This document shows, piece by piece, positions 1-64,000 of a stretch of 64,000 bases of DNA (position 1 is its first letter; every line of letters starts with the position of its first letter). The notes under the pieces are model-generated. The model was not told the origin of the DNA. It saw only the letters and a list, made by a program, of their open reading frames with translations, and did not search any database. Origin of the DNA: Capitulum mitella (lineage: Eukaryota > Arthropoda > Thecostraca > Pollicipedomorpha > Pollicipedidae); NCBI GenBank assembly GCA_030062745.1, contig CP099843.1:20489583-20553582 (forward strand), given 5' to 3'. The position numbers and the translations under genes are program-made.

Positions 1-2856
1 CTAAACCGATATGAGGATACCTGTCATACTTGTATTATCTTTTGCGGACTGGGATTTAGGCGAATTGCTGTCTAGCCATGTTCATATTGGATATCGCTAG
101 ACGGCTAATAGCCGCGCCACATTAACCTGTGCAACTTTCCCGGTATTCAAAGAAAAAACTAGAGGGAATGCGCCTCTAACACAAAAGTCTCCTAAGCGCC
201 CTAACTTTCCTGAGGTGTTTTACCGTGAATAACTTCGAAAAACTTGAAATACAAAGTTGTAAATCCTATCAGATGTTATTACTTCATGCAAATCCAACGA
301 AATGAATTCCTCCATAAAAAATTGCAAGGGACGAATTGTTTTTTGCTAAGGTGAGGTACTTCGAGTGCTTGAACTTAGAGCAAAATATTCATTCTGAAGA
401 GGTATAATTTCGACCCCGAACAAGGCCATTATTAAATAGGAGTTGATTGCACCCGACTTAATTTCGATCGGATTGGGAAGCTTTTTAACCATCAAGATTA
501 AGCGATGACAAAAATGCAGTAATTTAGTGTGGTGTCCTTGACTTTCTGGTTTTGTCTTGCATGCTTACTTATCGTCGCCGAGCCAGGCAAATTAATTTTA
601 TAACCAAATTAACTGACGTGTAAAGTGGTTACAGCATGGGTGGTCAGGAAAATGGAGACAAATTGGTTACATATTTGTGGCCTTGTATCTTGTGCTGTAC
701 TTTAGGCATCAATTACCTGATGTATCCGTAGGTAAATATTTTCTTTCCTGTCGTCATCATTGTAAGAGCTAAATTTTTTCACTCCTAAATACTTATTTGA
801 AAACGGATTGAGGCAAAATTGCCACAATTCTGCCTTTTTTCTATTAGTAGGCAAGGACCATCATCTTGATATGTTTATGGTTGCCGTTCTATGAAAACAG
901 GTATAGTAACAGAAAGGTATAGGATGATATGGGACAGGTAAAGCAGTGACCATTGACTCCCAGCTTAAGGGAAATTTAATATTATCCCTGTGATGTTTCG
1001 CATGGATGTCTTTGAAATAGCTCTGGTCCCACCAACTTAGAAGTTATACCTATGACTATGCAGGGATACTTTTAATAGGGAAAGGGAGAATTTCCCCTTC
1101 AAAATTATCGTTCTCCGCCTCAAATTTTCTTGAAACAGCAAGGACGAAACTGGGGGATTTCCTCCCTTTAAATATTTTTCAAAACTTAATTCACTCCTGT
1201 TTGTCAGCACGGCCGCACATGAAGCCTCTCGTCGCCGGCCGGGGGTCACGTTGCAGCGGCGGCAGGGCTGGCGGGTCGGTTCAGGAACCTGAACCGATCG
1301 GCCAGAATCCTCGTTTGTATCCATGCGACTGTGGATTTTCGGCCATGAATGCCAATTGTACAACGACGCGAAACCGCTTGTTGACGCAAACGCTGAACTC
1401 TGTTGTTTGTACGAATTAATGGCCGGAGCGTACGGGCATTCGATGCCATAAAATTTGCTCTGCTTTGGGCTGACCTAGGCCACATGTATGCGACGGACAA
1501 GTGCAGACGCGCCAAACAGAAACGCGTAGAAAGCAAGATTTCGCAGCTTTTCTGCTGACGGCCTACATGGTATAAGTCCGTGGGCTCGAGGGGGCCATGC
1601 GTGAGTCTCTGTAACAGGCGTAGAAGGTCCGGTTTCGGCCGGGGACAAAACAAAATGAAAACTTATTGTTGCTTAGAACTGTTGCGTGTTAAGAAAATGT
1701 GGCTGGTGCAGGAATACACACGTGTGGTTGTTGAAGAAATTCTTAGTGTTTTTTTTTTTTCATTTACCTGATGATGTCCCGTTGAATAACATCTAGATAG
1801 GCCAATGTGTGAAACTGCACCATGATTTAAGTCGCTTCTAAAGACCTAATCACTGGATGTATGGAGCCTGATCCCTTCAGCCTTCCCTCCAGTAAACATG
1901 CTCTTTCATAAGTTCCCCTCCCTCTCCCTACTTTTTATCCCTGGGTGAAACATGACATGTCGACGTGTACAACAGGCGGTGGGATCACAACCCCTGCGTT
2001 TGCAACCCACACAAAAGAGATAAGATATATCCAATATCGTCTTTCTGGGGGACGTTGCGATAGGGGGCCGATGTCCCTGGCAACATCTGAGCTGGGGCAG
2101 TGCCCTCCCGGCATGAACAAAGATGTCTAACAAAGATGACTAACTCTTACAAAAGGAAGAAACCAGAAGCCAAACATGAAGTTCCCACAATCCGAGTAGT
2201 TTTGGTCGTAAGGAGGGAGGTACGTCATGCACCCTCAACTACAGCATATTTCCTACGGTATTAGTTTCCCCCTGCCCTTTGAATTTTCATGTAAGAGTAT
2301 CCCTGTGACTATGGTTGTCACAAAACCTCTGTTGCTGTGCTCTGTTGCATGGGTTTACATCTAGCACTCTGGGTGAGATGGCAACAGCTGACAACATTAG
2401 GTATTTAGGTTGCTGTAATGGAATGCAGTAAAAATTGTTATGGACTGACATTCATGGAGACAACAGTATTGTAGACCCTACCGAATCCTGTTCTGACATG
2501 TGACTATATTAGCCATTTCCGTGATTTTCTAGTTCCACTCACGTTTGTATATGCCATTAGAAATCTGAAATTGTAGTTTTAATGTCAGCAACCATTCTAG
2601 CTTTAAAAGGGTGCTGCATATATAATGCATGTCTAATGCAATAGATGGGAAGATGTACCATATTTTATAACGCAGGGGAATAAATATATGGTTGAATGCA
2701 TGATGCGCTAGAAAATGCATAATCTGTGTTGGTCATTTCTGTCCCTTAAAGTGCACCATTTTGTGATTTCTGTGTATCAAACACATGCCTGGGCTCACAA
2801 ATTACATGAAGGTACATGGGGCCTATTTTAAGCACTGAGGAGGCTTTTTTGAAGTT
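1..2856. other. No recognisable coding exon
   Basis: I see no convincing exon. The longest open frames (for example minus strand 1246-1653) have low-complexity or unremarkable translations. If the TMEM45-like gene starting at 4898 on the minus strand continues leftward, this stretch would be intron, but I could not find the next expected exon here. CpG is thin around 2258-2481. Confidence 0.5.
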
Positions 2857-4082
2857 GAAACCTATTCCCGGCAGGGGGGGGCTGAATCAGCCCCCCTCGG
2901 GTTTTTGCTTGCCAGTTCGAGGCTTTTTAACGCAGCATCACAAAACTTGGTGACTTTTCCTAGCCATTCTTTCTACGCACCGTAACAAAATTTCAAAATT
3001 CTATTTTGCTCAGGGGCGGAGCCAGGCAACATTTTTGGGAGGCACCTCAGGCCATTTAGCCATGTTGAGGGTTAAAGGAAAATGTCTGCCAAAAACAAAG
3101 TTTTTAAGATAGAACTTAAAACTTTATATGGATGTATCGCTAAATAGCTGGGCAATGTGTACATGTAATTTTGTTCATCTGAGGTCACTTTACAAGGTCA
3201 GGTCAAGGTCAAAAGTCAAAATTGTTTTTTGCAATAATTTTGGCGCCGTTTTTTTCAAATGCCAAACCCGAAATATATATAACGTAGAAGAGTGCCCTCT
3301 ACTTCTCTCTCTCTCTCTACTTGTGCACCAAGTTTCAGCTTGATATCAGGTCGGGTCACGGAGCTATGACCTAAAATGTCAGTGCGCGTACCCTATATCG
3401 CAATAACCATAAAATGAAATTTTTGAAATAGAGTAAATTCAAATGATTGGAAACGTTTACAGATAATATTAAATGCACACGACATCATTCCAAGTGACTC
3501 CAAGGTCACTGGAGGTCATTTAAGGTCAAAGGTCACAAGTTGATCTGAAGAACATGCGACCTTGACAGTTTCCCCTTTTTCATGTCCCTGACACCGCCTA
3601 TGCTAACATTATGCAAACATTGTGATGCGATTTGTACTTCTTTAGTATAACATGATTGGCAGAAACGAAGAAAGTGTTTTTGCCTCTTTTGTTCATTCAC
3701 TTGCTAGAAAACTAATCGCCCTATTTTTGAAACCCTGTGAACGCCCATGAATTTCCTCAGAATTTCAGATTTGTGTACCCATGGTAAAAGCCCTATCCAC
3801 AATCTCTCGATTCACGCCAGTTTCATTGAAATCGGCCGATAAACAACGGAGTTATAAGAAGTCCAAAAATGCTCCTGATTTTGACATTTTTGCCCCCTGT
3901 ATCCACGCATTTCAAAATTTTGAAAATTTCCTTTTGTAAAAATGTAGCTCACGTCATGGCAAATCGATTGCCGTTTGTTGCGATGAAACCGATTGTGTAG
4001 GTCTCGAGATCTCGGGGGCGAATCCGCCCCTGCCCCTGCCGGGAATCGACCATACCGTCTAGCCCTCCGGGAATAGGGTTAA
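2857..4082 (+). mobile_element. TTAA-flanked piggyBac-like non-autonomous element, copy A
   Basis: A 1.2 kb copy of the dominant repeat family of the window. The left end (CCTATTCCCGGCAGGGG) is nearly the inverted complement of the right end (CCGGGAATAGGG followed by TTAA at 4079-4082). The left TTAA has decayed. The TTAA target site and CCC...GGG termini are hallmarks of the piggyBac superfamily. No open frame of transposase size exists, so the copy is non-autonomous. It carries an AGGTCA direct repeat with one-base spacing at 3523-3535. It lies in the presumed first intron of the minus-strand TMEM45-like gene. Confidence 0.75.
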
Positions 4083-4690
4083 GGGGCTGCAGCCTTCTGA
4101 AGAGATACAAGTCTCCGCTAGTGGACATCAGTGTTGCCAGACGCTGCTGTGGGACGCTGGAGGGGCGGTCACGAGCCGTTGCCACCAGGCCGCTCACAGT
4201 CGCCTCGGTCTGGGACACCATCTGAGCAGCTGCGAGGCACGACGTCGGGGCACAGGCAAGGACAGCGGCGCAGTCTGTAGGTCCTGACAATGAGACGATA
4301 CCCGCCGACTGTCCGGAGCGCACGAGTGAAGCGCGTTCTGCGGTAAACTTAAAGTCAGCTCAATCGGATGCTGCGACAAGCCCTGACACTGCAGCTGTGT
4401 GTTGTACCCGCTCAGGCCGTGCGGTGTGCGCGCCTTTTCGCTGTTCATGTTCGTAAGAAAGGGGGTATGACGTCGCCCTCTGGCTCCTGGCTCCTGGCAG
4501 TGAGTTGGGCCGAGGTCCGAGGCAGAGGTCACGTGACCTGGGATCGATCCCGGCCGCTGGGCCGGCAAGTGAGGGTGAAAATTGCAGGCTCGCGTAGGGC
4601 GCTGGTGTGCGCGCGCGCAGCGTTGCTATGTCATTCTGCGCGTAAGGTAAGGTACATCCAGACAGCACATGGTTATGGTGCGATACTCAC
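4083..4690. other. GC-rich stretch, status unclear
   Basis: Between element A and the TMEM45-like exon the DNA is GC-rich with overlapping open frames on both strands (for example minus 3949-4323 and 4194-4568). On the minus strand an acceptor-like site near 4345 precedes an open frame of about 80 residues ending at the transposon edge. Its translation does not resemble the expected second TMEM45 exon, so I do not call it coding. It could be intron, a UTR-like GC island or an unrecognised exon. Confidence 0.3.
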
Positions 4691-4898
4691 CAATGATGGC
4701 GATGACCGCCAGGACCAGCACAATAACATTTTCCCATGCTATTCGGGAGCCCCTGCGCAGTGAAAAGGACGCAGTCGCGTAGAAGTGGCGACGTAACTGG
4801 CGGGCTTGAAAGTATCGCTCGAAGACATTGTACGTCCACCATAGCCCGATCAGCAGGAAGAAGATGCCAGGCGTCAGGTGGCCAAGCAGGGTTCCCAT
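4691..4898 (-). CDS. TMEM45/DUF716-like membrane protein, first coding exon (partial gene)
   Basis: The exon opens with ATG at 4898-4896 and encodes 69 residues plus one base before a GTGAGT donor at 4690. The N-terminus begins MGTLLGHLTPG and continues FFLLIGLWW. This closely matches the TMEM45A/B (DUF716) start, where a short G-H-x-x-P-G stretch is followed by a phenylalanine-rich first membrane helix ending in G-L-W-W. A second hydrophobic stretch (about residues 56-69, ending VLVLAVIAII) is cut by the donor. Family members are multi-pass membrane proteins of about 270-300 residues, so most of the gene is missing and should lie leftward on the minus strand, beyond the edge. The function of the family is poorly defined. 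Exon call is firm; orthology to a particular TMEM45 paralogue is not. Confidence 0.72.
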
Positions 4899-5300
4899 CT
4901 CAGGACCCGAGTCGGTCCGAGTCGCGTCCTCACACGGCCTTCCGGATGCGCCTGGCGATTCTGCGCAGAAAACACGGCGCAGTCAGCGAAGCAGCGCAGC
5001 AACGGCACGGAGTGGCGACGTACACTGAGGGCAGCCACTTTATCAGGATACAATATGCACTGACCTGAATACGGGAGATGGCAGGACTTTATCCACCAGC
5101 ACTCTACAACATTATTAATATCTCCAAAATGTTGTATGAGAATGCTTCTAACCATTTTAACACAGTGAATAACGAACAGATAGATAGCATAATTATATAG
5201 GAAGGGTAGTACACAGTATAATTCAATCGTTTTGTGTGAATGATTAGGGAAGGGGGTGGGCAAGCCGAGGGCCCACGACCGAACCTTCTCCAAAATGTGA
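4899..5300 (-). promoter_or_regulatory. Probable 5' UTR / promoter-proximal region of the TMEM45-like gene
   Basis: Sequence directly upstream of the TMEM45-like ATG is GC-rich to about 5030 and then becomes AT-rich. An acceptor-like TTTTCTGCGCAG near 4963-4974 (minus strand) could join an upstream non-coding exon to the start-codon exon. No clear core promoter motif is visible. Placement is by position only. Confidence 0.25.
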
Positions 5301-5422
5301 GTTTCTCAATGAATTTAGCACGTTATATTCTGAACGACGGGAATTCTCATTTTTGCTATGTTTTTTTTTTGCCATCACTCATCAGATAACAAGCTAACCG
5401 TTGGTTTGTTATAGCGTAACCC

Positions 5423-5424
<2 letters not shown>

Positions 5425-5462
<38 letters not shown>
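5425..5462. repeat. (AT)n microsatellite
   Basis: Uninterrupted AT dinucleotide run of about 38 bp. Confidence 0.95.
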
Positions 5463-5465
<3 letters not shown>

Positions 5466-7453
5466 TACTACCACTTTGTTGCGTAAAATTCCTGATTGCT
5501 GGTTCTTTTTTGTGTTCCATTGCCTTTTCGCATACATTGGTGATTTAAAACTTCTTGCTAAATGAAAATACTGGTGGGATCTAGGCCTATAGCAAACGAT
5601 ACCCCAGATCTCCGTGACTGTCGGCAAAATCTGCTACTTTTATGTATTCATTTGTTTATTCATTTATTCCACCGCCAACAGAGTGTTCTCCACTTATAGG
5701 CGAAGTCAGTGATGCAAAACGATAATACAGCGTTTCTTTTTTTTCTTTTCTAAATGTTTCACGTCATTTTACGCCGTGTTCTATACTTTCTGCAGACATC
5801 CATTGCCACTATTATTTTCGTATTTAGTGGCTACTCTCCTTGTTAGCATTGGTAGAAAAAATTGTGAGGCCTACATCATCTTTGGAGAGGCCAAGGTCCA
5901 CTTTGAGGTGTCAGTCTGTGAGGACTGAGGACTGAGAGTCATAGCTCCCATGAAAGAATACGAATCGAGACCCCTGATACTAGGCATAGATCCAGGCGAC
6001 AGAATGGTAGAGACTGCCCATCATATGTGCCAAAGCGCCGTGAATGCCTGAGACGTCGACCACGGCTTGAAGACAGTGGCTCTCTCACACGTGTTTTCAT
6101 TTCAATAAAACGTGAGGAACAGTGCAAACTTCGAAGCATCAGGTATGTAATGGCCCGATTTCCTGCTTTCAATCCAAGAAATCGGCCATCGATGCAGAAT
6201 TCAACATCGCTGCATGTCTGCAACATGGTCATAAACAACCTGTCAGCACATTCTTATCTAGTGTTTATCCATAACCGAAGAACATGGCACTGTAATTAAA
6301 AAAGCAGGGGCAATATAATAAGTGTGTTGTAAATGTATTGTTATGTATGTAATATGTATTGCTACATTATTTACACATGGGAGATCAAACCCTCGCTTGC
6401 AGGAAACGTGAATATTCGAAACGCTTGACTCATACTCTGGACAGTCACGTAGATGTGCCAGTAAAAACTGCAACAACGCTAGCATTCTTTTGAATGAAGG
6501 ATTCAGAAGCCCCTTCGTATGACAACGAGAAATGCAGAAAAACGCTGAACAACTCAAGGAGGTTTCCTTACACAAAAGCAAAAAGCTGTTCCCACTAAAC
6601 AGCAACTCGAGGAGATCAGCTTACTGGTTCTTCTGTGGCCAGCAATATTAATTTTCAGGCATTTCTGGCGCGCTTTTGAATACTGCTCAGATCTGCACCG
6701 ACCGGTTATCTCAGTTACCACGTTATCTGCAGACACAGATAGCTGCATTGACCTATAGGCAGCGGGACGGAGGGCATGGGGTCACCATATCGCCCTCCCC
6801 CAACTGGCGATATTTAACATTCACCCTATGGTGTTGTATGGGAAGAAATGGTTCGACGACAAGCCGGTGTCTCCCACTTCCTTGCCTGAATACGTGTCGC
6901 CGCTGCTGCAGTGACGTTTATCCAATACTGGTAAATTATGATGGCTTCGTAGATCCCAGCACCGTGGTTTTTGTATGTCCAAAACAGTTCGATGTGAGGG
7001 CTACACTGTACTGTCTGTTATAGTATATTTGCTGAATCAGGCAAAATGGTGCATGTTGATAGCTTTAGGCCAGTTCGACCGGCGTCATGCTCTTTTGCAG
7101 CTGCCTAGAACATTTTCACTGTCTTCCAATGCCTATGCTGTAGAGGCATCAATCAGTTCTTTGGCTAACTACGAACCGCATTTGGAGGCGCAAGAAATAA
7201 TTACTTTACCTTCGAACTAGATCACCTCCCGGTGCCGTCTCATAGCACGCTAACTGCAGACGTCATGTACCTGACATTGCCACGTAACCCCGTCCACGCT
7301 TTGCTGAGGAAGTAAATCGGAATACCCTGCCTGCGTCCCACCCGGGGCATTCGTCACAAACTGCGGGAGGACCTCACACGGTGCTCGGATCGAAGCCTTC
7401 GCTGCAGAATCGGGAAGTGGACGTCACCTGTGTGCTGGGGATCTGGACCTCAC
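5463..7453. other. Intergenic DNA without recognisable gene
   Basis: Open frames such as 6258-6605 (minus) and 6676-7023 (plus) have no domain-like content, and I see no splice-bounded GC-rich exon until 7454. Confidence 0.5.
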
Positions 7454-7594
7454 CTCGGCCAGCGCTGAGCCCGGGACGTCGCACACCAGCTCCCACTGGC
7501 GCTCGTCGGCGGAGCCGGGCCGAGCGGGCGCGTGTCGGTCAGCAGCGTGCCCGCCGTGAAGTGAGGGTGGACCGGCGACGCTGGGTCGCTCCAC
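7454..7594 (-). CDS. Possible isolated coding exon, unidentified
   Basis: In a GC-rich island, the minus strand shows an acceptor (TCGATAACAG) followed by an open 141 bp segment of 47 codons in phase 0 and a GTGAGG donor at 7453. The translation ends DERQWELVCDVPGSALAE, which is protein-like. The W-E-L-V-C-D string recalls a motif of SLC22-type transporters, but this match is too short to trust. The other frames are Arg/Pro-rich. No neighbouring exons were found, so it may be a chance open segment, a fragment of a larger gene, or a degenerate copy. Confidence 0.2.
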
Positions 7595-7791
7595 CTGTTA
7601 TCGACTGCGCCCGACCGCCTCGTAGCGACCTTATCGGCATCGACCCGTGTACAAGCCGGAAGCGGTAATCACAGGCAGTGGGCGCCATTGGTACGTTTTC
7701 TGGCACCACAGAAACGTGCCGGGAGTACATCGAAAGAAACTAAATATCAGTTCACGGTCAATGCACTTGGTGTGACCTATTTACGAGTTGC

Positions 7792-9024
7792 TTAACCCTA
7801 TTCCCGGCAGGGGCCTAAATCGCCCCCCCGCGTTGTTTGCTTGCCAATTCCAGGGTTTTTGACGCAGCTTCACAAAACCTGGTGGCTTTTCTTAGCTATT
7901 CTTTCTACGTACTGTGAGAAAATTTTAAAATTCTATTTTGCTCCGGGGCGGAGTCAGGCAACGTTTTTGGGAGGCACCTCAGTCCATTTGTGACCCTGTT
8001 CAGGGCAAAAGGAAAATGACTGCCAAAATAGCGTTTTTAAGATAAAACTTAAAACTTGATATGGATGCATAGCTAAACAGTTGAGCAACGTACAAACACA
8101 ATTTTGTTTATCTGAGGTTACTTTACAAGGTCAGGCCAAGGTCAAAAGCCAAAATTGTGTTTTATAGTAGTAATTTCGTTGCTGTTTTTTTTTTAATGCC
8201 AAACCCGGAATACATATGACGTAGAATGGTGCCCTCGATTTGTGTATCAAGTTTCAGCTTGATATCAGATCGGGTCACGGAGCTATGGCCTAAAATGTCA
8301 GTGCGCTCCTTCAATATCACGACAGCCGTAAAATGGAATTTTTGAAATAGGGTGAATCCAAATGATTGAAAACGTTTTTAGGTAATCTTAAATGAACACG
8401 GGATCATTGCAAGTGACTTCAAGGTCCCTGGAGGTCATTTAAGGTTAAAGGTCACAAGTTGATCTGAAGAACATGTTACCATGACAGTTCCCATTTTTCA
8501 TGCCCCTGGCACCGCCAATGCTAACATTATACAGACATTGCAATGCAATTTGTACTTCTTCGGCATAACATGACTAGCAGAAGACAAAAAGACGCTTAAT
8601 TTTTTTTTGTTCATTCAGCTGTTGAAAAACTAATCTTTGTATTTTCGAAACCCTGTGAGCGCCTATGAATTTCCTCAAAATTTGAAATGTGTGTATGAGT
8701 GGTAAATGTCCCAAAAACAAAACAAAAAAAAACATCCATAATCTCTCCATTCCTGGTAATTTCATCGAAATCGGTTCATAAACAACTGAGTTATAAGAAG
8801 TCCAAAATATCCCCCATTTTGACACCTCTGGCCTCTTTTATCCACCCCTTTTAAAATTTTGAAAACTTCTTTTTTAAAGTGTACTTTACGTCATGGCAAA
8901 TCGATTGCTGTTTGTCACGATGAAATCGGATGTGTAGTTCTCGAGATCTCAGGGGGGCCGAATCGACCCCCCTCCCCATGCCGGGCATGGGCCATACCGT
9001 CTAGCCCTGCGGGAATATGGTTAA
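7792..9024 (+). mobile_element. TTAA-flanked piggyBac-like non-autonomous element, copy B
   Basis: Full-length copy bounded by TTAA at 7792-7795 and 9021-9024, same orientation as copy A and alignable along its length, with small indels and A-runs (for example around 8703-8727). The right terminus is slightly diverged (GGGAATATGG). No transposase frame. The FTZ-F1-like extended half-site CCAAGGTCA is at 8136-8144. The DR1 motif seen in other copies is damaged here (AAGGTTAAAGGTCA). Confidence 0.8.
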
Positions 9025-10939
9025 AGATGTGCCACTGTTCTGATGGTTTGCTAATTCTCTATTTTTTCCGCATACTCGTATGTTCCAGGCTATGGTGGTG
9101 GTGTTATCGCATTCATATGTGAGACATAGTATTACAGCTCTGCCATGGTCCTAAGAATGGATCACATCTTGGAAATCGTGCAGTTGTGCAAGCAGCGACT
9201 AAATTCTACGTGGAGACACGTCGACGATACTCCCGTCAGTTCAATATACGCACTAGCGATGCACATAAGCACTCCACCATTTAAAGCACTATATGTAGAA
9301 TGTCCTTGTTGGGTGTGTTACGCTTGAAGACACTGAATTCACGGAAATACCGTTGATGTGTCTCCACATATTATGTAGTTGCATACGATCATTTTCTGCA
9401 GCATTTTCAGTTTCTGATATCATGTAAGGATCAAGGTAGGGCTGGAGTGCCATATTTCACTGATTGCGAATACCATAACACTATCAACACGATCTAAAAC
9501 GGAGAAGAGTATAGATAAAAAATAAATAGCAAATCATCCAAACTATGGTATACCTCTGAAACCCCATCTGTTCGAAATGGTAGTAGATGGCTGCAATGCG
9601 AAAAAATGACGAAATTTCCCAAAATCCTTTGTGGGTGCTCTTACGCACCAGACTGTCATGCATGAGAGGTCCGGTCAACCCTGACTCCCTAAAACCCTCT
9701 TCATTTTCCTGAAATTCGGATTTTGTATTTTGTGGACAACAAAGCACAGACATTTGGGACCTTAAACAAGGCACCGCCTGGTGGTGTCGAATAGGGCACC
9801 CTCTCGGTTTTCAGTGAATAACTTCTTAGCCGTGAGAGCCAGCCCAACCAAACCCTTAGACCTGTCCATTAATCAGTTTTACATATTTTGACATCAAAAC
9901 CATTTCCATGTTGGCTAGGTCAGGTCATGGAGATATGACGTCTTAAGAAGACCCTTGCATGCATGTTTTCGCTTCTCCGGGCAGTCGGGCAGACATGCTT
10001 CTTTTTTATAACATTCTCGAATATCATGCGTGAATTATTTGCGTTTACATAGGACACCGTTCCTAAAAAGATAGAAAGTCGTGGCGCGTCAACATTAGAG
10101 GTCATGCTAGGTCACATGATGACACTTGACATGATATGCGTTTTGGGTGATGGAAGTGGTTGCCACTGACCTTCTCAATCGTCCAAGTTAAGCAAGCAAA
10201 TCCATGGACACCTCCTTAACAAGATTCACCAAATGCATTGCGAGTTTATGTCAGGTCGCGTCAAAGATGTCAAAACGAAAAGAAATACAGCATTGTCTGT
10301 GGGAGATCGTTCAGGAGCAGCGGAGAGCAATTATTGTCCTAGTTCCACCACACCTAGTAGGAAAAAAGACGAAATGAGTATCTGTCCCGACCTGGCTTGA
10401 CCTTAAACCGCTACAGGGTAGACCGAGTAGATCTGTTTATGGCGAGATGCCACTTTAGTTCTGTACTTGACGCTGCTGGTAGTTCTGACTTTTGTTCTGT
10501 AATTCCCGAGTGCGCCGCCGACCCTTGATGGGGAGTATGACGTGCTGAAATTTTACGTCACAGTATGAGTTTGAGCCACGCTTAGCTTTCTTCTCCTTTC
10601 TATCCCAGTGGTCTTTCGGGATGAGCTACGACCATCACTAGTAGGGCTCTGCCATCTTCTAAACGCACGGAACAGTGGGCTAGAAACTGTTTTTCGTAAT
10701 GTCTCAGAGACGATATCTGTTGGCGATACCGTCGCTCTCTGACCACAGCCAACGCATATCACGGCGTCGGCCACCAACAACGGTCAGAACTCGCCCCCAA
10801 CGAATCAATGGAACGGAAAGACGGGGAATACTATGAATAACCAGGAACTGAACTTCGTCCATTTCTGGACAAACGGAAGTCTGATGACCACAGGCGTAGC
10901 CAGAGGGGGCAGGCCCCCAACCCCGCATTCTTTTCGTGT
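9025..10939. other. Intergenic DNA with remnants of a second repeat
   Basis: No gene recognised. Around 9830-10300 phrases such as GGTCAGGTCATGGAGATATGAC resemble the GGTCGGGTCACGGAGCTATGAC segment of the TTAA-flanked element, suggesting a diverged relative or an older element sharing that module. The minus open frames 10553-10780 and 10704-10997 look like chance. Confidence 0.4.
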
Positions 10940-12154
10940 TTAACCCTATTACCGGCAGGGAGGGCTGAATCTCCCCCTCGAGTTTTTTGCTTGCCAATTC
11001 CAGGGTTTTAAACGCAGATTCACGGAACTTGGTGACTTCTCCTAGCTACTCTTTCTTCATACTGACAAAATTTCGAAATTTCGTTTTGCTCAGGGGCGGA
11101 GCCAGGCAACGTTTTTGAGAGGTGCCTCAGGCCAATTTTGGCCTTGTTGAACATAAAAGGAAAATGACTGCCAAAAATAGCGTTTGTAAGATAGAGCTCA
11201 AAACTTTGTATGGATGTATAGCTTAATAGTTGGGCAACGTGCGAATATAATTTTGTTTATCTCATATCCTTTACAAGGTCAGGTCAAGGTCAAAAGTCAA
11301 AATATGGTTTTGTAATAATAACTTCGGCGGTATTCTTTGAAATGCCAAACTCGGAAAGTATATGACGTAGAATGGTGCCCTCTATTTGTGTGTCAAGTTT
11401 CAGCTTGATATCAGGTCGGGTCACAGAGCTATGACCAAAAATGTCAGTGCGCGCACCCTATATCGCAATAGCCATGAAATGGAATTTTTGAAATAGAGTG
11501 AATTCAAATGATTGAAAACGTTTACAGACAATATCAAATGCACACGAGATCATTTTAAGTGACTCCAAGGTCACTGGAGGACATTTAGGGTCAAAGGTCA
11601 CAAGTTGACCTGAAGAGCATGTGCCCATGACTGTTCCCCCTTTTTCATGTCCCTGGCACCGCCTTTGCTAACATTATGCAAACACTGTAATACGATTTGT
11701 ACCTGTTTAGCATAACATGACTAGCAGAAGCCAAAAAGTACTTTTACCGTTTTTCTCCATTTAGTCTTTGGAAAACTAGTTCTTTTATTTTCAAAACCCT
11801 GGGAATGCCTATGAATTTTCTTAAAATTTGAAATGTGTGTATCAATGGTAAAAGTTGTATCCATAATTTCTCGATTCATGCCAATTTTATTGAAATCGGT
11901 CCATAAAGAACGGAGTTATAAGAAGTCCAAAAGCACCCCCATTTCGATATTTTTTGCCCCCTGTATCCACCCCTTTCAAAATTTTGAAAGTTTCTTTTTC
12001 GAAAAATGTAGCTCACATCATGGCAAATCGATTGCCGTTTGTTGTGATAAAATTGGATATGTTCTCGTTCTCGAGATCTCCGGGGGAGCCGAATCCGCCC
12101 CACCCCCCTGCCGGGAATCTGTCATACCGTCTAGTCCTCCGAGAATAAAGTTAA
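10940..12154 (+). mobile_element. TTAA-flanked piggyBac-like non-autonomous element, copy C
   Basis: Full-length copy between TTAA at 10940-10943 and 12151-12154, same orientation as A and B. The right terminus is diverged (GAGAATAAAG). It holds TCAAGGTCA at 11284-11292 and a near-DR1 GGGTCAAAGGTCA at 11588-11600. No transposase-size reading frame. Confidence 0.8.
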
Positions 12155-14672
12155 CCCGCGCACAACTGTCGGTCGGTTACGATCATGCACGACCGGAGGG
12201 TCAGTTGGCCACCCCCCTCTAACTCACGAACGGTTGGTTGCACGATTAAAATAAACACACCGTTGGACAGCTTGTGACGAGTAGATCTCGAAACTGGTCT
12301 CATTTCTAGTTTTAGGTAATATGTAAGCAATTTACGTCCTTTATGTGTTTTCTCATAGGCGACTGCATGAGACCGAGAAATGGCCTGAATCTCAAGGGCT
12401 GTGACTAATAACGCATAGGTAAAGCCACCAGCGCACAAGTAAAGGTCTGCAAATGCCGAGACACAGCTAATTTCTCAGATTTGTTTAATATACACTCCGA
12501 AACGTTGAGTTAAGGACACGGCAATTCTCGCGCCGACTGACGGCGAGCACCGCAGCCGTATGCAGTAAGAAATTAACGGAAATTAGGTTGAACGTTCCTT
12601 TGTTTTTGGCGAAAAAAGCCTGTCCATATACATTTTATTGATCTTATTGCGTCTTGTGATGGTTTTTGATGCTTAAATTTTGGAAAAAATTATTAGTTAC
12701 CAATCTACACAATTGGAGGAGCTTTATTCGCGAGAACCTGTTCATTTCCATAATGTGCTATTTTTTTCAAACTTTTTGAGGTTCCTGGTATTACTCACGT
12801 CTGTGCAAGTTAGTTCTGCCATTTTCTACCCATTCTGAGCAATTCATCGCCGATTTTGACGGTGGTACATTTTGGCTCACTACAGTTATTCGTGACCTGA
12901 CCTCAGGTCAATGGCTGGAAGTCATTGATATTTTGCCCAATGACGGTAACTAGATGTCTGCTTGACTCCACACTAAAAATGTTATGAAATATTCCGTCAA
13001 TTTCCGAAAAAAACGACAAAATGTCTTAAAAATGGCCTTGACCTCAGGTCAATGACCCGGAAAATTCTGAAAAATCTGAGATGGCAGATTTGTTGCATCT
13101 ATCACGATCACTAATGCCTGAAAGTATTATTGGGATGTCATGTTTCCGAAAACGTTACAGGGCGCTAGACTTTTTTGGACATATGTCTGTTGACCTGACC
13201 TGACCTGAGGTCAAAATCTTGTCAAGATGTAAAATTGTTGTAGCAAAAGGTACACAAAGTTTCGTGGGTCTGTGTTTGTTCGTTCTCTCGCAATCCCAGA
13301 AACACCTCAGGGGGGCGGTCAACTGTCCCCCCAGTCGGGGCGGGTTAATAGCATGGACACGAGTGAGCTGTCTTGCCATTCTCCATTTATGGGAAAGCGT
13401 ACTTGTGAGCAACAGGGATCTATTTAGTGAAACTCATTGCACATCGTCTTCCTAGCAGACCGTTATCATATTTCAGTTCTCACTAAGCCCCGCCCCCCCC
13501 CCTCCCAAGAAAATCCTAGCCTCGCCTCTGCTGATGACTTCGTTACCAGTGAAACGGTTTTTTGACTTTTCTTTTCCATACTGTGTTATGTGGAAGCTGG
13601 CTTTCGATACCCTTTCGTGCACCATGCCTTCCATTCACCTGGCGATTAGATATTTCACCATTTTTATGTTGGTCCGGGTCAATATTTTCGCTGTTTGACG
13701 TTTTGTTCCGTGATCTTTAAACATCTTCATGCATATTCCAGTCTGATGTTTATCCATGTTCGGTATCTTCTCCTTCAGTATTGTTTACCGTTCGATATTT
13801 ATCTCTGTCGATATTTACCGTGTTCTATAGCTGATGTACGATATTTGGCTTTGCATATTTGTTTTCATTCCCTATGCCATTTTACGATATTCTGTCCAGG
13901 AGTCACGTTTTCTGTGTGATAAGGGGAGATGCAACGTGGAGAAAATATATGGTTAACCCATAAGAAATAATGAAAAAGGCCACTTATCATCAATATGCGC
14001 AAACTGATATAGTGATGCTCACCAGCTGAAAGCTTCAGCACGCCACGATAAAGGCAAGCTCAAGTTTTACAAGCTGTTGCCAAAAAAACGCACCAAATGC
14101 TTATTTCAAAAGCTTTGCTATCAGGATTAATGTTGGATATAACCGTGAACAATACGTAGTAGAAAGGTGGAACTCGCCTCACGGATAGCCTATGCGTTTC
14201 CCAAAGACACTGTATCCCTAAAAACCGACAACTCGTGAAAAAGATAATACTGGGACATCTTATACACTGTGTTCATTTAACTTCATTTAGTAAATGTGCA
14301 TTGCCTTTCTTTCTGTACTCTTCTCCATTTTCATTAACCTTTTAACTGGAACATGGGATTTACACACCAAAACATGACGAAACACACCAAAGCATAACAA
14401 AACGAAACAGAACAAGACTGGTCCAAAACAAAGGGTTTAAATTTTCTAAAAATGCCTCATTGCCTGGATTATTCATTAGAAAGCTCAGTATGTTTTTCTG
14501 GGGAATTGCGTTTGTGACGTGATCACGAGACGAATTCGATTTTTGCATTGTTATCTGCGCGAGACTCCTTGAAAAAATCAAAGCATGGCCATTGCCTCTT
14601 GTATCAATGCCAGAGGAAATAATCTTCTTCACAAAATATTATTTACAATGTGTCAATGACTCTATGTGAACG
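12155..14672. other. Intergenic DNA upstream of the 14.7 kb gene
   Basis: No coding exon recognised. It contains the palindromic TGACCTSAGGTCA sites listed separately, a C-rich run near 13490-13505, and AT-rich DNA up to the start codon at 14673. The promoter or 5' UTR of the downstream gene could lie here, but I see no distinct core motif or 5' splice structure. Confidence 0.45.
12898..13213. repeat. Three copies of palindrome TGACCTSAGGTCA
   Basis: The 13 bp palindrome (everted AGGTCA half-sites, one-base spacer) occurs at 12898-12910, 13039-13051 and 13201-13213. Further half-sites surround them, for example GACCTGACC just before the third. The arrangement resembles nuclear receptor half-site geometry, but the stretch may equally be the repetitive body of an unrecognised transposon. 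Binding is inference. Confidence 0.5.
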
Positions 14673-17617
14673 ATGAGCAGTACGAGGCAACGGCGGAACA
14701 GTGGCGCCCGTTCGACTGAATATCTCACCCCGATTCCCGAACAGACTTCCGTCAGCGGTGACCACCTGCGGTCAAGTAGGTCGCTACGCAGTGATGCAAG
14801 ATCATCAAGAAGTCATTCACGATCGTCTGTCTTAGAAGGCCGGAGTCCTCGGGAGGAAATGGGTGAGCCTACTGACGACAAAACGAACGACGAACTTCAT
14901 GAGAAAACGAAAGAGGCCCTTGGAAGTCTCATAGTGCGAAAAGACGAACTGGAATCCAATGGCATAGAAACGGAAATGATGTACAAAGAATTGCTTAACT
15001 GCGTCTCCCCTTGGCGGAGAAAGAAACTTCAGCAAGAAGCCGGGCAATCACAGGCTGCTTTGGAGGACGCCATGCGGAACGCAGATGAGCTAATGAAACA
15101 AGCTAAAGGTGCATTTGAGGTGAGGTCGTTGGTTATTTCAGTCAGAGCTCATGAAATATTGAATATAACTGATTCCAGTGTATTAACTCCGATTTAAGGA
15201 ATGAAAAGAACATTTCACGTTTTTCAAGGACAAATTTAGAATAAACAGTAAATCCTTCACAGTCGTGAAACGGTGTATTTGATAAGTTGCTATACAAAAT
15301 AAATACGTTTTGTTCCTTTATATGTTCCGTTCGTCTCGTCATAAATGGACAAACATTTGGTCTCGTGGAATCAGACTCATTTGATGGTAGATGAATAATT
15401 CCGCTGTTAGCTTCACATAAAAGTACGGGCGTTTATGCTCAAAACATCAAGTCAAAAGAAAAGCACATGGGTTAAATTCATGTATTAGGGCTGTTTTGAC
15501 CTCAATATGGATCTTTGTCTTGTAAGAATGAAGGCAGGCACACACAATGCTTGATGAGGTGACGAGCACCAAAAGATAATGGTGTACCAAAGACCTACGT
15601 GAAGATAGACTGCCGAGAGGTACTTGTGTGTGTGTTTTTTTTTTGTATACCGTGGGGAGGAAAAAGGAACATGTGAAATATTAACCCTATTAACATGCAG
15701 CAGATTTCGCTTAAAGTACGTGAGGAGGACCATGTCGATCGCCCTCTAAGATCTGCCGATCTATTGGACTTATTTCGACGAATCAGGGCTTAAAAGAAAG
15801 TCCATGGTCCGAACTAACTTTTCGTGTATGCAAAAGTAGCGAAAACGAAAAGAACATCAATGGTGCCTTCGGTAGAACATACAAGGGAATAAACTACCAA
15901 TTTTCGCCCGGCATACGAAGCTGCAAGTACTTAGTACAAAGTACTTTTACCTAAAAACATTTGAAATAAATTTTTGAAGCAGTGTTGGATTTAGGTTCTC
16001 AAACATAGAAGACAGGTAGCTGGAAACATTTGAGTCATTTTCCACTCACTTAAGCCTCATGGAATGGTTCAAATCCTTTACCTTTTACAAAAGGCAGTGG
16101 CTACAGCCTACAAGAGACATAAATGGCGGATCCATGGAGCCAAAACATGGGGTGACTGAATCTTTCATCACATCATCTTTTCAGCATCTGTATCTGCATT
16201 TCATCTGCATCACCTAATTTCGGCGTGGTATCGGGAACGATTTGGCTTTAGAGCCGGTAAACCACATGAGAAGAATCGGCCCCACTCCCTCATGAATGCG
16301 ACATTTTAACAGAGACATATCAGATACCTGCCTGTAAGAAAGAGAAACCTTTTGCACGTCATCTGAATCTATCTCATTCATGCACCGTAATTATAACAAT
16401 GTTTAGGACTTATATGTCTATATCACCGTGTCCATTTTGCCGTGTGCGTGATAGCCCCGGTTCCATGAGGATGCACATGTGTAATGAATGGTACTCACCA
16501 GACTATATTCGAGTAATGTTGAAGTTCCTGAGTGTGTTACACATATAATGTGACGCTTCGTGAACATACGTCACCCCACGGCCGTTATCAGTCACCACGA
16601 TGCAATGCAGCATCGATGACTGTCTATTAACAGATCATCTCGCAGTTGACTGCCTCACTCATGAACTAAGGTATTGCAACAGCTGGTAATGACATTCCGC
16701 GACGGATTTTTAGTTACTGTTCTGTTTCAGGCCTACCAAACTATGCAGGACCCAAAGAGGAAGGAGGCGGCAGCGGGTGACTTGTTTTGGAAGTCTAAAG
16801 TCATGCACAAGACTCTGACCGCATGTGTACAGGTCGCATGCAACGCAGAAAACGCCCGCGACCAGCTAGCGTGGGCTGACAAAATGGGCAAAATTATGAA
16901 CTCAATGATGGCCATATTCAGAATCATGGACGAACTGAAGCATAATTTGTCAAAGGAAAGGTACTTACACAACATGCATTCACAGCAACATTCTGTCTTC
17001 AGCTCCAATGACGGATCTCGTGCGTGTAGGTTCAATGATCGTGACAGTGCTGATGACATATTCAACTTCAAATTCCTCTCAGCCATAGTTTCAACAGAAT
17101 CAGGATAACAAATCACACATTCTGCTTCAGGGCACTGACAAAAACCCTGACCTCGGTCATGCAAAAGCATGGCACTGGAGACGCGTTCGACCTGAGAGAC
17201 ATCGAGGGCTGCGGCGACGAGGCGGACATCGCCATGCTCCTGGCGAGGGCGAACCTGGCTTCCAAGAAGGCGCCCGAGCCGGACCTCTTTCGCAGCCGCT
17301 GGAGGCTGATCCAGAACGGCGGCGTTCCACTGCTGCTGGCCGCCGGTGTGCTGCTCGGCTGGTCGCTGTGGACGGCTCTGGCGCCCGAGCTGACGGCGGC
17401 GGACGCCGCGCAGGCGCTGCTCCGTCTGCCGTCCGCCCTGCTCAACCGGCTGGGACTGGCCAGGGCCGCCGAGCCGGCGCTCTGGGAGACGGCCCAGCTG
17501 TGGCTGGCCAGCCTGGTGTACGGCATACTGTGCTGGGTGCCCGGCATCTGCAGCAGCGGCGAGCCCGTCAGCGCCGGCTCCCTCTGGTCCCTGGCCGAAA
17601 AGCTGTTGCCCTTTTAA
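14673..17617 (+). CDS. Unrecognised coiled-coil protein with C-terminal hydrophobic segments, 3 exons
   Basis: Exons 14673-15119, 16731-16960 and 17131-17617 join in frame (donors GTGAGG and GTACTT, acceptors TTCTGTTTCAG and TTCTGCTTCAG) to give 387 residues ending at TAA 17615-17617. Residues about 1-65 are Ser/Arg-rich and likely disordered (RSSRSLRSDARSSRSHSRSS). Residues about 70-150 and 190-235 are charged and heptad-like, suggesting coiled coils. A Leu/Ala/Trp-rich segment at about 290-309 and another at about 343-364 look membrane-associated, with a short tail to Phe387. This suggests a protein anchored by its C-terminus, long N-terminal part cytosolic, but that is inference. The third exon is strikingly more GC-rich than the first two. 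A poly(A) signal follows at 17714. I do not recognise the family. The ATG was chosen because it opens the long frame and no upstream acceptor fits better; an upstream UTR exon is possible. Confidence 0.7.
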
Positions 17618-17713
17618 GTTTTTCTAGTTTGCGTCCTTTTCAGTCTGACAATTTTCGCAGTAGCACAAATGTGGCTCTAAAAATGGCATATAACTTTTTC
17701 TGTTAGATAACAG

Positions 17714-17719
17714 AATAAA
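17714..17719 (+). other. AATAAA polyadenylation signal of the 14.7 kb gene
   Basis: Canonical hexamer about 100 bp after the stop codon at 17617, on the coding strand. Confidence 0.65.
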
Positions 17720-19310
17720 TCCGCAGTTATGATTTTATTTTCCTATCGGCACGTCACCACGAAAAATGGACAGGTACTTGCCAACAAGAATATGGACACC
17801 CGTAATTATATTGAAGGTCCTGTGTAAACCTTTGTTTCGTAGACTTACTGCCGTTCTGTCTAACGTGGACGTTCCGTGAACAGTTCTGTCAAACATTTAA
17901 AAAACATTCAGGATGGGTCAGACCCGTTACCATGCACCATATCCAAATAATCTGTTTTTTTTTTATCTCCATAGCTTGCTTGATTTACTACACGCCCTTC
18001 CACAATACGTGTCTCACTCTTTACTGAGTGTTCCATGAGCTGATAACGAATTCTCTTTGCATCATCGTTTTTTTCTGTCGAAAGTTCCAGAGAGTTCCGA
18101 ACTAGGGCCAGTTCTAGATACCCATCATAAACCCATACTTCTTCCAAGCACGTAAACCGATACATCCATGCCTTACTTTTCGAAACAACATCTGCATCAT
18201 TGTGCGATAAATGCTGCTCCGGCGCTGCGTTGCGAGGGAGTCGATGGAAGTGAAATCGATGCAGAATGGTGCAGAGCTCTGAACAGCCTTTCAGCCGGGC
18301 GGTGAGATGGACCAGAAATGTACTTAAAAGTACCTCAGTCCAGGTCCAAATACCTGAAGAAGGCAACGCTATATATCAAACTAGGGTCGCGGAGAACGAC
18401 CTTTATGGTACACGTCACTGGGGGATCCAGGAGGAGAGAGGAGGGGAGTATCTGGGCCTTGGTCCCCTGTTGTTGGAAAAAGCAAGGCTTACCATGTCTT
18501 CTGGCCACCCTATTCGGATGGAGGTTGCAAATATTTTGTTTCCCGAAAAGAAAATTGCTCATGGTATTGCTATCATTGTCATGCACATGTTAATGTTTTG
18601 AAAATAGCGAAATGAAATGGTCGAAATCTGGCGAGATATCAACATTAGGACATTACGGAGCAGGTTAGTTCACGCGGATGGGTATGCGTTCCCCGCGTTC
18701 CCCGCGTTCCCCGCCCCCCAGGCACATGGCATCGATCCGCCAGTGGACGATATCAATACATTGCGAATGAATTGGGTATGTGTTATGTTTACGTCTATAT
18801 GCATATGTTAGAGGGAAATATACACACAAACTATTAAACAGCTAATATAAATGGCAATGCATTACTTGGCAGAATACGATGTTCTGAAAAGCCATTTATT
18901 CTGTATGCCTATGACAACGCCAACAGCTTACTGTCGGGTCAGATCTTGGGTGAACGACAACATTTTTTCGACAATTTGAACAATTATGGTTCCACACTGA
19001 TGAAACTTTACATGTCGCCATTTCAGCTTAAGTGTCCCATAGGAGCCAACGTTTCGAAAACGCGTTGTACTGGGGATGTATGGACAGAGGATCTGAGTCC
19101 TATGATTCGGCGGTACGATACGCCACACTAGCAGCTGGGCTGACTAGAAGTGGCCGGCCCGACTGTTTATCAGAGGCACTAGCGCACCCAAGAGGGGGAA
19201 CATATGATCATCGTACCCGATCCCCTTCATTAGGCCGTTGGTCGGAATCACAGAAACGCATGTCTCGGCGTAAACTATGAACCAAATTGGATATGCCTGT
19301 GCTGTTTGCA
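17720..19310. other. Intergenic DNA
   Basis: Holds a 152-codon minus-strand open frame (17908-18366) whose middle part is protein-like but has no recognisable domain or clear splice context. There is a short triplicated GTTCCCCGC motif at about 18688-18716. No gene called. Confidence 0.4.
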
Positions 19311-20520
19311 TTAACCCTATCCCCGGCAGGGGGGGCTGAATCCGTCCTCACTCGGGTTTTTTGCTTGCCACTTCCAGGCTTTTTAACGCAGCTTCACGAA
19401 ACTTGGTCACTTTTCCTAGCTATTCTTTCTACATGCCGTGACAAAATTTCAAAATTCTTTTTTGCTCAGGGGCGGAGTCAGGCAACGTTTTTGGAAAGCA
19501 CCTCAGGCCATCTTTGGCCATGTTGAGGGTAAAAGGAAAATGCCTGCCAAAAACAGACTTTTTAAGATAAAACTTAAAACTTTATATGGATGTATAGCTA
19601 AATAGTTGGGCAATGTGCAGATGTAACTTTGTTTATCTGAGGTCACTTTACAAGGTCAGGTCCAGGTCAAAAGTCAAAATTTGTTTTTTGCAATAATTTT
19701 GGCGCCGTTATTTCAACTGCCAAACCCGGAATATATATGACGTAAAAGGGTGCCCTCTACTTGTGTACCAAGTTTCAACTTGATATCAGGTCGGGTCACG
19801 GAGCTGTGACCTAAAATGTCGGTGTACGTACCCTGTATCGCAAAAGCCATAAACTGAAATTTTTGAAATAGAGTAAATTCAAATGATTGAAAACGTTTAC
19901 AGATAATGCTGAATGCACACGACATCATTTCAGGTGAACCCAAGGTCACTGGAGGTCATTTAAGGTCAAAGGTCACAACTTGATCTGAAGAACGTGTGAC
20001 CACGACAGTTCCCCCTTTTTCATGTCCCTGGCATCGCCTATGCTAACATTATACAATGTAATGCGATTTGTACTTCTTTAGCATAACATGACTAGCAGAG
20101 GCCCAAAAAGTGCTTTTGCCTCTTTTGTTCATTCAGTTGTTAGAAAACTAATGCTCCTATTTTTTAAACCCTGTGAACGCCCATGAATTTTCTCAAAATT
20201 TCGGATTTGTGTACCCATGGTCAAAGCCCTATCCGTAATCTTTCGATTCCTGTCAGTTTCATTGAAATCGGTCCATAAACAACGGAGTTATAAGAAGTCC
20301 AAAAGTACCCCCATTTTAACATTTTTGGCCCCCTGTATCCACACATTTCAAAATTTTGAAAATGTCTTTTTACAAAAAATGCAGTTCACGTAACGGCAAA
20401 TCGATTGCCGTTTGTTGCGATGAAATCGGACGAGTAGTTCTCGAGATCTCAGGGGGGGCCGAATCCGCCCCCCCTGCCGGGAATCGACCATACCGTCCAG
20501 CCCTCCGGGAATAGGGTTAA
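19311..20520 (+). mobile_element. TTAA-flanked piggyBac-like non-autonomous element, copy D
   Basis: Full-length, well-preserved copy with TTAA at 19311-19314 and 20517-20520. Terminal CCCTATCCCCGGCAGGGGG matches the inverted right end CCGGGAATAGGG. DR1 motif AGGTCAAAGGTCA lies at 19963-19975. No coding capacity for a transposase. It faces copy E across a spacer of about 390 bp. Confidence 0.88.
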
Positions 20521-20907
20521 AACTATTTTTGACGTCGAAGGTTCTACGCATGGGCTCGCCTCTGATCAAAGAAGTGGAGAAGAACGGGCCAGCCGAGAGA
20601 TTTGACTATATCTGCATGATCTGGTTGTGAAATTCGTTTTATTTTTATTCGAAAAATTTGGAAAATTTAAACCTTTCGACATTAATGGCGTTGCATTTGA
20701 ATGACGACATGAATGACAGAAATTAAAACCACTGTATGGGATGACGCTGGCAATCTGCATGTTAGCACGCGGGGATGCGGACATGGTTTGCTGTCCAATT
20801 TCTCCTCCGTTGTTTTTTCCTACTTGTCTGAATTTTATAGATGTGTTCTGGAGTCCTTGTACTGCACCTTTATAACCACAACCCTGTCCTCAGTATCCAG
20901 CATTGGC

Positions 20908-22126
20908 TTAACCCTATTCCCGGAGGGCTAGACGGTATGGCCGATTCCCGGCAAGAGGGGGAGGATTCGGCCCCCCCCCCTGAGATCTCGAGAACTACTT
21001 GTCCGATTTCATCGCATCAAACGGCAATCGATTTGCCGTCACGTGAACTACATTTTTATAAAAAGAAATTTTCAAAATTTTGAAATTTGCGGATACAGGG
21101 GGGCAAAAATGTCAAAATGGGGGGTACTTTTGGACTTCTTATAACTCCGTTGTTTATCGACCGATTTCGATGAAACTGGCATGAATCGAGAGATTATGAA
21201 TAGGGCTTTTACCATGGATCCGCAAATCTGAAATTTTGAGAAAATTCATGGGCGTTCACAGGGTTTCAAAAATAGGAGGATTAGTTTTCTAACAACTGGA
21301 TGAACAAAAGAGGCAAACACAATTTTTTGGCTTCTGCTAGTCATGTTATACTAAAGAAGTACAAATCGCATTACAATGTTTGTATAATTTTGGCATAGGC
21401 GGAGCCAGGGACATGAAAAAGGGGAACTGTCATGGTCACACGTTTCTCAGATCAACTTGTGACCTTTGACCTTAAATGACCTCCAGTGACCTTCGGGTCA
21501 CTTGGAATGATCTCCTATGCATTTAATATTATCTTTAAACGTTTTCAATCGCTTGAATTTACTCTATTTCAAAAATTTCATTTTATGGCTATTGCGATAT
21601 AGGGTACGCGCACTGACATTTTAGGTCATAGCTCCGTGACCCGACCTGATATCAAGCTGAAACTTGGTACACAAGTAGAAGGCACCCTTCTACGTCATAT
21701 ATGTTCCGGGTTTGTCATTTGAAAAAACGGCGCCGAACTTATTGCAAAAAAACAAATTTTGACTTTTGACCTTGACCCGACCTTGTAAAATGACCTCAGG
21801 TAAACAAAATTACATCTGCACATGGCCCAGCTATTTAGCTATACATCCATATAAAGTTTTAAGTTCTATCTTAAAAACTCCGTTTTTGGCAGACATTTTC
21901 CTTTTACCCTTAACATGGCCAAAAATGGCATGAGGTGCCTCCCAAAAACGTTGCCTGACTCCGCCCCTGAGCAAAGGAGAATTTTGAAATTTTGTCACGG
22001 CACGTAGAAAGAATAGCTAGGAAAAGTGACCAAGTTTCGTGAAGCTGCGTTAAAAAGCCTGGAATTGGCAAGCAAAAAACCCGAGGGGTGGGCGGATTCC
22101 GCCCCCCCTGCCGGGAATAGGGTTAA
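20908..22126 (-). mobile_element. TTAA-flanked piggyBac-like non-autonomous element, copy E (inverted)
   Basis: Full-length copy in the opposite orientation, TTAA at 20908-20911 and 22123-22126, both termini intact (CCCTATTCCCGG and CCGGGAATAGGG). The DR1 motif reads TGACCTTTGACCT at 21460-21472 on the plus strand. Together with copy D it forms a large inverted pair that could fold into a long hairpin if transcribed. Confidence 0.88.
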
Positions 22127-22572
22127 GGCCTGCACCGGAGGGTAGAATCTACACCATGCATTGTTGGCCCAAGGCAAACCATGAAGTTATTTAGTCGGAA
22201 TTGCAGCACTCCAGTTCCAGGCTATCCGTACGGGGGACCGTAGTTTCCTTCTATTGCCATCCTGATGTCTCTCATGATTGTCCAGTGATGTTCTCAATCA
22301 CATTTCAACATCACTGTTGTCTCTGAACGGCATTTCTGCTGTCTGATTTCATGTCGACATGTTTCTGTACCGTGGTGCTCTGGGCATGATATAAAGTACC
22401 ACCAACCCCGTCTGGCAACACCGGCAGTAATGACCCGGCCCAAGGTCAGGCTGACCTTGGACCTGACTCACGGTCAGTTAGTCTCTGACAGTGACGAAGA
22501 ACGGTGGTACCGCTGAATGGACGACACCATGACTCTGTAGTCTCCATCCGGGCTATTGAGTCAACATGAATT

Positions 22573-23630
22573 GTTTAACCTTATTCCCGTGTCCATAACG
22601 CATGGACGCATTCCTTAGAGGGTGGAGGAGGGCTTACTCTCCTCCCCCCAAGACCCCCAAAATTATCCGTCCGACTAAATCGCAGAAAAGTCACTCGATT
22701 CGCTATGACGTGAACTACATCAAAAAATAAATTTTGAAAACGCTGCTATGGGTAGATACAGGTGGGAAGAAGTCGGAAGGCAGGCATTTTTTCTTCTTGT
22801 AATTCTGACATTAATTAAATGATTCTCATGCAGCTGGCATGAACGGAATCTTAATCGATCTTTGGTGCGCACGTTTTAAGTGCTCGCAAAGTTCGTAGAC
22901 GTTCACAGGGCTTGGAAAATGTGCAGTATACGTCTCTTTTTGGGGGGAGGAACTGGACAAAGGATAGAGATAATTTCTTTATTTTGTACGAGTTATTTTG
23001 TATTTAAGAACCATTAAGAACTACAAATCGTACTACCCTGTTTGTAGAATGTTAGTATAGGCGTTGCCAGGGGCATGAAAATAGCGACAATGTCATGATC
23101 GCATTTTCATCAGGTCAGCTTTTTTCCTTTGACCTCAGATCACTTTAGATCACCTCAGCGTTACACAAGATGGTTTTTGGGTGCATTTTGCAATATTTGA
23201 AAACGATTGCAATCGTTTTCATTGACAGTGGTTCTCAATATCCTGTTCATGACCGTCGTCATGTGGAGCACGTGCGCGGACATTTTAGTTCATACCTCCG
23301 TGACCTAACCTGTATTGACCTGAATATCAGAATATATACCTGAATCAGAATATTATTATTGATAAAATTTATTCGATATTCTGAATATCAGAATATTGAC
23401 CTGAAATACAAGGGGAGAGCACTCTCATAAGTCACATAGTTTTTGGTTTCCATTTTGAAAATCATCTCAAAAGACCTATGTGTAAAACCAAGATTTTTTT
23501 CACCATGACTTGACCTTGAAAAATGATTTCGGGTGAACAAAATTTTTTTGTTTGCTTGCCCTGATATTTGTTTTTAAATTTATACAGAGTTTTAGCTTCT
23601 TCATAAATCGTTGCTTAAGCTGAAACGGCG
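22573..23630 (-). mobile_element. Degenerate relative of the TTAA-flanked element, copy F
   Basis: Starts with TTAACCTTATTCCCG and retains the family's segment order in inverted orientation (ATAACTCC-like, GGCATGAAAA, GACCT-rich and CATACCTCCGTGACC blocks), but is strongly diverged and lacks the other terminus. An internal satellite-like AATATCAGAATAT repeat is present around 23325-23400. The right boundary is approximate. Confidence 0.55.
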
Positions 23631-23779
23631 TTGCAGAAAGTTTAATCGACATCCATGTTGAATCGGTAATAGCTGAAATTATGCATATGACGCCGACAGC
23701 AAACTTCATATCGCAGCTCGTTCACTTCTGCCTCAACAAATGTAGTGCGCAATATGGTACGCGTAATTTATGAAATGGT

Positions 23780-24165
23780 TGGGGGCCCGTATGCCAGAGC
23801 GAATCATATGTCAGAGGACCCGTGCATAAGTCCTCACCTATGAGTCCGTAATGTGCCCTTAGATCATGGGCCCTAAGTCAAGCGGGGGTCGTAGGCCAGG
23901 GGCCCTTAAGCTAGAGGGTCTGCAGTCCAGGGGCCCGTAATCCAGGGAATCCTTTGGTCAAGGGCCCATGGCTAAGGGCCCGTAAGTCAGACGCCCACAA
24001 CACGAGCATGACACAGTGGTCCGTAGGCCAGGAGCTCCTAAGTCAAAGGGCGAGTTAGCTATAGGTCCTTAGCCCAAGAGACCGCATTCCAAAAGGGCCC
24101 GTAGACCAGAGGCCCACAAGCCAGGGGGCACGCTGTTTAGGGGCCCAACCAGGGGACATTAGCAC
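23780..24165. repeat. Degenerate GGGCCC(G/T)TAA short-period array, first orientation
   Basis: Irregular tandem array with a period near 20 bp built from GGGCCCGTAAGCCAGG-like words. Units are heavily diverged. No coding potential. Confidence 0.7.
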
Positions 24166-24199
24166 AATATGTTAAGGGCGGGCAGTGTGGTCGCGGGAT

Positions 24200-25690
24200 C
24201 CTGGCCTACAGACCCCCACTACGAGCCCCGGACAAGTGGGCGCAGGCATACGGGATTACCTTACTGGCCCACTTGAGTTCCGGTCCTCTCTTGGTGGGCC
24301 TGGAGCTCCTTTCACGAACAGATCCATGGCTTCGGGACAAATTTTGATTTGCCTTATGGGCCACTATCTCACGAGCCCTATAGCCTGTGGACCATGACCT
24401 AATCCACGGCAAGCTCCTGGCCAACGACAACCCTGGTCTCCGAGTCCCTGATGTAAGGTGACCTCCATCTGCAGGATCCTGGCCTTCTCTCCCCTAGCCA
24501 GGGGTCCAAACCAACGAACCCCTTAGGTTACGGGCCCCTAATCTGCGGGCCCATCTTGCTTACGGACCCCTGGTCGATGGGTCCTGCTTAAATTGCGGGC
24601 CCTGGCCAATGGGCCCTTAGCCAAGACCCTAACCAGTGGCTGCCTGGAATATTGTCCCCTTAACCAACGCCCCTCTAGTTCACGGACCCATAACCCTCGG
24701 GTCCCTTTGGCATGTGGGCGCCTGGTCTACGGGCCTCTCGTTTATGGACCTCTGGCCTGCGGAGTTCCGCAGAGGACTGCGGGCCTCTGACGTATGCGAG
24801 AACCTGGCCTACAAACCCTTAGTCACGATCAGAACCAACGGGCCTTCTTATTTGGGGCCCCTAACGTGCAAGGAAACGACCGACTGACGCCTGACGAGAC
24901 ACATGACTTGACACAAGACTAGTCTAGTCGGTTTTTGACTACGACGCTAATGGTCAGTCCTGACTGACGCGTCGAAAAAGAAGCCAGGAAACAAACAAAC
25001 TAACGTGCAAGTTTCTTCGGTAGACATGCCCCTCGATTACGGGCGACTGCTTGACTTATGGGTCTCTGGCTTACGCGCCTCTAGCCACGGGCCCTTAACC
25101 AACGGGTTTCCTGGATTCCAGGCCTCTGGTCTGTGGCCTCCCCCTGGTCTTCAGGTCCCTTGGTCTATAGACCCTAGCCTAGGGACCCGTCTTGCGTACG
25201 GGTCTGTGCCCTACGGTCTACTGGCCGGACCCCTAACCAACGCCCCCCTGGCCCCTGGCCTCTAGCCTACGGGCCCCTCTAGCATGTGGTCCCCTGCGCT
25301 ACGGACCCCTAGCCAACTGGTCCTTTGGCTTAGGAGCTCCTGGTCTGCGTACCACTGAGTCAAGTTCATCTCATGGGCATCTGACTCACGGTCTCCTAGC
25401 CATGGCCTCTGAACCAACGGATCCTCTGGATTATGGGCCCCTGGCCCGTGGGCCTCATGACTTATGGACTCCTGGCCTGAAGTCCCTGCTCGATTTAGGA
25501 ACCACCAGGTCTACGGGCTCATTGCAGACTCATAACCGAGGACATATCAATGAGTCCCCTGAATTACGGGCCCCTGGCCCCGGGGCCCTTCTGGTATGCG
25601 GGCCCCTCGACCGTGGGCCCCTAACCAACCGGCTCACTGGCTTGCGGGCCCCTCGCGCGTGCGAGGCCCTGAACCATGGGCCCCTGGATC
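24200..25690. repeat. Degenerate CCTGGCCTACGGGCCC array, second orientation
   Basis: The same word as in 23780-24165 but in reverse complement (CCTGGCCTACGGGCCCC), repeated with a period near 20 bp over about 1.5 kb and interrupted at about 24880-25010. Open frames across it (24593-24887, 25402-25830, 25530-25730 minus) are translations of the repeat and are not called as genes. Confidence 0.7.
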
Positions 25691-25914
25691 CATTAGTCTT
25701 TTTGTTTTCCCGGACCCCATTTACCTGCAATCCTCTCCAAAATTTCAGGGGTCAACTGACCCCTTTGACCCTCCCCTGCGTGCGCTACTGCGGCGGGACG
25801 CGCGCACCTAAATCGCTTGTTTGTTTGTGAATTAAGACACACAGCCTCTTGGGCTTAAGTGTTCCGAATCTTGGGTCAAGTCTTGTGTCTCGTCGGGCAT
25901 CAGTCAATCGTCTG
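24877..25914. mobile_element. Possible element with ~45 bp inverted ends inside the array
   Basis: The segment at about 24877-24921 (CGACTGACGCCTGACGAGAC... then TGACTTGACAC) recurs as an imperfect reverse complement at about 25872-25914. The interior is mostly the GGGCCC-type array. It could be a transposon that captured or amplified the array, or a chance by-product of an inverted duplication. No transposase frame. Confidence 0.35.
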
Positions 25915-26880
25915 CGTCCATTGTTCTTCCAAGAAAATGCCTGCATTCTGTCTCCTTTTCGCTGTAACTATACACGACGGCGCCACTGCATTCGACCTGC
26001 ATTCGACTAGTGCAGGCACCTTAGATTCAGGGGTGTAGGAGCGCGACGAAAAGTGGGGGACCGCTCGTCCAGGGCAGGGGTGGATCCAACGGCTCCGTTT
26101 GTGGAGGGGACAAACCAGAGTTTCCTGAATCTAAACACTAGGTCATTGTAGTCATTGACCAGTGGAGGAGGGAGGGATGGAAAACACTATCGCTGTGCGT
26201 ATGTTCGAAGTGTGTACTTCAGCCGCTGCTTGTGGGTATGGCCTACCACCGGGAGGGGGAGGAGGAGAGGAGAGGGGTGGCAGACGATGGCCATGCGCTG
26301 GATTCGGAGTTTCAGCAACTTTTAATCTGGTTGAGTAGAAATATCCATCTCCTTTTTTGGGGGAGGGCCAAATGGCCATTTGGCCTCCCCAAGTCGCGGT
26401 TGGGGGCCATGGCCAAAATGACCCCGTGGATCCGCCAGTCGTCCAAGGACGCCAACCTCCAAGGGGGGCGCAGATCTCCAGGAGGGGCGCCATGTATTCA
26501 GAATGAAATTGGTAGTTTATTTGCATATTTGCGGATATAAAGGCACATATATCAATGTATTTTTCTACTTAGATACATGTACATGGTTGTTAAGAATTGA
26601 AGAGGCCATATCTCAGCAAAAAAAAGAAATGAGAAGAGTTCCCCGATTCGGAATTTACTAAAGATCGCGTGTAACAGATGTTCTTTTGTATTTTCCTCCG
26701 AAACCTTTTGTGGCTTAAAGGGGGCACCCGCACCATGGTCCAGAAAGTTGAGGGGACATGACCCCGTCATTCCGATAAATACCCCCATGCTTATATCTGA
26801 TCTTGCATTTCATAATGCGTGGAGTGTTTCGCATCAGTAGTAAATGAGTTTCTGAACGCTCCCTGAGCCTAGTTTAGAAA
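25915..26880. other. Intergenic DNA
   Basis: No exon recognised. The open frames at 26152-26526 and 26232-26540 overlap on opposite strands in a Pro/Gly-rich composition and look like chance. The DNA becomes AT-rich after about 26500. Confidence 0.45.
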
Positions 26881-27249
26881 CCAACGTGACCAATGGTCAC
26901 TTACCAAGTAACGTTCTTGCAGAAAGACATCATTGGTGAGCAAGGCTGGCTTATACATAGCACTAAACGGAAATATGGCCATGCTGCAAAGCACAGTTCT
27001 GAAGCAAGTGGAGCAAATGAAGCAAAAGAAAATGAAGCGATTGTTAACGTTATTCGTCAGTTTATGAACGCGGACCGCGATCTGTCTCTTATACAACTAT
27101 AGCGCGACCGCTACAATTTAACTTCGTTTCTAGTTTCTGAGGCCGTGTTGCTTGTACACAGCATATGACTAAGGACGGTCGGGTATCGCTAAGGACCATT
27201 TCACCATTTACCAAGACCAGCAAACGAAAAGGGGTAATTCGGGAACAAG
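26881..27249 (+). promoter_or_regulatory. Candidate promoter and 5' non-coding exon of WDR70
   Basis: This stretch has ordinary CpG content, in contrast to 27424-29033. It ends in a donor-like GGAACAAG|GTGAGG at 27250 that could splice to the WDR70 acceptor at 30379. An open frame at 26893-27102 is preceded by an acceptor-like CTTGCAG and is rich in Lys, Glu and Ala. It might be a small terminal exon of something else, but I cannot support that. Transcription start data would settle it. Confidence 0.3.
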
Positions 27250-27423
27250 GTGAGGCTGTTTACCAGGCCACATAATGCAGCGCACCTGGGCTATTCGTGA
27301 GTGGGTTCAGGTATTCTGGTATTTGTTTAAGGGAATATTTTTTACAAAATTTCTGGGTATCCTGCATTTTTCTCAGCAAAAGAGGTTCTTGGCATTTCAT
27401 GGTGCTTTTATTGCATGAATTCG

Positions 27424-29033
27424 GCAAAAAATATTATTTTTATATGGTTGTACTGTGCAGTTACCATATATCTGTGCTGTGTGATGAGTGCACTATGCCC
27501 AGTAAGACTTGTGTGCCATTGTACTTATGTGTCTGCATTTTTGAGAAAGTATTACTGCAAAAACTCACCTTAATGTGCATCTGTGGTCAGTATTAAAACA
27601 ATGAATCAGCTAAATGATCATGAGCAAATATTGTGAGCATTTATTATGAGCATGCAATATGAACATGCACTGCAGTCAGTGGTCAGTAGGAGCACTCAAA
27701 AGAACTGAGGCCCTTGCTGTCATTTGTCAATTTTACTGATTTAAGACATGTATTTTTTTTGTTCCTTCTATGCAAGCATGAGGAGTTCTTCTCTGACCAA
27801 TGCTGGCCTGTCCTCTTTAAATCCATGCTTATAGACACTTTGGCTATTAACACACTACTGTTCTGATAGCCCAGAGCAGTTTAAATTATTCTGCCTTTTA
27901 AGTAATTACTTTAACCCCAGGCACATAGCAAAAAATTGGCTAAGGGCGCAGGTCATCAGAAGTGGACTGCTTTACCCCAAGGGGGGCCTCCTCAGCAGAA
28001 CTTCACAAAAAGTGCTGAGGTGGGCTATAGCCCAAAAAGTGGCTTAATCATTTCCAGGATTCTCCTTTAGTCCAAAGGGGCCTCATATAGCTTCAAGGAA
28101 GCCTCCTTTTGCACCAAGGGGCCTCCTAAAACATCAGGGGACCCCTGATAGTTTCAAAAGACCTCCTATGGCACAAGGGGCCTCTTGTAGCATCAAGGGG
28201 GCCTTCTGTATCATCCAGAGACAGGGTTGGAAATTTGGTTTTGGTTTTTGGTGTCAGACTAAGAGTTTTGTTTTGCAGCACAAAATTTTGCAAACAGTAA
28301 TACTGGTTTGAGTTGGTGTTCTTAGTGCAATTCAGTTGTGACTTCACACGTGTGTCTTACTGAATGAACACAGAACATTTTCGTGCTGAGTTAGAAATCT
28401 GTCAACATGGTTATAATGTAGCTTCTTGATGGAGGCACAAGATCAGACTTTTGGAGTACAAAAATGCTTTTGGATCACATATTTTCTGGTGTTCTTCAAC
28501 ACCAAAAAACAGTGCCTTTTCCAACCTTGTCCAGAGGTCTCCTGTGGTTTCCTATGTGACTCTCATAGGCACATGAAGGGCCAGCAGTGGTCTCAGGGAC
28601 CATATTTGGGAATCCTGTAAGCTCTCACAGGGGTTGAAGCGGTCCCTGAAAAAGACCTCCGTTTTGTGGGAATAAGATGGAGAACCCTCCAGAGCCCCCA
28701 TTTTTATCTTTTCCTGAGGGTACTCCCCCTTGCTCCCCTGGCTACATCTCTGAACATTACCAGCTGTTTTGCAACAAGTTGTAATGGGTAACAGGATGTC
28801 TGCTGTTGTGGGGAAATGACCCATGAATGTTGAGATGCTCCAGAATTACATAGTTATCTTTCACACAGTTTTTTTCTTAAAAGTAAATTTCCACTCACAC
28901 AAATATATAGTGCTCAGTATAGTACAGAAGAGAATATCAGTGCCCATTGGCCACCCATATGCCTTACAGCAAAACCCCATTTTGAAATTGCTATTCTTGA
29001 CTTATGTTTTGATGCTTTGTGCTTAGACAGGGG
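27424..29033. other. CpG-poor tract in the presumed WDR70 first intron
   Basis: Reading by eye I find only five CG dinucleotides (near 27947, 28349, 28382, 28640 and 28660) in 1.6 kb, with abundant TG and CA. CpG frequency is normal before and after. This is the expected scar of long-term germline cytosine methylation. No coding exon is seen. Confidence 0.7.
27990..28235. repeat. Degenerate ~29 bp AAGGGGCCTCC array
   Basis: About eight diverged units built around AAGGGGCCTCCT(A/T)...CATCA, with units near 28073, 28105, 28135, 28160, 28175 and 28196. It lies inside the CpG-poor tract. Confidence 0.6.
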
Positions 29034-30379
29034 TCGACAGTAATGTGGTTTTCTCTGTTTACCTCTAGGTCCAACATAATCCTGTTCTCGAATGCCATTT
29101 GAAAGCAACAGATGAAAGGCTAAGTCAGTCAGTTCTCGAACGTGGCCCAGGTAACGCCCATTTGAGTCGGGCTTCATGGCGCCTGGTGGATGCGGCGGGC
29201 GAGACCTCACGACTCTGCTCCAGCCAGGATCATGCCACCTCCCTCTCTCCCTGCTGTTAGCCTCAGTACAGGTTTTTGTCCACCCTACTATTGATTATTA
29301 TCAGCATGCCAGTGAGGGTCAACGCAGCCGCGTATCCAAGGAAGTGGCGAACTGCTCTGTTTATGGAGGCAAACAGTGGTTTTCCTTTATTTTCTCAGCA
29401 AATGTTTGGTGCAGGCAAATTATTGCTTGTGGGGCACATGCAATCTGTTTACATTATATAACATGCAAAATGACAACCCCAGAGCTCATAAACAACAGAG
29501 ATATGGTAGTTTTTCATGTGGAGTTTAATACGTACCATTACGTCTGTGGCCACGTTTACTTGCCAGGAGATGAATCTATATTTTTATGGCCATTTGCGCA
29601 TTTCAAGGGTTTTTTCAGGGATGGCATGCAGCATTTATGTATTACTTTTTGGGTCCCTTTTAAGTTTCAAAAGATGTTTGTATGCCTTTACCAAGTGTTG
29701 AAAGGACCACATTGCAGCAGTTTCTACAAAGTCATCAGAAAGCTAAATCAGCATTGTATTATCTGCTGTTCTAGAGCTTATCTGTGTGCTGTATTTTGCA
29801 TGCATGATTAATGAAACTAAAAAGGAAAACTGCAATAACACATCTCACACACAAAACTTGTGCAGGCATTGTAAATATTCCACCAGTTCAAGACCATCAG
29901 CACATTCCTGTGTGACAGTACATGAATAAAACACCTACGAATTCGAATACTTTGAAATTCTGCCCATGACTAGCTGTCAGTTCATTTGGCCCGTTTTGTT
30001 TTTGTGAACGACGATGTAATTCCGCATACAGGAGTTCAGTCATATGCTATCCGTAGATGTGTCGAATTTTGTTGGCGGGTATCTGATGTGTGCACTGTCA
30101 CTGTGCACCGGATCACATTGGGCTGCTAATGTTTATGTTCAGACTGCCCAGTTGGGTAAGACGGACCGTTTGAAATAGGCCGACGGCATGGGTCTCGAAA
30201 GCAAAGGAGGAAAGGAAGTAAATGGTCTTGCCGAATGGCGAGGAAACAACGTGTGCTTGTTTTCTTGTGTGCCTGCTTATTCACCTGCATGAAACATTTT
30301 ACCCATCTGACTTTTAATCAGACTTGTCTTTTTGCCGACGCTGTGCAGCGGTTGTTGCTGACCTGTGTGCCCGTTTCAG

Positions 30380-32293
30380 AGATGAAGAAAATATCTTTTG
30401 GCACGATTTCACTGTCATCCATTACTGCACCTAAATCCGAGGACAATGGCACTGGTGCCAGCTCAGATGTACCTGCACAAGGTTTTGGCTCATTTGGCAG
30501 GCAAGAACAGTTAGAACGATCGTCCAGAACTCAACAGCAAGATAACCAGCAGCAAGGAAATCAAGCAGAAAATGATGAGGTAGCCATGGTTATGGGCTTT
30601 GGTTCATTTGGTGGAAAAAAGGCGAAGCAGTTTGACATGGATGCTGTTCTGAAAGACACACTTGAAAACGCAATTGAAAGAAATAAGGACAGCTTGGGTA
30701 AGTGTCACAGTGTTCAGTTCTGCAGCATGTGCTGGGTGCACGTGCCGGGATTGTAACTGGGCTGAAAGATGGCCAGTGAATTTTCTTTCTGCCATCATAA
30801 TGCCGGTGTCGCAGTTCCAGCGTATCGTGGATAAGGGTATCGTGATGTTTTATGATCACATTATGGAATGGTACGTGAAGTATTACGGGGCTCGAGAAAT
30901 TAATGTAAGGAAGACGAACTTTGAACGCGGTCGTGTATGTACGCACGGAACGCAGCGTACCATATTCTCCTGTTCTCTTCGGAAGACTACTACTGCTTGA
31001 GTTGGTGATAGTGTGCGCTTCATTACCTCGAGCCTGGGTGGCGGTCAGTTTGACCCCATGGGGCTTTTCTAAAATGGTTCCTGAACAGTATGATGAAGCA
31101 GTACCACATTTGGGAGACCGATGCGAAATTCAATAGCGAATCCTTTGGCATTAAAAAATTGATGTGGGCGTTCAAGATCATCGAAATAGAGCGGCTCAAA
31201 ACCAAATGGTTTCAGGAATGGCCTTTTTAGGGTGAACCTGCTGCCGCCACAAATATAGTTCGAAAGACAAACTTCCGAACTTTGGATGAGTGCTCAGATA
31301 ATGCACGGATAATGAGCTAAAAAAGTGAAAAATAGTTGGTTAACCTTAGCTCAAGTCACGAGGTCACTTTAAGGACAAAAGCAAACGTATTCATATTCAT
31401 TCAGTATGTTCGGGAAACATATTCCCGAACATTTAATGTCCTTTCTAATTGTCTTCCAAAAAGTATGAGGAAAAGTAAGACATAGTCTACCGGTGTACTG
31501 AATATTTTTATCGTGTTCTTTTCGTCTCCTGTGTTTGTGTTTTTGCTGTTATGGCTCCATAGCGTGTACTTATTTGTCGCAGCGCATGAAAAGAATGTTA
31601 AAAATGATTGAGTGATTTATACTGGGCTGAACATTTCCGTCTTTTTTATATTCAACAAGCAGGGTGTGTAAGAGATACAGAAGAGGAATTATTGACTTAA
31701 AGGTCTCCACTTGGCATCACATGACATGATGATCCATGATCCACGTGGCATGACACTTGGTATAAGTGTGATCTTGCGTGCTTCAAATAGTATTTTAACA
31801 TTCCAAAGTATTTTGTAAACTTTTTATGAAGTCAGATATCTTCGTCAGGGCATGGTGTCTTCACTCGTTCTTTGTATGGATTGGGAGGTCATGACCTGGC
31901 TTCGCGATAGGATGGAATGTGGGTAGCCTGCTGCAGGTTGACTCACACATTTTCCCAAAATTTGGCTAATTGTTGATTGGTGGGTCATTTATTGTTATAA
32001 TATCGTGAGTTCCTGGTTGGAAGAACGTGATTACTACACCAGTTGTGTAATTACAAGGAGCAGGGTTGTCGCTCTATATTCTTTTGAGAAGGCCTTGGCC
32101 CACCCATTGTTGATTGATTTACCCTCCGCATGTTGGTGTGGGCCCCTCCAATATTTTCTGCCGGCGTCAAAGGGAAATGAGTAATGATAATGAAAAAAAC
32201 GGCCGCAGTAGATAGAAGACGGCAGAAAGCAAAAAATCAGCTCTAAAGCATTATATTTATCTTTCTATCTTATATACATATATATGTATATAG

Positions 32294-32349
<56 letters not shown>

Positions 32350-35300
32350 CCTATGTACATGGGGATAAATGCATTTTTATTTGATAAATAGTAACAAAAA
32401 ACTCATAAATTTCTGTTGGTCAAAATGAAGTGGGCTAAGTCCATTGGGAAACCTACATTTGGAAGAAGATTAGGTTGTCGGGCCCTCGGCTCGCCCTCCC
32501 CCCAATTATTTACAGAAATCGACACCCCTGACAAGGAGGGCTCGTTCTTCCGGTTGTATGAGGATTAGTGTGTTGAAATGATATGCCAGTCAATAGTTTT
32601 AACGGCAAATTCGTTTGAAAATTTTTTTTCCAGGTCATTTTGATCCCAAATGGATTACTAGTTAAACAAAAGACATGCATTTTGTTCTGAACTAAGTGAC
32701 GCCAGATTTATAAAGCTGTGATGTTGACATTCCAAGCTGTGATCATGACTGCCATTTTTGCATGATTGTTAAATAGTGCATCATCATTTTCAGGCTGTAC
32801 TGACTCCATTTAAATGTTGCAGCAAAACTGACAGAGGCTGCTTCTACCAGCTCCGCTGGTGAATCAGGAGATCTTGCGTCTCCTGCCAGCGACGACGAAA
32901 ACCCTGATGACTTTATTGGTAAGCCAGTAACGGTGAGGCTGCTTTGTTACGCATAAATTACTTCTTACGCACGTGGTAAAGGAACGTTTAGCACACTTTC
33001 AGTAACACTCACTCACTCTGTCCTCTCAGCTATGTTCATGGGGTCGTTCGGAGTCAGGGAACGTCATCAGTATGTGAACAAGATCACAGCGCGTTCTTTT
33101 CCTCAAAATTGCACCCATTTGGTTGAAGTTCGTTTTGTTTTATTCGTTTCCTTGCACCCGACTTGTTTTTACCAAAGCGCACTTTCTGTTCCCGGAATAT
33201 CTACTTAGCCAAAGGTAGCTTACTTTTCGCGGATGCTGAAGCCCGTCTTTTGTTTTCACTGCTCTCGACTCTGACCAACTTCGTTGGTTGTCCACGTCAT
33301 ATTTATAACCTATATCATACTCATGCACGGGGATCAAAAGTTGCCCATCACCTGGACGCCGCTTTTTTCCGGAGGGACACGAGCTTTCCGAGATGACGCA
33401 GTGACCTGCCCAGGTCATTGAGGGGTTGAATACCACACGATGATAACCTGCATTCTTTCGGGATCCTGGTGCATGTCTGGTAGTAAGTGGTGTCATCCCG
33501 TTACACGGGAAGTATTCTTTTAGGCTTTGTTTTGACCTCCAGGCCCACCTCCACCTCCAGAAGAAGCAACAGAAGCACATTCCGACAGTGAGGATGATGA
33601 CAACGTCAGTGACGACGAGGGAGACGACGTGAGTGATGTGCAGAGACAATATGATGATGTTTGAATGTTTGTTAGAGTAGAATTCATGGTCACATGCACT
33701 GGAAAACATCGATTCCTCGTTTTCAGTAGCACAAGCAATGGAGGGCACTATATCCATCCTTTCAGGACTTTTTTATAGCTATCCTGCGAACCAACGGACG
33801 GGAATCGCCGCCTTCTGGCGCGGCTGAAAGTCATATGTAACCCTCCAAAATCAAGAAAATCATTTCGTTAGTAGAGCGACTTTTGTGTGAAACTCAAGCG
33901 ATAAAACGCGCCATGTAGGCTCAAATGAATGTCCCCAGTTGTGCAAAGCCGGTCACTTAAGGTGTGTTAAGGTTCCGCCGGGTCACTTAAAGTTTGCCAA
34001 GGTTCCGCCGGGCCACAGCCGTTTGGGTAGGTGCAGCCAGCCGGCCAGCGGTCTGGCATTTCAGTGAGTTTGTAAAATGACAGCTATGTATACCGAACCT
34101 GGACCTTACGACCTGTAACATTACGTTGGCTGCGAAGACCTTGCGGACAATGTCCTGTTCCCTCTGAGTCAGCCAAAAGGCAAGATATTGGAGCTCAATC
34201 ATAAAGCAAAGGACATGTTAATCTGGTCGTCGGGAGCCATGGTGACCGTCATCTCTGATGACCTGTGATGATCGTAATGTCTTGTATTCTTCCTCTCTGG
34301 GTTGGTGGTCGTGTCCAAGCATCAGAACTCCAGGGTTCTCCATAATTCTCAGCATAACGATTCTGGAAGCCGATGCGTGAAATTACCCGACTTCGGCGTG
34401 TAACGTGTAACCTGGAAAGTATTTACCGGGGACTTTAACATGCGTACGTAATTAGTTCCTCGTCGCCTTTGCTCCCCCGCCGGACGATCCAGGCTGTGTA
34501 CCACAGACTGAGTCGTCCCGTGTGGCGGCAGTGGGACGGGGCGGGCCGTGCTGCCCTGTGCCAATGGCTGCCGTGGTTCGGGACGGGCCGTGCTGCCCTG
34601 TGCCAATGGCTGCCGTGGTTCGGGACGGGCCGTGCTGCCCACACTGAGCGGGCCCGGTGTCGGCAGGAGCCGCGCGGCTGGGTCCCACACAGCCAGCAGG
34701 CCACCCTGGAGCACGGCGGCCGCCCGGTGACGGCCGTGGCCGCCGACCCGGCCGGCTCGCGCCTCATCACCGGCGCCGTCGACTACGTCATCAAGTACTG
34801 GGACTTCAACGGCATGGATGCCGGCCTGCGCAGCTTCCGGGAGGCGCGCCCGTTCGACTGGTGAGCAGCCCCGGACGGCGGGCGGCAGACGCGCCGGAAC
34901 TCCGAACGGGTCTGGCCCGACCCAACTCGACCCGACCCGACCCGACCGGACCCGACTCTGCTGGATCCGAACCGGACCGGACCGGACCGGGCCGGACTTG
35001 ACCGGACTTGACCGGACCGGACCGGACTGGACCGGACCGGACCGGACCGGATCGGATCGGATCGGATCGGATGGGATGGGATCGGACCGGGCCGGACCAG
35101 ATCGGATCGGATTGGATCGGATCGGATCGGATCGGACCGGACCGGACCGGACCGGACCGGACCGGACCGGACCGGCGGTCGGATCGGATCGGTCCGGTCC
35201 GGTCCGAACCGAACCGAACCGAACCGAACCGAACCGAACCGAACCGAACCGAACCGAACGTAACCAGTCGAGCACACGGCCCCGTATCGATCCCACCTGA

Positions 35301-37882
35301 ACCAAATCGAAGTGAACCGAACCAAATCAGCACCCGTCGTCAAGCTCAAGCCCGAGCTCGACCCCGAACGGCGTATAATCCAACCAACCGGCAAGACTTA
35401 AACGGAATTGAGCCGAACCGATCATGCCCGAAGCGAACCGTTCGTGCTCCACCGGACATGACCCATTTCCACGTGACGCTCGTGAGGTAGATGTACTTAA
35501 GTCGTGAAGTCATATTTCGGAAACACGAGCTGTTTTGCTTTCGTATAATTTGTGCAGTAACCTTGATGTGATATTGGTACTGCCATCAGATTTATGGTAT
35601 CAGACATCTGATGAGGTTTTTTCCTGGGAGTTTAACGAGGCAAGGGAAAGCCAACTTTTAGGGGGGATAATTAGGATTCATCTTAATTTGGCAAACCCAT
35701 TGAAATTCTGCACTGATATAAATAACTGCTTACTTCTACGCTTGCTTCTGGTAATATGCTTCTATTTTGCCGGTTGGTTGGTTGGTTATTGGGGCTTAGG
35801 GGCTTAGGGGCGCACCGACTACAGGGTCATTCGGCTTTTTGTTTTGTCAAGCTGTCATTTAGAATTTAATGTATCTTTTCAGACAAATATTTATGACTTG
35901 ATGTAGTTCTTCCTATCGACAAAAGCTATTTTTTGTAGCCTACAGCGTGTTCACCGTTGGGGTTGACACGTTTTGGAAGCTGAAACAGTGCTCTTGATTT
36001 CGCTGCAGTCATCCCATCAACGACGTGCAGTACTCATCGACGGGCGACCGCGTGCTGGTGGTGTCTGGTAGTCCACGCGTCAAGGTGTTCGACCGCGACG
36101 GCGTGGAGGTGCTGGAGACGACCAGGGGCGACATGTACCTGGTCGACATGCAGCGTACCAAGGGCCACGTGGCGGCCGTCAACGGCTGTGCCTGGCACCC
36201 CAAGGTCAAGGACGAATTCTTGACCTGTGCCAGCGACGGGTGAGTGCGGGCAGCCGGGCAGTTCCAGCCGTCGGTGGAGGGTGCAGCGGGAGCGGGATCC
36301 TATCAGAGCAGGCTTGGACCGAACACTTGCTATGTTGTATGTGTACTCCTGCGTATGTTGCTCACGTGTTGGATTCCCTTGTGCCTTGTCTCGGCGTCTG
36401 TGTCCGATTATGTGAATAGCTGCGGCATAAACTATTTATATGAGCTTGCAGTCGAAATCGCCCTAAACAGCAGTCAGTTGTTGCATGAAGCTTCTCCACG
36501 TGCTGACGGCTTTTTGATAAGTACCATTGGAGCATGATCCGTACTACTTTGACGTAGTCGTAAAACTGAGTCTTTCCTTGTTTATCCATAAGTACTGGGA
36601 TTCGCCCAGCACTAACAAGTTATGCACCGGTATACATTTCGCCTGTTGGGCGTTGAGAAAAGACGCATGCGAGCAGCAGAGCATGAACGACAGACGATGT
36701 AACTACGCTCCACTTTAATGCAGCGGGAGCGGGAGCACCTTGGGATTCAGCTTCTAATGCCTTGCGATGGTGCATTGCCCGGACATGTCAGCCGTTGACG
36801 ATCTCTGCCCTGTGGACAGCACGTGCCGCGTGTGGCACGTGGAGGACGCGGCGCGGCAGCAGCGGCACGTGGTGAAGCCGCGGCAGGCCGGCGGTCTGAA
36901 GACCCATCCGAGCGCGTGCACCTACAGCCGCGACGGCCAGCTCGTGGCGGCGGCCTGCACGGACGGTTCCCTCCAGATGTGGGACCACCGGAAGAACTAC
37001 GTGAGCGGACCTGGCTGACGGCGGCGGCGCGCGCCGGCCGGCTAGCCCTCCCTGCTCCTGCCTGAGGGCGTGACTGATGCTCTGTCTTTGCTTTGGATCG
37101 AATTCCTTTGGTATATTCTTGGAGACGTTGTGAGCGTTTCGTTTTCTTTTCTCGCTGTGGGCGTCTCTCGTTATTGAAATATTTGAGAAATTGGTGTAAT
37201 ATGAATGCCGCGCTTACCCCTTTCTATTCTTTTTCTGTTCGTTTTTTTTCCGGTGATCGGACTGTGAACTCCCGGTTGTTTTGTTCCAGGTGAACACGTG
37301 CATGCTGGTGCGTGACGGTCATCAGCGGGGCACGGAGACGTCCAGCATCGTGTTCTCTTACGACAACCTGAGCGTGGCGACCAGGGGCGGAGACGAGTCG
37401 CTCAAGCTCTGGGACGTTCCGTCAGTTCAGAAAACCTCTGCACGCCGCCAACGGCCTCTTCAATAAGTTCGCCATGTACGTGAGATGATTTTTGCGTTAT
37501 CTTCATACTCGATGATGCGTGCGGATCCTTCGGCCATGCCATGTTCGTCGTGTGTGTGAGGGTGTCAGGAGTCTGCGGCGACTGTGCCGGTGTTCTCTGT
37601 GGCACCTGCCGTCTCTCCGGCTGTGTTGGGTTGGGGCCCACGTGGCCATTGGCTCGTCCCGGAGTGAATTCGCGGCGGGTGAACACAGTCCGGATATTGT
37701 CGCTGTGGCAATAGTTTTTGTGCTCGGGTTTTGGACGTTGCTGGCCCGGAACATTTCAAATTGCGGAAAGGCGACTTTTCAGTCTGCAAGTAGGGGTTAG
37801 CCTTTTTTCCCAACTGGGTACCTTCCTACGAATGATCCGATGGTTGGTTGGCTTGTGCACGTGTTGGATCATCCGACGCTGG

Positions 37883-37932
<50 letters not shown>

Positions 37933-40900
37933 ACCCGGGATTATATAACTTTGGCCTGAGCTTGTTGAAGAAGCCAGCTTTGTGATCAGATTCCGTGCAA
38001 AGCGGCGGTTGTTGCATTCCTGACCCTGCCGCCAGGGTGTTTCTAGTTAAATATGAAGCGGTTTTGCCCCAGGTACCGGACCTCGGGGAAACAATGCATC
38101 TGGTCAAGAATGCGGATCAAATGTTAACTCATGACAACGACGAGGGGACGAACTGTCATTGTATTCGGTCCCGGTGACCAGCTGTTGGTGACTTACAGGA
38201 CCGACGGAATGTTCATTCCCAGTGACCAGCTGGTGGTGGCTTTCAGGACGGGCTGTTTGTTTAGTCTCAGTGACCAGCTGGTGTTGACTTTCAGGACCGA
38301 CTGCCTCTTCAGTCCCAATGACCAGCTGGTGGTGACTTACAGGACCGACTGAATGTTCATTCCCAGTGACCAGCTGGTGGTGGCTTTCAGGACCGGCTGT
38401 TTGTTTAGTCCCAGTGACCAGCTGGTGTTGACTTTCAGGACCGACTGCCTCTTCAGTCCCAATGACCAGCTGGTGGTGACTGGCACGTCGTTGGAGCGCG
38501 GCGAGACACTGGGTCAGCTGCACTTCTTCCACCGTCAGACGTTCGAAAAGGTGGCACAGATTCCGGTGGCTGAGGGGGTGAGTATGAAATTGTCTCCCCG
38601 GCTGTCATCTTTTGTGTACCAAATGCGAAGTTGGCATCCGATTTTGTTTGAGACGCCGATATTTTTTGTTGCGTTTGCGTATTTCCTTGCTTGAGCTCGG
38701 GAAATCCTGTCTCATCTCTCGGATGAGATATCGGAGGAATGTATAATATTGGGTTGATCCGTTTGTTGGCTGCAGTCAGCGCCCAGTGGTACCTTGCGGT
38801 GGTCATTTGTCTTCCTCGCTCGGGTCCTGCTGGCAGTGGGTTCTGACCTGACCGTGGCGTCCTGGGAGCCTGTCACGACTGTGACTGGCCTGCAGCCTGG
38901 TTGGACCGGTGTTCGGGAGCCGCTGCAGAGGGCCGTCTGGTCCGGTTTGTATTTGTATCACGGTTGTCCCCTCATTCGCGACCCAGATCCGTCCGGTCTC
39001 CTGTATTCTGTCCGCTGCTGGGTCGGCAGTCTGGTGGCGAGAACGACGCACCAAACATGTCGTTCGAATTGCTTTTGTGTCTAGACGCTGTCCCGTCACT
39101 GACGTGACAGGCTTTCGTACTGTCAGCGCAATGTGGCAGGTATGCCGGACTGTAGAATTCTGACTGTGGAAGCATTCAGAATCCAGTCCTTCTACCTTGG
39201 TACCCTACGTGTATCTTACGTGGCGAGGGCGTCATTGCGTGCCCTGACACCTGCCCGGGCGCTGCGTTTTCGCCGGCCAGTGGTCCGCTGAGCGGCCGCG
39301 GAGATCTTGTCCGTCGGCACGCGCTGAGCCGCCGCCGGCCGTGTGCGCTCGGCCGGTCAGTCGGTCTGTGACCCCGCGCCTGCCGTCCAACAGCACGTCA
39401 TTCGCACCGTGTGGCACCCGCGAATCAACCAGATCATGGTGGGCTGCGGCAGCGGCGTCTGCAAGGTGCTCTATGACCCGGAGAAGTCGCACAGAGGAGC
39501 ACTGCTGTGCGCCGGCAAAAACAGATCCAAACCCAAGCAGGTATGGGGTCGCAGGCGTGATTGTAGTTGCTTACATCTCGAGGTAAGTTGAATGTGTCCC
39601 TGTTGTATTCAGCGCGACACGTAATGCTGTTTGACCTATTAGGATGTTGGCCACGATCTCGCTCCTTTTTTCCAATGGTTATGTGCTCAGACGTTTGGTA
39701 TGGCCTGAATGTTTCTTGACGCTCTCAAGCCTCTATCCGGTTGTTGTCATCGACGTAGCTCAGTCTGTTTCAATTTAGCCGCGTCCTCTTTCATGGCCGC
39801 CGTTTCAGTTCCTTTTAAACAATATGAGGCCCTACATTGGTACGGTTGTGTGTGTAGAAAGGTGCATATTTTTCAGTGCAACGGATTGATAAAACGTGTT
39901 ATGCGCTGTATACTTTCGTCCGCTGGTGTGTGGTGTGTGTCCATAGGTTGGTACTCATTTGATGTCTGGACGACCAAACTGACCCACTGGCGTGCGATCG
40001 ACAGATGGACGTGGTGATGAACACCCAGGTGATCACGCCGCACGCGCTGCCCATGTTCCGCGAGCCGCGGCAAAGGTCAACCCACAAGCAGATCGAGAAG
40101 GCCCGCCAGGACCCCCAGAAGTCGCACCGGCCCGACCTGCCGCAGGGCAAATCAGGTGCGTCCGGCCGGCGTCGTCCGCCACCGCCGTCCTCTCCCTGGC
40201 CTGGTGCAGGGCCGGTCGGGCCGCAGCAGCGGATGTGGAAGGGATGGTGGCAGCTCCGTGGCTGGCGCGTCGATTGAATGTCGTGGTTGTGGCGTTCGTA
40301 CTCCCGCCAGTTCTGTCGTTGTAGCTCATTGTCCTTCCGTTCCGTCTGTCGTCGCTGTTGTGTCAGGCTTCCCTCCCCTTTGCATTTCTACCCTTTTTCC
40401 GTCACCTCTGTTGTTGTTTCCGCCGCGTTTTCCAGCTGCCATCCCTGCCACTGTTGAAGCAGAGTTGTCGGGTCAGGTCGGCTGTTTTTGCTGTGTGCCG
40501 TATCGCCGCGGTACTCAGCTCTGCTGTGTTCGCCGTGTTCTCAGTCTGGCGCGGTGTTCCGCCGGGCTGACGATGTTCTTTGTGTTCGCCCCGCAGGCAC
40601 GGGTGGACGGGTGGCCACTGGCGGCTCCACGCTCTCTTCCTACATCATGCGCACGCTGGGAGTCGAGGCCAAAAAACGCGAGGAGGGGGACCCGCGCGAG
40701 GCTCTCCTCAAGCACGCGAAGGAGGCAGCGGAGAATCCCTACTGGGTGACGCCCGCCTATGCCAAGTGAGTGGGCCGGCCGAACGGTGCGAGAGGCGTCG
40801 GACTAGGCCTGTGTAACGGTGCAGCAGCGAGCCGTGGTAGCCGTGTTTTGTAACACGGAGGCAGAACGGGAGGGTCGGTGTAGTCATTGCTGCGTGGTTT

Positions 40901-41250
40901 TACCGATCCCATTTCAGCGAAACATTGTTGGCACTGGGCGTTATGCCTCGTGCTCGTCGTTTCAGTCGTTACCGTTCTGAATCCCAACGCTTTAAAATGG
41001 GCAGTAGGGTTTTCGCGTTGGAGGGAACTAGTCGGAACGCTGTCGAACGAACAGAAATGTGGTGATTTCGGAGTCTGCAAAAGCGCCTTCCACCTAACAT
41101 GATAAACTGTTCGGACATATTATGACGCCTCACTGGGTTCTTTACTAATAGTGATACAAAATGTTTGCTTTCTCCAGGACGCAGCCGAAACAAATATTCC
41201 AGCAACCTGACAGCCAAGAAGAGCCGGATCCCAAGAAAAGAAAGGTGTAA
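30380..41250 (+). CDS. WDR70: WDR70, WD repeat-containing protein 70 (12 coding exons, one apparent frameshift)
   Basis: Coding exons: 30382-30697, 32823-32918, 33543-33628, 34667-34860, 36009-36239, 36820-37000, 37290-37475, 38439-38577, 39394-39540, 40005-40155, 40597-40765, 41178-41250 (TAA 41248-41250). All introns are GT-AG and phases match. The product is 655 residues after discounting one base; the human protein is about 654. The N-terminus has the family's GFGSFG motifs and an acidic FIGPPPPPEE segment. WD repeats follow, with WDFNGMD, HPINDVQYSSTGD, SDGTCRVW, CTYSRDGQLVAAA, RGGDESLKLWD, HPRINQIMVG and the signature ITPHALPMFREPRQRST. The tail is basic and ends PKKRKV. Relatives act in the nucleus, linked to the CUL4-DDB1 ubiquitin ligase and histone H2B ubiquitination at DNA breaks. 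Oddity: around 37417-37421 one extra base breaks the frame between SLKLWDV and RQFRKPLHAANG. The ATG lies two bases after the acceptor, so a 5' UTR exon is upstream. Confidence 0.95.
32298..32345. repeat. (AT)n microsatellite in WDR70 intron 1 of the coding region
   Basis: About 48 bp of AT dinucleotide, with looser TATA-rich sequence just upstream. Confidence 0.95.
34533..34640. repeat. 42 bp minisatellite upstream of WDR70 exon 4
   Basis: About 2.5 copies of a 42 bp GC-rich unit (GGGACGGGCCGTGCTGCCCTG...). It ends 26 bp before the 3' splice site at 34665-34666. Open frames through it on both strands are repeat translations. Confidence 0.85.
34917..35257. repeat. Pentanucleotide satellite (GGACC/GGATC/GAACC) in WDR70 intron 4
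   Basis: About 340 bp of five-base units beginning 56 bp after the donor at 34861. Unit variants are grouped in blocks: mostly GGACC with runs of GGATC (for example about 35049-35070 and 35101-35133), then near-perfect GAACC/ACCGA units from about 35200. It is open in several frames on both strands (Gly-Pro-Asp-Arg-Thr or Arg-Ser-Gly-Pro-Val type peptides) but bears no sign of being translated. Confidence 0.95.
37885..37930. repeat. (AT)n microsatellite in WDR70 intron 7
   Basis: About 46 bp of AT dinucleotide. Confidence 0.95.
38151..38438 (+). repeat. 48 bp minisatellite made of copies of the WDR70 exon 8 splice acceptor and exon start
   Basis: Tandem 48 bp units run directly into exon 8. 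Each unit contains a (T/C)T(T/A)CAG|GAC acceptor-like site and a copy of the first codons of the exon, a WD-repeat strand reading TDCLFSPNDQLVV or similar. Acceptor-like junctions occur at 38199, 38247, 38295, 38343, 38391 and 38439, exactly 48 bp apart. Units alternate in a higher-order period of 144 bp. Because 48 is divisible by three the copies share the exon's frame, with a TGA at 38350-38352. Confidence 0.9.
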
Positions 41251-41351
41251 CTCTGTCTGATGTGGTTTTCGATGTTCTCAAGTCTTACGCAGTTGTTAAC
41301 ACCACTGTTCTTTTGTGTATAGATTGTTATGATCATGTGCATCCATCGTAA

Positions 41352-41357
41352 ATAAAA
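41352..41357 (+). other. AATAAA polyadenylation signal of WDR70
   Basis: Canonical hexamer about 100 bp after the WDR70 stop codon, followed by TG-rich sequence. Confidence 0.75.
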
Positions 41358-42555
41358 CATGTCTCCATAACTCAGGCCTTTGCACTTTTGCCTTTGCCTT
41401 TGCCAGAATTGTCATGTAAATGATAACAAAACGGTTCACGTCAGATGCTACATCCACTAGGGACCGGAGCAGTTGCTAACATGCCGCAGTGGGATACAAC
41501 AGTCCTTGGGGAATGGGTCGAGGTTGGCATGGTATGGACATGTGCACAGGAGAGGTTTTAGTCTGAGAGGGCCAGGACCACTGCAGGGACATTTCGTCCC
41601 ATCCAGCGCCACAAGGCTGATATAAAATTTTCCAGTGTTGGTGGGCAGTTTGTTTATTAGGATGCACAACCTTCTGGTCATGGGCGTGCACGTCTTGAGT
41701 CGTGTGTCTCGTCAGGCGTCATTCAGTAGGGTACACTTATTTGTGGATGAAAATGATTGGAGTACGGTTTCCTGCAAGGGAGGGTCTGAATCAGACAGGT
41801 GCACACAGGCTGTCGGTACGCGGCCATGGCGCTCATTTGGCCAGCGAGAAGTTCTGTTCACATGAAACGTTAGGAATGTCTAAGTTGTGTTAGTGAGACT
41901 AAGTTAGGTCTCAGGAATCAGGCGCAAGATTCCAATTGCAGACGAGGCTCCTTTTTGTGGACAAAACATCAGGCTTCAGCCACTTCCACTATTTCAGCTG
42001 TGCAATTCCCTTAAAAAGAATGATTCGCTAGTGAGAACAGTTAACGATTCGATGGGGCTGGCAAGGGACGAGCCGACTTTTGTAGAGCGGAGCCCCCATC
42101 CTGCCCACGTGAGAAGGGTTCACTTTAAATGCGCCCTGCTTTAATGACGCCACCGCGGAAAGACCGGACACTGGCTCGTGATCACGAAGCAGCTGGCGGC
42201 GAGCCATGACGTGGGTACGGGATAGACGTCGTGGTCTTTCCCCCCCCCCCCGGGCGCCGCGGGACCAGTGCCAGGGCAGCCGTGGACCCCGCGATTTAAC
42301 GCGGCACACCCGGAGCGAGGCGTGGCCGTCCTGCACGTGGTCCGGCCGACGGCATATCAGCTGCGGCCTGCAGCCACCTGCTGAGGCCTGGACCGGCCAA
42401 CCAGGCTCCGCACTGGCCGAGCGCAGCCCACCAAACCCGTTCGACTTGAGCCGGAGTCGGCCGGGTGAAGCGCGCGCCACCTGGGAGGCGCCGGATCAGA
42501 ACAGACCGTTCTTCTGCCGCGCCAGTTTGCGGCCACATTCGGACCGGGTTCACAA
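41358..42555. other. Space between the convergent WDR70 and NDUFA9 genes
   Basis: No exon recognised. A GC-rich section at 42040-42555 has long open frames on both strands (42028-42480 minus, 42206-42616 plus) with Arg/Pro-rich translations, likely compositional. A 12 bp C-run lies near 42241. Part could be NDUFA9 3' UTR. Confidence 0.45.
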
Positions 42556-42682
42556 GTCAGGCTCGGTACTAAGGCCGCCTCCGGACTGGATTCACAACAG
42601 TCAGGCTCGGTACTAAGGCCGCCTCCGGGCTGGGTTCACAACAGTCAGGCTCGGTACTGAGGCCGCCTCCGGACTGCCAAGA
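42556..42682. repeat. 44 bp minisatellite downstream of the NDUFA9 stop codon
   Basis: About three units of roughly 44 bp with the core TTCACAACAGTCAGGCTCGG, located about 110 bp past the NDUFA9 stop, probably in its 3' UTR. Confidence 0.8.
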
Positions 42683-42788
42683 CAGACAGGCTCGATACTG
42701 TACAATATATTTACAGAGCATACCGCTAGCTGGCGCTCCACACGCGTCCCTCACGGCCTGGAGATTCCAGGACGCTGCCCCGGCGACC

Positions 42789-45700
42789 TCAGACGACCAC
42801 CTTGGGCGGCGCCGGCTTCTCGAACTCGTCCAGCTGCTCCTCGTAGTAGGCGCCGGCCTTGAACGGCTTCAGCTCCCACATGATGCGCTCCTCCATGGAA
42901 GTGAGCGGCACGCCCAGGTCGGTCAGGGTCGGCGCGCCCGTCAGCGTGTCGGTGACGCATTCCTGTCGAGACGGCACGCCGTCAGGCCGAGACAGGGCCA
43001 GAACTGGGGTCGCGACAGGAGACTGTGACCGGGACATCAGACTGGGGATGGGACAGGAGACTGAGGATGGGGCAGAAGACAGGGACTGGGACACGCAGGA
43101 GACACCGTGGATAAGTGAAAGATTGGACTGAGTCGCAGTGCGACTGACTGCTCCCAGGAGACACTGAATGAGCCACTGTGAACAACCCACGAAGAGACTG
43201 AGATTGGCTTCAGCAAAGAGAGACCGTCACTGCGACTGTAACTGCTGAACAGGGACACTGTGACCGTGGCAGTGGCTACGACTGTGACTGTGACTGAGGT
43301 CTGAAGAGGCCGTGACTGTATCCCAAACACCACACGGAGAAACAGGTGCGTGAACACACCGAGGCGCATACAAAAAATGGTACGCGTATTCAACAAGTGA
43401 ATACAACACCGTACGTAAATACCCCGAGGCAAAGAGCAGATGGTGGAAAATCGGGCCCATGACGACGGGTCAGTCGGGTGACCCGTCACAGGTGTGGTAC
43501 GTACCCTCTCCACCTTGTCGGGCACCAGGGTGCCGATCGGCCAGCTGGGGCAGAAGAGCTCGTTGGCCCGCGCGCGCAGCATCAGGGTGGGGTCCCACTT
43601 CATGTCGTACCGCATGTAGCCCCAGTCTTTAGTCCTGCGCACCACGCGGTGGAACCAGTCGACCAGCTCGCTCAGCAGGTACCGGTGGGGCCTGCGGCAG
43701 CGGCGTCCAGACGTCAGTGACAGCCGGCGCGCCCTGCTCCTCAGGCGGCCAGACGTCAGTGACAGCCGGCGCGCCCTGCTCCTCAGGCGGCCAGACGTCA
43801 GTGACAGCCGGCACGCCCTGCTCCTCAGGCGGCCAGACGTCAGTGACAGCCGGCACGCCCTGCTCCTCAGGCGGCCACACGTCAGTGACAGTCGGCGCGC
43901 CCTGCTCCTCCGGCGGCCAGACGTCAGTGACAGCCGGCGCGCCCTGCTCCTCAGGCGGCCAGACGTCAGTGACAGCCGGCGCGCCCTGCTCCTCCGGCGG
44001 CCAGACGTCAGTGACAGCCGGCGCGCCCTGCTCCTCCGGCGGCCAGACGTCAGTGACAGCCGGCGCGCCCTGTTCCTCAGGCGGCCAGACGTCAGTGACA
44101 GCCGGCGCGCCCTGTTCCTCAGGCGGCCAGACGTCAGTGACAGCCGGCGCGCCCTGCTCCTCAGGCGGCCAGACGTCAGTGACAGTCCGGCGCCCTACTC
44201 GTCGCACAGGCACACACGCCCCGTCCGCCACGGCTTCAACAGCGGCGACACACCCTGCCCCGCGCACTGAAACGTCCGCACATGGCCGCGGCGCGCCTCA
44301 CAAAACCCGCGGCTTCAGCGCCGCCTCCGACTCCGAGGAAGCTGAGCCGCCGCAGCACACAGCGGACGCCCGTCCACAACAGGTCAGCCACCCAGGAGCG
44401 GCCGGCCAGCTCCGCTCATGAGCGCCCACCCGTCAGGCGACCCTCCCGCCGCCGTCGCCGACCCGCCGCACTCACCCGACAGCCTCGTACGTCTGGCCCA
44501 GAGCGTCCGACTGGTGGATGGCCTGGACCACGGCGCGCGCCACGTCGCCCACGTACACCGGCTGCTTGATGGTGTGCTCGCCCTTCCGGTACAGCGGCAC
44601 CCACTTGACCTGGTGTCGCGTCAGGCTGACGAAGTACCTGCGGCCACGCTCGACGTCAGACGGCTGGCATCGGCCTCACACAGAGCCTTAAGGATGCAGC
44701 GACCAGCAGCCACCGATGCCGGACGTCTGACCAACGCTGCACAGCCATCAACGACGACGACGTTAGGCCGACGCCATGCGAGGTGCACACGAAGTCACAG
44801 GCAATACCGGACGGTGACTGGCCCCGGGCCGGGTGGCAGATTCGTGACAGGGGTCCTCGGCCGGCGGCCATTGAGATCGACTGGTGAACAGGTCGGACCA
44901 GTGATTGGCAATTGCTGGGAAGGATCACGCGTCATCCCGTCACCGACACCTTAACCATGCCGCACTCCCGGCGCTTCCTGATAACGAGACACGGCCTGGC
45001 GTATCAAGATGTAACCAGCCCATGCAATATGACAGCTTGAAGACAGCTGCGATCATGCACAACGGCCCTGCAGACCAATCCCACAAAGCGTGCGCTGGGG
45101 CCTGCCAGAGCCGTGCCGCGCTCCAGACATGCTGCCCGGCCCAGAGGCAGACCCACATCACGGCTGCCGGGCGTCGGACACGAGCGCCGGCGTCGGCGCG
45201 CGCTGCCGCCCCGCCGTCCGCTGACCTGGTGAAGCGGTCCTCCTGGCCGAACATGTCGGCCGGACGGAACATGATCGCGTCCGGAAACTCTTCGCGCACG
45301 GCCATCTCGCCACGCCATTTGCTCTTGAGGAACTCGGAGCCGCCGCGCAGCACGTGGCCCTCCGGCGACTCGGCCGCGTTCAGCGCCGAAAAGTGCACCA
45401 GCTTCTTGACGCCGGCCTCGCGGCAGGCGCGCGCGATGGCGCGGGCGCCGGCGTTGTGCACGTCGTCGAACTGCCAGCGGAACGCCCGGCGGTCAGCGCC
45501 CGGTCATCGGCGGAGGCGGCTCCAGGGAGCGCCAGCCGCTCCGGAGAAACGCAGATAACGGCGGGGAGGTCAGGAGAGACGAGGATACTGGAGGAGGAAA
45601 TACATGAAACATGGATACCAATGACAACAGGCAAGAGATACCGGAGAAGGAAATACAAGAAACATGGATACCAATGAGGGACACACAACAAGCATACATA

Positions 45701-48700
45701 GAGGTACGCGGCGAACAAGGATACCAATGGGCAGCCCAAGGTGACGAGCATTCGCTGGTCTAGAGAGGAACGAACAACGGTAGAGAGTGTTTTCCCTCGC
45801 CCTACAAGAGACAATAGAATAGACAATAGAAATGTTATAAACCATCCTTTTGTCCTGCATATTTCAGAGGTGGCAATGGGTGACAACAAAATATGTCCCG
45901 TTCCATCCGTGTCGGTACTTCGTGGTCCAGCCCTGTTTCCAGCCCAACGTTATTCGAAAGTTATAGCCAAATATGGATCAAGGTCGACATTTCAGCCGAC
46001 ATACCAGTTTCTTGTATTGCAAAATAACTCACAAGGCTGTTAAAGTAAGGTGTGATGTTAACGAATTTTTCAAAGCACAAAAGAAGTTAAGCTCATTCAT
46101 CCAAAAAATGAAAAACGCACATTTTGACTGTCGTTACCTGGTTTCATTCCGAGTTCACGGCACACGTGGACATTTTAGATAAATACCTAAACCAAAGAAT
46201 GACCCTCAACATGACCTTTGCCCGGAAGTTCCATCTCTTAGTGGTTTTCAAATAGCTGGAGAGGAATCCCCTCCCCCTGCCATCTAAGGAACATTGGTAG
46301 CAAGCTACACTAGACAGGGATCACGGAAAAGCTGATGAAGACACCAGTCACCTAGATGACATTTCATGACGAAAAAACGACTGCTGGGGGGTGGGAACAA
46401 TGAGACTGGGGGAGGAAAGCACATCACGGGACACAGCGCAAGAGCAAGGCGTCTAAGAAAAAGGGAAATCAATCTCAAAGGCAGTGTTGCAAAAATGCCA
46501 CACGAAGAAATAGTTTCTACATACTAGACTGAGACAGTCCTCATAACGCACCCAATAAAGCACCAAATGGACTACAATTGAATGAAGCCACGGGTCACGG
46601 CACACCACGACTCGATCTACAATTAACATAACATATAGGGAATCAGGCCTCACCTTAAAGTTCATTGTGTTAAAGTCGCGGCCGACCAGGTTGATGACCA
46701 CGTTCGAGTGTTTCACTGCCTTGCGGATCGCGTCGGGGTCGCGCAGGTTGTAGTGGCAGAAGACCACCTGGCCCAGGTCCCCGGCCAGCTTCAGGTGGCG
46801 GACGTCATAGTCGTCGCCTCGATAGGTGGCCACGATCTGACCAACGGCGACACGCCAGTCACTCGGCCGGTCTGGTGACGCCGCCATAACGTACAGTGCC
46901 GGTCTGATGACCCCGTCATACGGTACAGTGCCTGCCTGGTGACGCCGCCACACGGTACAGGGCCGGTCTGATGACCCCGTCATACGGTACAGGGCCGGTC
47001 TGGTGACGCCGTCATACGGTACAGTCCCTGCCTGGTGACGCTGTCACACGGTACAGGGCCGGTCTGGTGACCCCGTCATACGGTACAGGGCCGGTCTGAT
47101 GACCCCGTCATACGGTACAGGGCCGGTCTGGTGACGCCGTCACACGGTACAGGGCCGATCTGACAACGCCGTCACACGGTACAGGGCCGGTCTGGTGACG
47201 CTGTCACACGATACAGGGCCGGTCTGGTGACGCCGCCACACGGTACAAGACCGGTCTGGTGACCCTGCCATACGGTACAGTGCCGGTCTGGTGACGCCGC
47301 CACACGGTACAAGACCGGTCTGGTGACGCCGCCATGCGGTACAGGGCCGGTCTGATGACCCCGTCCAACGGCACAGGGCCGGTCTGGTGACGCCGTCACA
47401 CGGTACAGGGCCGGTCTGGTGACGCCGTCACACGGTGCAGGGCCGGTCTGATGACGCCGTCACACGGTACAGGGCCGGTCTGATGACGCCGTCACACGGT
47501 ACAGGGCCGGTCTGATCTGGTGACGCCGTCACACGGTACAGGGCCGATCTGACAACGCCGCCACACGGTACAGGGCCGGTCTGGTGACCCCGCCATATGG
47601 TACAGGGCCCGTCTGATGACCCCGCCATACGGTACAGGGCCTGTCTGATGACCCCGCCATACGGTACAGGGCCGGTCTGGTGACCCCGCCATACGGTACA
47701 GGGCCGGTCTGGTGACCCCGCCATACGGTACAGGGCCTGTCTGATGACCCCGCCATACGGTACAGGGCCTGTCTGGTGACCCCGCCACAAGATACAGGGC
47801 CGGTCTGGTGACCCCGCCACACGGTACAGGGCCGGTCTGGTGACCCCGCCACACGGTACAGGGCCTGTCTGGTGACCCCGCCACAAGATACAGGGCCGGT
47901 CTGGTGACCCCGCCACACGGTACAGGGCCTGTCTGGTGACCCCACCACAAGATACAGGGCCGGTCTGGTGACCCCGCCACTCGCGGCACACACGATGCGA
48001 CGCCGCTGTTGCGGGCGGAACGGACGATCTGACTTCATCATTACGTTATTAACCACATGGCGCCGACTCCGAGGTCACGCCTGCAGCAATCCTTAGGGAG
48101 GTCTGCCTCAGTGACGCCAGGCGACAATCCCACCGTTCGCGTCCGCAGTGCGTCCTGAACCCGCATTCGGCCGGACACTGACCTGGGAGCCAGTCTTGCC
48201 CAGCCTGTTGACGACGTAGCGTCCGAGGAAACCGGTGCCGCCGAACACGGTGACCACCTGGCCGGAGAAGCTGGAGCGGCCGCCACGGCCCCGCTTCAGG
48301 TCTGACAGCCGCGTGGTGGGCAGCACATCCACCTCGCCGGCCGAGGCCACCGAGGCGTGACGACAGGCCACCAGCGGTGCCCGGCTCCCTGGGCGGCAGT
48401 CGGCCCGCGGTCAGACCGCGCCCACGCACAGCCTGGATGGTGCTACATACATAACTCACACTGTACTTAATTAACCCCAACACATCTGATTCTACAATAT
48501 TTGCTAGCTCTAACTCTATTCCCGTACATATATCGGAAGGACGTATTCCTGTAGGGAGGAAGGGTTATTCACCCTCCCATGAGAAGAACTTCCTGTCGCT
48601 TTTGATCACAATGGCAATGGCAATCGGCTCGCCATGATGTTAACTTCATTTTTTACACAAAGCCATTTTTTGAGGGGTGGATATATGGGGGCAAACATGA

Positions 48701-51192
48701 GGTATTTTCTACATCTCATCACTCTGGTGTATACATACTGATTTTGATGTAGTTGACATAAATCAAGAACTAATTGACAAAGTTTCTATTTTTGGCCCAT
48801 ACCTTTATAATTCTGAGAAAATTTATAGGCATTCAGAGGCCTTGGAAAATGGTACAAGTATTTTTCTGAGAGGTGAATAAACATTTAACTTTAAAATCCT
48901 CTTAAAGTTCTACTAGTCACTATATACACATGACGTTCAAATCGAGTTACACTGTTTGTAAAATGTTGGCATAAGCAGTGCCAGGGGCATGAAAAAGAGG
49001 AGCCATCATTGTCAAACTTCATTGCATCAACTTATGACCTTTGACCTTACATGAACTGAAATGACCTCAGTGTTATATGGAATGGCTTTGACTTTATTTC
49101 TCAGTGTTTGAGAATGTTTTTGTTTACTTGAATTGACCACATTTTCAAAAGTCCTGTTTAGGACAGTCATGATACAGAGTATGCATACAGACATCTTAGG
49201 TCATAGCTCCATAACCTGACCTCAAATCAAACTGAAACCTGAGTCACAAGAAGAGGGCATTTTGTTGTATCATATACATTCCAGATTCTTACTTCCAATT
49301 AAGTGTCAAGGATATTTACATCAACCAATTTTTGACTTCTGACCTTGATCTAACCCATGACTAGAGATCCTGAGGGTTGAGAGTCCAGATCCCCCCCAAT
49401 ATTTGGGAATTTTGACATAAGGCCTATGGCAACAACTGAAGAGAAACAGTCTGACATCTTACATGAACCCCCAAGAATTCAGAAATCCCCAGCCATGATC
49501 TAACCTTGTACAATGACCTCAGATTAAAAAAATTGCAATGTTGCTCATTTACTGAACTCTACACTCATGCAAAGTTCTAAGTTCTATCTTAAAACTCCAA
49601 CTGCCTTTTTGACCTTTAAACAGTGCCAAAAATGGCCTGAGGTGCCTCCCAAAAATTTGGCCTGGCTCTACATCAGGTCAAAATGAAATTATGAAAATCT
49701 GAGATTATACAAAGAAAGAATAGATGCAAGAAGTGACTATGTTTCAGGACAATGCTCCAAAAAGAACCAAAAATGGCAAGGGAAAAACTGGAAGGTGATA
49801 CAAGGATATGCACAATGCTAGGGTCAAACTTAATTTCAAAATATGTATTACATTCCAAACCCGACATTAGAGGCATCAATAATGCTATGGTCACATGCAC
49901 TACAATGGGCATACTATTTTGACTTTATCTGATTTTTTCCTCAATGATCCATCTCATGCCAAATGAACCCCTGCACCTGCATTCAATTGCACACCTGAGA
50001 CCAACAAAACATGTACCTGAACTATAAGATACACCAACAGAATTTCACTGAGTACTGCGATGTTTTCTGCTGTCACTGAAAATGCTTTTCATATGCTGAA
50101 GAATGGCAAAAGAGGATAGCCTGCAATCAGGGTTATGTTCATGGTTATAAAATGGATATTGCACAGATAAAAGCAATATGGGATTGAAATACTTGGAGCT
50201 GTGTATGGACTATGGAGTACAGAGCTAAAACCTCTGGGATAATAACTATAGCCAGGGGCAGCAGCACACAGTTTTGCTTGTTGTATGGTACATGGATCTG
50301 ATTTAGCCAACCCTTCCCCAAATCAACAGTTGTCAGATTTCAACTGCTTACCTTTAATTTTCAAGGAATTTTCATTTCAATTACACATAAATGCAGATGG
50401 TTTAAAGTGCATTGATTGTGTCAACTACTAAAGTAATTTTCTTAACATATCAGCATGATCAAGTTTTCTAATTTCATCTGAAAAATCTGATGTGATATCT
50501 AAGAATGAACCAGGTCACACATCTCATAGCAGTGTACTTACATTCTGATGTATACACAAGGGAGCCAGCCTTCAAGTTTAAGGACCAACCCAGCCTTAAA
50601 GTTAAGTCTGATATGAGCTGGAACAACAGGCCTCACAACCTTCACAATTCCTGACAAATGACAACTGTAGGTAAGGTAGGTATTCACTTTCCTCACCAGA
50701 TTGTGCATCTGCACTAAAATACATGCTCCCTCCATGGTTGTGGGGAACAGTCCCCCACATTCTGAAGGTTGTGGAAGCCATGTCCTCCTTGTCTGCCTAT
50801 GTTGCTGCCCCTGACTACATCTAACCACCTTTCATGGACATGACCATATGCAATTAAAGGTGGTAATTATTACAGTACATTGTACTACATTTTTCTTCAT
50901 TACATTATAGTGTATGACATTATAAGACTATGTCATGTTCGCTTCAATGGGACAAATGTCATGATAGAATGGTACTTATTTTTAAGTGATAACAGCACTA
51001 CAAAGGAATAATTCGGCTACCTTTACAACGAGATTGTCAAGCAATGCATCAATGTGATGGCAGCAGATGGACTGCTGGCATTTCCAACGCTCCACATCCG
51101 CCTGTCCTACCTACAATCAAACCAAGGTGTCTGCAAGGATGGCATTGCTCACCTCCCAAAAGCTGGCAATTTTTCAGTAACGACGCCGCCAT
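42789..51192 (-). CDS. NDUFA9: NDUFA9, mitochondrial complex I 39 kDa-type subunit (7 exons)
   Basis: Exons in transcript order: 51192-51153, 48388-48183, 46836-46654, 45470-45226, 44637-44476, 43691-43505, 42962-42789 (TGA 42791-42789). All phases agree and the product is 398 residues; the human protein is 377. Residues 1-35 ([14 protein letters not shown], then Arg/Ala/Ser-rich) look like a mitochondrial presequence. The Rossmann motif GGTGFLG is at about 63-69, followed by [24 protein letters not shown], the D-x-F-G-x-E-D-R-F-like stretch [10 protein letters not shown], and [14 protein letters not shown], all hallmarks of this atypical SDR subunit. It binds NADPH and stabilises the matrix arm near the quinone site; it is not thought to catalyse a reaction. 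Intron 1 (2.8 kb) contains a decayed transposon and is CpG-poor. Introns 2, 5 and others hold minisatellites. The gene is head-to-head with the FASTKD gene and converges on WDR70. No canonical AATAAA is obvious after the stop. Confidence 0.94.
42964..43330. repeat. Degenerate GACTGGGACA/GACTGTGACTG array in NDUFA9 intron 6
   Basis: Loose short-period array of GGGACAGGAGACTG and GACTGTGACTG words, without a fixed unit length, next to the exon 7 acceptor. Confidence 0.55.
43702..44197. repeat. 42 bp minisatellite in NDUFA9 intron 5
   Basis: About 12 copies of a 42 bp unit (ACGTCAGTGACAGCCGGCGC...). The array begins within about 10 bp of the exon 6 acceptor (43692-43694). Because 42 is divisible by three, open frames run through on both strands (a 14-residue repeat such as [14 protein letters not shown]), but these are out of frame with exon 6 and are not genes. 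Confidence 0.95.
45580..45700. repeat. Short tandem duplication in NDUFA9 intron 3
   Basis: Two to three diverged units sharing GAAACATGGATACCAATGA and GAGGAAATACA, starting about 110 bp beyond exon 4. Confidence 0.7.
46865..47980. repeat. 32 bp minisatellite in NDUFA9 intron 2
   Basis: About 35 copies of a 32 bp unit (GGTACAGGGCCGGTCTGGTG + ACSCCGYCAYAC). It begins about 26 bp from the exon 3 acceptor. Variants (TGGTG/TGATG, CCGTC/CCGCC) are interspersed. Since 32 is not divisible by three, open frames in it cycle through all phases; they are repeat translations. Confidence 0.95.
48515..49830 (-). mobile_element. Old, CpG-depleted copy of the TTAA-flanked element (copy G) in NDUFA9 intron 1
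   Basis: It begins CTATTCCCGTACAT and keeps the family's block order in inverted orientation: GGCATGAAAA, ACCTTTGACCTTACATGA, TTAGGTCATAGCTCCATAACCTGACCT, ACTTCTGACCTTGATC, and the GGTGCCTCCCAAAAA block near 49640. It is strongly diverged; most former CG sites read TG or CA. Boundaries are approximate. Confidence 0.6.
48945..50939. other. CpG-poor tract in NDUFA9 intron 1
   Basis: By eye I find no CG in 48945-49861 and none in 50060-50939. Only isolated sites lie between (near 49862 and 50058). CpG is normal beyond 51180 and before 48630. No exon is seen here. Confidence 0.75.
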
Positions 51193-51999
51193 ACTTGCGA
51201 CCTGCAGTCCTTCCTGAGGGCCCGTAACCCTCGCCGCCCCCTTGCCCACCGATCTCCAACCCGCGCAACTTATCGTCGACTGCCGCTCATGGCCTGAAAA
51301 TTGCCTACTTTTTTATTTTTCGGTGGTGCTGAATAATCAACTATCGATTCTCGCAGACAACCGCGACTTTTATACAGAATTTGTTTCTTATGCTATCATT
51401 AGTACGATTTTTAATCAGATTTGCTTGAGCAGCATCACTAGAAAACTACACCTGCGTTGACATTTGTTTCACGGACAGTTTCTCAGAAATAGCCGAGGAA
51501 AAGCGTGATGTTTTAAATCTCTCGAGTGAAACCAAAGCATACCATGCAAATGAATAGCAGTGAGTGCAAAGTAAATAGAGGCAGAGAAGCAACCAGGATT
51601 GCTTTAGTTGCCTGCAAATTACCTGAACGCGTACACACAATTTGGATTTTTCATTACAAATGTACGGGAATAGTTCATCGCGGTCATATCGACGCAGGAT
51701 AACTAGCAACAGCTGGCCACAATCGCCCACCTAACGCTGGAAACAGTAATGGTTACGAAGGATACGAAGGCTTGTTGTGTCTTGCCCAATCCATTCCGGG
51801 AGTTGTTACGTCATGTGGACGGACTGAGGCCCGACGGGACATAAGAATTGATTCAAGATACGGGTGCTTGAGCCTGAGAGGCTCTGCGTCTTCACAACAA
51901 TAACTGTTGCGTCATGTTTGCGGGCTGCGAACCAGCGAGTGATTCCCCGCGTGACAAAACACCGTAGACGTGCCCTTGGGAGTGGAATTGCGGTCGGTG
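51153..51999. promoter_or_regulatory. Probable bidirectional promoter between NDUFA9 and the FASTKD gene
   Basis: The NDUFA9 start codon exon (51192-51153) reads leftward. On the plus strand a donor-like CGGTCGGTG|GTGAGT at 52000 could end a 5' non-coding exon joining the FASTKD acceptor at 55941. CpG content is normal only in this interval (about 51180-52254), with CpG-poor tracts starting on both sides, as expected for an unmethylated promoter flanked by methylated gene bodies. I see no clear TATA box. Confidence 0.45.
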
Positions 52000-52255
52000 G
52001 TGAGTGATGAATTTGAGTATAACTGTTCAAGATGGATTGCATCATTTCACAGGAAGCAAGAGTTATCTGTCTGTCATGTATGAGCGGGGTTCCCGGATGG
52101 GAGTTGGATTGGGGTTACCAGTGGAGCTGTTGTGTGGTCAGGGGTGGAAAGGACAATTCTTACGGTTTCAAAGAAATATAATTTTTCATTAAGTTCTTTT
52201 GCATTTGTGTTCAGTGGTTTATTTTCCAGACCAGCAAATAAATTGTCAGAATCCG

Positions 52256-53813
52256 AAGTAAAATTTAATTTAAAAGCATTCTAGGTTACATAGGAGAGAT
52301 GTGACATGGATTAGCACATGGGTTAGAAATAGTTGCTTGTGATTGGATATTTTTGTGCATGCATTGCCTTGGTTTCTCAGAATTCCTGGGGTGGCTATCC
52401 ACTTTGATGTTCATTGTGGGATAAGAGTTAATGGGTGTTCAGGGATGGAGTTGAGATCATCCTTATTGCAGCATGTGGCTTTTGTCCTTGTACTCAAACT
52501 CTGGATGTTGTGTGTATTTTTGGCATTAATGAGGCATTGCATGGGTGTGCCATCAGAAGCACTCTGAATCCTTTTGTGTGCCTTTGTGGCATAATGCATA
52601 GGATGGGTTTATCATTCAGAACATAATTGAGCCATAAGTGGTTTGTGATCTGATCTGACAAGTGATCTGATGAGACCAAAAGCCATACCACTTGATTCAG
52701 TATCAGAGATAACATGACAATAATTGGTATTCCAGGTGCAGGCTTCCCACTTCTCATAACTAAAAAAAATCCACATAGTTACCAAGTTACCAAACTGTTT
52801 GGGTGCCAGAAGATGTGCAGTTGAAATAAATAGGCCAATCCCAGGCATTTAGTCCCTTGTCACCATCACCATTTCCTCAGACTAGTCTGTTAAAGTGATT
52901 CACTCACCCACTGCCTCAACAAGCATGGAGCATCTCTGAGAAAGATCAACATTAACTTCTGAGCATTGACTGTTGACAACCTGTCCTTTGACAAGGACAA
53001 GTGCTGTGAAATATGAATCACTGAAAGACCTATCAAAATGTGGCCTGAAACTCAAAATAAGCTGAGATGACATTGGAACTGGATGGAGGTGAACTGGGAC
53101 TGAACAAGAACAGACATGAGTGCTTGGGAGGGAAAGGGACAGACAAGGAAACTGTGCAGTGCAGAGGTATGGAGGGCCTGGATGAGGTTAGGAGAGAAAT
53201 GAGGACTAATGGAACAGGCATGGAAGAGTATTAGGACAGAATGGTTAAAAGGGACTGGGCATGGAAAAGGACAAGCAAGGGAATGGAGATGGGACAGGGA
53301 CAAGTGAGAGGGATGGGGCTGTCTTTGTTGAATATGTTTGAATGGTGTTTGAATGAGCCAAATCTGGTTCTTGAGATAAACAGGTCCCTAGTGTTAAGGG
53401 ACCCCCCTCAGTCAGCACTAGGGTAAAATGGCAAATGCCTTTTTTTTGCAAATGCTAGATAGCAAATGCTAAATGGTAACATGTAAAAATGGCAACATAC
53501 TAAAATGGGGAACAACCAAATGGCAACATGTAAAAATGATGATATGCCAAAATGGCAAACAGCCAAATGAAAAATGGCTCAATGGCAGCATGTAAAAAAG
53601 GAGACATACCAAAAGTGCAGATGGCTAAATGAAAATGGCTCAATGGCAGCATGTAAAGTCATTATTTGGAAATGCCAAATGAATGTATGGAAAATGGTTG
53701 ATAATGGATAAACAGATAGTGCAACCCCATGCCAGGGGACCCAAATGCTTGATCTTACCCCAGGACATAGGGTAGTTGTTTGAAGCTGCTTACTGCATCC
53801 TCCACCTGTCAAC
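52256..53813. other. Tract with no CpG dinucleotide
   Basis: I find no CG dinucleotide in about 1.56 kb, bounded by CG at 52254 and 53814. Base composition is otherwise ordinary (mid-40s percent GC). It covers the left arm of the large inverted repeat and lies in the presumed first intron of the FASTKD gene. Confidence 0.85.
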
Positions 53814-55755
53814 GCAGCATTTAGCAATGTGGCTGCAAACAAAATCAAAATGCAAACAAAATCAAAAGATAATCAATAACCCTCATCACTGTCAATCCCC
53901 TTCCCCCAAAAGAGCATCATAGATGTTCGCCTGTGTCACGTGGCAGATTTGTAGGGAGGCATGAAAGAGTCCTCTGCATTGTCTGTCCACCTCCACCCCT
54001 CTTGCTCTTGCCTGTCGTGCCAGGGGACCACGGAGCTGAGGTACTTTATTTGGTCCAGGCTGCCCAGACTGCTTTAATGCATCCTTACGCATTGCCAATA
54101 CCTACTAACAGCCCCTCCAGGCTTTCCGTAATGAAGGCCGTCGGTGGTTAAGTTGCACTGCTGGACGATGGGTTTAAGGTACATGCTGCAAGGTCTGATT
54201 GACATTAATCTGAGCCCAAGTCCATGTAGGTAAGCCATTCAGGTATAATATATACTAAGAAATGTGGTCATTTTGTCATTTGCATTTGTCCTTTCGCCAT
54301 CTCAGCATGTCGCCTTTTTACATGTACTCGTTTTGCCGTTTGCCATTAAACGTTCGTCATCTTATCCTCAGCCTTAGTATGTCGTTTTTTACGTGTCACC
54401 ATTTTGCCGCTCGTCATTTTGGCATGCCGCGTTTTGAACTTGTCGCCATTTGGACATTCGCCATTTGACCATTTGACATTTTGGCATGTCACCATTTTAA
54501 CATGTGGCCATTTCGTTGTTCATCATTTTTCCAGTCCCCATTTGAGCGTGTTGCCATTTTTACATGTTTTGTCGTTCGCCATTTGGTCAGTCGCCATTTT
54601 AACGAATCGTCTTTTTCCATGTCATCATTCAACATTCGTCATCCGGCGTTCGCCAAAAAGTCATTCGTCATTTTTGCGTTTCGTGATTTTCTCCGGACAC
54701 CCCCCTCCAGTCTGTGGAAGGTGATGAAATATCCCAGTCAGTGCCGGGTTAACGGTCTCGTCCAATATCCCATCATTGCGCCAATACCATTTCAGTCTGT
54801 ATTTGGTTCTATCCCATGATCCTTGTTCCTCCCCTCTGCCTCTCCTTCTCCCTTCTGCCGGTCCCGTCCCGCAGGGGAACAGTATGGAGTAGGACTGAGG
54901 AAGAGGGACTGTAACAGGACAGGGACAAGGAATAAATTGGGATGGGGCTGGGAAGGGGCGGGGCAGAAAGGGCCGGAACAAGGACTATGGGATAGAAGCA
55001 AATACGGACTGAAACGGGACTGGCGCAATGATGGGATTTTGAAGGGGACCATTATCACAGCATTGACTGGGTTATTTCATCACCTTCCACAGACTGGGGG
55101 GCCTTTAACACCCCAGCCTTTGTTTATTTCGAGAATCAACCGCACGATTCGGCGCATTCAAACACCAATTGTTAGACCAGTCCCCCCACTTGTCTCTGTC
55201 CCGTCCCCATTCCCTTGCTTGTCCCTTTCCAATCCAGTCCTTTTCACCATTCTGTCCTAATACCCTTCCATGCCCGTTCCGTTAGTCCTCATCTCTCTCC
55301 TAACCTCATTCAGGTCCTTCATACCTCTGTACTGTCTCAGTTTTCTTGTCTGTTCCTGTTCCCTTCCAAGTACTCCTGTCTGTCCTTGTTCAGTCCCAGT
55401 CCACCGGCCTTTCCCGTTCCAGTACACTTTCAGTTTATTTCAAGTTTCGAGACGGACACGTTTTGATAGGTCTTTCAGTGACGTCATATTTCACGACACG
55501 TTTGTCAACCGTCAACGCTTAGAAGCTGATGTTGATCTGTCTCGCGGAGATGCTCGGTGCTTCGAACTCTTGCTTGTTGTTGACGCGGCGGGTGGTTAAA
55601 TTTCAAAAGATTATTTTGAGCAAGCGATGTTGGTGAGAAGACACTTAATGCCTGTGATTGGCTTGTTTTTTTTTTTAATTGCGCATCTTTTGGTACCCAT
55701 ATGACTTGGTAATTACGCGGATTTTTTCGTTATGAGAAATGGGAAGCCTGTGCTT
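52738..55755. repeat. ~3 kb imperfect inverted repeat with short loop
   Basis: Left arm about 52738-53690 pairs with right arm about 54260-55755 in reverse complement. Examples: AGGCTTCCCACTTCTCATAA at 52740 with GAGAAATGGGAAGCCT at 55733; CACTGAAAGACCTATCAAAA near 53022 with its complement near 55468. The centre (about 53700-54250) is unpaired. The right arm also contains a 400 bp fold-back insertion. Both arms include matched purine-rich (GGGACAGG) and AAATGG-type low-complexity blocks. No coding potential. Confidence 0.8.
54700..55101. mobile_element. Fold-back element inserted in the right arm
   Basis: Two arms of about 180 bp mirror each other around about 54900. The ends read CCAGTCTGTGGAAGGTGATG at 54707 and the complement CATCACCTTCCACAGACTGG at 55078. 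The left arm of the large inverted repeat lacks the insertion, so it arrived after the inverted duplication. It resembles a fold-back MITE. Confidence 0.75.
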
Positions 55756-55941
55756 AGAATACGCAATAGTTTTCATCATGATCAAGTCAGAGAGATAAAT
55801 GTCTGGGTTTAACATGAAGGGGATCTTGATAAAAGTTGGTATGTGGCCCCAACCTTTGATCAGTGCAACAACCCCAGCATGTTTAGAATGCCTGTATTGT
55901 GTTGACATAGCGTTCAGTAAAACCATTTTTTACCATTTCAG

Positions 55942-58900
55942 GAGCACATCCAGCGCTGAGGCTTCAACAGAACTAATTGGGCACCATGGCATCTCACCGT
56001 GCGTGGCTGTCAGCAGCCCAGCTTTCCCGTCACTTCTTCAACTCGGCACGATATGTGCGGCCCAACTCTGTGGTGCCAGACAACTCGGACCGGCCGCCGC
56101 CGGCGCCGGGCCTGCCGGTCGGTTCGCTCCTGCCGCTGTTCACGTGCGTGCCGCCGCCGCCGCTGACGGCGCCGGCCCCGTCGCGCCCGCTCGCGACCCA
56201 CCTGCCGGCCGGCAAGAAGTTCCGCGAGTCGGAGAACGAGTTCGCGCACGAGGTGATGTCGCGGCTGCCGGCTTACCGGCGCACGCTGCATTACCACGTG
56301 CTGGGGGCGGACCTGGCGGTACCGGGCGCGCGGCCGCCGGCCGAGCCGGCCAGCTGGGGCGCCGAGGCCGCGCGCCGGCTGGTGGCCGCCATGGGCCGGC
56401 TGGCCGTGTCGCCGGAGCGGGCGCCGCCGGCCGCCGCCGAGCCGGAGCCGGACGCGGAGCTGGCGGCCCGCTGCTGCCAGTACTCGGACGAGCAGATCGT
56501 CCTGCTGCTGGCGGCGCTGCTCTCGTGGCCGCCAGCGCCCGCCCCGGACGCGCTCAGCTGGCGCCGGCTCTGGCAGGCGCTCGACGCCGAGTGCTGCCGC
56601 CGCCTGGTGCGCTGGGAGGCGGAGCGCATCCTGCTGGTGGCCGACCTCTGGTACCGGCTGCAGCTCAGCCGCCTGACGCGCTACAGCGGCCTGATGCTGG
56701 AGCAGTTGGGCGGCCGGCTGAGCCAGCTGACGCCCGCCCAGCTTGTGCAGTACCTGTTCTTCGTCAACCTGTCGCGTCGGCTGAGCGCCGTCCGTCAGGT
56801 GAGAGGTAGGGCAGGTCCCTGCACAGACTGCAGGTCTGTCCGGTAAGAGGCAGGGCAGCTCCCTGCACAGACTGCAGGTCTGTCAGGCGAGGGGCATGGA
56901 ATGTCCCCGCACAGACTGCAGGCTTGTCAGGTGAGAGACAGGACAGGTCTGCACAGACCGCAGGTCTGCTGGGTGAGAGTTTAGGCATGTCCATGCACAT
57001 ACTGCACGTCTGTCAGGTGAGAAGAAGGTCAGGCCCCTGCACAGACTGCAGGTCTTATGATGAGAAAGAGGTGCTGGGTCCTGTGTTGAGTACAGGCTGG
57101 TATGGTGAGAAACAGGGAAGGTTATGCCCAGGGTGCGGGTCGCTACACGAGCTGTAGATTTGTAATTGTATGTCTGTGGTGGTGAACCCTTTGCGAACTG
57201 GATGTGTGTCGTGGGGTGACATCGGTCGCCAGTTCCCGTGCTTTACGACATTGCGACTAGTGATGGACAGCGTCGACGGTCAGAACTGTATTTGATATTA
57301 CTGCGTTAGCTCGGGAAAATAAATCAGATGATAAAGCAACAGTGCTATCATTGACTGTGCCTTTACAGCTGTGTGTTGTAGGTCTCGGAGGTTGTCAGCA
57401 GTGTTTGCAAAGCCATTTCATGTCAGCATTGCTGCCCGTTGTTGGTCTGTGTCAGTCTCTTCTTTTCCGTTTTATTCAGTTACGTCAGGGCATGACATTC
57501 ATGTTGCAGGAGTATCGCCGAACAAACTCGTCATCACTCTGCAGGATCAGTGACTCTTTGCGCCCCTAACGTTTCGGCCGTAGCACGATTTGCTGCCGTG
57601 TGCAGGGTGGCCAGTTGTTTAGTCGGCTGCTCTGCTGCTGCCGTGACTCATGCGCCGGTGTCATTTCAGGTCGATCTTGAGCAGAAGATAATGGAGTGTC
57701 TGCCGCTGCTGTCCATCGACGAGCTGGGCATCATCTGCATGAGCTTCTTCAAGACTCGTACGCCGTTGCGTTCGGACGACCTGGTCGACGCCGTGGTGTT
57801 CAAGCTGCTGCACTGCGTGGAGACGGCCAAACCGGAGACCGTGTGTGCCGTACTGAAGCTGCTGCGTCTCAGCATCCCGGCCCGACGCTGGCAGGTGGGT
57901 CCCAGGGGCTGCTGGAGATGGCAGATGGGTCCCAGGGGCTGCTGGAGATGGCAGATGGGTCCCAGGGGCTGCTGGAAGTGGCAGGTAGGTTTTAGGGGCT
58001 GCTGGGGCTGGTGGGTGGGTCCCAGGGGCTGCTGGAGATGGCAAATGGGTCCCAGGGGCTGCTGGAGGTGGCAGGTGGGTCACTGGGGCTGCCGGAGCTG
58101 ACGGGTGGGTCCCAGGGGCTGCTGTAGCTGGCAGGTGTGTCATACGGAGGGAAATGATTGTGGGATGTGCACGATGACTGCCATGATCGTGGGGACCGAC
58201 ATTTCCTCCGTAACCTGGTAAGACATCTTGGAACTCCAGTCCATTTTGTAAGACCGTCAGTGGATTTGAATATTGTCATGTCAATCGGGGTCCGGCTTTT
58301 CGGACCAAAATGCCCATGCCTTCCATAAAGACAACACGATCCCAACTGCGCCACCACAGCGCAGAGCTGCACCGGAGTTAGCCGACCTAGGAGCTCCCAT
58401 GAGGATATTGCCTGTGAAATCCCACCTGCTTGGCGTCTTTTTCACCGTGCTGATTGGCCCCGTTAGGTGATCGAGCGCGTTTATAACCGCCTGCTGCCGC
58501 TGGCGGACGGCTTCAACTCGCTGGTGCAGCTGCACCTGCTGCTGCTGGGCACGCAGGCGCTGGTGCACCACCCGGCCGCCGTGCTGCAGATCACAGCCCG
58601 ACTGCACGGCCAGCTGGCCGACATCCGACTCAAGGTGAGTTCACTGGCCGCCCCCTGCTGCGACGCTCAGGTCACCTCAAACCTGCAGTGGTCCTGCTCA
58701 CACCAGGTTAATGGGGGCTGCTCCAGGCACACCAGGTTTACGGTGACTGCTGTGGTCATATCAGGCTTGCAGTGGGTTGGCTTTCGGTGGCAGCTTATGA
58801 AACCAGGCTTACATTGGTCCATCTGGACACGCTAAGCCTGCAGTGATCAGTACTGACCTGCGTGTCGTTTGCTGGCTCCGCTTCCTTGGCCGGTAACATC

Positions 58901-61900
58901 GGGCTCAAAGACTGTTGTCCACTCGTATGTGTCTATTTACGTATTTCAGTCCCATGGTATTTGAGGTAACCCTAACGACGTCGCTGCCCACTGCCAGCGC
59001 CATCTGTTTGTGTGAATCTCCATGCTCTCCAACTGCGCTGGGAAATTCACATCTTTACTGTGTGAAACTTTGAAATAAGTCAAGTGTTTCGTCTAGCGGT
59101 TTGGTTACCTCTGTTGAGGGCTGTGAAGTTGAATGGGTTCGCGTGCTCGGCGCATTTTAGATCTGGATCGTTGTGGACAAACTAATTTGCTCATCCGCTG
59201 GGACCTGTCCAAAAACCTTCCAATATAAACTCCACATAAACCTGCCAAGACTAGACTAGAATGCCCCACCTGCCTTCGTCTGTCAGGACATTGAGCGGCT
59301 GCTGTTCGTCACGATGGTGTTCAACTTCAACGCGGGCGCGGCCTTCTTCCGGGACGTGGTGGCCGAGCTGCGCTCCGACCGGCGCGCCGAGGAGAAGCGA
59401 GCTTACCCCAAGTGCCTGATGTCCTGCCTGATGTACCTGGCCTACCACGGCGTCTACCCGCGCGACCTGGTGAACGCCGTGCTCTCGCCGGCGTTTGTCG
59501 CCAGCATTGATGGTGAGTGAGTCGTTGGCGGGGAGATGGCGCTGCCGGCGCCACGGTGGCGGCAGCAACCGTCCGGTCGGTGGTGGACGGCTCCGCCCTG
59601 GTAGAGTGCCGCGGTGCCCACGCTGGCGCGGACTGACACTGTCAGACGTGAAATGCCAGTGCTGTTGGTTCGAGGCTTTCCTCGCCGGGCAGAAAATGAG
59701 TGTTTCTAAGCTGCGTTGTTCATTTCTGAACATTTCCTCGTTTTCTTCTTTACACGATCATTCAAGAGGCCTACTAGTATCTTTGATGTTATCTGAGGCC
59801 GTTACGAATGCTGGTATGCGCAATTTACGAAGCAGACGTCGGGTTGGTCGTGGACTAGCTGACAAATGATGTGTGCATGCCCAGACGACCAGATTCACAG
59901 ATCTTTTGTCGGCCATCCGACAGGAATCACGGATCCCCTCTCGGCCCTGCAACAGAGATCGCAGATCCCTGTCCGCATTGCACGAGGGATCAGTAGTCGT
60001 GCGTTACGAATCACGAGGCCCAGTGCAAGAAGTTCATCATTGATTGTAACAGTTCATATAAAGCACAGAAGGCAGGAGGATATCCAGATGGATGCGGCTT
60101 ATGAAGCCATACGGAGGCCTTCTTCTTCCCATTTACTTGCGGTCCTAGTCGTTGGGCTGAAAACGAGCACGTCCACATGATCATGGCTGATCTCTGTGGT
60201 CCTGGCGATTTGTTCAGCCTCGCCGCGATGCCGACATGGATGGAGATTTATGAACATTACTGGAGGTTGAACTTTGATCTCAGACCGACTCTTTCCAGTC
60301 ATTATCAGAACCCGCATGTTACAATATCTGAACTGTGTATGTCGGAACCCTCCCTTCCCCTCTCCCCCTAGCATCTCGAACCATGGGTGTAGATAAAATA
60401 AAAAAAACAGCTTAGCCAGCTGGTCTTTAAGGTTAAGTCTTAGCATGTGTCGGCAATTGCCTCGTGACAAAAACTGCGTGCCTTCACGGCAAATCACCCA
60501 GTCTTAAAAGCAGAAAGTCTTTCTTGCTCCGTCTTGCTCACTCGTACGCCTATTGCTTTGCAAAGCCGATCAGGATATGCCCCCGCTGAAATCCCAGCAC
60601 TGTGTCTAACTAGGGCATTGGCTGTTGCGGGACTTCGTGTTTGTGGTAATTGGTCTTTTGCTATTTGCAGTGACTCTGGCTCTTGTTATCATCGTGGAGC
60701 CCATATACGAGCCCATTTATTTACAAAATATTGTTAATGATGTGGATTGTCGTTGTCGGTATAACTGTTTGTATTGTGGTCACAACTTCCTGGACATAGC
60801 TTAACTGATTTCCCGCGTCGCATTTTCTAAAAGCAACTTGGCAACCCTGAAACGCGTTTTTGAGCAACTGAAGCTTTTTAACTCTGTGCACACCTGATGG
60901 TCCCAACTGATTATTGGGCAGCGGGACAGTTTTTCACCCTGTGCAGCAAGTGACAGGATGTTGCCGTTGGTGAGTAATGTAAAGTAATGGGTCGAGCGCC
61001 GTGTTTTGGCCTCTCCGAGCGATAACCGAGCCGGGTGTGCTCATTCTGGCGCCACTGCCGGCAGGCGCCGTGCTGTCGTCGTACGGCGGCCTGGGCCGCG
61101 AGCTGACCACGCTGAGCTGCACGCTGGAGCTGGAGCTGCCCGGCTTCACGTCGCAGCTGCCGCGGGACTATCAGCAGGCCAATCTGCAGGTGGGCGGGCG
61201 CCGCCAGCGGTCGGAGACGGTCCGGCGGCGGCCGCCCGGTCTGTGTCTCGACTGGACACGGCGCCGGCCTGCGTAGGACGGAGTGGCGCGGTGGAGAGTA
61301 GATGGCTGCATGGTGCTATCCGTGAGTGAATGTGCGAAATGGTGTTTTTAACGAAGAAAATCTCAGGACCTGTTGCAGTTGTGACAGCCACATTTTGTGC
61401 CGATCTCCGTTGACAAGGTATGGCAATTCTGGAACGTCTGGATTTGTATGGCACCATAATAGCGTTAATCGTGTGAACTCGGAAAACTGCTTAACATCCT
61501 TCGTGGTGGGTTTTGATTCATCCGTAGTAGGTAAAATCCCCGTGGTGGAAATTTCTGAATATCACGTGTGGTTGCGTGTGACTCGGAGCAAGCCTCTGAT
61601 AGACTGTGCGCACTGTTGCAGAAGTACATGGCTCGCGTGCCAAAACCGGGTATTGCCAGACCGACGTTTGCGGAGACAACTCTGCTGGCCGTGCAGTCGA
61701 CGCTGGCGTCTCTTCTGGGCGGAGAGGACCGCGTGGCCGTCATGCACGTGCTGCCACATTTTGTCACCCCAGGTGCGGGACGTATATGTGCTGTTGTGCT
61801 GAAATGGCCAGTTCTTTGTTACTCCTAGTACGGGACCTTTGTGTGCCATCCTCTCGGCATTTTCATCAGCGTGGCAGCCCAGGTGTGATATGATTCATTC

Positions 61901-63332
61901 GCCATTGCTGAATGGCAGCTGGTCTTACAGGAACTCATCTCACTGGTCGGCGACTTTTCAACATCGAATTTCCATTTCATGCATTTCCTTCCGTGACAAT
62001 TTTGTCATTGTTTCCGTAATGTCGTAACGTCGTGTCATGGCGATGTCGCGGACCTTATCAGTTGACAGCGCAGTGTCAAAGCACCTATTCAGCAGTCATT
62101 GGCAGCTGGCATTTTCCGCCTACCTACCCGGAATTTTACACTCTGTGCGAATAGTCCGGATGAAAACGAACCGCAATCATGCAGTGCAGTGAAGGACGCA
62201 GCCCCGTCCTTCTGTGTAGTCCGCAATGTCGCGTAACCCCGTCCTTTTGGGTAGTCCGCGACGTCGCGTTCCGAGTTGCCTGCCGCGTCCGGGCATTCTT
62301 ATGTTCAGACAGTATAGTCGTACCGCATGCTGATGCGTCTCATTTAGAATCCAGCAATTTGGTAATGTCTACTGGTCTGCGACGCTGTCGTCTAGTTTAG
62401 GTGTCCCGTCCTGCGCCTGACAGCTGTTTATGTGCAGAAGTCCGTCGTCGGCAACTCATTAGTGCGGCGGTACACTAATTGCAGTTGTTGTGGCCCCAGA
62501 GAGTCAGGGCTTAGGAGCCGTCGCGTAATTTATTTGTTTTATGCTAACACTGGCCTCCCACCGGGCGGCTGTTACTAGTCATCGCCGGAAAATCGATGTA
62601 AACACACTCCCGCAGTATGACATACGCACCTCACAATGGCAGTGGCAACACAGAAAAACGGAAACGGTGCAAAGTGACCTTTTGTCAAGAGTCGGGGGAC
62701 AGCCAAGTTCCGCACTATTATTAGAACGAAGCTATCTGGTGGAAAGGAGATCGTGGGCGCCGGCAGAGCGTTCAGGAATTAGATGTCCGCTAAAGAAAGC
62801 AACGGTTCCACACCTCGGTGCAAATCTCGAGGAAATGCTTGTTTCGTGAAAGATTAGTATAAACAGCTCGCCCAGCGAGACAGTATGTCAGAAATATAAA
62901 ACATGTGAGTAGTATGAGCAGTTCAAAACTGATAGATCCAAAGCTACCGTTCACCCATGCCACTACCGCGGGTCCAGTTCGCGACAATGCTTTCTCCTGA
63001 CAGATATTACCCTGGTCGCGAAGTTCAGTATTTTGTGGATTGTACTGCTTTTTTGAAGCATTGCCTGAATCCAGGAATAAAATCTCGGGCCGCAGTAGAA
63101 CATGAGGATTTACCAGCAATCTGTCATGGGACTTGACCGGGAGGCCAAGTGCACAAGGCCGGCCAGCAGGCCGCTTTGGCGGCGAAATGTTTTCGGGACG
63201 TTTGATTGCCTGGCGGCAGAATGCAAGATGACGCTGATTGCTTTCCTTTTCAGACCTGTCTGAGAACTCCGTCGTGGAGTTTAAGATAACAAATTGGGGC
63301 GAAGCGATGGGTTCGAACGGCTTTCGAAAAAT
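55942..63332 (+). CDS. FASTKD-family mitochondrial RNA-processing protein, most like FASTKD5 (3' end outside window)
   Basis: Exons: 55942-56798 (ATG 55986, context CACCATGG), 57670-57894, 58467-58634, 59287-59512, 61065-61189, 61622-61772, and probably 63254-63332 (continues HFVTP with DLSENSVVEFK). Phases agree throughout; about 595 residues are visible and the C-terminus, including any RAP domain, is beyond the edge. The N-terminus is Pro/Ala-rich and plausibly mitochondrial. FAST-type helical repeats are visible: SIDELGIICMSFFKTRTPL (about 285-303), LLFVTMVFNFNAGAAFF, CLMSCLMYLAYHGVYPRDLV, and the FAST_2-like LSSYGGLGRELTTLSCTLELELPG. FASTKD proteins act in mitochondrial RNA granules in mRNA maturation and stability. 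Assignment to FASTKD5 rests on the S-x-x-E-x-G-x-x-C-x-x-F-F-K-T pattern as I remember it and is tentative. Coding exons are extremely GC-rich. A 5' UTR exon probably sits near 51.9 kb. Confidence 0.78.
56799..57055 (+). repeat. 44 bp minisatellite repeating the FASTKD-gene first donor site
   Basis: Six diverged units of about 44 bp start exactly at the intron. Each begins with a copy of the exon-intron junction (TCAG|GTGAGAG): donor-like sites at 56799, 56843 (GTAAGA), 56931, 56973 and 57017, plus GCGAGG at 56887. The core is CTGCACAGACTGCAGGTCTG. The unit is not a multiple of three and the first extension meets a stop, so distal donors would truncate the protein. Confidence 0.88.
57885..58137 (+). 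repeat. 30 bp minisatellite repeating the donor of the second FASTKD coding exon
   Basis: About eight units of 30 bp with core GGGTCCCAGGGGCTGCTGGA begin at the exon end (57894). Junction-like TGGCAG|GT sites recur at 57895 (GTGGGT), 57985 (GTAGGT), 58075 (GTGGGT) and about 58135 (GTGTGT). The frame stays open to 58101, so use of 57985 would add 30 residues without a frameshift. Confidence 0.9.
58636..59286. other. FASTKD-gene intron with no further content seen
   Basis: Intron between exons 58467-58634 and 59287-59512. It contains a faint ACCAGGTTTACGGTGACTGC-type duplication near 58700-58760 and otherwise nothing notable. Confidence 0.5.
59513..61064. other. FASTKD-gene intron with no further content seen
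   Basis: A 1.55 kb intron. Short open frames on both strands lack domain-like content. Confidence 0.5.
61773..63253. other. FASTKD-gene intron with no further content seen
   Basis: A 1.5 kb intron by inference. A roughly 40 bp duplication (CCCCGTCCTT..GTAGTCCGC) lies at about 62200-62275. No exon recognised. Confidence 0.45.
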
Positions 63333-64000
63333 GTGAGCGGAGTCTTCTGTGCATTCGGCTTAAAAAGGTTTGAACATGCGCATGCACAAAACCATGCGCA
63401 TGCGCAAATATCGTTAGAGTGGCGCATCTGCTTCATTTCAGTGACGAGTTCTTGCAGGTCAGATTTGTATTGCACGGCACAGCTTGGGTGTGAGACCTGA
63501 GCTGAATCTTAAGAAAGTTGTCCTAAAAAAAAATGACGGGATCGTTCTCGTACGTACGGTATAGAAATGGGCCAAAAGAAATGCTTGAAACACATCCATG
63601 CTGTCATGAAAGCTTTCCCGCCGCTCGTATCATTAGATGTCATTAGCTCGTATCATTAGACGCGATGCTATGGGCGTGTTGTGACGTTGACATTGTGGAA
63701 GTAAGAGTGTAGTCGACGTATGTCGACAATATAAAGTTGCCATTTAGTATTGTCGAGTGACGAATGACAAGTTAGAGAGCAGCGATGATTTGACTTCGAA
63801 GCGTTTCCTTAATCTGGACGTTTCGGAGTGGGTTGGAGTCTTGAGAAAACCAATGTGGGATGTTTTCGAACGTTTCGAGCTGGTACTAGTGAAGTAAGCC
63901 AGAAATTGCAAGGTTCGTACGATAGCAATATGTGGATTGACATTGACATCCACATTGACATGTGGAGACTTGCTTCGGTTGAATGCTTCCATGAACCTGA
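63333..64000. other. Right edge, probable intron of the FASTKD gene
   Basis: An acceptor-like CTTCATTTCAG at about 63440 with a short open stretch (DEFLQVRFVLHGTAW) ending near a GTGTGA donor could be a further exon in compatible phase, but it is too short to support. Beyond that no exon is seen. Confidence 0.3.
63395..63406. promoter_or_regulatory. Palindromic TGCGCATGCGCA, NRF1-type motif
   Basis: A perfect 12 bp palindrome matching the consensus of animal NRF1, a regulator of nuclear genes for mitochondria, with a second partial copy (ATGCGCATGC) at 63377-63386. The site lies just after a predicted FASTKD exon, so a promoter role is uncertain. Confidence 0.35.

Follow-up and report, generated by a model that had tools for sequence, protein, structure and literature searches.

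CpG-specific loss in the promoter-proximal arm of an inverted-repeat transposon within the likely first intron of a FASTK-like gene of Capitulum mitella

Genes and inverted-repeat element at the locus

The window analysed here is a stretch of 64,000 nucleotides from Capitulum mitella (assembly GCA_030062745.1, contig CP099843.1, positions 20,489,583 to 20,553,582 of the forward strand), and all positions below are counted from its first letter. On its minus strand lies NDUFA9. The second exon of this gene begins at 48388, and its best match to the NDUFA9 chains in solved complex I has an E of 1e-14. The coding part of exon 1 (51153..51192) runs from the ATG at 51192 to the donor GTGAGC at 51152. 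The two exons join in frame into an NDUFA9 N-terminus, and a CpG-depleted tract at 48647-51002 therefore falls within NDUFA9 intron 1 (48389..51152), most of which it fills, with 5 CpGs against 401 TG and CA dinucleotides. This tract ends about 260 bp short of the CpG-rich exon 2.

A FASTK-like gene is likely to lie divergently from NDUFA9, on the plus strand. Its likely intron 1 (52000..55940) is bounded by consensus sites: a donor, GTGAGT, at 52000, which is the one match within 51800-52320 to the donor pattern used, and an acceptor before 55941. Directly after this acceptor comes a coding frame of the gene, and downstream of it a FAST_1 match whose E of 0.0004 does not reach Pfam's cut-off. 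The gene models differ in what they rest on, an in-frame splice for NDUFA9 and consensus splice sites for the FASTK side. The long coding frame of the FASTK-like gene ends in a segment (56775-57000) of five tandem units spaced by 42-44 bp.

The FASTK-like gene would carry an inverted-repeat element in this likely intron 1. A left, promoter-proximal arm (52714..53406, plus orientation) is followed by a block of short ATGGC-type repeats (53425..53700, plus), a non-palindromic centre (C1, 53700..54262, plus) that served to orient other copies, the inverted partner of the short-repeat block (54262..54690, listed on the plus strand), which belongs to the part that kept its CpGs, an inner palindrome (C2, 54703..55101) and a right, promoter-distal arm (55096..55776, minus). 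The two arms are 72% identical, and a longer alignment of them reaches 52708-53415 / 55783-55090.

The element belongs to a repeat family with long inverted arms that is dispersed in a genome of 477 Mb in 16 contigs. Each query returned 849-1346 first-look candidates, 40 of which were scored per query, and we examined 32 further loci beyond the window, mainly retrieved with a CpG-rich query. In the first 29 of these, 37 arms reached at least 600 bp, 25 with 24-34 CpGs and 12 with 0-18. In a number of other copies, the centre was not found. The element is a dispersed long-inverted-repeat (foldback-like) transposon without a recognised coding domain. It resembles the foldback or long-TIR DNA transposons by its long inverted arms and inner repeats, its GGTATTC-like termini and possible target-site duplications of 8-9 bp, picked out by eye and mostly mismatched, in the window copy and at L009, L021, L022, L029 and L030. 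As a difference, no transposase was found in the window copy, none of whose eight open frames has a match in Pfam.

Loss in the promoter-proximal arm is CpG-specific

The left arm contains no CpG and the right arm 31. This is the contrast that the first-pass annotation had described, and the three pairs of sequences that it quoted are all found in the arm alignment. Its inverted repeat is real, but the start that it gave, 52256, is off, the left arm beginning about 450 bp further right. Its view that the left arm is the one nearest the presumed promoter agrees with the signs of a promoter nearby, namely the ATG (51192) and donor (51152) of NDUFA9 exon 1 and the candidate FASTK-side donor at 52000.

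When substitutions are tabulated by CpG context, the arms differ at 22 of the 50 columns occupied by a right-arm CpG and at 72 of the 596 others (Fisher 1.2e-7). The differences are concentrated at CpG sites in the sense of being enriched there, since by absolute number most of them (72/94) are non-CpG. Ancestral states were set by the base most common among 35 CpG-rich arms that belong to other copies. The left arm retains none of its 18 scorable ancestral CpGs, which have become TG (9), CA (5) or something else (4); another 10 of the 28 ancestral sites are unscorable there, including one whose C and G are aligned but non-adjacent. The right arm retains 21/28 (left versus right, Fisher 2e-7). 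Meanwhile, non-CpG divergence from the family majority is equal in both arms (left 45/565, right 40/592, p=0.50), as are non-CpG C>T plus G>A changes (15/253 and 21/265, p=0.39), and mutation outside the CpG context is disfavoured as the cause. With 14 of the 18 lost sites now TG or CA and ordinary change the same in both arms, the loss in the left arm is CpG-specific.

Outside CpGs, A>G plus T>C changes are more frequent in the left arm, 52714-53406, than in the right (16/309 versus 6/324, p=0.03). This excess might be linked to transcription or be an effect of the reference.

The edge of the CpG-poor tract lies inside the transposon

Most of the window has close to the expected number of CpGs. 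The clear CpG-poor tracts are at about 27.3-29.0 kb (and 29.6-29.9 kb), 48.6-51.0 kb and 52.3-53.9 kb, with a weaker one at 2.3-2.9 kb. The HMM places the tract of interest at 52277..53894, with 1 CpG in 311 CG/TG/CA sites; it takes in 437 bp of the left flank of the element (0 CG, 90 TG+CA) and then the left arm with the short-repeat block that follows it.

Within 52277-55800 the best split falls at 53928 (2-lnL interval 53781-53928), with 1 CpG per 315 CG/TG/CA sites to its left and 81 per 359 to its right. A sharp boundary had been placed near 53814 and an edge does exist at 53781-53928, but it is not a split between neighbouring host domains: it runs inside the transposon. Indeed, the 164 bp of right flank between the element and exon 2 (55777..55940) are CpG-poor again (1 CG, 31 TG+CA), poorer than the element's own right-hand rate (p=0.003-0.005), so the contrast arises within the element and a host-domain boundary at 53.8 kb is disfavoured. 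Minus the element, the intron would measure about 880 bp, with CpG-poor sequence to either side of the insertion; the distal part of the element is therefore a CpG-rich stretch in a CpG-poor intron.

Several other copies show the same polarity

Element ends could be set by hand in the window and in 21 of the 32 fetched loci; at the others (L016-L019, L026, L028, L032, L033, L036, L038 and L039) they were left unset, and several of these had one arm missing or broken. One locus, L037, was dropped from the comparison with flanks for want of a right flank, which left 20 loci and the window. Over these 21 elements with hand-set ends, the CpG content of the element tracks that of its flanks (rho 0.69, p=0.0006).

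The direction of the host gene was given by homology in six copies: FAST_1 in the window, GTP_EFTU at L021, APC_rep and Arm at L022, ASTER at L034, Dymeclin at L012 and, on the minus strand and with the element reversed to match, PPME1 at L027. Pfam's cut-off is not reached by FAST_1 in the window or by either of the two Dymeclin matches at L012. All six elements precede the coding exons that were recognised, and in all six the promoter-proximal (5′) arm retains the smaller share of its CpGs (6/6, window included; one-sided sign test 0.016), by a small margin at L027 (3/17 against 8/27). L030 and L035 were left out of this test because they had been oriented by CpG layout and not by homology; Pfam scans of their frames, and of those of L014, found no host gene.

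At L012 the element is reversed. There, the arm on the C2 side retains 1/26 CpGs and the other arm 13/23, and the stripped arm is the counterpart of the right arm of the window. This reciprocal copy speaks against a CpG loss intrinsic to one of the arms.

Some copies run contrary to the general trend. The DNA on the left side of L024 and L025 is CpG-free (0/59 and 0/61 sites), but the elements themselves have a normal CpG content. The nearest relative found for L025, among 40 scored, is 84% identical; on this sequence comparison a recent insertion is not evident, and the age of the copy would be bounded from above only. The left edges of these two copies (L025:4301-4309 and L024:4135-4137) fall within 8 and 2 bp, respectively, of the end of a CpG-poor tract, with CpGs retained. 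Conversely, L034 combines a CpG-poor element with a CpG-rich left flank (15/55); the 5′ arm of this copy is split in two.

In six copies the CpG-poor stretch is 1306-2382 bp long; that of the NDUFA9 intron measures 2355 bp. A pure distance ruler counted from the promoter does not fit by itself, as short copies mostly lose the outermost sites of the far arm, which are the most distant ones.

A CpG-dense core is retained in far arms

In far arms of CpG-poor copies, a CpG-dense core is recurrently retained. In the right arm of the window it occupies 55441..55587 on the minus strand (arm positions 196-342) and includes the palindrome TGACGTCA. The core was spotted first, and its later test used the states of these same arms. 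Ten of the 15 CpG-poor arms retain 10-80% of their sites; in these ten, retained CpGs form a cluster that is strongest at arm positions 213-239 and extends more broadly over 196-341 (circular-shift p=0.0005, 2000 shifts), which speaks against uniform partial decay.

The arm-pair analysis covered seven loci and the window, L014 being excluded as its core is absent from one arm and its host direction unassigned. In the seven other CpG-poor two-arm copies, two of which (L030 and L035) are oriented by CpG layout alone, the 3′ arm retains 52/90 CpGs in the core and 18/96 outside it, and the 5′ arm 4/76 and 7/85. A replicate held apart, L040, which played no part in defining the core, retains 6/26 in the core and 0/25 outside (p=0.023).

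Retention also follows local CpG density. Across the 15 CpG-poor arms, rho is 0.66 for density within 25 bp (p=1e-4) and 0.46-0.48 within 40, 60 and 100 bp (p 0.010-0.013), whereas in CpG-rich arms density does not predict retention (rho -0.05 to -0.21).

Discussion

CpG loss is the usual scar of germ-line DNA methylation, and in vertebrates the CpG decay of transposon copies records it. Our comparison is alike in that copies of one repeat are compared across locations to read past methylation; it is unlike in that two arms of a single insertion differ, with a polarity towards the host gene that several copies share. Vertebrate CpG islands, as dense CpG clusters, escape decay. The core described above recalls this protection by density; it differs in being a cluster of about 150 bp inside a transposon arm, which survives mainly in the far arm.

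Domain searches suggest that the genome encodes the machinery required, with domains of both DNMT1 and DNMT3 type: DNA_methylase (PF00145) matches on contigs C2 and C4, a DNMT1-RFD match on contig C2, on the same strand and about 20 kb from the PF00145 match, and an ADD_DNMT3 domain on C11. With the APC-type domains, those of DNMT1 and DNMT3 type fit an animal genome.

The layout is close to the mosaic gene-body methylation of invertebrates as work on Ciona (PMC3827831) and on arthropods (PMC7343188) presents it, with an unmethylated promoter and a methylated transcribed region in broadly expressed genes. Among the arthropods of PMC7343188, exon methylation is reported to be the higher in the majority of species, two crustaceans showing little difference between exons and introns. 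The locus departs from this exon bias (PMC7343188). Here CpG loss affects NDUFA9 intron 1 and the likely first intron of the FASTK-like gene, while the coding DNA adjoining these introns has a CpG o/e of 0.94 (NDUFA9 exon 2) and 1.06 (FASTK-like exon 2). In these two genes, the exons are less CpG-depleted than the introns, whose tracts are near 0, which is not the mark of exon-targeted arthropod methylation. A search of titles and abstract openings, not aimed exactly at arm-to-arm CpG contrast in inverted-repeat transposons, found nothing on it.

We consider it probable that germ-line methylation near the promoter erodes the transposon from its 5′ side and that CpG-dense DNA resists. The element would have inserted in the short first intron of the FASTK-like gene, CpG-poor on either side. 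Immediately downstream of the promoter, some 1.3-2.4 kb would be methylated in the germ line, as we infer from the CpG loss. As methylated CpGs deaminate, the promoter-proximal arm, having landed inside this tract, would have lost all its CpGs. The far side of the element would have stayed largely unmethylated, aided by its methylation-resistant CpG-dense core. Methylation, its timing in the germ line and density as the protecting factor are all what we infer from the sequence pattern.

It is possible, although we hold it to be unlikely, that the core and not promoter distance sets the pattern: by binding a factor or acting as a promoter, it would protect its surroundings only when facing against host transcription. 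This reading overlaps with erosion from the 5′ side, and the two probabilities are not to be added to one. It is consistent with retention of the core in 3′ arms (52/90) and its loss in 5′ arms (4/76), where its orientation is opposite, with the loss of most sites outside the core in both arms (two of the seven copies being oriented by CpG layout), and with the palindrome TGACGTCA that the core bears. A close analogue comes from Ciona, in which, according to PMC3827831, a transgene inside an intron retained a 5′ patch free of methylation although the host gene was methylated. Against this, the 5′ arm is always both nearer the promoter and inverted, orientation and distance being inseparable here, and CpG density alone predicts retention too. 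In its strongest form, in which a promoter-like CpG-dense core acts as an orientation-dependent barrier that blocks intronic methylation when facing against host transcription and fails when facing along it, the proposal is doubtful. If it were true, inserted copies would carve lasting unmethylated holes in methylated introns.

The history of the arms bears on two further possibilities. The first-pass annotation had supposed that both arms started as the same sequence, which is not borne out: in the topology of a tree of 52 arms the two arms of the window are not sisters, and they are 15% apart at non-CpG sites. They had therefore probably already differed before insertion. A sounder control than the pair is the same arm in other copies. 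Ten other copies have an arm of the window-left type, identified by the centre, and in nine of them it is CpG-rich, with 27-34 CpGs (L009, L010, L011, L013, L014, L015, L016, L018 and L037); the tenth, at the CpG-poor locus L012 itself, has 16. The CpG loss is therefore specific to the locus of the window.

It is improbable that gene conversion with a CpG-rich donor copy renewed the right two thirds of the element, or that this part arrived in a later insertion, either of which would have shortened its time for decay. Copies are numerous, and at L009 the two arms group together in the tree, as some conversion among family members would explain. However, the terminal branches of the window arms are long and similar (left 0.076, right 0.093), their non-CpG divergence is equal, and the closest relative of the right arm among the 40 scored copies is 85% identical. 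A loss of CpGs without methylation, by strand-biased deamination during transcription or by a repeat-directed mutator, is very improbable: the A>G plus T>C excess of the left arm speaks for it, but non-CpG C>T and G>A changes are not raised there and the intron sequence next to the element is just as free of CpGs. Finally, the descent of the left arm from a CpG-poor subfamily, with a difference older than the insertion, would suit the non-sister arms and their 15% non-CpG difference but is scarcely credible given the CpG-rich arms of its type in 9/10 copies and a depletion that runs 437 bp beyond the arm into the left flank.

If methylation near the promoter does erode the transposon from its 5′ side, a repeat that places the same CpG-rich sequence twice per insertion, at many sites, is a natural reporter. 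Each copy would show how far methylation reaches and which DNA resists it, with non-CpG sites as the clock. The whole family, with 849-1346 first-look candidates per query, could serve to test from sequence, ahead of any experiment, why gene-body methylation starts and stops where it does.

Other sequence features of the window

The third clear tract of the window (27345-29029 and 29616-29924) precedes a plus-strand gene whose WD40 matches fall at 34.4-37.0 kb and which, by similarity, is probably WDR70. By its position this tract would fit the intron-1 pattern. Within the same region, the segment 35001-35500 has a CpG o/e of 1.51; its translated frames are full of TGPDR-like repeated units, and it is therefore probably a short tandem repeat.
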